In this document: positions 1-30,610 of the stretch, piece after piece
Layout: each line of letters starts with the position of its first letter
Numbering within the stretch: the first letter of the stretch is position 1
Source: a virus
DNA length: 30,610 nt
Virus record (IMG/VR): IMGVR_UViG_3300031772_000188
Location: 1-30,610 of that record
Reading direction: 5' to 3' (one strand)
Position numbers and translations under genes: made by a program
The notes under the pieces: model-generated
Databases searched by the model: none
What the model was told of the DNA's origin: nothing
Seen by the model: the letters and a program-made list of their open reading frames with translations, nothing else

Positions 1-556
1 CAATTTCATCAATAATAGATTGCGGTACATGTGGATTGTTTCGATAATCAGAATAAAGAAATGTTGCAATCGGATTGTTTAAATAATCTTCATGCACCCA
101 AAATTCCGCATCCGGATTAAAATCAATGAAAATTTTCTTTTTTGTTCTGATAATCAATTGTTTGCAAATGTTTACATCAATTCCATTGGCTTCATTGATA
201 AATAAATAATCGCGTTTGCCGGATTTGGCATCCTGCGCATTATCATAAGATTGAAATTCAATTGTGCTGCCATTGCGGAAAAGAAATGTGCGTTCTGATT
301 TATTAAAACTTAAAATTTCTGCTTCAATTATTGGCGCATCCAAATAAATGTTTTGAAAATCACGCAGCGCACCGCGTTTTAGATTTGGAATATCTTGACC
401 GACTATTGTAATCAAACAACCGGCATCGGTCAATGCAATGTATGATAAAACTTGTAAAATAGAATATGTTTTGGATGACCATGTGCCGCCTTGGTTTACA
501 ACAATTTTGGTATCTGCTTGCAAATTTTCATCAAACAATTCAGTTGTTTCAAACAT
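1..556 (-). CDS. terL: Terminase large subunit (3' end cut by window)
   Basis: This is the ATPase/nuclease motor that packages phage DNA into the prohead. I translated it by hand from the ATG at 556; the frame stays open to base 1, giving about 185 residues, so the C-terminal nuclease half is missing. A Walker A loop (NQGGTWSSKT, about residues 19-28) and a Walker B strand (YLFINEAN, about residues 127-134) are visible, followed by DFNPDAEFWVH, as in PBSX/XtmB-type (Terminase_3) large subunits. The start codon overlaps the stop of the small-subunit gene (TAATG), so translation is probably coupled. The family call is firm; the exact subfamily is not. Confidence 0.93.
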   Translation of the reverse strand, partial: MFETTELFDENLQADTKIVVNQGGTWSSKTYSILQVLSYIALTDAGCLITIVGQDIPNLKRGALRDFQNIYLDAPIIEAEILSFNKSERTFLFRNGSTIEFQSYDNAQDAKSGKRDYLFINEANGIDVNICKQLIIRTKKKIFIDFNPDAEFWVHEDYLNNPIATFLYSDYRNNPHVPQSIIDEI

Positions 557-930
557 TATTCCAAATCTATTTCGTTTTCTGCTTTTTTAATTCTGTGGTC
601 TGTCCTTACAATTGATATTTGTAAATGATTATCCATTGTGCCGGTTACTTCTTGTTCAACTCGCTCTATGTATCCGCGCTTTTTGCCTTTTGTCTTCAAA
701 AAAAAGATTGTTGCGGTTGTATCGCCATCGCGAATTTTGTTGTGTAATCGGCTTTCGGCAAAATCTAAAGTTAAATTGTCAATTTCTTCAACTGCCGCTT
801 TATATTCAGAATCATTACCCATCCACAAATAGTGTGTGCTTCTTGCTATACCAACCTGCATGCATGCGCCGGTAACAATTCCCAAATTTTTTTCTAATGC
901 TTCAAGCATAGCCTTTTTTTGTATGTCCAT
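556..930 (-). CDS. terS: Terminase small subunit
   Basis: 124 residues, ending in a TAATG overlap with the large terminase gene. The N-terminal half (about residues 5-40, AMLEALEKNLGIVTGACMQV onward) looks like a helix-turn-helix of the sort small terminases use to recognise packaging sites. The middle (DFAESRLHNKIRDGDTTATI) matches the pattern of phBC6A51-type small terminases, where a helix leads into an ATxFxLK segment. The role is to bind the phage DNA end and load the large subunit. Identification rests on gene position and this pattern; a generic HTH regulator is less likely. Confidence 0.82.
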   Translation of the reverse strand: MDIQKKAMLEALEKNLGIVTGACMQVGIARSTHYLWMGNDSEYKAAVEEIDNLTLDFAESRLHNKIRDGDTTATIFFLKTKGKKRGYIERVEQEVTGTMDNHLQISIVRTDHRIKKAENEIDLE

Positions 931-947
931 TTATGTATTGTAATGGT

Positions 948-1538
948 TTAAATATCTTTGTATTTTTCTTCTTTTAACTTTTCCATTATAAATCCGCCAA
1001 TGTATAATTGTTTTTTAACCCAATAATCAATCAACTCTTTGGTTTCATCATAATGCTCCGGCTCAAATTCTATTTTAATTGTTTTTTTTGTGCCTTCCGA
1101 TGTATCTGAATTATTCAATTGAATATCATCCGGTTTGCCATAATCAGTTTCATCCGGTTGCTGCCATAAATCCAATCCGGCTGCATCAATTAATTCGCTA
1201 TCCCAATTGTTCGCAAGAATGTCAAAATCCCAATCGCCAAATGATACATTGTCTGTAATCATAAATCTGCTAATCTGCATTTTATTAAATTCAGTTGCCA
1301 TAATAATTGGCACATCTTTTAATCCTGCTTCTTGACATGCGCGGTATCTTTGGTTGCCGCCAATTACAATCATTTCAGAATTAACAACAATTGGTCGCAA
1401 AAATAGCATTTCCGGAAATTCAATTATGCTTTTTAATAGCTTTTTGTATTTATAGTTTTTTATTATCCTTGGATTTGCCGGATTGATTTTTATTTTATCA
1501 ATCTTGACTATTTCAATCGGCATTAATTTAACATCCAT
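948..1538 (-). CDS. ParB/sulfiredoxin-fold domain protein
   Basis: 196 residues. The N-terminal part (about residues 8-100) has the ParB-type layout: INPANPRI near residue 18, a central VIGGNQRYRACQEAG motif (about residues 58-72) and KDVPIIMA after it. The following stretch with NVSFGDWDFDILANNWD is what I know from phage ParB-methyltransferase fusions, but here the protein ends without a methylase domain. The charged C-terminal tail is of unknown use. It sits just upstream of the terminase genes, a common place for ParB-like phage proteins, so a DNA-binding role around packaging or modification is plausible. The start may instead be the ATG at 1523, which would remove the 11-base overlap with the RusA-like gene. 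Confidence 0.8.
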   Translation of the reverse strand: MDVKLMPIEIVKIDKIKINPANPRIIKNYKYKKLLKSIIEFPEMLFLRPIVVNSEMIVIGGNQRYRACQEAGLKDVPIIMATEFNKMQISRFMITDNVSFGDWDFDILANNWDSELIDAAGLDLWQQPDETDYGKPDDIQLNNSDTSEGTKKTIKIEFEPEHYDETKELIDYWVKKQLYIGGFIMEKLKEEKYKDI

Positions 1539-1863
1539 ATTTGTTTATTTTAAATGCAATATATTCTTTTCCTTTACAAACTATTTTTTTAATAATGTAT
1601 AATTCATAAATCTGTTTGTCATCAAAATTATATCTTTTTTGTAAAATATCCAAAAATGGTTTAACCGGATTATCTATGTCCTTTGCTGAATTGCTAAAAC
1701 CAAATTCAATTTCTATGCTTAATTCGCCGGCAGGAATTTGCATTGGGGGTAATAAATAAAACAATTCTGTTTCATAGTTTTTGTATTTCTTGCTTTTATA
1801 TCTTCGGCCTTGCCATGCTTCGTTTACCGATAAAGGTTGTATTTGTGCAATTCCTTTAGCCAT
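1528..1863 (-). CDS. rusA: RusA-like Holliday junction resolvase
   Basis: 111 residues, close to the usual RusA length (about 120). RusA enzymes cut four-way DNA junctions and in phages clear branched DNA before packaging. The N-terminus PLSVNEAWQGRRYKSKKYKN is characteristic. The acidic metal-binding residues are present in SAKDIDNPVKPFLD (D62, D64) and in NFDDKQIYEL (D81/D82). The first 40 bases lie inside the 3' end of the HNH gene in another frame, and the 3' end overlaps the ParB-like gene, so these are tightly packed, probably co-translated genes. Family call is strong. Confidence 0.9.
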   Translation of the reverse strand: MAKGIAQIQPLSVNEAWQGRRYKSKKYKNYETELFYLLPPMQIPAGELSIEIEFGFSNSAKDIDNPVKPFLDILQKRYNFDDKQIYELYIIKKIVCKGKEYIAFKINKYGC

Positions 1864-2072
1864 TCTTTTTTTTCTTTTATATCGCCATATTTATTATGGC
1901 AATCCCTACATAATGCCATTAAATTTTCAATGTTATTTTTATCGCTTCCACCCATACCGCGCGCATCAATATGATGAATATCAACTGCCTTGCTTCCGCA
2001 TGTTTCACATGGAATAAAATCTGTTGAATCAAAGCCAAAATGTTTAAAATAAACCTTTGTATGCTTTTGCAT
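1824..2072 (-). CDS. HNH endonuclease
   Basis: 82 residues with a complete HNH finger: a zinc-binding C22xxC25, the catalytic DIHHID (H33/H34), the Asn-containing NNIENLMALC and the second zinc pair C55xxC58H59. Small HNH nucleases next to terminase genes are known to assist terminase cutting in cos and pac phages. This copy lies three genes upstream of the small terminase, so that role is likely but not shown. It overlaps the RusA-like gene by 40 bases. It is a free-standing, compact domain with no intron or extra homing-type DNA-binding module, so a homing function is less likely. Confidence 0.9.
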   Translation of the reverse strand: MQKHTKVYFKHFGFDSTDFIPCETCGSKAVDIHHIDARGMGGSDKNNIENLMALCRDCHNKYGDIKEKKEWLKELHKYNLYR

Positions 2073-2074
2073 TT

Positions 2075-2317
2075 TTAATAAAATAAATTTAATTCATCCA
2101 ATTCATTTTCATTTTCCGGAATTATTAGTTGTAATCCATAATCTGCAATTGCTAATCTTATGCCTTCGGCTGCTTCATAATCTTCATCCAAGTTTATTAA
2201 ATAATACATTATTTGTACATATTCGCGGATATCCATGTGACCATCTGAAATTTCTTTTTTAGTTATTTCATAAATTTCATTTATTCTTTTTTGCCTTATT
2301 TTGTTTTTGTTTTCCAT
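2075..2317 (-). CDS. Small hypothetical protein
   Basis: 80 residues; not recognised. The first third is basic (KNKIRQKRINEIYEITKKE), the rest acidic and probably helical, ending in ENENELDELNLFY. No cysteines, signal peptide or membrane segment. It sits 2 bases upstream of the HNH gene and 3 bases downstream of the 82-residue conserved phage protein, so it belongs to the same transcript. Codon pattern and tight spacing support it as a real gene; no function can be given. Confidence 0.7.
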   Translation of the reverse strand: MENKNKIRQKRINEIYEITKKEISDGHMDIREYVQIMYYLINLDEDYEAAEGIRLAIADYGLQLIIPENENELDELNLFY

Positions 2318-2320
2318 AAC

Positions 2321-2569
2321 TTATAAATCATCATTGCACCAAATTGGCGTTTTTTCGCCAACCCATGCGCATTTTGTATTGTAATTAAAGAAATCAATTG
2401 CATCATCTTCGCTTAACCCATCTGCAATCAAAATGTCAATGCATTTTTTGACAGAATAAATCAATCTTAATGAACTATCATCAATTCCAATAATAGCATC
2501 ATCATACCCATCCGCTTTTAATAAATCATCATCCGGAAACCATTTTAAAATTTGTTCTAACATTTTCAT
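2321..2569 (-). CDS. Conserved small phage protein, unknown function
   Basis: 82 residues. The pattern YDDAIIGID (about residues 21-29), LIYSVKKCIDIL, DAIDFFNYN and VGEKTPIWC near the end resembles a small acidic protein that recurs in many unrelated tailed phages. To my knowledge its function is not established. It is the first gene after the 440-base gene-free control region, so it should be the leader gene of the HNH-RusA-terminase transcript. The start at 2569 follows an A-rich leader (aaaaaaacaaatATG). Confidence 0.75.
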   Translation of the reverse strand: MKMLEQILKWFPDDDLLKADGYDDAIIGIDDSSLRLIYSVKKCIDILIADGLSEDDAIDFFNYNTKCAWVGEKTPIWCNDDL

Positions 2570-2579
2570 ATTTGTTTTT

Positions 2580-2616
2580 TTAAATAAAATTTTATTTAAT
2601 TCCCATTTTGGGAATT
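2580..2616. repeat. Adjacent palindrome and inverted repeat in leader
   Basis: Two perfect symmetrical elements lie side by side, 11 bases upstream of the ATG at 2569. The first is a 20-bp AT-only palindrome at 2580-2599 (half-site TTAAATAAAA). The second is an inverted repeat at 2598-2616 with 8-base arms AATTCCCA/TGGGAATT around a 3-base loop. No U-tract follows on the minus strand, so a standard terminator is unlikely. They could be operators or structures in the mRNA leader. Confidence 0.6.
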
Positions 2617-2664
2617 TAACTTGTCATTAAACAACCTTAATTGCATATAATTATCCCTTTTAAA

Positions 2665-2719
2665 GCTCATTTGCGTGTAAATGCGTATAAATTCGTATCA
2701 AAAATGAGCCACAAATTTA
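2665..2719 (-). promoter_or_regulatory. Candidate promoter with three 10-bp iterons in an inverted repeat
   Basis: Three tandem 10-bp units at 2671-2680, 2681-2690 and 2691-2700 share the plus-strand pattern WTKCGTRTMA. They are framed by perfect 8-base arms GCTCATTT (2665-2672) and AAATGAGC (2702-2709). Just upstream on the minus strand is TAAATTTG (2712-2719), a match to the Bacteroidota -7 box TANNTTTG. The expected -33 TTG is not visible at 18 bp, so the promoter is tentative. The iteron block is clear and lies where a repressor would cover the start of transcription. Confidence 0.5.
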
Positions 2720-3012
2720 TTTTATTCCACCATTGCGCCTATTTTTTCCACTATAAGGCTAAAATCAGAAATTATTTTCCATAATTTTAGTCAATCTAAA
2801 GGCTTACATTTTTCTTTTGTTTGTCATATTATATCCATACATTTTGTTAAATGTTTTTTTGGTGCTTGTTAAATGTTTGCATAAATTTTTAATAAAGTTT
2901 CATGCAATTTGTCCATTTAATTTGTTAAAAAACAGGACATTAAAGGCCATCAAATATTTATGCTTATTGACTTTTGTTAATTCTACCTATTAAATAAAAA
3001 CATAATAGGTAT

Positions 3013-3222
3013 CTATTTTTCAAATTCTTGTATCAAAAAATAAATTTGCCTTGTTGCATCAAAAACAAAATAAGGTATAAACAATGTCATTATTATTAAA
3101 AACCAAAATACATTAAAAAACAATATTATATTTTTTAATATTTTACTTTTAATTTTCTTGGATAAAATAAATGGTAAACATGCTAATTTTTCAATTATAA
3201 ACTCTGTTGTTTTGCTTTTCAT
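3013..3222 (-). CDS. Small membrane protein
   Basis: 69 residues. One long hydrophobic stretch (about residues 31-54, NIILFFNVFWFLIIMTLFIP and on) is preceded by a lysine-rich segment (SKKIKSKILKN), predicting an inner-membrane protein with the basic side inside by the positive-inside rule. It is the last gene before the 440-base control region and follows other small membrane-protein genes. No family recognised. Confidence 0.6.
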   Translation of the reverse strand: MKSKTTEFIIEKLACLPFILSKKIKSKILKNIILFFNVFWFLIIMTLFIPYFVFDATRQIYFLIQEFEK

Positions 3223-3249
3223 ATTTTTAAAATTTAATTTGTTAATATT

Positions 3250-3612
3250 TTATTTAATTAAAACTTTGCAATAAAATAATTCAAAGGTAATCCCCCACGC
3301 ACAATTAAATAATACAATGTCCCACAATCCAAATATTGGTTTATAAAATATAATTGTGCAAGAAATAAAAATTATCATTAATGCTTTAAACAAATGCCAA
3401 CCATCTGTTAAGAATGACAAAATGGTTGATGAAAATAAAAACTTTTCGCCTTTGCGGATATTGCCGGCCTTCCATTTGTTTTTCCAACTTAATCGCCAAT
3501 CCCAAAATTGTTTGTTTTTAAGGTTTCCAAATATGGAAACATTATATCTTGTTGATAATACATCCATGCAGGCATTGCATATTGCAACTAAAACAAAAAA
3601 AAACAAACTCAT
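3250..3612 (-). CDS. Phage membrane protein of Bacteroidota type
   Basis: 120 residues. A hydrophobic N-terminus (LFFFVLVAICNACMDVL), a soluble middle with DWRLSWKNKWKAGN and KFLFSSTILSFLTDGWHLFK, and a second hydrophobic part (about residues 80-115). The pattern of a helix with NxxMD, SWKNKW and LTDxWHLF recurs in membrane proteins I associate with Bacteroidota phages and prophages; no function is known to me. It overlaps the preceding gene by 4 bases (ATGA). Confidence 0.68.
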   Translation of the reverse strand: MSLFFFVLVAICNACMDVLSTRYNVSIFGNLKNKQFWDWRLSWKNKWKAGNIRKGEKFLFSSTILSFLTDGWHLFKALMIIFISCTIIFYKPIFGLWDIVLFNCAWGITFELFYCKVLIK

Positions 3613-3887
3613 AATCCTAAATTTTCTTTTAATAATTTAATATTCAATATCTTAAATGGTTTTGAAACCCCTTTGCCAAATAATTCCCTATTTATTCTAC
3701 GATTATATTGCGAATCAAACAATTCAAAATTATTACAATCCATTTCGTTTGTCACAATTTTTATTTTTTTTGTGACAGAAGATACGCCAATGGTTAATTC
3801 ATAATAGTTTTGCATGCAGCAAATTAAAACAAAAAAAACCGCAGCACCAAATAAATGATGACTGCGGTAGAACTCAAAACAAAACAT
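3609..3887 (-). CDS. Small membrane-anchored hypothetical protein
   Basis: 92 residues. A single hydrophobic segment (about residues 12-25, LFGAAVFFVLICCM) is followed by a soluble part of about 65 residues, consistent with a signal anchor. The cysteine pair within ICCM is not a good lipobox. The start at 3887 is used because it keeps the hydrophobic segment; the ATG at residue 25 would remove it. The gene lies between the replication-type pair and two membrane-protein genes and overlaps the next by 4 bases. Not recognised. Confidence 0.55.
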   Translation of the reverse strand: MFCFEFYRSHHLFGAAVFFVLICCMQNYYELTIGVSSVTKKIKIVTNEMDCNNFELFDSQYNRRINRELFGKGVSKPFKILNIKLLKENLGL

Positions 3888-3902
3888 TCAAATGTAATCA
3901 AA

Positions 3903-4610
3903 TTAACTTTCTAATGAAAGTTTATATTCAAGATATTTAGTTTGATTAAAAAATTCATTTCCAATTTTAACAAACCGAACGCCATTATCTGATTTACCTT
4001 GTTGTCTATACAAATCATCAAATTCCTTTAGCCATTTTTGTGTCATTGACCATTCTTTTGGTTGCGGCGCATTGCTTACAAATGCAGGTTTAATAAACTT
4101 TTGTTTTAGTTTATCCAATTCAATACGAATATTATCCGGCATTGGAACTGCATTTTCATTCCATTCCTTTTGTTGCGCTTGTAATTTTTCTTGCTCAACC
4201 TTTGTTCGCATTTCTTTTAATTCTGCATCAAATTTTTCTATAATAGAAAAAACAATACTTAAATCAAACCGGTCATAAATTTTTATATCCGGATATTTAT
4301 TCATTTTAAATCTATCAAATGCGGTTTTAAAATGATTAACACTAAAATGATAATAATTTTGATATAACAAATTGGCGCATTCTTGAATTTGATTTACATC
4401 CATGTTTTTTGCTACATTATAGCTACTGCATAAACCTTCGACCAATCTAATCAATAACGCATTAACCAATTCGTTGCCTTCTGTTTTGCCTATTACCGCC
4501 AAAGATATTGGCGGCGTTTCAATTATTTGTCTAACTGCCGAATAATTTGTTGGCAATAAATTGTTCGGCTCTGTTGCGTAATTCATCACGCTCGCTTTTT
4601 CCTTGTTCAT
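3903..4610 (-). CDS. Replication-associated protein (DUF6633-like), tentative
   Basis: 235 residues. The N-terminal half is helical (ELVNALLIRLVEGLCSSYNV, NLLYQNYYHFSVNHFKTAFD) and is followed by a charged coiled-coil segment (about residues 125-155, FDAELKEMRTKVEQEKLQAQ). The layout resembles proteins placed directly after DUF4373 replication proteins in Bacteroidota phages and prophages, where they may act as primosome helpers. This is inference from position and helical pattern. It overlaps the upstream gene by 80 bases; an internal ATG at 4586 would reduce that to 56. Confidence 0.55.
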   Translation of the reverse strand: MNKEKASVMNYATEPNNLLPTNYSAVRQIIETPPISLAVIGKTEGNELVNALLIRLVEGLCSSYNVAKNMDVNQIQECANLLYQNYYHFSVNHFKTAFDRFKMNKYPDIKIYDRFDLSIVFSIIEKFDAELKEMRTKVEQEKLQAQQKEWNENAVPMPDNIRIELDKLKQKFIKPAFVSNAPQPKEWSMTQKWLKEFDDLYRQQGKSDNGVRFVKIGNEFFNQTKYLEYKLSLES

Positions 4611-5253
4611 AGTTGTTTTGTTTTTTAATTTTATTAAATGGTTGTTTTCTGTCCCAATTTTTTACCGCCGCAATCCAATCTAAATATTTTGCGCCTTTGC
4701 TTTCAGAATATCCAATGGCCGCTTCATGATAAAATTTACATTTATCATTTGGCCAATCCGGTAATTTTAAACAAAATTTTTCATATTCAAAATATTCACT
4801 ATCAGAAAAAAGGTGTAAACTCTTTTTATCTTTTAATTTAATATCCTTTATTTTATTTTCCTTTACTTTATTATCCTTTATAGCATTGCTTTCGCTATGC
4901 AATGGCTTTGCGGTTGCATTATTCCAACGCTTTGTTGCATTAGAACGCGCCTTTTCTGATTTTTCATTTCTTGCAATTAATCTTTTTTCAATTGATATGC
5001 TGCTAAAAAACCCATCATAAATTTCAAATAAATCAAAATCCATTACAACTTTTAAAATTGTTCCGGCATCAACGCGTAATTCATAAGCAATTAAATCGTA
5101 ATCACATGCCATTTTATTATCGTTGTTGTATAAATCTTCAATTAACGCCCAATAAATGCCATAACCTTGAATTCCTAAACAATAAATTAATCTTTTAATT
5201 TTTGCATCGCTGCGCGCATTGTAATCATGCGAAAAATAGAATGTTTCTTTCAT
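4531..5253 (-). CDS. DUF4373 / Lin1244-Lin1753-type replication protein
   Basis: 240 residues. The N-terminus (YFSHDYNARSDAKIKRLIYC, GIQGYGIYWALIEDLYNN, then a region around residues 50-85 ending in DLFEIYDGFFSS) matches the winged-helix domain found in phage replication-initiation and DnaD-like proteins. A lysine-rich linker (about residues 120-145) leads to a C-terminal part with FHEAAIGYSESKGAKYLDW-like spacing, as in the DnaD C-terminal region (YxDWxAAVKNW). The likely role is loading the host replication machinery at the phage origin. It is the first gene behind the promoter and ATTCGTA repeats at 5273-5330, fitting a regulated replication operon. Confidence 0.75.
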   Translation of the reverse strand: MKETFYFSHDYNARSDAKIKRLIYCLGIQGYGIYWALIEDLYNNDNKMACDYDLIAYELRVDAGTILKVVMDFDLFEIYDGFFSSISIEKRLIARNEKSEKARSNATKRWNNATAKPLHSESNAIKDNKVKENKIKDIKLKDKKSLHLFSDSEYFEYEKFCLKLPDWPNDKCKFYHEAAIGYSESKGAKYLDWIAAVKNWDRKQPFNKIKKQNNYEQGKSERDELRNRAEQFIANKLFGS

Positions 5254-5272
5254 TTTGTTTTGTTTTAGTGAA

Positions 5273-5330
5273 ATTCGTATAATATTCGTAATATATTCGT
5301 AAAATTAGTAATTTATTTAAATTACCAAAA
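5273..5330 (-). promoter_or_regulatory. Promoter overlapped by three 11-bp-spaced repeats
   Basis: On the minus strand TTTTG (5326-5330) and TAATTTTA (5300-5307) are exactly 18 bp apart, the Bacteroidota -33/-7 arrangement also seen at three other sites in this window. On the plus strand ATTCGTA occurs at 5273-5279, 5284-5290 and 5295-5301, every 11 bp, with a degenerate ATTAGTA at 5304-5310. The repeats cover the -7 box and the expected start site, the position for a repressor binding one face of the helix. The promoter begins inside the 3' end of the 84-residue HTH gene and drives the DUF4373-like gene at 5253. Confidence 0.6.
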
Positions 5331-5571
5331 TATCCTTGTTTCTTTCAACAAATGTCAAATTATTGTTAAGGTATTGACCAATATCAACTTCATCCCCTCT
5401 AAAATCAATTTTAAACGATTTTAAGGCACTATCGCCAACGCCATAATACATTAGCATTAAATCATATACAAATTCAACAGAAACGCTTAAATCCCTTGCA
5501 ATTTGAATGTGGGATTTGCCACTACATTTCAAATCTTCTACTATTTTGCCAATAATTGTTAAACTTATCAT
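5317..5571 (-). CDS. Small helix-turn-helix protein
   Basis: 84 residues. A likely HTH at about residues 18-42 (SGKSHIQIARDLSVSVEFVY) has the usual spacing of two helices and a turn, followed by a short C-terminal extension. The ATGA overlap with the upstream winged-helix gene suggests coupled translation. Its stop lies inside the promoter that controls the replication genes, so it is a candidate regulator of that promoter; this is inference from position only. Confidence 0.6.
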   Translation of the reverse strand: MISLTIIGKIVEDLKCSGKSHIQIARDLSVSVEFVYDLMLMYYGVGDSALKSFKIDFRGDEVDIGQYLNNNLTFVERNKDILVI

Positions 5572-5930
5572 TTTGTTTTTTTAATGTGAAAACTTACTTG
5601 GTCTGCAATAACCTGCATTGCGCCTATGCGGTCTAATAATGATTGATGATATTTATTTAATTCATCTGTGTCATCAGTAATTTTATATCCATTGCTATTA
5701 GCAACCATGTTTGGTACTGATGTTCGGCGTAAGTAATTGACTATGGCGCGAATGCGACTATCGGAAAACCTATATTCTTTTAATTCGCCGGAACGCACAT
5801 AAATTTTTTCAGCTAATTGTCTATTTGAATAAATTCCGCCGTTGCTGCGTAGCAATGCTTCAATATAATCCGCAGCGCGTTTTTCATATTTGTTTACTTC
5901 GTAAGTAAAATCTTCAAAATTAGTTACCAT
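5568..5930 (-). CDS. Winged-helix DNA-binding protein
   Basis: 120 residues. Residues about 15-85 (YEKRAADYIEALLRSNGG, NRQLAEKIYV, RIRAIVNYLRR, ANSNGYKIT) read as a winged helix: three helices followed by a strand-turn-strand wing ending in NGYKIT. Similar small proteins are common in Bacteroidota phages and prophages. The role may be regulation or replication; its position between recombination genes and the replication operon fits either. It starts inside the end of the 39-residue membrane peptide gene (7-base overlap) and overlaps the next gene by 4 bases. Confidence 0.65.
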   Translation of the reverse strand: MVTNFEDFTYEVNKYEKRAADYIEALLRSNGGIYSNRQLAEKIYVRSGELKEYRFSDSRIRAIVNYLRRTSVPNMVANSNGYKITDDTDELNKYHQSLLDRIGAMQVIADQVSFHIKKTK

Positions 5931-6043
5931 AAATTGAACATATTTAAGATTATACCAAATAAAATTGGAAACATTAATATTGCAAATAGCACCGAAGCTA
6001 TCTGCAATATAATGATAAATAATGTTTTGAATTCTTTTATCAT
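5924..6043 (-). CDS. 39-residue membrane peptide
   Basis: Found by translating the 150-base gap. MIKEFKTLFI is followed by an almost unbroken hydrophobic stretch (residues 8-36) and ends NLW. One membrane-spanning helix with a short basic cytoplasmic end is predicted. The stop overlaps the start of the winged-helix gene in the string ATGGTAA, and the start lies 10 bases after the preceding stop, so spacing supports it. No family known. Confidence 0.5.
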   Translation of the reverse strand: MIKEFKTLFIIILQIASVLFAILMFPILFGIILNMFNLW

Positions 6044-6053
6044 TTCTTTAAGT

Positions 6054-6299
6054 TTAAAATGTTAAATCATCTTCTGCGTTTACTTCTTTTGGCTTTGGCA
6101 CATAAGTGTTTTCAACAACCGACAAATCGTTTCCAAATTTATCCGGCGATTTGCGTTTCATTACATCAACTTTAATGTTGCCGTATTTATCAACCGGCAA
6201 TTGCATAATCTTTTCAAGATTAAGATTTAATGCTTGTTTTGTACCCCATGAAAATTCAAATGTTTTTCCTTGGCCAACATAGTTTGTTTCTTTTGACAT
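6054..6299 (-). CDS. Small SSB-like or DNA-metabolism protein with DDLTF tip
   Basis: 81 residues from the ATG at 6299; a longer reading from 6404 would run into the exonuclease gene and is rejected. Two related turns, VDKYGNIKVDVMKRKSPD and DKFGNDLSV, suggest beta strands as in OB-type folds. The protein ends EVNAEDDLTF, acidic then hydrophobic, like the C-terminal tip of single-strand-binding proteins (DDDIPF type), which recruits partner enzymes. It is encoded directly after the exonuclease and ERF genes, the usual site of a phage SSB. At 81 residues it is short for a full SSB, so the call is tentative. Confidence 0.5.
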   Translation of the reverse strand: MSKETNYVGQGKTFEFSWGTKQALNLNLEKIMQLPVDKYGNIKVDVMKRKSPDKFGNDLSVVENTYVPKPKEVNAEDDLTF

Positions 6300-6318
6300 T
6301 TTTTTGTTTTTTAAATTG

Positions 6319-7158
6319 TTAGATATTAAGATAATTTGGTAATTCAAATTCGTATGCTCCATCGCTTCTGTTAGAATAAAATTCATAAGATTCCAACCAC
6401 GCATCTTGTAATATGCAGCGATTAAAATTTTCCAATAAATTATTTATTTGATTCATACCATAAGCGATTAAATCTTCTGATAATTTATTTACAGATACGC
6501 CGCCATTTCTATCAACTGCAATTAAATAATAATCGCGTTTGCCGCCGGCCAATTCGTACATCGCCGCTTGAATATGATATCCATACAAAATTGCATCGCG
6601 TTGAAATTTTTTTGGCTCTGCGCTTTGGACAATTTTTAAATCAATTCTAATTTTATCGTTTTCGCCATCAATAAAACTTTTGAATTTAAAATTATCATGA
6701 ATAAAATTATATTCTTTTTCAAATTCCAAACATTCATTTAATAACGCAGAAGATGTTTTGTTTGTTTTTAATGAATTTGCAATTAAATCAATTTCATTAA
6801 TTACATCTTTGTCAATTATTAATTTATTGCCTGCATCTTTTTTTAATGAATCCCAATATTCAATTGCATACAATGTATCATCGCTTGGTTTCTTTGCATT
6901 AATTTGAACGCTTGTTGGCTTCTTTGGCGCATTGTCATTAATTAAATAATAACTATCATAAAATGTACCAAAATCTAAAATGTAATTGTGCGCCATTGAG
7001 CCAAACGCCATCGCCGGCGTTTGCTCTTTTTGTTGAAACTTATAATGTAAAAATTCTAATGGCGATTTTTTAAATGATGACAACGCAGAATAACTTAAAT
7101 GCTTTTCATGGCTTAATAAACTATTTATTAAACCAAAAATTTCTTGCTGACTATACAT
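6319..7158 (-). CDS. PD-(D/E)XK exonuclease, RecE/YqaJ/DUF3799-like
   Basis: 279 residues. The N-terminal LSYSALSSFKKSPLEFLHYK and MAFGSMAHNYILD (H57) match the start of RecE-C/DUF3799-type nucleases. A core DKIRIDLKIV (D173, K175) is followed by the helix LYGYHIQAAMYEL (about residues 191-203), the QxxxY motif of the lambda-exonuclease group. Such enzymes chew one strand of double-stranded DNA ends to make tails for a partner annealing protein. The partner, ERF, is the gene immediately upstream with an 8-base overlap, so the two should form a Red-like recombination system. Confidence 0.82.
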   Translation of the reverse strand: MYSQQEIFGLINSLLSHEKHLSYSALSSFKKSPLEFLHYKFQQKEQTPAMAFGSMAHNYILDFGTFYDSYYLINDNAPKKPTSVQINAKKPSDDTLYAIEYWDSLKKDAGNKLIIDKDVINEIDLIANSLKTNKTSSALLNECLEFEKEYNFIHDNFKFKSFIDGENDKIRIDLKIVQSAEPKKFQRDAILYGYHIQAAMYELAGGKRDYYLIAVDRNGGVSVNKLSEDLIAYGMNQINNLLENFNRCILQDAWLESYEFYSNRSDGAYEFELPNYLNI

Positions 7159-7714
7159 TTTTAATATCGCTTTGGATTTGCTTTAAAACTGCGGCAGAAA
7201 CATTAACCTTTTCGTAAACATCATCAATGGTAATTTCGCCGCTCTTTAATTTTAAAACGCATTGATTGTATGCCGGCGTTCCATGAATTAAATCCTTTTT
7301 TTGTTTTATTTCTGCCGGCACATCTTTACCATGTGTATTTGTCGAATCCGCATCTTTTGAATCATCTAACAAAAACAGATTGCCCAATGCGCGTTTTAAA
7401 GCATAGCTGCTTGATGCACCAAACGATTGCGACAAATCCATTCCCTTTCGATTTAATTCGATTCCTGCGTTTCCTTTTGCGCTTATTGGCGCAGGCCAAT
7501 CCTTGTGAATAATAGTACATGTTGATTCAATAAATAAAACTCCGGATAATTCTTTTACTTCATCATTGTTGGTTAATAAACAACCATGCTTTGCGCAAAT
7601 TGGTTTTAATGCTTCTAAAATATCTTCGGCAACTCTATGATTGTAATTGCCAAATTTATTAAAATGGTTTTTTGGTGCTTTTAATTCGTTTTGAATTTCA
7701 ATTAATTGTTTCAT
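7151..7714 (-). CDS. erf: ERF-family single-strand annealing protein
   Basis: 187 residues. ERF proteins anneal complementary single strands during phage recombination. Signature parts are visible: FNKFGNYNHRVAEDILEALK (about residues 19-38), CTIIHKDW (about residues 66-73) and MDLSQSFGASSSYALKRALG (about residues 92-111), the most conserved ERF segment. The C-terminal third is a variable tail, as usual. It forms a pair with the overlapping exonuclease gene. Confidence in the family is high. Confidence 0.88.
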   Translation of the reverse strand: MKQLIEIQNELKAPKNHFNKFGNYNHRVAEDILEALKPICAKHGCLLTNNDEVKELSGVLFIESTCTIIHKDWPAPISAKGNAGIELNRKGMDLSQSFGASSSYALKRALGNLFLLDDSKDADSTNTHGKDVPAEIKQKKDLIHGTPAYNQCVLKLKSGEITIDDVYEKVNVSAAVLKQIQSDIKNV

Positions 7715-7732
7715 AATGTTTAATTGTTTTTT

Positions 7733-7948
7733 TTAATAGTTAAATAATAAATAATTGTCCCTTTTTTCTAATTTGCTAATTTTCTTTTCAATCATTTGCA
7801 ATTGACATCTTATGTTCATGCCCCATTGATGTAATGAAATGTTTCTTTCTTGTGGCGAAAAACCTACAGAAGATTGAACATTAATTTTTTTAACCACCGG
7901 CAAACCTTGTTCATCAAAATGGTTGTTGTATTTAATTTCTATTTGCAT
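7733..7948 (-). CDS. Small hypothetical protein
   Basis: 71 residues; not recognised. A strand-rich N-terminal half (IEIKYNNHFDEQGLPVVKKI) is followed by a helix with a heptad-like charged pattern (LQMIEKKISKLEKRD, about residues 50-64). No membrane segment. It overlaps the upstream gene by 10 bases and lies 18 bases before the ERF gene, so it is part of the recombination transcript. Confidence 0.55.
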   Translation of the reverse strand: MQIEIKYNNHFDEQGLPVVKKINVQSSVGFSPQERNISLHQWGMNIRCQLQMIEKKISKLEKRDNYLLFNY

Positions 7949-8328
7949 CGCGTTATTAAATAAGTTTTTAAATTGTCATTTAATTTTGTTTCAATGGTAA
8001 ACAACTTGTTGTATGTTTTTTTGTAATATGATATCAATGGCCTAACTTTGTAAATTTCATTTTCTTCAATTTCTAAAGTTTCATTAATAGTTAATTTTGC
8101 AACTTTATGCGACTGCGTTTTTTTGTATTTACTTACCGCAGGATATTGCAATTCGTTTATTGCTCTAATTGCTGCCATCGCATGCATTAGTGTTGGATAA
8201 ACTTCTGTTTCATTTGTTAAGTGATTAACAAAAGTAAACATGTTTGAATCAACTTGGATTATACTATATTCCAATCCATTGATTTTTGTTTGGCAATTGC
8301 CGCTTAAATTAAATTTTACTCTTTTCAT
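7939..8328 (-). CDS. Hypothetical protein
   Basis: 129 residues. Its N-terminal half reads as beta strands (KFNLSGNCQTKINGLEYSII, MFTFVNHLTNETEVYPTLMH) followed by a helix MHAMAAIRAINEL. The C-terminal part is lysine-rich with IKPLISYYKKTYNKLF-like spacing. No catalytic motif or known family. It starts at the last base of the upstream gene's stop region and overlaps the next gene by 10 bases, supporting a real operon member. Confidence 0.58.
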   Translation of the reverse strand: MKRVKFNLSGNCQTKINGLEYSIIQVDSNMFTFVNHLTNETEVYPTLMHAMAAIRAINELQYPAVSKYKKTQSHKVAKLTINETLEIEENEIYKVRPLISYYKKTYNKLFTIETKLNDNLKTYLITRCK

Positions 8329-8681
8329 TATTTTAAAATTAAAGTTAATAAATCTGTTACAATTAAAAAAGAATTTTCCGCAAAATATTCATTAACCGGA
8401 ATGCAATAAATTTCATTGCCTTCATCATCTGTTTCAATGATGCATAAATATTCTTCGCTCCAATATTTATTAATCCTTGTTGAATAATTTTTTGCAATAT
8501 AATTTACAACATCCGCGTAATAAAATAAAACATCAAATTCCAATCCGGCAATATCAATATTGGCAATGTATTTTAAACCATTGTCATTTGATTTAACATC
8601 ATAAACCTCTATTTCAGTTAATCTGTCATCTGATATGAATTGTTGCGCCTTGCGCTTTAATTCTATGATTGAAACTTCCAT
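8328..8681 (-). CDS. Hypothetical acidic protein
   Basis: 117 residues; not recognised. Mixed strand/helix pattern (SIIELKRKAQQFISDDRLTE, then YIANIDIAGLEFDVLFYYAD), acidic in the centre, no cysteine clusters beyond EEYLCIIE. It lies in a run of short early genes with almost no intergenic space (2 bases to the upstream gene, overlap with the downstream one). Confidence 0.58.
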   Translation of the reverse strand: MEVSIIELKRKAQQFISDDRLTEIEVYDVKSNDNGLKYIANIDIAGLEFDVLFYYADVVNYIAKNYSTRINKYWSEEYLCIIETDDEGNEIYCIPVNEYFAENSFLIVTDLLTLILK

Positions 8682-8683
8682 GA

Positions 8684-8803
8684 TTAAAAGTTTCGCAATG
8701 TAAATAAAATAAACATAAATATAAAAGATAAGATTGTAAAAATTGCCAAATCAACAATAGTTGATTTGTCAATATAATCGTTTTTGTCTTTGAACTTGTT
8801 CAT
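8684..8803 (-). CDS. 39-residue membrane peptide
   Basis: From the ATG at 8803: MNKFKDKNDYIDKSTIVDLA, then a hydrophobic helix (about residues 18-36, IFTILSFIFMFILFTL). A longer reading from 8890 would overlap the upstream gene and is not needed. The leader (TTTAACCTTTAGACAAAA...ATG) resembles those of the genes at 9640 and 10909, which favours this start. Inner-membrane location predicted, function unknown. Confidence 0.5.
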   Translation of the reverse strand: MNKFKDKNDYIDKSTIVDLAIFTILSFIFMFILFTLRNF

Positions 8804-8813
8804 GTTTTTTTGT

Positions 8814-9038
8814 CTAAAGGTTAAATGATAATGTAATTTCAACGCCATCTTTTTTGGCTTCCAAATAGTTGTATTCATATCTAAATACAAATCCTGCGGC
8901 TTCGCATTCAGTAATTGTAATTTTTTTTGCTTCGCCTTGTAATGTAATTAAATTTTCATAAATCCTAATTGCATAAAATTTATCCAAGTTTAAATTTAAG
9001 GATAAAAGTTTTTCGATTTTTTTTGTTTGTTCTGACAT
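8814..9038 (-). CDS. Small hypothetical protein
   Basis: 74 residues; not recognised. A helical N-terminus (TKKIEKLLSLNLNLDKFYAI) leads into beta-type strands (TLQGEAKKITITECEAAGFV, FRYEYNYLEAKKDGVEITLS). It follows one of the two copies of the 29-bp GCAGTTATGGATGCTGC element, which lies about 16 bases upstream of its start. The leader is A-rich (acaaaaacaaaaaaaATG). Confidence 0.55.
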   Translation of the reverse strand: MSEQTKKIEKLLSLNLNLDKFYAIRIYENLITLQGEAKKITITECEAAGFVFRYEYNYLEAKKDGVEITLSFNL

Positions 9039-9053
9039 TTTTTTTGTTTTTGT

Positions 9054-9082
9054 TTTTTTTGCAGTTATGGATGCTGCGCCCC
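9054..9082 (-). repeat. 29-bp intergenic element, copy 1
   Basis: Identical to 11178-11206 over 29 bases. On the minus strand it reads GGGGCGCAGCATCCATAACT followed by GC and a run of A. In both copies it lies between the stop of one small gene (with TAATTTTAAA directly before it) and the A-rich leader of the next. GCAG and CTGC could pair around a 9-base loop. The neighbouring genes are unrelated, so the element itself is what is shared. Confidence 0.75.
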
Positions 9083-9091
9083 TTTTTAAAA

Positions 9092-9640
9092 TTAACTATT
9101 TTGTTGGAATAACCAAAGTGATGTATCTGCCCCTATATTATAATCAACCTTATCTTGCATGGTTTCAGATAAAGAAATTAATTCAACAGAACGATTGGCA
9201 AATTTTGAATTTAATGTGCCGGTATAAATAACTTTAAATTCATAGATTTTTGTAACAACCTTAAAACCTTTTTTTGCAAAGGTTGATTGATTTTTTGTTG
9301 CGCCAACAAATGACACATTGTTTTCAGAATGTTGAATAATAAAACACAATCCAAATTTGCCATTAACTAATCTTTTTGATAACACATTGCCATCCATGTC
9401 CTGCAATTCATAAGCATACGCAATTTCCTTGCAAAATCCGCCATTTTCTTCCTGCTCTAAAACATTATGAAGCATGCCTCGCATTCTTGACATTTCAAAA
9501 TCCTGCGCTTGGTCGCATCTGCCGCCCCATGAATAATCATCAACGCAGTTGTAATAATTCATCATGCGATAATCTGTGTTCTTGTTATGCTCAATTTTTA
9601 AAGCATTAATTTCGTTTTGAATTTTTTCTGATAGTTTCAT
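9092..9640 (-). CDS. Hypothetical early protein
   Basis: 182 residues from the ATG at 9640. A longer reading from 9700 would run through the terminator stem and is rejected; the chosen ATG has the same leader (CAAAACGAAAATG) as the gene at 10909. The N-terminus is helical (KLSEKIQNEINALKIEHNKN), followed by YYNCVDDYSWGGRCDQAQDF and a strand-rich second half. No known family. The terminator directly in front and the 29-bp element directly behind make it an independently flanked gene cassette. Confidence 0.6.
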   Translation of the reverse strand: MKLSEKIQNEINALKIEHNKNTDYRMMNYYNCVDDYSWGGRCDQAQDFEMSRMRGMLHNVLEQEENGGFCKEIAYAYELQDMDGNVLSKRLVNGKFGLCFIIQHSENNVSFVGATKNQSTFAKKGFKVVTKIYEFKVIYTGTLNSKFANRSVELISLSETMQDKVDYNIGADTSLWLFQQNS

Positions 9641-9677
9641 TTTCGTTTTGTCTAAAGTTTTAAATTTTTTTTGGTTT

Positions 9678-9707
9678 AAAAAAATGCGCCGGCATTGCAC
9701 CGGCGCA
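9678..9707 (-). terminator. Intrinsic terminator
   Basis: On the minus strand TGCGCCGG (9700-9707), a 7-base loop and CCGGCGCA (9685-9692) form a perfect 8-bp GC-rich stem followed by seven T (9678-9684). It stands 8 bases after the stop of the 159-residue gene. Stem arm, T-tract and the following leader are nearly identical to the copy at 10947-10976. Confidence 0.85.
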
Positions 9708-9714
9708 GAATAAA

Positions 9715-10194
9715 TTAAAAGTTATAATCGTAATGCTTGTATGGTGCATCGGCCATTAAAAATCTTCCTTTGCCCCAACCATTTTTTCCCTTTCTTAATC
9801 TGATTGTCGGTCTGCTTGGAACTGAAATGTATTCATAATCTTGGTTGTGATTATCTGCGCAATGCGCTGAAAAACCGCCAACATGAAATATCTTTGGAAA
9901 TACGATTTGATTTGTATCCAATTCGCGAACTTCAACGCAATTTTCTGAAATTACTTTTACAACTTCGTAAGGCTTTACATCCGAATACATGTATTCATTA
10001 ATAAAAGAACGAATTTTTGTTGTAAAAAAATGGCCTTTACAAAAATCTTTTAATCTGTATTCAACATTAATCATGTGATTAACAACTTCTTTCACTTCGG
10101 CTTTATCTTGCGTTGCGATAAAGTCAAACCAAACTTGTCGGTCAATTTGTTTTCTGTCCATTGCTCTGTACATTTTTCTAATTTGATTGTTCAT
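9715..10194 (-). CDS. Hypothetical early protein
   Basis: 159 residues. Helical first half (MNNQIRKMYRAMDRKQIDRQ, EVKEVVNHMINVEYRLKDFC), then strands with VKVISENCVEVRELDTNQI and a Gly/Arg/Lys-rich end (TIRLRKGKNGWGKGRF). The basic, glycine-rich tail could bind nucleic acid, but no family is recognised. It has its own promoter (10216-10264) and terminator (9678-9707), so it is a single-gene transcription unit, apart from read-through. Confidence 0.6.
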   Translation of the reverse strand: MNNQIRKMYRAMDRKQIDRQVWFDFIATQDKAEVKEVVNHMINVEYRLKDFCKGHFFTTKIRSFINEYMYSDVKPYEVVKVISENCVEVRELDTNQIVFPKIFHVGGFSAHCADNHNQDYEYISVPSRPTIRLRKGKNGWGKGRFLMADAPYKHYDYNF

Positions 10195-10215
10195 TTCGTT
10201 TTGTTTTTAGTTTTT

Positions 10216-10264
10216 TATGCCCTATTGCATAAACAAATATAGTCAAACACATTAAAAAACAAAA
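10216..10264 (-). promoter_or_regulatory. Promoter with TATGC-N6-GCATA operator, copy 1
   Basis: Minus strand: TTTTG at 10260-10264, an 18-bp spacer, TATATTTG at 10234-10241, then the inverted repeat TATGC-N6-GCATA at 10216-10231, starting 2 bp past the -7 box. This is a full match to the Bacteroidota TTTG/TANNTTTG promoter. The dyad covers the expected start site and is likely an operator. The same arrangement with 18-bp spacing is found at 11424-11471. Confidence 0.72.
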
Positions 10265-10356
10265 CTATTTTTTACTTTATTTAACTTTTATTGCAAAAAC
10301 CGGCTTTAAATGGTCAAAAAGGCCGAAAATAATTTCAAAAAAAATGCATATAAATG

Positions 10357-10378
10357 AAAAAACCGGCATAAACCGGTC
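10357..10378 (-). terminator. Intrinsic terminator
   Basis: Minus strand ACCGG-TTTATG-CCGGT (10362-10377) followed by a run of T (10357-10362). It is 25 bases past the stop of the 168-residue gene at 10403. The stem is short (5 bp) but GC-rich. It precedes the promoter at 10216-10264, giving a stem-loop plus promoter unit. Confidence 0.7.
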
Positions 10379-10402
10379 TTTTCTATTAAATTTTAGGATA
10401 TG

Positions 10403-10909
10403 TTATTGGCATTTCTTTTTACAATTGCCATGTCTGTTTGATTCTGCTGAATTTATATCCCTGCCACACTTATTGCAACTTGAAACAAATTCATCGCCAT
10501 GTTCATTGCGTTCAACATCTTCGGTTTCAACTTCTGTTTCGCTTTCAACAAAATTATTAAAATAATTTTTCAACTCTAAAATGGCCGCATATTTCCATGT
10601 TGAAACCTCGCGATGCAATGTTGCGCTGCTATTTGACTTTATGTTGTTTTTATAATTTAAAAAACGCTCTAAATCTTCAATAATAATTTGAATTCTTTTT
10701 TGTTCTGACCAATCAATTGTGTCATCATTTAAAAAAGATAGTTTAAAAATCAATTCTTGTTGTTCAAATTTTAGTTTAAAAATATCTTCGCCAATAAATG
10801 GGAATTCAGCTATAAAATTATTGTCCAATTTTTGTTTTAGATGTTGAATTTTTCCATCTAAATTATTGATTAAATTGCTTATTTCTTTTTTGATACTTGA
10901 ATTTTTCAT
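10403..10909 (-). CDS. Hypothetical protein with C-terminal zinc-ribbon-like cysteines
   Basis: 168 residues. The first 90 or so are helical and charged (KKEISNLINNLDGKIQHLKQ; LIIEDLERFL-type spacing), suggesting coiled coil. An acidic linker (ESETEVETEDVERNEHGDE) leads to a C-terminal cluster C145xxC148 ... H160 ... C163xxxC167, which could bind one zinc ion. Function unknown. It is bounded by a terminator on each side (10947-10976 and 10357-10378), so it looks like another separate cassette. Confidence 0.6.
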   Translation of the reverse strand: MKNSSIKKEISNLINNLDGKIQHLKQKLDNNFIAEFPFIGEDIFKLKFEQQELIFKLSFLNDDTIDWSEQKRIQIIIEDLERFLNYKNNIKSNSSATLHREVSTWKYAAILELKNYFNNFVESETEVETEDVERNEHGDEFVSSCNKCGRDINSAESNRHGNCKKKCQ

Positions 10910-10946
10910 TTTCGTTTTGAATAAAGTTTTAAATTTGTTTTAGTTT

Positions 10947-10976
10947 AAAAAAATGCGCCGGCCGAAACCGGCGCAT
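10947..10976 (-). terminator. Intrinsic terminator
   Basis: Minus strand ATGCGCCGG (10968-10976), 6-base loop, CCGGCGCAT (10953-10961), then T-tract (10947-10953). A 9-bp perfect stem. It sits 6 bases after the 59-residue gene. The 55 bases from here to the next ATG (10907-10961) differ from 9638-9692 at only four positions. Confidence 0.87.
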
Positions 10977-10982
10977 GATGAA

Positions 10983-11162
10983 TTATTTATTTAACCAATC
11001 TTTGATTTGAATTTGATAGATTAAATTTAATTGATTCCATTTCAATGCGGAAATTTTTTCCGCTTCTTGAATTGGTAATTTTAATTCGATTTGTAAAAAA
11101 AATGACCGATTGACCGAATCATTTGAATCCCAAATTTTTTGATAATTAACTTGTGTTGCCAT
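10983..11162 (-). CDS. 59-residue hypothetical protein
   Basis: Translated by hand: MATQVNYQKIWDSNDSVNRS, then two probable helices (LPIQEAEKISALKWNQLNLI) and end IKDWLNK. The start has an A-rich leader (aaacaaaacagaaATG) and the gene lies neatly between the 29-bp element upstream and a strong terminator 6 bases after its stop, which is good evidence for a real gene despite its size. No family recognised. Confidence 0.6.
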   Translation of the reverse strand: MATQVNYQKIWDSNDSVNRSFFLQIELKLPIQEAEKISALKWNQLNLIYQIQIKDWLNK

Positions 11163-11177
11163 TTCTGTTTTGTTTTG

Positions 11178-11206
11178 TTTTTTTGCAGTTATGGATGCTG
11201 CGCCCC
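11178..11206 (-). repeat. 29-bp intergenic element, copy 2
   Basis: Exact copy of 9054-9082, again placed between a stop codon followed by TAATTTTAAA-like sequence and the A-rich leader of a small gene. No T-tract follows the possible GCAG/CTGC stem on the minus strand, so it is not an ordinary terminator. A leader RNA element, a protein-binding site or a recombination linker would all fit. Confidence 0.75.
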
Positions 11207-11214
11207 ATTTAAAA

Positions 11215-11403
11215 TTATTTTACTAATGTGTAAATAAAAGATGCTTTTTCTATTTCAGAAATTTTTTGACCTACAATCCAATCATATGGTCTGCAATTAG
11301 GGTCTTTTAAATATTCAGAAATTAAATCTTTAATTAACTTGGTTTCTGAAATAGTTAATAAATTATTTCTATTCCATTTTTTGTTTAAAATAAAAGGTTT
11401 CAT
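11215..11403 (-). CDS. Small hypothetical protein
   Basis: 62 residues from the ATG at 11403 (MKPFILNKKWNRNNLLTISE). A TTG-initiated reading from 11430 would begin inside the operator dyad and is less likely. The chosen ATG has a typical leader (aaaacaaaacaaaATG). The sequence is basic at first, then helical (ETKLIKDLISEYLKD), with DPNCRPYDWIVGQKISEIEK near the end. Not recognised. First gene behind the promoter at 11424-11471. Confidence 0.6.
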   Translation of the reverse strand: MKPFILNKKWNRNNLLTISETKLIKDLISEYLKDPNCRPYDWIVGQKISEIEKASFIYTLVK

Positions 11404-11423
11404 TTTGTTTTGTTTTGGTTGTG

Positions 11424-11471
11424 TATGCAATATCGCATAAAGTAAAGATACACAATAAAATTAAAAAACAA
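11424..11471 (-). promoter_or_regulatory. Promoter with TATGC-N6-GCATA operator, copy 2
   Basis: Minus strand: TTG at 11469-11471 (within TATTG), 18-bp spacer, TATCTTTA at 11443-11450, then the dyad TATGC-N6-GCATA at 11424-11439. It is a diverged copy of the promoter at 10216-10264: the GTTTTTTAAT block after the -33 box and the dyad are shared. The -7 box ends in A rather than G, so it may be weaker. Confidence 0.62.
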
Positions 11472-11550
11472 TATTTTTTTTTACTTTTTTTTAATTTGTG
11501 GCTTAATGATATCAAAAACGCAGAAAATAATTTAAAATAAAATTACCATA

Positions 11551-11580
11551 AAAAACAAATGGCCGGTAAAATACCGGCCA
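11551..11580 (-). terminator. Intrinsic terminator
   Basis: Perfect 9-bp stem TGGCCGGTA/TACCGGCCA with a 3-base loop (11560-11580); on the minus strand ATTTGTTTTTT follows. About 50 bases past the stop of the spanin-like gene, so it likely ends the portal-lysis transcript. The sequence next to it resembles that beside the stem at 10357-10378. Confidence 0.72.
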
Positions 11581-11631
11581 AATGAACCTATTTAAAACTA
11601 AAACACTATGAATTATCAAAGGTAATAATTA

Positions 11632-12072
11632 TCAGAACTTAATCCAAAAAATGTATAATATCAAAATAAAAAAAACAACTAAAAAAATAATATAAAACCA
11701 TTTCATTTTAAATGATTCTTTTTCTATTCGCTGCGTTTTGATTTCTTTTTTAATTACAACATTTTCTTGCGCTTTAATTTCTTGTTTTTCTTCGGCTTTT
11801 ATTTCGCGATTATATTTGTGCAATTTCTTTTTAATCTTTTTAATTGGCACACTTGTTTTTATTCCTGCCGTATCTGTGGTAATTTCATAATCGGTTATTT
11901 CTTCCTCAATAATTAATCCACTATCTGTTTGTAAAGTTAAAATTTCAATTTGCTTTTTAACTTCTACATAACTACTGCTATCTGTTTGAATTTTATTTAT
12001 TGTTTTTATTTCTTTGGCTTTGCATCCAACTAAAAAAATTAGAATTGCTGCTAATGCTATTTTTGATTTCAT
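11632..12072 (-). CDS. Candidate unimolecular spanin (u-spanin)
   Basis: 146 residues. The N-terminus KSKIALAAILIFLVGC is a lipoprotein signal with lipobox LVGC (C17) and lysine at +2. The C-terminus has a membrane helix (about residues 125-143, WFYIIFLVVFFILILYIF) ending in KF. Between them lies a charged, periplasm-sized segment with strand and helix character (VEVKKQIEILTLQTDSG; KYNREIKAEEKQEIKAQENV). An outer-membrane lipid anchor at one end and an inner-membrane helix at the other is the defining layout of phage T1-type u-spanins, which fuse the two membranes at lysis. The gene is the last of the lysis region, before a terminator. No experimental homologue was checked. Confidence 0.72.
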   Translation of the reverse strand: MKSKIALAAILIFLVGCKAKEIKTINKIQTDSSSYVEVKKQIEILTLQTDSGLIIEEEITDYEITTDTAGIKTSVPIKKIKKKLHKYNREIKAEEKQEIKAQENVVIKKEIKTQRIEKESFKMKWFYIIFLVVFFILILYIFWIKF

Positions 12073-12157
12073 CGTATTTTTTTTTCCTTTTATTTAAAAT
12101 TTCTTGTAATTGTTCTATTTCTTTTTCTAATGCTATTAATTCTGTTTCTTTATTCAT
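11993..12157 (-). CDS. 54-residue coiled-coil peptide overlapping the spanin gene
   Basis: Read by hand: MNKETELIALEKEIEQLQEI, then LNKRKKKYDEIK and a polar tail ending QRNKNNK. The first 30 residues have clear a/d heptads. The ATG overlaps the stop of the upstream acidic gene by 8 bases, and the gene runs about 80 bases into the spanin gene in another frame. The ATG of the spanin gene lies in its codons for DEI. It could be a real small lysis protein or a translational coupler for the spanin. Confidence 0.45.
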   Translation of the reverse strand: MNKETELIALEKEIEQLQEILNKRKKKYDEIKNSISSNSNFFSWMQSQRNKNNK

Positions 12158-12377
12158 CTTCATCCTCAAAATTCAACCATTTTAATCGTTGGTCAATTAA
12201 CTTTATTAATTCTGTTTGCCATTCAACCTTTTTATTTGGAAAATATAATAATTGATTTTCTTCAACTTCCCATAAAAATTCTTTTAAAAAATATAATTCT
12301 TTGTAAATATCTTCATCTGACATTTCATCAATATCATCAATATTTAAATCATCCGGATTTTCTGAATTATTTTTCAT
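12150..12377 (-). CDS. Small acidic hypothetical protein
   Basis: 75 residues from the ATG at 12377 (MKNNSENPDDLNIDDIDEMS); an ATG at 12419 would give 89 residues but a 53-base overlap with the phosphoesterase gene. Strongly acidic, with SDEDIYKELYFLKEFLWEVE and RLKWLNFEDEDE. Probably helical. No family recognised; lies between the phosphoesterase and spanin genes. Confidence 0.55.
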   Translation of the reverse strand: MKNNSENPDDLNIDDIDEMSDEDIYKELYFLKEFLWEVEENQLLYFPNKKVEWQTELIKLIDQRLKWLNFEDEDE

Positions 12378-13587
12378 CGCCAAAAATTGGTATTTTAATT
12401 GTGAATCCCCTTTTTTCATCTAATAAAGTAAATGCTTGCGCAGGCCGTTCCGGTTTAAATCCAATTTTATATCCATACGCGCTTAATCCAATCAAACTTC
12501 CATTAACACAACTTGCGTGTGTTGGATATAACAATTGATGAAAATGACCAAGGAAATTAAAATCTGCTTTTCTTTGTTCATCTTTTCTGTGTAAGTATTT
12601 AATCAATGGAATTGATAAACCGCCAATTCCGCCGCCATACTTTAATGCATCGCCATGAAAAAAACGCAATGTTTTTCCAAATGCTTCAATATAACAATCA
12701 TCGGAAATTGGGATATGAAATTTAATACGCTTTTCCCTTTTAAAATAATCCTGCAAATCGCAATACATACCAAATTCATAATTGTTTTTGTATCCGGTTG
12801 ATGCCATCATTTTCTTTGTTGTCCTGCCATGATTACCAACCGAACATGGTAAAATCAAATTTAACTTTGAATGCTTTAATATAAATTCAATTCCGCTAAT
12901 CAATAAACGCTTTGCAAATCTTGTTGCTTCAATTGGCGATAAATTATTACTTTCAATTAATTCATCATGAATGTAACCGGATATAAAATCGCCGCCCAAC
13001 CAAATAATGCAATCATCAATTTGAACATCTTTGCTTTCTTTTTTAATACATTTTAAAATATTTTGAAAAATCGTAAACGCCCTGCGTTCTGCAATTTTTA
13101 GATTATATTCATTGAATCCGCTTACTTGACCGGCATAAACATTTTCTTCCAAATGCCAATCAGATAAACTTATAATTGGAATTGCTCGATTCATTTTGCA
13201 TTCTTTGCCAATTGGTATTTCAAAAACTTCAATTGGCTCTTTTATGCTTAATAAATCATCGTATAATTTTTCTTGCGCAGTTAATTTTTCTAACAAATAA
13301 ATATTCTTTTTTGTTATGTCCTGCAATTTGGAATTTAATGCGCGAAATTTTCTATCTTCTTGAATTGCATCTTCAATGTTTATTTCTTTTTTTATTGGCT
13401 CTGAATTTTCAAATCCATTTCCACTAAAATATTGTTTAATAAACCAATGTAGGCCGCCAAAATCTGTTTTTTTCAATTCCGGATACGCATCAATAATTGC
13501 ATTTGCAAAATGTGTTTTGTTTCCTTTTAATTTTTTGTACAAACTTTTGTTTGGCTCTATGTATTTTAGCCATTTTGATTGTTTCAT
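12367..13587 (-). CDS. Calcineurin-like metallophosphoesterase
   Basis: 406 residues. All metal-binding blocks are in order: SDWH (D143, H145), GGDF (D200), GNHGR (251-255), FFHGD (H311) and GHFH (347-350). These two-metal enzymes hydrolyse phosphodiesters; the nuclease branch includes SbcD/Mre11. The first 120 residues are separate, with GNKTHFANAIIDAYPELKKT and LHWFIKQYF resembling a DNA-binding helical region and then a coiled segment. A DNA-related role is therefore plausible. The gene lies in the lysis region, sharing 4 bases with the M15 peptidase gene, which is an odd place for a DNA enzyme. Substrate unknown. Confidence 0.8.
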   Translation of the reverse strand: MKQSKWLKYIEPNKSLYKKLKGNKTHFANAIIDAYPELKKTDFGGLHWFIKQYFSGNGFENSEPIKKEINIEDAIQEDRKFRALNSKLQDITKKNIYLLEKLTAQEKLYDDLLSIKEPIEVFEIPIGKECKMNRAIPIISLSDWHLEENVYAGQVSGFNEYNLKIAERRAFTIFQNILKCIKKESKDVQIDDCIIWLGGDFISGYIHDELIESNNLSPIEATRFAKRLLISGIEFILKHSKLNLILPCSVGNHGRTTKKMMASTGYKNNYEFGMYCDLQDYFKREKRIKFHIPISDDCYIEAFGKTLRFFHGDALKYGGGIGGLSIPLIKYLHRKDEQRKADFNFLGHFHQLLYPTHASCVNGSLIGLSAYGYKIGFKPERPAQAFTLLDEKRGFTIKIPIFGDEK

Positions 13588-14012
13588 TTTACGCGCAGGA
13601 TTTGTTTTCTGTTTTTACCATTTCTTTTTAACGATACATGTACCCATGCAGGATTATTATTATCGCCAAACTCCCAAATTAATTGGTCAAATTCAAGATT
13701 ATCTTTTACAAAATCGTAAATTATTTTATTTGTTAAATCGCCGAATATGTCTGCATCAATGTCAATTGCTTCGCCGGACATGTGTTGCGAATTTTTTGCA
13801 CCGCCAATTTTTTTATTTAATTTTTCACAACGATAAAAAGATGAAATGCCAATTGGCCGATTAAAATGTTTTCTAATTGGCTCAAAAACATTTTCCGCAA
13901 CATGTTTCATGTTAGCTAATGTTTCTGCATCTGTTGTTTGATTTTTTATGCCATGTCTTATGGCAGTTTGGCTTTTAAATGCTTCTTCTTCTGATATGTG
14001 TTTACTTATCAT
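13584..14012 (-). CDS. M15 peptidase endolysin
   Basis: 142 residues, a bare catalytic domain without signal peptide or wall-binding module. The zinc ligands are in SQHMSGEAIDID (S75-x-H77, D84) and WVHVSL (H125); SSFYRCEKLN near residue 58 is also typical of the M15A group. M15A endolysins cut peptide bonds in the peptidoglycan stem or cross-link. The gene follows the holin gene with a 30-base gap, so the holin should release it at lysis. Confidence 0.88.
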   Translation of the reverse strand: MISKHISEEEAFKSQTAIRHGIKNQTTDAETLANMKHVAENVFEPIRKHFNRPIGISSFYRCEKLNKKIGGAKNSQHMSGEAIDIDADIFGDLTNKIIYDFVKDNLEFDQLIWEFGDNNNPAWVHVSLKRNGKNRKQILRVK

Positions 14013-14042
14013 GGCTTTAAGATTTAAAACAAAGGTAAGATA

Positions 14043-14414
14043 TTATTTATCTTTTAAGAATTGTTTAAAAATACTTTTGCCGGTTATGTATGTTAAATTT
14101 TCATCTAAAGATTTTAATTCAATCATCGCAATTAATCCACTAACAATTTTCATAACTTCCATATCTGTTAAAAAAACATTCTGCATAACAAATGCAATTA
14201 AGATTGATGCCATGTATCCAAATCCTTTCATGATTGTTGGTCGCATCTTTTTAGATGTGATTATTTCGCCGCGTTTTTTTGCTGCTAATATTCCGGTAAT
14301 AAAATCCATAGTAACCAAAAACCCAATTCCAATCATAATTGGATATGCCGGTGCAAAATAAACCGCTAAAAATGTTAAAATCAAATTTATTTTATTTAAA
14401 AAATAATTTTTCAT
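14043..14414 (-). CDS. Phage holin (holin_4-like)
   Basis: 123 residues. Hydrophobic segments at about residues 9-25 (LILTFLAVYFAPAYPIM), 26-45 (IGIGFLVTMDFITGILAAKK) and 68-85 (YMASILIAFVMQNVFL). The D-ITG-AAKKRGE and SSKKMRP-like ITSKKMRPTIMKGFGYM patterns match the TcdE/holin_4 family. It makes the inner-membrane lesion that times lysis. It lies directly before the endolysin gene and overlaps the upstream gene by 4 bases. Confidence 0.82.
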   Translation of the reverse strand: MKNYFLNKINLILTFLAVYFAPAYPIMIGIGFLVTMDFITGILAAKKRGEIITSKKMRPTIMKGFGYMASILIAFVMQNVFLTDMEVMKIVSGLIAMIELKSLDENLTYITGKSIFKQFLKDK

Positions 14415-14773
14415 TGTTCTAAAATAATAAATTCGCCGGATTCGGTAATAAAATACTTACAATCTTGCGTAATTAGAAAATTTTCTCCGGTATCTTCAAA
14501 ACCATTTACGCGCAAATTATCTTCAAAAACCAATACTGCGTTTTCCGGATTATAATTTGAATAATTATCTTGCCCATAAATATTTAAAATCCATGTGCCA
14601 ACCTCTAAATTTTCATTAACAATAAAAGAAAAGAAATCGCATTCAATTGCAGTATAAATATTTTTTACTTCTGTGCAACCATTGTTTTTTGTAAACACAA
14701 ACAAATAATAATCGTGCTTTTCTTCAAGAAATAAGGTTAATTTGGTGTCAAGATTTTGGTAAATGTTTATCAT
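14411..14773 (-). CDS. Beta-rich protein of Bacteroidota phages, unknown role
   Basis: 120 residues. The strand pattern (TLFLEEKHDYYLFVFTKNNG, FSFIVNENLEVGTWILNIYG, AVLVFEDNLRVNG) resembles a small protein regularly found between structural and lysis genes of Bacteroidota siphophages and prophages. It may be a virion component. Ends with two short repeats of the type FLITQDCKYFITESGEFIIL, also seen at the end of the large tail protein here (FGYIITEAGEEILTENNFNI), suggesting a shared C-terminal tip motif. It is immediately adjacent to the connector-like gene and overlaps the holin gene by 4 bases. Confidence 0.6.
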   Translation of the reverse strand: MINIYQNLDTKLTLFLEEKHDYYLFVFTKNNGCTEVKNIYTAIECDFFSFIVNENLEVGTWILNIYGQDNYSNYNPENAVLVFEDNLRVNGFEDTGENFLITQDCKYFITESGEFIILEQ

Positions 14774-15280
14774 TTAACTTATCCCCCATGTACTTCTTTG
14801 ATTTTCTGCATGGTCTTCGCAATCGTTGCATTTTGATTGGTCAAATAAAGGATTTAAATCAATATTGTTTTTCATCCATTCAAACATTTCATTAGCATAA
14901 TTTCTTGCCATGTTTGTCCAATAATCTGCTTGCTTTGCATTCGTATCAAAATCAATAAATTCGCTTTCATCTGTAAATTTACGAACAACACTTTCTTTGG
15001 TAACTTGCACAGAATGAAAAAATAACAAATCTGCGTAAGCATAGCAAACATGTACCTTTTCTAAATAGCAAAGCAATGCTTCATTTGCCGCAGTTAATTC
15101 GCCATCATCAATTTGTTGACATAATTCATCAAATAAATCTTGACAAAGCAATGGATTGATATATTTTACCTGCGTATTATTAATCGCAATATCTATGTTT
15201 TGACTTTCAACATTTCTTGACAATGGAACTATGCCGTAGAAATTTTCTTGTTGGATAAATTGACATTTGCAACAACTCAT
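14774..15280 (-). CDS. Putative head-tail connector (DUF6712-like)
   Basis: 168 residues, mostly helical (LLCQDLFDELCQQIDDGELT; LLCYLEKVHVCYAYADLLFF; YWTNMARNYANEMFEWMKNN). It follows the portal gene with a 4-base overlap (ATGA), the normal place for a head-completion or connector protein, and resembles DUF6712-type proteins. Nine cysteines, including CCKC at residues 3-6 and CNDC near the end, are unusual and could bind metal or form disulfides in the virion. Confidence 0.6.
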   Translation of the reverse strand: MSCCKCQFIQQENFYGIVPLSRNVESQNIDIAINNTQVKYINPLLCQDLFDELCQQIDDGELTAANEALLCYLEKVHVCYAYADLLFFHSVQVTKESVVRKFTDESEFIDFDTNAKQADYWTNMARNYANEMFEWMKNNIDLNPLFDQSKCNDCEDHAENQRSTWGIS

Positions 15281-16707
15281 GGCAATGGATTTAAAGGTGT
15301 AATAACATCAGATGGTTTTTTTCCAATCAATCCGGCAAGGCTTCTGATTTCTTCTTGCGACATACTTTCTAAAACTTTATTTGCAACCAATGGCGATAAT
15401 GCATTGATATTATCAATAATGTTTGTTGCTTGTGTGTTTAATTTAACTTCTTTTGCGCCATATCCAAATGCGCTTCTGATTTCTTCTTCTGTGAATGATG
15501 TAGCAAATGCATCCGCAATAAATCCCAATGGAATAGAATTTGAAACCGAAATAATTGTGCCATCATAACCTTCCATCATTTTTGCTAAATTATTTAATTC
15601 AAACATTAATAAATTTTGGTCATGTTTGATAATTGCATTTTGATAATATAATGTTGCATCTGCCAATTCTTTTGCAGTACCCAATTTTCCGGCAACTTGA
15701 ATTCCTGCCAATACCGGCGGAATTTGAAATGCCGTTGCAATATGGTCGCGAATTAAATTTGACAATGCAATGTACATTTCATGTGATGTGCTTTGCGAAA
15801 ATGGAACGATTTGAATACTACCTTCTTTTGCTGCGCCATCTAATATTGCAAATTTTCCGCCATTATCTGCGCCGGTTAATCTGTCTTCAATATAATTGCG
15901 CAAACTATCTTTCATTGCAACGCCATTTTCATCAACGCCATCCAATTTCCATGGTACATAAACAATAAATGCCGGTGCAAATGAATTATCAATATTGTTT
16001 GCATGAAAGTTTTGAATTTGCGCATCTGCGTAAATCCATTTTAATGCGGATGCATATTTTGGTTGCGAATAATACACTTGGCCGGGCTTATATCTGCGAA
16101 TATACTTTAATGCGCCATTCCATTTTTGGAAATCATCATACAATTGCTTGATGCTAAAATTATAAATTTTAGATTTTGTTTGGATGTCATTGAATAAATC
16201 TATTGCAACCGCTTTGTATCTTTTTAACTTATTTTCTTGCTGCCAATTACTTGACAATTTAGCATAAGTAATTTCAGAATCTTTATCATTTGGAACGCCT
16301 AATCTTATTGTTGAAAAATCTTGACTTTTAACCCTTGTTAAATATCCATTTATATTAAATTCTAAAATCAAACCTAAACTTTCAAAATATGCCATATCAT
16401 AACAAACCTTTTGATAAAACGAATCGTTAAAAATTAATTTTAATTTTTCAGCAAATTCGCTTGGTTGATTATTTGGCGTTTCAAAATTTAAACCATCGCC
16501 ATACAAAAATTTTGCATGTGTTTCAACGCAAGAATTTGCAATTGGCGATGTTTGAACTGATTTAATTATTTCTTGCGGAAAATTATTATTTAATCCATAA
16601 CGAATTATCCCACGCGAAACATCATCTGTTTGGTTGAAAATTGTTAAATCTGCCGGTGCTTTGGCTTGGAATAAAAAATAATTGTCGGATATTTGGGTTA
16701 ATTCCAT
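15277..16707 (-). CDS. Portal protein
   Basis: 476 residues, normal for a portal. The N-terminus has SRGIIRYGLNNNFPQEIIKS and SPIANSCVETHAKFLYGDGL, patterns of phage portals around the first helices. In the middle is a clip-type beta region with KDSLRNYIEDRLTGADNGGK and ILDGAAKEGSIQIVPFSQ, then HMYI..LIRDHIATAFQIPP and LAGIQVAGKLGTAKELADAT, the usual portal crown/wing segment. The portal is the ring at the capsid vertex through which DNA enters. It is located after the glycosyltransferase cluster, about 5 kb from the capsid gene. Confidence 0.85.
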   Translation of the reverse strand: MELTQISDNYFLFQAKAPADLTIFNQTDDVSRGIIRYGLNNNFPQEIIKSVQTSPIANSCVETHAKFLYGDGLNFETPNNQPSEFAEKLKLIFNDSFYQKVCYDMAYFESLGLILEFNINGYLTRVKSQDFSTIRLGVPNDKDSEITYAKLSSNWQQENKLKRYKAVAIDLFNDIQTKSKIYNFSIKQLYDDFQKWNGALKYIRRYKPGQVYYSQPKYASALKWIYADAQIQNFHANNIDNSFAPAFIVYVPWKLDGVDENGVAMKDSLRNYIEDRLTGADNGGKFAILDGAAKEGSIQIVPFSQSTSHEMYIALSNLIRDHIATAFQIPPVLAGIQVAGKLGTAKELADATLYYQNAIIKHDQNLLMFELNNLAKMMEGYDGTIISVSNSIPLGFIADAFATSFTEEEIRSAFGYGAKEVKLNTQATNIIDNINALSPLVANKVLESMSQEEIRSLAGLIGKKPSDVITPLNPLP

Positions 16708-16754
16708 ATTGTTACAAATTTATTGATATTTAATCCTAAACTTTTGCAATTTTT

Positions 16755-17480
16755 TTACAAATTAAAATGATTTGGTACATCTATTGTTTTATGATTTTTA
16801 AAATGTATCATTTCGCCGGTTGTTTCAAATTTATCCCATAATTCATATTGTCCAACAAACGCAGATGATGAACTTGAATTGCGCAATTTACGCGTAATGC
16901 ATTCGCGCACAAAAGAATAATGATGCATTCTTAACCATTCTATTTCTTCATGAACTTCAAATGTGTTTGTTCTTCTTGTTGGGTCAGCAAATGCAGGGTA
17001 TCTTCTATCAAAACACATTATTGTTTCCGGATAAATTTTGTGAATGAATGGCACAAAATAATCTTCATCCGGAACGATTTGTTTTGTTGGATATTTATAA
17101 TATGTTTTCAACTTACAATAAGATGCATCCAAATCCTTTTCATAAACAATTTGTTTTGCTGCTTCAAAATGATGCGAAAAATACATTTCATCGCAATCCA
17201 TTTGAATAAAATGTGTGCATCCAATCATCTTTGCTAATTGCAAACCTCTATTTCTTTTGTATGTTTCATTCCATTGTGCAGATGCATCTAATTTTGGAAT
17301 ATAAAATTCATTAAAATCTAATATATCAAATGGTATATTAGGCTCATAAATCTCTCCTATGTTACTCATATTCTGATAAATAACAATTACCGCATCTAAA
17401 TGCGGTTTGATTAATTCAATTGACCGGCGCAAATGTTCATCGCCATCCCATACATTCCAAATCCCTGCTAATTTATTCAT
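16755..17480 (-). CDS. Glycosyltransferase, GT2-like (GT-A fold)
   Basis: 241 residues. Starts with AGIWNVWDGDEHLRRSIELI and IVIYQNMSNIGE, as in sugar transferases that begin with a GT-A nucleotide-binding fold. NRGLQLAKMIGCTHFIQMDC has DCDE at residues 95-98, the DxD metal site. The second half has HEEIEWLRMHHYSFVR. Substrate unknown. Last gene of the glycan cluster, 47 bases before the portal gene, and overlapping the membrane-protein gene by 8 bases. Confidence 0.72.
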   Translation of the reverse strand: MNKLAGIWNVWDGDEHLRRSIELIKPHLDAVIVIYQNMSNIGEIYEPNIPFDILDFNEFYIPKLDASAQWNETYKRNRGLQLAKMIGCTHFIQMDCDEMYFSHHFEAAKQIVYEKDLDASYCKLKTYYKYPTKQIVPDEDYFVPFIHKIYPETIMCFDRRYPAFADPTRRTNTFEVHEEIEWLRMHHYSFVRECITRKLRNSSSSSAFVGQYELWDKFETTGEMIHFKNHKTIDVPNHFNL

Positions 17481-17748
17481 AATAAGAAGATAAAATTCCG
17501 ATTAAATAATTTAATCCGGCAGCAATAATCGCAACCGGTATTAATTGTAAATTAAATTCATAAAAAATTGGATACCAAAACAAAGTATGAAACGATGCCA
17601 TGCATGTTAAACACAAGCAAATTGGTTTTCCTAAAATTGCCGGCAATTTTGTTGCAATTCTTTGTACGAAAAACATGATTTGTCCAAATCTTGTAACTTG
17701 GTAAAATCCAAAACAAAGTAAACTAATAATTAATGCTTTTTCTATCAT
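17473..17748 (-). CDS. Small membrane protein with CxxC (DUF1360-like)
   Basis: 91 residues. Three hydrophobic segments (about residues 4-22, 42-60, 68-86) and a motif KPICLCLTCMASFHTLFW with CxCxxC. The KPxxxCxxCMAS pattern followed by aromatic residues occurs in small membrane proteins of Bacteroidota phages and in DUF1360. Inner-membrane location is predicted. It lies between two glycosyltransferase genes and overlaps both, so it may be a membrane partner for glycan export, which is inference from context. Confidence 0.62.
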   Translation of the reverse strand: MIEKALIISLLCFGFYQVTRFGQIMFFVQRIATKLPAILGKPICLCLTCMASFHTLFWYPIFYEFNLQLIPVAIIAAGLNYLIGILSSYYE

Positions 17749-18374
17749 AATAAAATTCCTTTCATTTCATTTGGTACATATTGCGGAAATATAAATTCAT
17801 GTGGATGCTTTTTCATAAGATATAAAATGTTTCTTTTTTGTTGCTCCCATTTTTTATCGCCTTTATAATTGCGCAACCTTTCAAAATCATTGTGCATTAT
17901 GTAATTAAAATTCATTAATTGTTTTTTAACCAATCCTTTTCTTGTTAATCCAATGTATAAATCGGTATCTTCGCCGCCATATCCAATAAAATTTTCATCG
18001 TATCCAATAAAATCTTCTTTTTTTACCATGCAATTTCCACTACAATGCGGCTCGCCGGTATAATAATGGCCGGATTGCAAATTTAAATTATCAAAAAAAT
18101 TTTTTTCAAATAATGTATCGGCATCCGCAAACAAAATCCATTCACTTTTACATTCCGCAGCACCAATATTACGCGCCGCAGATAGATTAAATCCTTTTGC
18201 TTCAACCATTATGCCAATTGCGTTCTTTTGCGCCCATTTAAAGGCTAATATATCGCCATACGCAACAATTATAACCCTTATATCTTTACGCGCTCCAATC
18301 GCTTCTAATAGCGTTTCATGGCATTTGCGTAAATGCGGCAATCTGTCTTTGCAAGTTATTACAATGTCAATCAT
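17745..18374 (-). CDS. Glycosyltransferase, GT2/GT7-like
   Basis: 209 residues from the ATG at 18374, which forms an ATGA overlap with the methyltransferase gene; a start at 18404 would add ten residues of that gene's other frame. IDIVITCKDRLPHL opens the GT-A fold, GFNLSAARNIGAAECKSEWI leads to FADAD (DxD at residues 84-86), and YGGEDTDLYIGL (about residues 132-143) matches the GGEDDDL motif of galactosyltransferase C-terminal (GT7) domains. Likely adds a hexose to a growing glycan. Sugar and acceptor unknown. Confidence 0.82.
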   Translation of the reverse strand: MIDIVITCKDRLPHLRKCHETLLEAIGARKDIRVIIVAYGDILAFKWAQKNAIGIMVEAKGFNLSAARNIGAAECKSEWILFADADTLFEKNFFDNLNLQSGHYYTGEPHCSGNCMVKKEDFIGYDENFIGYGGEDTDLYIGLTRKGLVKKQLMNFNYIMHNDFERLRNYKGDKKWEQQKRNILYLMKKHPHEFIFPQYVPNEMKGILL

Positions 18375-18910
18375 TTTACAACCAAAATTCCAATGCCGCC
18401 CCACGCGCCATCGCTTTCAATTATTTCGTATGCTTCAAATCTATCATCTTTGTTTATTTCATCCCAAAACAAATCAACCCTGCAAAATAATTCGCGATGT
18501 AATGGCGTATCTAAAATATCATGAAAAGCAATTACGCCGCCTTTCCTAACTAATTTATGATATAATTCAAAATCCGATTTAACGCCTTCATAAGTATGGT
18601 CGCCATCTATCATTAAAAAATCAATCTTTGTATTTTTACCGCCGATTGTTTCTTTTAATATTGATAATGCATTGTGACTATCGCCAATAATATAAACAAC
18701 TTCTTTTAATAGCGAAAGATTTTCCAAATCAATTGAAATTGTTTTTTCAAATATTTCTTTGTATGCATGTAAACAACCGCCATCGTAACTGCCTATTTCT
18801 ACTGCAATTTTTTTACTTGACATTGTATCTAAAAAGATTAACAACTTTTCAAATTCTTTTGGATGTTGCTGCGCTTTATTTTCTAAAGCTAATTTTACTA
18901 ATTTTTTCAT
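18371..18910 (-). CDS. SAM-dependent methyltransferase (Methyltransf_24/CmcI-like)
   Basis: 179 residues. Motif I is AVEIGSYDGG (36-45), an acidic residue after the second strand is D61, and IDGDHTYEGVKSDFELYHKL (101-120) with AFHD (128-131) is characteristic of the Methyltransf_24 group that methylates small molecules or sugars. Position inside the glycosyltransferase operon suggests that it methylates a sugar made or attached by its neighbours. Starts 2 bases after the upstream gene. Confidence 0.8.
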   Translation of the reverse strand: MKKLVKLALENKAQQHPKEFEKLLIFLDTMSSKKIAVEIGSYDGGCLHAYKEIFEKTISIDLENLSLLKEVVYIIGDSHNALSILKETIGGKNTKIDFLMIDGDHTYEGVKSDFELYHKLVRKGGVIAFHDILDTPLHRELFCRVDLFWDEINKDDRFEAYEIIESDGAWGGIGILVVK

Positions 18911-18912
18911 TT

Positions 18913-19566
18913 TTAAATTGTTCTATGATGGTTAAAATATGCATTTCCTTTGCTACCAAATTGACATGGCGATTGATTTAATTTTATTCCTGCTTCAATT
19001 GCTAAATTTGTTAAAATTGCTTGGTCATGGCGATGTTCTTTAAATTTTGTTATTTGAATTTCATTATTATGTTCATCGTTTACAAGCATAAGATTTGAAC
19101 AAGCAAAAAAATAATCTGTTAAGAATGTTTGCGTTGCTTCTGTGTTTTTATAAATCTGAATTGCTGCATTTGCTTGTAATTGGTCTAATGCGGAATAAAT
19201 AGCCATGCTATAATAACATTCCGCCTTGCAATATTCATGATGCAATTGGCCATTATTGTAAAGAATTATATCTTCTTTAGTTTTTATTAATTCAAATGGA
19301 TTTTTTAACACTTCAATTGTTGAATCTAAATAAATGACATAATCATCCGCCGGCAATTCGTTTAATGTTTTAGAAATTAAAAAAGGTTTCCAAAGCCACC
19401 ACCCAAATCCTTTGCTATTAAAAAAATGTTGCGGATATAATTCTAATAAATCCATAACATCAAATTCATTATAGGTAATAACACTTGCATAATCCTGCGC
19501 AGATGCGCGCAATTTTTTCATTGCATTATCATACCTTGCCGTTCCAAATGTTATTATCTTTGGCAT
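18913..19566 (-). CDS. Glycosyltransferase-like protein, capsule type
   Basis: 217 residues. GFGWWLWKPFLI (53-64) followed by DDYVIYLDS (74-82) is typical of GT-A-fold enzymes linked with capsular and surface polysaccharides, with D81xS as the metal site in place of a standard DxD. EHRHDQAILTNLAIE near the C-terminus is also a hallmark. Likely transfers a sugar; acceptor unknown. Overlaps the GT10-like gene by 13 bases. Confidence 0.7.
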   Translation of the reverse strand: MPKIITFGTARYDNAMKKLRASAQDYASVITYNEFDVMDLLELYPQHFFNSKGFGWWLWKPFLISKTLNELPADDYVIYLDSTIEVLKNPFELIKTKEDIILYNNGQLHHEYCKAECYYSMAIYSALDQLQANAAIQIYKNTEATQTFLTDYFFACSNLMLVNDEHNNEIQITKFKEHRHDQAILTNLAIEAGIKLNQSPCQFGSKGNAYFNHHRTI

Positions 19567-20333
19567 TTGCTTAAAATATAATTAAATATATTTAATTCAT
19601 AAAAATAAAAATCTTTTTGTTCTTGCACCATGCTTGCGCTATCGCCCAAAGTAAACAATTCAATGAATGCAGTTAAATTATCAATTGTATTTTCTTTTAT
19701 TGCATGATATGGAATTGGAATTGCACCGCAAATAATTATATCCCAAAACTTTTCAGTTACATAAAATTCTTGCACGCAATTTTCAATACAAATTGATGTA
19801 TGATAATCTAACAATCCTTGACTTTTATTTTCGATTGCGCCCTTCCACCTGCTATCAAATACATTCCAATCCTTACCATAAATATCAATCGGTAAATCTG
19901 TTTCTAAAATTTGATGAACTAAATTATTTCTGAATTCATACAATGTGCCATCTTGCGGTTGGTGCTGCGCAACAATAAAGCTACATGGTTTTGTTTTTTC
20001 AACTTTTAAATTTATTGCATCTTCATAATCCAATCCGCTCCAATTAAACATCATTGGCAATTGTTTATTTGTTGGCGAAATAAATTCTGCGCATCTATCA
20101 TTCCAATCCACAAAATTTAAACTCCATGTTGGCTCTTGCGATAATACAAAAATATTTTCTTTGCTTACTTTAATATCGCCATCCCAATTATTAAAAATAA
20201 ACAATACATCATAAGTATCATCGTAAACAAATTCAAAATTAATTTTAAATTCTTTTGGTGCAAATTGTCTAATGACTTCACTTGTTAATCGTTTACTATC
20301 AGCATAATTGCTGACTAATCTAATTTTTAGCAT
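19554..20333 (-). CDS. GT10 (fucosyltransferase-type) glycosyltransferase
   Basis: 259 residues. The C-terminal half holds the GT10 signature: DIYGKDWNV (150-158), a conserved K170, LLDYHTSICIENC (174-186), YVTEKFWD (191-198) and CGAIPIPYH (202-210). In alpha-1,3-fucosyltransferases these bind GDP-fucose. The N-terminal half (YDDTYDVLFIFNNWDG; FVLSQEPTW) fits the acceptor domain. GT10 enzymes are not common in phages, so this gene was probably acquired. The exact donor cannot be read from sequence. Overlaps neighbours at both ends. Confidence 0.85.
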   Translation of the reverse strand: MLKIRLVSNYADSKRLTSEVIRQFAPKEFKINFEFVYDDTYDVLFIFNNWDGDIKVSKENIFVLSQEPTWSLNFVDWNDRCAEFISPTNKQLPMMFNWSGLDYEDAINLKVEKTKPCSFIVAQHQPQDGTLYEFRNNLVHQILETDLPIDIYGKDWNVFDSRWKGAIENKSQGLLDYHTSICIENCVQEFYVTEKFWDIIICGAIPIPYHAIKENTIDNLTAFIELFTLGDSASMVQEQKDFYFYELNIFNYILSKCQR

Positions 20334-21019
20334 AAATGTTTAATTTTAATTTTTTTAACTGCGCAATATGTAGAAAAAAACCTTTCACAAATGAACGAAT
20401 GCATCGGATAATAAGGAACGCCGGTAACATTTTGCAATTTTGTTTTATTTAATGACCATGATTTATATTTTGTATCGGCATATAATTTTTCTTGCAACCA
20501 AATATCTTCAGTATCTGCCATGATTTCCATTAATGGCCGTAACCATGTTTGAACATAATCTTCATAAATATCAGATTTTGTTAAATGCGCATTTTGATAA
20601 ATTGTTGGCATTTCAATTTGGGTTATTTTAAGGCCATTAAAACGATTAAAAATATGCTGCGCAGTTTGTATTATACCTGCATGCCATTGTTCTGCTACGC
20701 GCCATAAATTAGGTTGTGTATGCGCTTTATAAAATGTGTATGTTTCCATGCTTGGAAATTTTTCAATATCGTTAAAAAGGTTTTTCAACCAATACGAATT
20801 CTTTTTTTCAAATTGCCATGATAAAACGCCAAAATAATCGCAATCCTTATGCGCATTTGCTGCAATTAAATCTAAAATAATATGATTTTCAAATGCCGGT
20901 TGATTGGCCTTACCATTGTACCATGTATTATCATAAGGAATAGCAAAATTTTGTATGTTTTTTTTGCTATTATCATCAAAATATATTTGATAGATTATTG
21001 TTTTTGCAGCCATCTCCAT
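20327..21019 (-). CDS. Glycan-cluster protein, possible glycosyltransferase
   Basis: 230 residues from the ATG at 21019; the ATG at 21013 (MAAKTIIYQIYFDD) is equally likely. A reading from 21043 adds residues without support. DCDYFGVLSWQFEKKNSYWL and the end VPYYPMHSFICERFFSTYCA are conserved-looking blocks; the second resembles the C-terminal FxxERxFSxY region of some polysaccharide glycosyltransferases. No clear DxD. Position at the head of the glycosyltransferase operon supports a role in glycan synthesis. Overlaps the GT10-like gene by 7 bases. Confidence 0.55.
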   Translation of the reverse strand: MEMAAKTIIYQIYFDDNSKKNIQNFAIPYDNTWYNGKANQPAFENHIILDLIAANAHKDCDYFGVLSWQFEKKNSYWLKNLFNDIEKFPSMETYTFYKAHTQPNLWRVAEQWHAGIIQTAQHIFNRFNGLKITQIEMPTIYQNAHLTKSDIYEDYVQTWLRPLMEIMADTEDIWLQEKLYADTKYKSWSLNKTKLQNVTGVPYYPMHSFICERFFSTYCAVKKIKIKHLC

Positions 21020-21171
21020 GCTTTTGCGTAACAACTTCCGCAACCAACAATTAATTTATTGCCGGTCTGCTTACGATAGGTATCAAATAAAATTTGCCAA
21101 TTAGGATTATTTTTTGCAACCTGCATTCCGCCATTGCTAACAAAATAATTTTTTAATTCTTGGATTTCCAT
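20995..21171 (-). CDS. 58-residue hypothetical protein, first gene of the glycan operon
   Basis: Read by hand: MEIQELKNYFVSNGGMQVAK ... FDTYRKQTGNKLIVGCGSCY and end WRWLQKQ. The CGSC pair near residues 44-47 is followed by a basic, tryptophan-rich helix. The start lies 10 bases after the downstream arm of the GGATGCGG/CCGCATCC inverted repeat, and the 3' end overlaps the next gene by about 25 bases. Function unknown; size and context indicate a real gene. Confidence 0.58.
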   Translation of the reverse strand: MEIQELKNYFVSNGGMQVAKNNPNWQILFDTYRKQTGNKLIVGCGSCYAKAWRWLQKQ

Positions 21172-21180
21172 TTGTAAAAT

Positions 21181-21232
21181 GGATGCGGCTTTTCCCCAAA
21201 ATTTTTTTTAATGTTAATTTATAACCGCATCC
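21181..21232 (-). promoter_or_regulatory. Inverted repeat in the 5' leader of the glycan operon
   Basis: GGATGCGG and CCGCATCC (8-base perfect arms, 21225-21232 and 21181-21188 on the minus strand) enclose a 36-base AT-rich spacer. The first arm begins four bases after the -7 box of the promoter at 21237-21267, so the transcript should start within or next to it and could carry a 5' stem-loop that ends 10 bases before the first ATG. A function in mRNA stability or translation control is possible. Confidence 0.5.
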
Positions 21233-21236
21233 GAAG

Positions 21237-21267
21237 CAAATGTAATGATAAATATTTAAATGCAAAA
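21237..21267 (-). promoter_or_regulatory. Promoter for the glycan-portal-lysis operon
   Basis: TTTTG (21263-21267) and TACATTTG (21237-21244) are separated by exactly 18 bp on the minus strand, a full match to the Bacteroidota -33/-7 consensus. It begins 8 bp after the end of the strong terminator at 21275-21300 and precedes a long run of overlapping genes. Confidence 0.75.
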
Positions 21268-21274
21268 TTTTTAC

Positions 21275-21300
21275 AAAAAAAAAGGGGTACTCTGTACCCC
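21275..21300 (-). terminator. Strong intrinsic terminator after virion block 1
   Basis: Minus strand GGGGTAC-AGA-GTACCCC (21284-21300) followed by nine T (21275-21283). A perfect 7-bp stem with a long T-tract. It separates the capsid/tail operon from the glycan operon. Confidence 0.9.
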
Positions 21301-21312
21301 CTTTCCATATTG

Positions 21313-21411
21313 CTATTTTGCGCCTTCCGATTTCCAAGCCGTAGCTCTCATTCCGCCGTTTCCTTTACTTCGTTGGGCGGGGCTATATTTCCTTAATTGT
21401 CTTAACTTCAT
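21313..21411 (-). CDS. 32-residue basic peptide or part of a structured RNA
   Basis: MKLRQLRKYSPAQRSKGNGG, MRATAWKSEGAK, then a stop 12 bases before the terminator stem. Nine of 32 residues are lysine or arginine. The 175 bases between the tail-tube stop and the terminator are visibly richer in G and C than the rest of the window, and TTGCGC near 21470 could pair with GCGCAA near 21320. It may therefore be the tail end of a mRNA encoding a tiny protein, or a non-coding RNA; I cannot decide. Confidence 0.35.
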   Translation of the reverse strand: MKLRQLRKYSPAQRSKGNGGMRATAWKSEGAK

Positions 21412-21487
21412 GTCTGCTAAAGAAAGCCTACTATTAAAACTTCTTTTCCCACGCCCCCACTTGTCTGCGCAATATTTTTATTAGAAA

Positions 21488-22054
21488 TTAAACTAATTTA
21501 CTTTCTAAATATGCTTTTGTTGCTGCGTAACTTGTCACAAAGAAATCCGGTGCTAACAATTGCTCGCCGCCCATTGGTTGTGACAAAGTTATATTCCAAC
21601 TATTGTCATCTCCAATTAATACGCCGGTTGCTTTTGTCAATGCAGTAATTTCTAAACCTGCTGCTTCGCCATACAATTCAAATGTTCCGTTTGTTTTTTC
21701 AATTACTACGAACAAATCATCTAATAATTTCAAATTGTCCCACACATTTTTTGCATCTTGTGTTTGTTGTTGAAATTTACCGGTAATTGTTTGAGTAAAT
21801 GATTTGATGTTATTTTCGCCGGTTACTAATTCTTGTGATGCTCCCGCGCTTTTTGTTTTAGCACAAAATTTATACAAGTAATTGTAAGGCTGCAATCCAA
21901 TTGCAGTAACAACGCCTTCAACATCTTTTGTAAACCCACTATCAGTTAAATCTGATAGCGAGCCTACATAAATATTTTTTGCTTTAATACCGCCAACTGA
22001 TTGTAAATCTTCGCAAGTCGCGCAAGCTAAACCGCTAACTATTCCACATGGCAT
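21488..22054 (-). CDS. Major tail tube protein
   Basis: 188 residues. After a cysteine-bearing N-terminus (MPCGIVSGLACATCEDLQSV) come strand-rich blocks NNIKSFTQTITGKFQQQTQD, DDLFVVIEKTNGTFELYGEA, LEITALTKATGVLIGDDNSW and ITLSQPMGGEQLLAP. The order (xxGxFELYGxxxGLExT, then GxxxGDxNxWxxTLSxxxxxxAP) matches tail tube proteins of Bacteroidota siphophages and prophages. It directly follows the putative capsid gene, the expected position for an abundant virion protein. Assignment by pattern; mass spectrometry of virions would settle it. Confidence 0.68.
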   Translation of the reverse strand: MPCGIVSGLACATCEDLQSVGGIKAKNIYVGSLSDLTDSGFTKDVEGVVTAIGLQPYNYLYKFCAKTKSAGASQELVTGENNIKSFTQTITGKFQQQTQDAKNVWDNLKLLDDLFVVIEKTNGTFELYGEAAGLEITALTKATGVLIGDDNSWNITLSQPMGGEQLLAPDFFVTSYAATKAYLESKLV

Positions 22055-22084
22055 ATCTTTATCTCCTTTTTTTTAAATTAATAA

Positions 22085-23059
22085 TTATGATAACGCAATT
22101 ACAGACAATTCGCCGTAAACATATTGCGTTCCCATTTTAAATTCTGCATCAATGTAATTCATCTTGTCTTGTTTTACATAATAAAAATCTAATGTGTTAG
22201 TATCAGAAATTGCATCTGTACCAATTACTAAATTTTGATTGTATGTATAAACCGCACGATGTGTGTGAAGCATATTGTTTGCAGAAATGATTTGCGACCA
22301 TCTTGATTTTTTGTAAACCGCAATACCTCTAAACATTAACATTCTTGCACCTGCTTCAACCATGTCCCATGATTTATCGCCGCAGCATGCATCTTCTCTA
22401 CATGTTAAATAGTTATTGTATAATTCACGCGTTAATGCAAAATATTTATCTGCTTCCGGCATTTGGTCTAATAAATCAGATGCCGCATCATACATTGCAC
22501 GCATTGTATCTAATGCAGTACAATCAATTAATGTTGTTGGAATTGTAACTTTTTCGATTTCGTATGCGTTTGCACCGGCAACCAATCTTGTCCAAATACC
22601 ATTACATGAAGCCAATGTGTCATTTGTTGAATTCACATCGCCAAACCAAGCAATATCGTAAACATCTAAACGCAATGCGTTTTTAACTTTGTCTAAAATA
22701 TATGATTCAACTTCTGTTCCGGTTAAATCGGTTAATGCGTTTCCGGTTTTTAACCATTCTTCCATAAATGTGTTTGCTAAATTTTTAGCACATTGATTCA
22801 AGTTTACTTTTAAATCACATACTGCCAATTCTTTATCAAATACATTGACTACATTTCCTGCTACATCGCGACCACATCCAACATCCGGTCTAACTACGCC
22901 CGAAAGGATATTATCCAATGCTAATTGTCTTTTTGATTTAATATCTAATATAATACGAAATTCACTTGTTAATTCCGGTGTGTTGAATGTTGGAATAACC
23001 AACACTTCATTTGCTTGTTGTCCGCACCATGCGACATCCACATTTAATACATCTGCCAT
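22085..23059 (-). CDS. Major capsid protein
   Basis: 324 residues, directly after the protease/scaffold gene, the standard place for an HK97-fold capsid protein. SEFRIILDIKSKRQLALDNI near residue 32 and the end (MLHTHRAVYTYNQNLVIGTD, YYVKQDKMNYIDAEFKMGTQ, YVYGELSVIAL) fit capsid proteins of Bacteroidota phages: an RxxxxT... nucleotide-like P-domain region and a last strand around YGELSVIA. Nine cysteines in 324 residues (for example REDACCGDK) are many for a cytoplasmic phage protein. Family is inferred from context and end pattern. Confidence 0.75.
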   Translation of the reverse strand: MADVLNVDVAWCGQQANEVLVIPTFNTPELTSEFRIILDIKSKRQLALDNILSGVVRPDVGCGRDVAGNVVNVFDKELAVCDLKVNLNQCAKNLANTFMEEWLKTGNALTDLTGTEVESYILDKVKNALRLDVYDIAWFGDVNSTNDTLASCNGIWTRLVAGANAYEIEKVTIPTTLIDCTALDTMRAMYDAASDLLDQMPEADKYFALTRELYNNYLTCREDACCGDKSWDMVEAGARMLMFRGIAVYKKSRWSQIISANNMLHTHRAVYTYNQNLVIGTDAISDTNTLDFYYVKQDKMNYIDAEFKMGTQYVYGELSVIALS

Positions 23060-23085
23060 TTTATTTTTTTTTTATGTTTTAAAAA

Positions 23086-24189
23086 TTATTTATAATCGTT
23101 TCTTTTCTTTTCTGCAAACGAATCAAAGGCAGAAATACTTTTTTTATTATGCGCCGGTGCATTATCTTTAATTGATATACCTGCGTTTGTAATTGTTGAT
23201 TTTAATGCTTTAAATTCTTTTTCCATTTTAGCTTTAAAATCTGCGCTTGCAGTTTCAACAATTTCTTTTTCTTCTTTTAATGCAGTAATTTCCGCAACTA
23301 ATGCATCAACTTGCGCAGTTAATTCCGCAACTTTTGCTTCTGCTTCTGTTGGCTCTGTTGGTGCTGCTGCTTCAATGTCGCGTATTTCAATAATAACGCC
23401 TGCTGCATCCACAACAATAATTTTTCCTGCTGCCAATGCGTGTTCGCCTTCCGGCGCATGTTCTGTCATTGCTTCATCAAGATACGCTTCTTTGCCTACT
23501 TCCAATTCGCCTTCGCCATAAACAATTGTCACGCCATCTGCTAATGGCTCAACAAAGTTTTTTGGCTCTGCGCCGGTCAATGCTTCCTCTATTGCTTTGA
23601 ATGCAGAAGCTAACTTTGCATTGAAGCCGATATTATTTTTTTTCATGTTTATATTTGGATTAAAATTTCCGAATGCTGCTACCGGCATTTTAACCGCATC
23701 AACAAATCCTAAAGATTTTGCTTCTTGCGGTGTCATGTATGTTGTTTTGTCCATTAGAACTTTTATTTCTTCAACACTTTTGCCGGTTTTATTTGAATAA
23801 TTTTGTGCAAGAATTGTATCTATTTGTTTTAACGCTTCTGCGGTGCTTTCAATTTCACTTGCAGTACCTTGCGCGCCGCCGCTTGCATTGTGTATCATGT
23901 ATTGCGCGGTTTCTGACATTTCAACATATCCGGCCGCCGATGCAATTAATGTAGCAATGCTTCCACAAAATCCATGGATGTATGCGGTTACTTTTATTCC
24001 GGAATCTTTTAAATCATTATAGATTGAAAAACCTTCATAAACACTTCCGCCACGCGAATTTATAATTAACTTCAATTCTGTTGCATTGGTTTTCTTTGCA
24101 GCATCAATTTGGCTTCGTACATAATCGGCCGAAATTTCGCCTTTGTCTGTGCCAATATCTTTATTGATTAGTAAATTATAAATTTCCAT
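23086..24189 (-). CDS. ClpP-type prohead protease fused to scaffold-like tail
   Basis: 367 residues. Residues 1-165 are a ClpP/S14 serine protease: INSRGGSVYEGFSIYNDL (43-60), nucleophile S77 in GFCGSIATLIASAA, H100 in YMIHNASGG and D147 in MDKTTYMTPQEAKSLGFVD. Residues 190-265 form a small strand-rich domain, and 280-330 a coiled coil (KVAELTAQVDALVAEITALK) with an end typical of scaffolds. Such fusions make both the internal scaffold and the protease that removes it during head maturation. The capsid gene follows 26 bases downstream. Confidence 0.9.
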   Translation of the reverse strand: MEIYNLLINKDIGTDKGEISADYVRSQIDAAKKTNATELKLIINSRGGSVYEGFSIYNDLKDSGIKVTAYIHGFCGSIATLIASAAGYVEMSETAQYMIHNASGGAQGTASEIESTAEALKQIDTILAQNYSNKTGKSVEEIKVLMDKTTYMTPQEAKSLGFVDAVKMPVAAFGNFNPNINMKKNNIGFNAKLASAFKAIEEALTGAEPKNFVEPLADGVTIVYGEGELEVGKEAYLDEAMTEHAPEGEHALAAGKIIVVDAAGVIIEIRDIEAAAPTEPTEAEAKVAELTAQVDALVAEITALKEEKEIVETASADFKAKMEKEFKALKSTITNAGISIKDNAPAHNKKSISAFDSFAEKKRNDYK

Positions 24190-24239
24190 AAAACAAAAGT
24201 AAAGCTAATGTTAAATGGTTTTTTGTAAAGTTTTTACAA

Positions 24240-24494
24240 TTAGATTTTTTTTATAATATAGATAATCGCATGAATACTTTTGCTATATTTTTCGGCCAAA
24301 TCAGAATAAACCATCATTAATGGTTTTTTATTTCTGCCTTTTACATTTTTTTGTTCTTCATATTCGCATTTAATTAAATAACGCTCCATATCGCCGGTTG
24401 TTAATGCGCATTTTTCTGCTAAATGATACGCAACCTCTTTGCATTCGCCAAAGGTTGTATCAATTCTTGTATAAAATTCTTTTTCAATGTTCAT
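24240..24494 (-). CDS. Small HTH-like protein
   Basis: 84 residues. Helical, with a possible helix-turn-helix in the C-terminal part (KKPLMMVYSDLAEKYSKSIH, about residues 56-75) and basic end IKKI. It sits between the 39-residue basic protein gene (ATGA overlap) and the protease gene. Might bind DNA or act in head-tail assembly; not recognised. Confidence 0.55.
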   Translation of the reverse strand: MNIEKEFYTRIDTTFGECKEVAYHLAEKCALTTGDMERYLIKCEYEEQKNVKGRNKKPLMMVYSDLAEKYSKSIHAIIYIIKKI

Positions 24495-24610
24495 TTTCCT
24501 TGACCTTTATATTTTTTTGGTTGAAATTTTTTTGCTTTTGCTGCCCTTCCGGTTTTTCTTTTGCCGAAATTAACTTTTATTTTTTGCGATGTAACTTTTG
24601 CTTTTGCCAT
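24491..24610 (-). CDS. 39-residue highly basic protein
   Basis: Read by hand: MAKAKVTSQKIKVNFGKRKT, GRAAKAKKFQPKKYKGQGK. Fifteen of 39 residues are lysine or arginine and none is acidic. The start overlaps the tape-measure stop (TAATG) and the stop overlaps the next start (ATGA), so it is built into the translation chain, strong evidence for a real gene. It could bind DNA or a nucleic-acid-like partner in the virion; function unknown. Confidence 0.68.
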   Translation of the reverse strand: MAKAKVTSQKIKVNFGKRKTGRAAKAKKFQPKKYKGQGK

Positions 24611-27240
24611 TATAATGATGTTGCGGTTTCTATTGCTTGAATTCTGTTTTGTACTGATGTTATTTCGGAAACAGAAACAACTAAATTTAAATTTTTGATT
24701 GCTTCAACAACTCTGTCGCTTTCATTGGAAATACTGCTTGCACCAACCATTCCGCCATCTGCAAAACCGGCAACGCCTATTCTTTTAAATGTTCTTGCGC
24801 CGCCTAATGCTGCTTGTTGATGTTGATTTAAAATTACTTCGCCGGTTTTAATTGTTGCCAATAAATTATCGCCATTGCTTCGTTTAATTGGCATTCCCAT
24901 TCCTTGTTTAACTTTTGTGCCGGATAATCCGCCGCCTGCGAAACCTTCAACCAATCCGCCTTCTGCAAATGCCGGTACAAATTCTTGCGATTTTATTGCT
25001 GATAATTGTATTGCACCTTGCGCGCCGGCAACTATCATTGCAAAAATATTTGGAAATGCTTTAATAACATTCAATGCGGTTGTTATAATCACTTGCGCAA
25101 TTGCGTATCTTTTATCGGTTTCAAATTGCTTGCGTTTAATTTCGTTTTGTTGGCTTAACGCATCTTTTTCAATTTGAATTTGCCTTGCATCTGCTTTTTC
25201 TTGCAATTTTGCTTCTTGCGCATCCCCTTGCTCTTTAGTAATTAAACCTTTTGCAATATTATCTTTGATTGCGGTTAAATCTTTATTTAATTGGCTTTTT
25301 AATGCTTCGCTTTTTGCTTTTGTGTTTTGTTCTAATGTATTTAATTCTTTTTCTGCCGCTTGTTGGTTTGCATCTTGTAATGCGCCTAAAACCATTTGAC
25401 TAACTTGCGCAACTTGTTCGGCGCGTTCTTTAAATGATTTTTCTAAATCATCTGCGGATTTTTTTGTAGCTGCATCAATTTCATCTATGCTTTTAATTCC
25501 ATGGTCTGTTACCAAATTTTGGTATGCAATACGCATCTTTGCAATTTCTGCGGCGTTTGTTGTCGCATTTTTTGTGTCTGCTTCTAATAATGCAATTTGA
25601 TTATTTAATGTTTGTATTTGAATTGCATAGACATCATCTGCATATCTTTGCTGCGCTGCTAATTTTGCATCTGCATTTCCATTGGCCATATCCAATTCAA
25701 CCATGTATCTTGTTTTTGCATCTGCCATTAATTTGTCATTGACATATTCAATTTGCGATTGTGCTTTTTGTTTACGCGTTATTTCATCTGCTTCCAATCT
25801 TTTGTTTTGGTCAATTTGCGCATCAATTCGATTTGATGTAATTTGCAATTCTAATTTTGCAATTTCCTTACTTAATTTTGTTCTATCGTTATTGAATTTT
25901 TTTAAATCTTCAATTTGTAATTTTAGATTTATTTCTGTTAACGCCCTAACATCTTTATCATATTGCTCCTGCGCTTCTTTTGTTATTCTGCCTTTATTAG
26001 CAAGATTTTGTTTTAAAATATTTAATGATTCTGTATTGTCAATTGCGGTAGCTTCTTGCTGCGCTTTTAATGCATCCAATTCCCTTCTTGTTCTATCTTC
26101 AATCCTTTTTTTTCTTGCATCTTCAACCTTCTGCCTATCTGTTTCTGCATCTTCTTGCGATTTATTTAATCTGTTTAAAATTCGTTCTTCAACATCTGCG
26201 CTTTGCGAAGATATTTCAACCAATTTTAATTTTGCATCAACTTCCTTTTGTCTAATAGCATCTTTTGCAGTACCATTGCTTTTTGCTAATGCCAATTCAC
26301 GCGCAGCAATTGCATATTCTTGTTTCGCAATACCAACCTTGCTTTCAAAATTTTTCCTTTCAATATCAGAAGCCTTATTTAAAAGCGCGATTCGTTCTTG
26401 TTCTGTTATCGTTCTATTTTTTGAACTGATAATTAATTTTTTTACTTGCGCATCGCCAATTGCTTGTTGAACTTGTAAATCCCTTTCGGCATCTTCTAAA
26501 TCTTGTGTTGCTTGCGCAAGATTATAACTTTCGGCCGCCGAATTTGCTATGCCATCTGCAAATCCGCTAAAATCGCCCTGCAATAATTTACCTAAATTCC
26601 CCAATACGCCATCAAATGCACCGGATATTCCGGCCAATGCGCGTTCAAAGAAATCAAATACTGCTTCAAACTTTTGCATGTAAACAAATAATGCGCCAAG
26701 CGCAGTAACTAAAATTCCAATTGGATTTGTTTTTAATTTGTTTCCAAGTTTATCCAATCCAACGCCGAATATTGAAACGCCACCTAATGCATCTTTAAAT
26801 GCTTCTTTGTAATTACCTACATTTCGCACATTGTTTCCAATGGCGGCTTCTTGTTCTTTTAATGTATCGGTTAATTTTTTTAGCTTTGCGGTTTGTTCTT
26901 TTGTTGGATTTTGAATGCGGATATATTCCGCAGTCATTTCTTTTAACAATGCGCGATTTTGAGCAATTGAATTATTGTTATAATTAATGCTATCTGTGTT
27001 TGCTTTTTCGGCAGTTGTTAAATCATTTAGTGCCTTCTGATTTGTTTTGTATTGCGAATTTAATGCAGACAACGCAGCGTTATTCTCGCGAATAGCCTTT
27101 TGACCTTCTTTTGTTGATGCATCCAATTTGCTTTGCTGATTACGCAATTCAACAATTCTTTTTTGTATATCTTCTTGCGATTGTTTTAATGCGCCATACT
27201 CAATGGACACATTATAAACAATTGATTTTTCGTCTGCCAT
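24610..27240 (-). CDS. Tail tape-measure protein
   Basis: 876 residues. Long coiled-coil regions (about 15-135 and 240-720) with many lysine/glutamate/glutamine heptads, a hydrophobic stretch at about 174-188 (IGILVTALGALFVYM), an Ala/Gly-rich segment at about 200-220, another hydrophobic region after KRYAIAQVIITTALNVIKAF, and a C-terminal glycine-rich part (FAEGGLVEGFAGGGLSGTKV) with LATIKTGEVILNQ. This is the standard plan of siphovirus tape measures, which set tail length and help DNA entry. By the rule of about 1.5 angstrom per residue the tail would be roughly 130 nm. Confidence 0.9.
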   Translation of the reverse strand: MADEKSIVYNVSIEYGALKQSQEDIQKRIVELRNQQSKLDASTKEGQKAIRENNAALSALNSQYKTNQKALNDLTTAEKANTDSINYNNNSIAQNRALLKEMTAEYIRIQNPTKEQTAKLKKLTDTLKEQEAAIGNNVRNVGNYKEAFKDALGGVSIFGVGLDKLGNKLKTNPIGILVTALGALFVYMQKFEAVFDFFERALAGISGAFDGVLGNLGKLLQGDFSGFADGIANSAAESYNLAQATQDLEDAERDLQVQQAIGDAQVKKLIISSKNRTITEQERIALLNKASDIERKNFESKVGIAKQEYAIAARELALAKSNGTAKDAIRQKEVDAKLKLVEISSQSADVEERILNRLNKSQEDAETDRQKVEDARKKRIEDRTRRELDALKAQQEATAIDNTESLNILKQNLANKGRITKEAQEQYDKDVRALTEINLKLQIEDLKKFNNDRTKLSKEIAKLELQITSNRIDAQIDQNKRLEADEITRKQKAQSQIEYVNDKLMADAKTRYMVELDMANGNADAKLAAQQRYADDVYAIQIQTLNNQIALLEADTKNATTNAAEIAKMRIAYQNLVTDHGIKSIDEIDAATKKSADDLEKSFKERAEQVAQVSQMVLGALQDANQQAAEKELNTLEQNTKAKSEALKSQLNKDLTAIKDNIAKGLITKEQGDAQEAKLQEKADARQIQIEKDALSQQNEIKRKQFETDKRYAIAQVIITTALNVIKAFPNIFAMIVAGAQGAIQLSAIKSQEFVPAFAEGGLVEGFAGGGLSGTKVKQGMGMPIKRSNGDNLLATIKTGEVILNQHQQAALGGARTFKRIGVAGFADGGMVGASSISNESDRVVEAIKNLNLVVSVSEITSVQNRIQAIETATSL

Positions 27241-27246
27241 TTTTTA

Positions 27247-27537
27247 TTAACCTTGCATTAATGACCAATTATTATCTTTTGTTTTATTCTTTGCTCTACC
27301 TACTGCCCATTTTAAATGTCTTTTTTGAATAGGTGTAAAATCATTAAAACTATTACGATGATAAACTATTTTATCATGATAATTAACTATTCCAATTTGT
27401 TTAGTATAGCTTATAATAGCTTCATTTTTTTGAACATTATTATTTGGCTGACCACCATCAATTTCCCATTCATCTAAATTTTCAATTTCTATAAATTGCA
27501 AATGCTTTTTATACCTAACTTTATTTCCTCTTTTCAT
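27247..27537 (-). CDS. Hypothetical tail-region protein
   Basis: 96 residues from the ATG at 27537; a longer start at 27591 would overlap the upstream gene. Basic N-terminus (MKRGNKVRYKKHLQFIEIEN), a middle with LDEWEIDGGQPNNN, and a basic end (FTPIQKRHLKWAVGRAKNKT). Not recognised. It lies 6 bases before the tape-measure gene, where siphoviruses often encode tail-assembly chaperones, but no slippery frameshift signal was seen between this gene and its neighbour. Confidence 0.55.
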   Translation of the reverse strand: MKRGNKVRYKKHLQFIEIENLDEWEIDGGQPNNNVQKNEAIISYTKQIGIVNYHDKIVYHRNSFNDFTPIQKRHLKWAVGRAKNKTKDNNWSLMQG

Positions 27538-27538
27538 T

Positions 27539-27703
27539 TTATTTTTCTTTAATGATTTTACTTTCTTTTTCTTCTGCAATATCGTTCGCAAATGCTTTTA
27601 ATGCATCTAATATTGCTTCGCATTCATTTAATTTGAATGCGCCTTTTTGTACTGCCAAATCAAATGCACCATGCAAGATTTGTAATTGTTGAACTTTATC
27701 CAT
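27539..27703 (-). CDS. Small helical hypothetical protein
   Basis: 54 residues from the ATG at 27703; an upstream start at 27754 would run into the fibre gene's end. Helix-rich: MDKVQQLQILHGAFDLAVQK and LNECEAILDALKAFANDIAE, ending in a charged tail. The next gene begins one base after its stop. Could be a tail-assembly partner by position; no family recognised. Confidence 0.55.
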   Translation of the reverse strand: MDKVQQLQILHGAFDLAVQKGAFKLNECEAILDALKAFANDIAEEKESKIIKEK

Positions 27704-27716
27704 ATTTTTTTTAAAA

Positions 27717-28742
27717 TTACATTGGAGAATGTGAAAATTTAACCCATGCGCCACCTTGATAACAACACATATGATTTAATGTGGTATTGTATAATAACAA
27801 TCCGTTTGCCGGTGTTGTAATTGCATTGATTTGTGTGGTTGTTAATCTTGGAAGCAATGCGCCTTTTGTTGTTGAAGACATGTGCAATTGTGCGGTTGAA
27901 TCAATTGTTGTTAATCCGATACCAACTGCGCCGCCTGCGGTTGTTGCAAGATACGCACTATTTGCATTTCTAAATGTACCATTCACATCAAATTTAAAGC
28001 CTGCCGATGTAATTCTATTTACAACAACATCGCCCCCTTGCGGATTAAATGCAATGACATTAAAAATTGTATCATCTGTTGAATTATAATTTTGAAACCA
28101 TGCTGCGCCTGCGGTATTAATACCGGCATCTAAAACTTGCGTTTGAACAAAATTTCCAAATCTTGAAACCCAATTGACCGGCGCGCCACCGCCCGATGAA
28201 GATGGACTAATACCCAAATTCGTATAGAATTTTGTACTTGCATTGCTAAATGTTTTTGTTCCCGTAATTGATTGCGTTCCTGCTAAAGAAACATAATTTG
28301 TCAATGTACTATTTAGCGTTGTTGTCAAAACATAATTTGCTAAATTTGATGCTAATGTACCATTCGTAACATAGCCTGCTAATGTTGAAGACAAAGAAGC
28401 ATTGGTAACATAGTTTGCCAATGTGGATGCTAATGATGCGTTCGTTACATAAGAAGATAATGTAGATGCTAAAGAAGCATTTGTTACATAATTTGCCAAT
28501 GTGCCGGTTGTAACATAGCCTGCCAATGTAGATGCTAAACTTGCGTTTGTAACATAAGAAGCCAATGTACTCGCTAACGAAGCGTTTGTTACATATTGAC
28601 TTAAATTTAATGCGGTCTGCATAAAGGTTGCCATCTGATTTGGCGTTCCTTTTAAAGTTACGCCGGCTTGCACTAATGGAAATTGTTCTGTCCCTGCGAA
28701 TGCTGCGGCGTTTGTTAGTTGTGATATTTTTTTAGTTGCCAT
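27717..28742 (-). CDS. Tail-fibre-like protein with 13-residue repeats
   Basis: 341 residues. N-terminus MATKKISQLTNAAAFAGTEQ, FPLVQAGVTLKG is a virion-attachment type segment seen in Bacteroidota phage fibres. Residues 50-149 are eight tandem units of the type YVTNASLASTLAS (one shortened to 9 residues), which should form a trimeric shaft. After GTQSITGTKTFSN comes a middle domain, and the end (STTKGALLPRLTTTQINAI, NGLLLYNTTLNHMCCYQGGA) is the receptor-side C-terminus common in Bacteroidota phage fibres. Likely involved in host attachment. Confidence 0.8.
   Translation of the reverse strand: MATKKISQLTNAAAFAGTEQFPLVQAGVTLKGTPNQMATFMQTALNLSQYVTNASLASTLASYVTNASLASTLAGYVTTGTLANYVTNASLASTLSSYVTNASLASTLANYVTNASLSSTLAGYVTNGTLASNLANYVLTTTLNSTLTNYVSLAGTQSITGTKTFSNASTKFYTNLGISPSSSGGGAPVNWVSRFGNFVQTQVLDAGINTAGAAWFQNYNSTDDTIFNVIAFNPQGGDVVVNRITSAGFKFDVNGTFRNANSAYLATTAGGAVGIGLTTIDSTAQLHMSSTTKGALLPRLTTTQINAITTPANGLLLYNTTLNHMCCYQGGAWVKFSHSPM
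28296..28595 (-). repeat. Tandem 39-bp coding repeats in fibre gene
   Basis: Eight units in the coding sequence for residues 50-149 of the fibre protein. Seven are 39 bp (13 codons) and one is 27 bp. The DNA copies use different synonymous codons, so they are not recent exact duplications; the first seven are close at protein level and the last (YVLTTTLNSTLTN) is diverged. Confidence 0.8.
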
Positions 28743-28753
28743 TTTATTTATTA

Positions 28754-30610
28754 TTACTCAATTATTATATTAAAATTATTTTCTGTTAAAATTTCTTCGC
28801 CTGCTTCTGTTATAATATAACCAAATGTCGGCACATTTGGATATAGTTTTGCAAATTCATCGCCGTAATCATATTTCACGCCAACATTTATTAATTCAAC
28901 TTTTGTTAATCCTTTTCCATTTGGCTCAAAATCAATTATTTTATTCAATCTAAATAATGAATTAAAATATTCTATGTACCATAATTGCGAAAAATCTAAT
29001 TCTGCAATGTCGCGCGCAGACAAATTAAAATACGCAACTAATGATGCGCTTATATTCAATTGGTCAATAGGATTTTTATAATATGTATCAACCAAATTTT
29101 TTGGCATAAATCCAATTCCTAATGGCGTATTAAATGAAAGGTTTAAATCGAATGCATCAATTGCATAATCGTTATATTGTACCTTTTGAAAATAACATAA
29201 AGGAATTTGCGTTGTGGTGCATGGCGATGTTTCAATTGATATTTGCGTATAAACATCGGACAATTTTGATATGTCAATTAATCCGGCATTAATTAAAATT
29301 CGCGGCATTCTTTGCGTTGTCCATACAACCGGTCGCGTGTCTTCCCACATTGTAGGCAAATAAATATAATTTGGCGCAGTACCATTAAAAGTTTTTTCAA
29401 TTATTGTTGGCGAAAATCCAACTTCGCCAATTGTTTTTGCTTCGCCATCCTGCGTTAAATAATATTTGCCATCGCCAAATGGAAATTGCCTTGCCAATGT
29501 TTGTCTTTGATTATATTGTAACAACCAAAAATCTTTGTCATCGCCTTTGTATTTAAAATCATATTTTCGATTAAAATTAGTTTGCAAATAACTGATTGAT
29601 GGATTTGGTTTTAAAGATATTTTTTTACTGAAATCTTTTTGTCCGCCGTTTCTATAATATTCATCATAGGTTTCAATCCTTACAACGCCGGTAATATCAT
29701 CCACAAATACAACCCAATTAAACATCTGATAACAATACTTGAATAAATCTTGTTGTTTTATTGGCGGTAAATTTGGTGCTAATTGAACAAATTCGCCAAC
29801 CTCAATTGTTTTTCCGCCTGCGCTTGTGTCGAATGTTAAACGCTGCATCTTATAACTTATGTTGATTGTTTCTTGTTGCTTGTTAAACTTAAAACGCAAC
29901 CCTTCGCCAATTCCAAATGTCTGCGTTCCGGTGTATTGTGCTTGAAATTTAAATCTTGAATTTGGTCTAACAATTTGAAATTGCTGAATTTGTGTCCATG
30001 AAAAACCATCAAACCTTTCAACAATAAAATATCCTTCTTCCGGTGCAACAAATGTTGAACTTGGAGTGTCAAAAATTACTTCAAAACTTGCAGACCATTT
30101 GGTTGTCTGATTTGATGCTGCAATATATTCATACAAAGTATTGTCCCATTGATTTAATGGGTCAAAAACTTCAACATCAACCGGAATAATAAAAATGCCA
30201 TCTGTGCCGGCCGGTATATTTGTTTCGGCTGCGGCATATCCCCAAAAACCATCTATCTCAATTCCACCTTCAACAGAATGAATAAATTCATTGTTGGTAA
30301 ATGGTATCATCAATTTTTCTAATGTTGGATTTTCAAAAAAACTTGTTTGTAATGTATACCCACTATCATAAACCATTTGTTTAATTATGCGTTGCAAATA
30401 AACCGCAGGCCGCAAATCAGTAATCTTAACATCATGCGCGCCGGCTTCGCAATCAACAAGCGGCGTTTTGCCATCAAATTGTCCATAATCAATTAGCGGA
30501 TAAAAATAATCTTTATTTGCTACCGGATAAATATTAAACCATGTAGAAAAAATATTTTCATCATAAACATGGTCTAAATCTGAAAGGTTTAATTCGTTTA
30601 ATGTCCTTTC
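28754..30610 (-). CDS. Large tail/baseplate protein (5' end cut by window)
   Basis: The frame is open to the right edge, giving 618 visible residues; a TTG at 30415 is inside the gene and is not a start. Mostly beta pattern, e.g. WTTQRMPRILINAGLIDISK, KTIEVGEFVQLAPNLPPIKQ and DLFKYCYQMFNWVVFVDDIT, and RPAVYLQRIIKQMVYDSGYT near the visible N-terminus. This arrangement matches large proteins found downstream of or near the tape measure in Bacteroidota siphophages, likely at the tail tip. The end FGYIITEAGEEILTENNFNI resembles the C-terminal tip of the 120-residue protein at 14411-14773. No enzyme motif found. Confidence 0.65.
   Translation of the reverse strand, partial: ERTLNELNLSDLDHVYDENIFSTWFNIYPVANKDYFYPLIDYGQFDGKTPLVDCEAGAHDVKITDLRPAVYLQRIIKQMVYDSGYTLQTSFFENPTLEKLMIPFTNNEFIHSVEGGIEIDGFWGYAAAETNIPAGTDGIFIIPVDVEVFDPLNQWDNTLYEYIAASNQTTKWSASFEVIFDTPSSTFVAPEEGYFIVERFDGFSWTQIQQFQIVRPNSRFKFQAQYTGTQTFGIGEGLRFKFNKQQETINISYKMQRLTFDTSAGGKTIEVGEFVQLAPNLPPIKQQDLFKYCYQMFNWVVFVDDITGVVRIETYDEYYRNGGQKDFSKKISLKPNPSISYLQTNFNRKYDFKYKGDDKDFWLLQYNQRQTLARQFPFGDGKYYLTQDGEAKTIGEVGFSPTIIEKTFNGTAPNYIYLPTMWEDTRPVVWTTQRMPRILINAGLIDISKLSDVYTQISIETSPCTTTQIPLCYFQKVQYNDYAIDAFDLNLSFNTPLGIGFMPKNLVDTYYKNPIDQLNISASLVAYFNLSARDIAELDFSQLWYIEYFNSLFRLNKIIDFEPNGKGLTKVELINVGVKYDYGDEFAKLYPNVPTFGYIITEAGEEILTENNFNIIIE

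Follow-up and report, generated by a model that had tools for sequence, protein, structure and literature searches.

A cluster of small genes at 9039–11580 in the window (the whole 30,610-nt stretch of viral DNA analysed) very probably represents an accessory-gene exchange slot heading an early operon, in which homologous recombination mediated by recurring linkers swaps units consisting of an ORF plus a linker. The exchange of genes itself is demonstrated, at the level of sequence, by comparison with relatives, all of which are metagenome contigs. Portal relatives are found in Nonlabens and Cellulophaga phages, and the hosts of this virus group are probably Bacteroidota bacteria; a blastn search with the region against isolate phages gave no match.

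Organisation of the gene and linker array

The preliminary description had recognised three linker types, each present twice, between six unrelated small genes, and this was borne out far above chance: best ungapped direct-repeat scores were 47 for B, 31 for C and 20 for two blocks of A, while 60 dinucleotide shuffles gave no score above 16. The three types stand, but the total is at least four, as an additional linker (D), a bare leader, is found in L002, L004 and L005. All array genes are on the minus strand, and each of the six falls into a cluster of its own. The gaps between cassettes span 52–228 bp, as against −10 to +18 bp for the downstream core genes. Whole linkers were not found repeated elsewhere in the 30,610-nt record, and an Rfam search produced no match near gathering scores.

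Table 1. Features of the exchange region and recombination genes of the window
Feature	Position	Strand	Remarks
Linker A	11404..11631	-	layout and position shared with L001, L002, L004, L005 and the distant clade
A, terminator hairpin	11560-11580
A, -33-type TTG/T-tract	11460-11471
A, -7-type box	11443-11450		TATCTTTA
A, dyad	11424-11439		TATGCGATATTGCATA
A, leader tract	11404-11416		AAAACAAAACAAA; ATG directly after
g1	11215..11403	-	62 aa; same family in slot of L016, L037; dN/dS 0.30
Linker C	11163..11214	-	core followed by A/C-rich leader
C, exact 29-mer	11178-11206
C, core	11185-11206		GGGGCGCAGCATCCATAACTGC
C, 13-bp leader tract	11169-11181
g2	10983..11162	-	59 aa; dN/dS 0.11
Linker B	10910..10982	-	GC-rich hairpin (10954-10975) and T run (terminator), leader
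B, 15-bp crossover tract	10922-10936
g3	10403..10909	-	168 aa; homologues in L002, L004, L005
Linker A'	10195..10402	-	also ends in leader
A', terminator-like hairpin	10356-10383
A', TTG/T-tract	10251-10262
A', -7 box	10234-10241		TATATTTG
A', dyad	10216-10231
g4	9715..10194	-	159 aa
Linker B'	9641..9714	-	hairpin (9685-9707) and T run, leader
B', crossover tract	9653-9667
g5	9092..9640	-	182 aa; also in L001, L002; dN/dS 0.07
Linker C'	9039..9091	-	second exact copy; 29-mer at 9054-9082
g6	8814..9038	-	74 aa
Erf-family ssDNA-annealing protein	7151..7714	-	PHROG 155 E 1.4e-31; Pfam ERF E 7.3e-26
RecE-like exonuclease (exonuclease VIII family)	6319..7158	-	PHROG 412 E 2.5e-31; proposed Erf partner
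RusA-like Holliday junction resolvase	1528..1863	-	PHROG 34 E 3.6e-9

The composition previously given for linker A, a stem-loop, a promoter and a TATGC-N6-GCATA dyad, is found in both copies, with exact dyads. Judged by its sequence, the promoter is of the Bacteroidota type; in Flavobacterium, −33/−7 promoters (TTTG/TANNTTTG) with favourable upstream adenines are established (PMC6847099). For the dyad that follows the promoter, a hairpin at the 5' end of the mRNA and an operator are both conceivable. A and A' are only 69% identical, and A' is nearer to the A linker of relative L005 (75.5%) than to its neighbour in the same genome, so that we regard the two as sharing a common layout rather than as a recent duplication. 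A 5' hairpin in the A leader of the distant clade was considered and not retained: compensating stem changes were seen (TATCGA/TCGATA, ACCGA/TCGGT, GACCGA/TCGGTC, TGTCG/CGACA), but the covariation count was only moderate, being equally high in 14 of 500 shuffles. The stem is absent from L011, L014, L015, L025, L030, L036 and L039, and it shows no covariation in the window's own clade.

Linker B is, as described, a GC-rich terminator followed by a leader. Its hairpins (folding z −4.4 and −3.8) precede T runs, and the two copies are 93% identical across 59 bp. These strong predicted terminators lie inside a presumed single operon, ahead of g3, g5 and downstream genes, for whose transcription the exchange model does not account.

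The 29-bp element C is indeed exact in both copies. Its core (GGGGnGCAGCATCCATnACTGC; 1–2 copies) ends 22 bp ahead of the ATG in the window, and these 22 bp are near-identical across phages carrying unrelated genes. In the whole viral_contigs collection, C occurs in only 27 contigs; among bacterial and archaeal genomes there were two matches, both in unrelated MAGs, which is close to the estimated chance expectation of about 0.5. Folding lent no support to a stable RNA hairpin for C, which has only a 4-bp stem and no significant predicted fold (z −0.4). Tentatively, C might be a new lineage-specific RNA- or protein-binding element within a site of standard design into which early anti-host genes would be plugged, where the trailing linker would restore the next start context and C would fit any inserted ORF to translation of the following gene; we consider this possible rather than probable.

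Cassette genes

Values of dN/dS of 0.07–0.32 across cassettes indicate purifying selection. The homologues of g3 in L002, L004 and L005 are only 34–41% identical, and a Cys-rich C-terminal extension is present in the window copy alone; for g4, no relative was found in viral contigs. Scans with PHROG, Pfam and PADLOC assigned no cassette a convincing function, and AlphaFold models of g5 (pLDDT 31) and g3 (57) were too poor for searching. From position, number and variability, our guess is that the cassette genes serve anti-host or anti-defence roles.

Gene exchange among close relatives

Shuffling of genes between conserved linkers, as had been proposed, is supported by the relatives, where the genes between these same linkers differ, as does their order. 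Neither a shared gene order nor conserved genes among varying linkers, the two outcomes that would have contradicted shuffling, was seen. No two of the five close genomes agree in gene set and order, and they have the linker types in common. For example, the order of g2 and g3 in the window is opposite to that in L004 and L005, and gene x is first in L002 and L005 and fourth in L004. At least two kinds of start context were found for each of g2, g3, g5, g6, g7 and x: thus g2 is behind A in L001 and behind D in L004 and L005, while g6 is behind C in the window, L001, L002 and L004 and behind B in L005. A scan with the A1 protein and an A-linker pattern scan revealed no further close relatives.

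The relative L001 shares 99.9% identity with the window as far as the first junction and is devoid of g1, g3 and g4. In its B linker, the two B linkers of the window are joined in register, B1-like at the 5' side and B2-like at the 3' side, with the switch point inside AAATTTAAAACTTTA; its A–g2 junction lies within the 13-bp leader tract. The crossover tracts seen are short, 15 bp within B and 13 bp of A/C-rich leader, rather than entire linkers. The difference between the window and L001 may be a deletion or an insertion, in either direction. Collapse of repeats during assembly can, we infer, be dismissed, as tracts of 13–15 bp are shorter than the usual assembly k-mers and L001 has scattered SNPs of its own.

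A single slot in the distant clade

In 24 more distant contigs, the region between A and C is a single slot, either empty or occupied by one of ten unrelated genes. This clade has conserved linkers and core, and the intervening gene varies freely. Among 189 pairs with different cassettes, mean identity was 91% for F1, 90.5% for A, 82% for C and 84% for F6, and the cassettes themselves were 46% identical, compared to 45% for shuffled cassettes. The cassette label changes 13 times on the upstream tree and 14 times on the downstream tree, the least possible number being 10. Several pairs share a nearly unchanged cassette within diverged flanks: L018/L020 (1/183 differences in the cassette, 39/584 in the flanks), L017/L026 (1/186 vs 41/581) and L021/L033 (0/284 vs 65/1101). 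The reverse pattern occurs in L018/L010 (31/183 vs 19/583, P 3e-9). Recombination tracts end at or near ORF edges. Breakpoints this clean are not in themselves proof that recombination is targeted, as selection would purge recombinants broken inside wanted genes.

Proposed mechanism and alternative explanations

In the process that we favour, the terminator of linker A would stop the upstream lysis-gene transcript and its Bacteroidota-type promoter would restart transcription, with an A/C-rich translation leader at the end of the linker. Behind each cassette ORF would come a trailing linker of type B, C or D, closing with a comparable leader ahead of the following ATG. Similar leaders or linker cores, in two phages or at two positions within one genome, could then allow homologous recombination to delete, insert or replace ORF-plus-linker units without damage to the promoter, the start sites or the core genes. 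What is gained or lost appears to be an ORF with its trailing linker, since C is also missing from contigs whose slot is empty. The machinery is likely to be the phage's own Erf annealing protein together with the RecE-like exonuclease; Erf and other Rad52-like phage recombinases are efficient on diverged sequences (PMC3945230). RecA or annealing-independent joining could also have produced the L001 junctions, as the shared homology is so short.

It is possible, but in our view rather unlikely, that the linkers are only selected regulatory elements, with genes turning over by illegitimate recombination and only those survivors remaining that break at linkers. The hairpins of A and B are good terminators, A carries a Bacteroidota-type promoter, A-rich leaders are expected for translation in Bacteroidota, and a copy of the 13-bp tract also precedes the gene starting at 5253, all of which such a purely regulatory role would explain. 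It does not account for the in-register chimera in L001, nor for same-cassette pairs whose near-identity stops at the edges of the slot or close to them while their genomes have otherwise diverged, and the conservation of the C core across unrelated genes exceeds the need of an A-rich leader.

An integron-like capture, with C or another linker as the site of a dedicated site-specific recombinase, is very unlikely. C is short, highly conserved, restricted to its 27 contigs and found together with the cassette, but the L001 junctions are in B and in the leader tract rather than in C, L030 has a B-like linker where C would be, and no integrase or transposase family match was obtained in the scanned subset of window ORFs. 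Even less credible is that the linkers were recently duplicated in place in this genome and that phages exchange nothing. The similarity of B to B' and the exact copies of C would suit such an origin, which is already contradicted by the relatives, as these carry the same linkers ahead of other genes; nor does it fit the divergence of A from A', with A' closer to the A of another phage, or that of g3 between phages whose nuclease is 94–97% identical.

The sequences, among them a recombinant linker that distinguishes two near-identical genomes, provide evidence for how phages swap single accessory genes in a way that spares the operon. Linkers A and C provide a search handle for early genes with fast turnover (at least ten families here), and screens for anti-defence or host-takeover functions could reasonably draw on the genes between them. 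In archaeal viruses, a search for anti-defence genes by regulatory sequences has worked (PMC11065993).

Comparison with known systems

In how it works, the system resembles the cassettes of T4-type phages, the boundary sequences of lambdoid phages and the start-associated sequences of cluster K mycobacteriophages, but it has no homology with them. Promoter-early stem-loop cassettes (PeSLs) of T4-type phages were reportedly described by Arbiol (2010) and Comeau (2014). PeSLs are short units of promoter and stem-loop/terminator between small early genes, with a proposed role as homology for gene shuffling between related phages (PMC4503421). The likeness to these, suggested in the preliminary description, holds in that related phages have one motif surrounding different genes. 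It does not extend to the T4 genome and promoter context, as the 30.6-kb record is unrelated to T4 and has a promoter of the Bacteroidota type. Moreover, promoter and terminator hairpin are combined in A and A' only (TTG/TANNTTTG-type promoter), whereas B is a terminator with leader, C a conserved 22-bp core with leader and D a bare leader, and the site, where an operon begins, is a single slot or a short array.

A close analogue of linker C is the SAS/ESAS of cluster K mycobacteriophages, a lineage-restricted short repeat (13-bp GGGATAGGAGCCC, 11–19 copies) a few bp upstream of the start codons of non-structural genes of differing families (PMC3203893). Unlike it, C is not a Shine-Dalgarno-like 13-mer, has 1–2 copies and is tied to gene exchange. 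In the haloarchaeal virus HGTV-1, a conserved TATA-like and inverted-repeat motif precedes many ORFs, and a role in regulation and shuffling has been suggested (PMC3950731); that motif is archaeal and its shuffling only suggested, whereas recombinant junctions support shuffling here. The attC site of integron cassettes, with inverted core sites and a large stem after each ORF, differs from C with its 4-bp stem. No comparable system in Bacteroidota phages was found in the literature searched.

Lambdoid phages have conserved short boundary sequences at module edges, and their morons are accessory genes that bring a promoter and terminator of their own. In contrast to such boundaries, an interchangeable set of linkers is reused here within one genome around single small genes. 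Rad52-like phage recombinases have been implicated in mosaicism (PMC3945230). Recombinant junctions within short homology, a feature of lambdoid boundaries, are present in L001, both in its chimeric B linker and in the leader tract.

Linker array of the window

The preliminary description had linkers of three types, each present twice, separating six unrelated small genes, and this order was confirmed as A-g1-C-g2-B-g3-A'-g4-B'-g5-C'-g6 in the sense direction; every gene of this region is encoded on the minus strand. Both copies of the C 29-mer are exact, B and B' have 59 bp in common at 93% identity, and the two dyads were found as described there. The two copies of A resemble each other in layout more than in sequence, where identity is just 69%. 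Direct-repeat scores are 47 for B and 31 for C, whereas none of 60 dinucleotide shuffles scored above 16, so that chance can be excluded. Gene spacing is 52–228 bp in the cassettes vs -10 to +18 bp in the downstream core, indicating that the linkers belong to the cassettes and not to the operon generally.

Linker A combines a hairpin that terminates the upstream transcript (-16.8 kcal/mol in the distant-clade version), a TTG/T-tract with a TANNTTTG-like box, which is the Bacteroidota sigma consensus (PMC6847099), a dyad or hairpin, and an A/C-rich leader; the dyad may serve as an operator or form a hairpin at the 5' end of the mRNA. Linker B consists of a GC-rich hairpin with a T run (-17.7 and -18.6 kcal/mol) and a leader, and no TANNTTTG promoter was seen between the B/B' terminators and the next ATG. 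Linker C (GGGGnGCAGCATCCATnACTGC plus leader) abuts the ATG directly; it has no significant fold and is no sense-strand terminator. Linker D, a bare leader (TTAACCAAATTTTTAAACCTCAAAACAAAA), occurs only in relatives. The 5' neighbours of A are holin, endolysin and nuclease genes, and the array is followed 3' by Erf (a ssDNA-annealing protein), a RecE-like exonuclease and a replication initiation protein, a gene content which suggests that A is positioned at a late/early boundary. The leader is not confined to cassettes, as its AAAACAAAACAAA tract also precedes the replication initiation gene.

Coordinates of window features
Feature	Position	Remarks
Cassette array	9039-11580	minus strand
Linker B	10910-10982	strong terminator inside array, ahead of g3
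Linker B'	9641-9714	strong terminator inside array, ahead of g5
g3, C-terminal extension	10403-10540	Cys-rich (CNKCGRDINSAESNRHGNCKKKC), missing in 124-126 aa homologues of L002, L004, L005
AAAACAAAACAAA tract	5254-5266	abuts start codon at 5253 (replication initiation protein gene)
Gene run, structural region	16755-20333	resembles glycosyltransferases or methyltransferases by eye; one gene with weak PHROG methyltransferase match
Tandem repeats	28329-28595	39-bp period, repeated NASLASTLANYVT motif; within the following ORF
ORF	27717-28742	product likely a tail-fibre-type protein

Exchange of cassettes among relatives

The proposed shuffling is supported by four close relatives, where the linker types recur around different genes and in different orders: A-g2-B-g5-C-g6 (L001), A-x-B-g3-D-g5-C-g6-B-g7 (L002), A-z-D-g3-D-g2-D-x-C-g6-g7 (L004) and A-x-C-g3-D-g2-B-g6 (L005). 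As g2 comes first in the window and g3 in L004 and L005, gene order is permuted, beyond mere thinning. The g3 proteins are only 34–41% identical between phages with 94–97% identical nucleases, so g3 alleles have sources beyond the close lineage.

L001 matches the window at 99.9% identity as far as the first junction, where the A leader is joined to the g2 leader inside AAAACAAAACAAA, with g1 and C missing. Its B linker is chimeric, with bases specific to the first window copy through CTAAAAC and to the second starting at GAC; the switch lies inside the common 15-mer AAATTTAAAACTTTA, and g3-A'-g4-B' is missing. The trace would look the same whether L001 lost these segments or the window gained them.

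In 24 contigs of a distant clade (nuclease ~61–63% identical), exactly one ORF or none occupies the slot bounded by A and F6, a g7-like gene. The metagenome projects that yielded these contigs overlap, so that the contigs are only partly independent. Occupants are F18 (5 contigs), F21 (4), F28 (3), F22, which is g1 (2), F31 (2) and five singletons; two further slot ORFs (L094, L107) were left out of clustering. In the three empty-slot contigs (L028, L031, L036) C is also missing and the A leader continues straight into F6, which suggests that an ORF is gained or lost together with its trailing linker, the same unit as the g1 and C missing in L001. A B-type hairpin linker replaces C in L030. 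Contig pairs with different cassettes have ~82–91% identical flanks, while their cassettes match only at shuffled-sequence level, and the trees of the upstream and downstream flanks require 13 and 14 changes of cassette label (minimum 10). L018 has L010-like flanks and an L020-like cassette (31/183 vs 1/183 cassette differences), and its differences from L020 restart at the stop codon and, on the other side, no more than ~8 bp from the ATG. The signature is the same in L017/L026 and L021/L033, whose tracts run on into C and into the leader or promoter. Farther along the early operon of this clade, F16 (123 aa), in the F12-F13 interval, is a second presence/absence gene (for example L009 16439; missing in L011), and F9 has a 142-aa version in L015 and L020 vs 58 aa.

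Where pairs could be compared, purifying selection acts on most cassettes (dN/dS 0.07–0.32, uninformative for the identical L021/L033 and nearly identical L017/L026). PHROG, Pfam and PADLOC scans recognised no family for any cassette gene. Being small, first after the early promoter and subject to fast turnover, these genes would fit a host-takeover or anti-defence role.

Mechanism and known systems

As judged from sequence comparison, exchange occurs with edges in the linkers, and joining at B was homologous and in-register. Clean edges could be produced by random joining followed by selection, a process which nevertheless leaves both the chimeric B and the near-invariant C core unexplained. 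We favour homologous exchange, which would be performed by the phage's own Erf and RecE-like exonuclease. In lambda tests, D3 Erf/Exo and other Rad52-like pairs gave ~20-fold more recombination than the RecA pathway on identical substrates, and ~100-fold more on 78%-identical substrates (PMC3945230).

The portal relatives of the window are Flavobacteriia phages, and a comparable system in Bacteroidota phages was not found in the open-access literature searched. The array operates like the lambdoid boundary sequences, and linker C resembles the start-associated sequences of cluster K. It also operates like the T4 PeSLs as described in citing papers, yet it is unrelated to them by descent.
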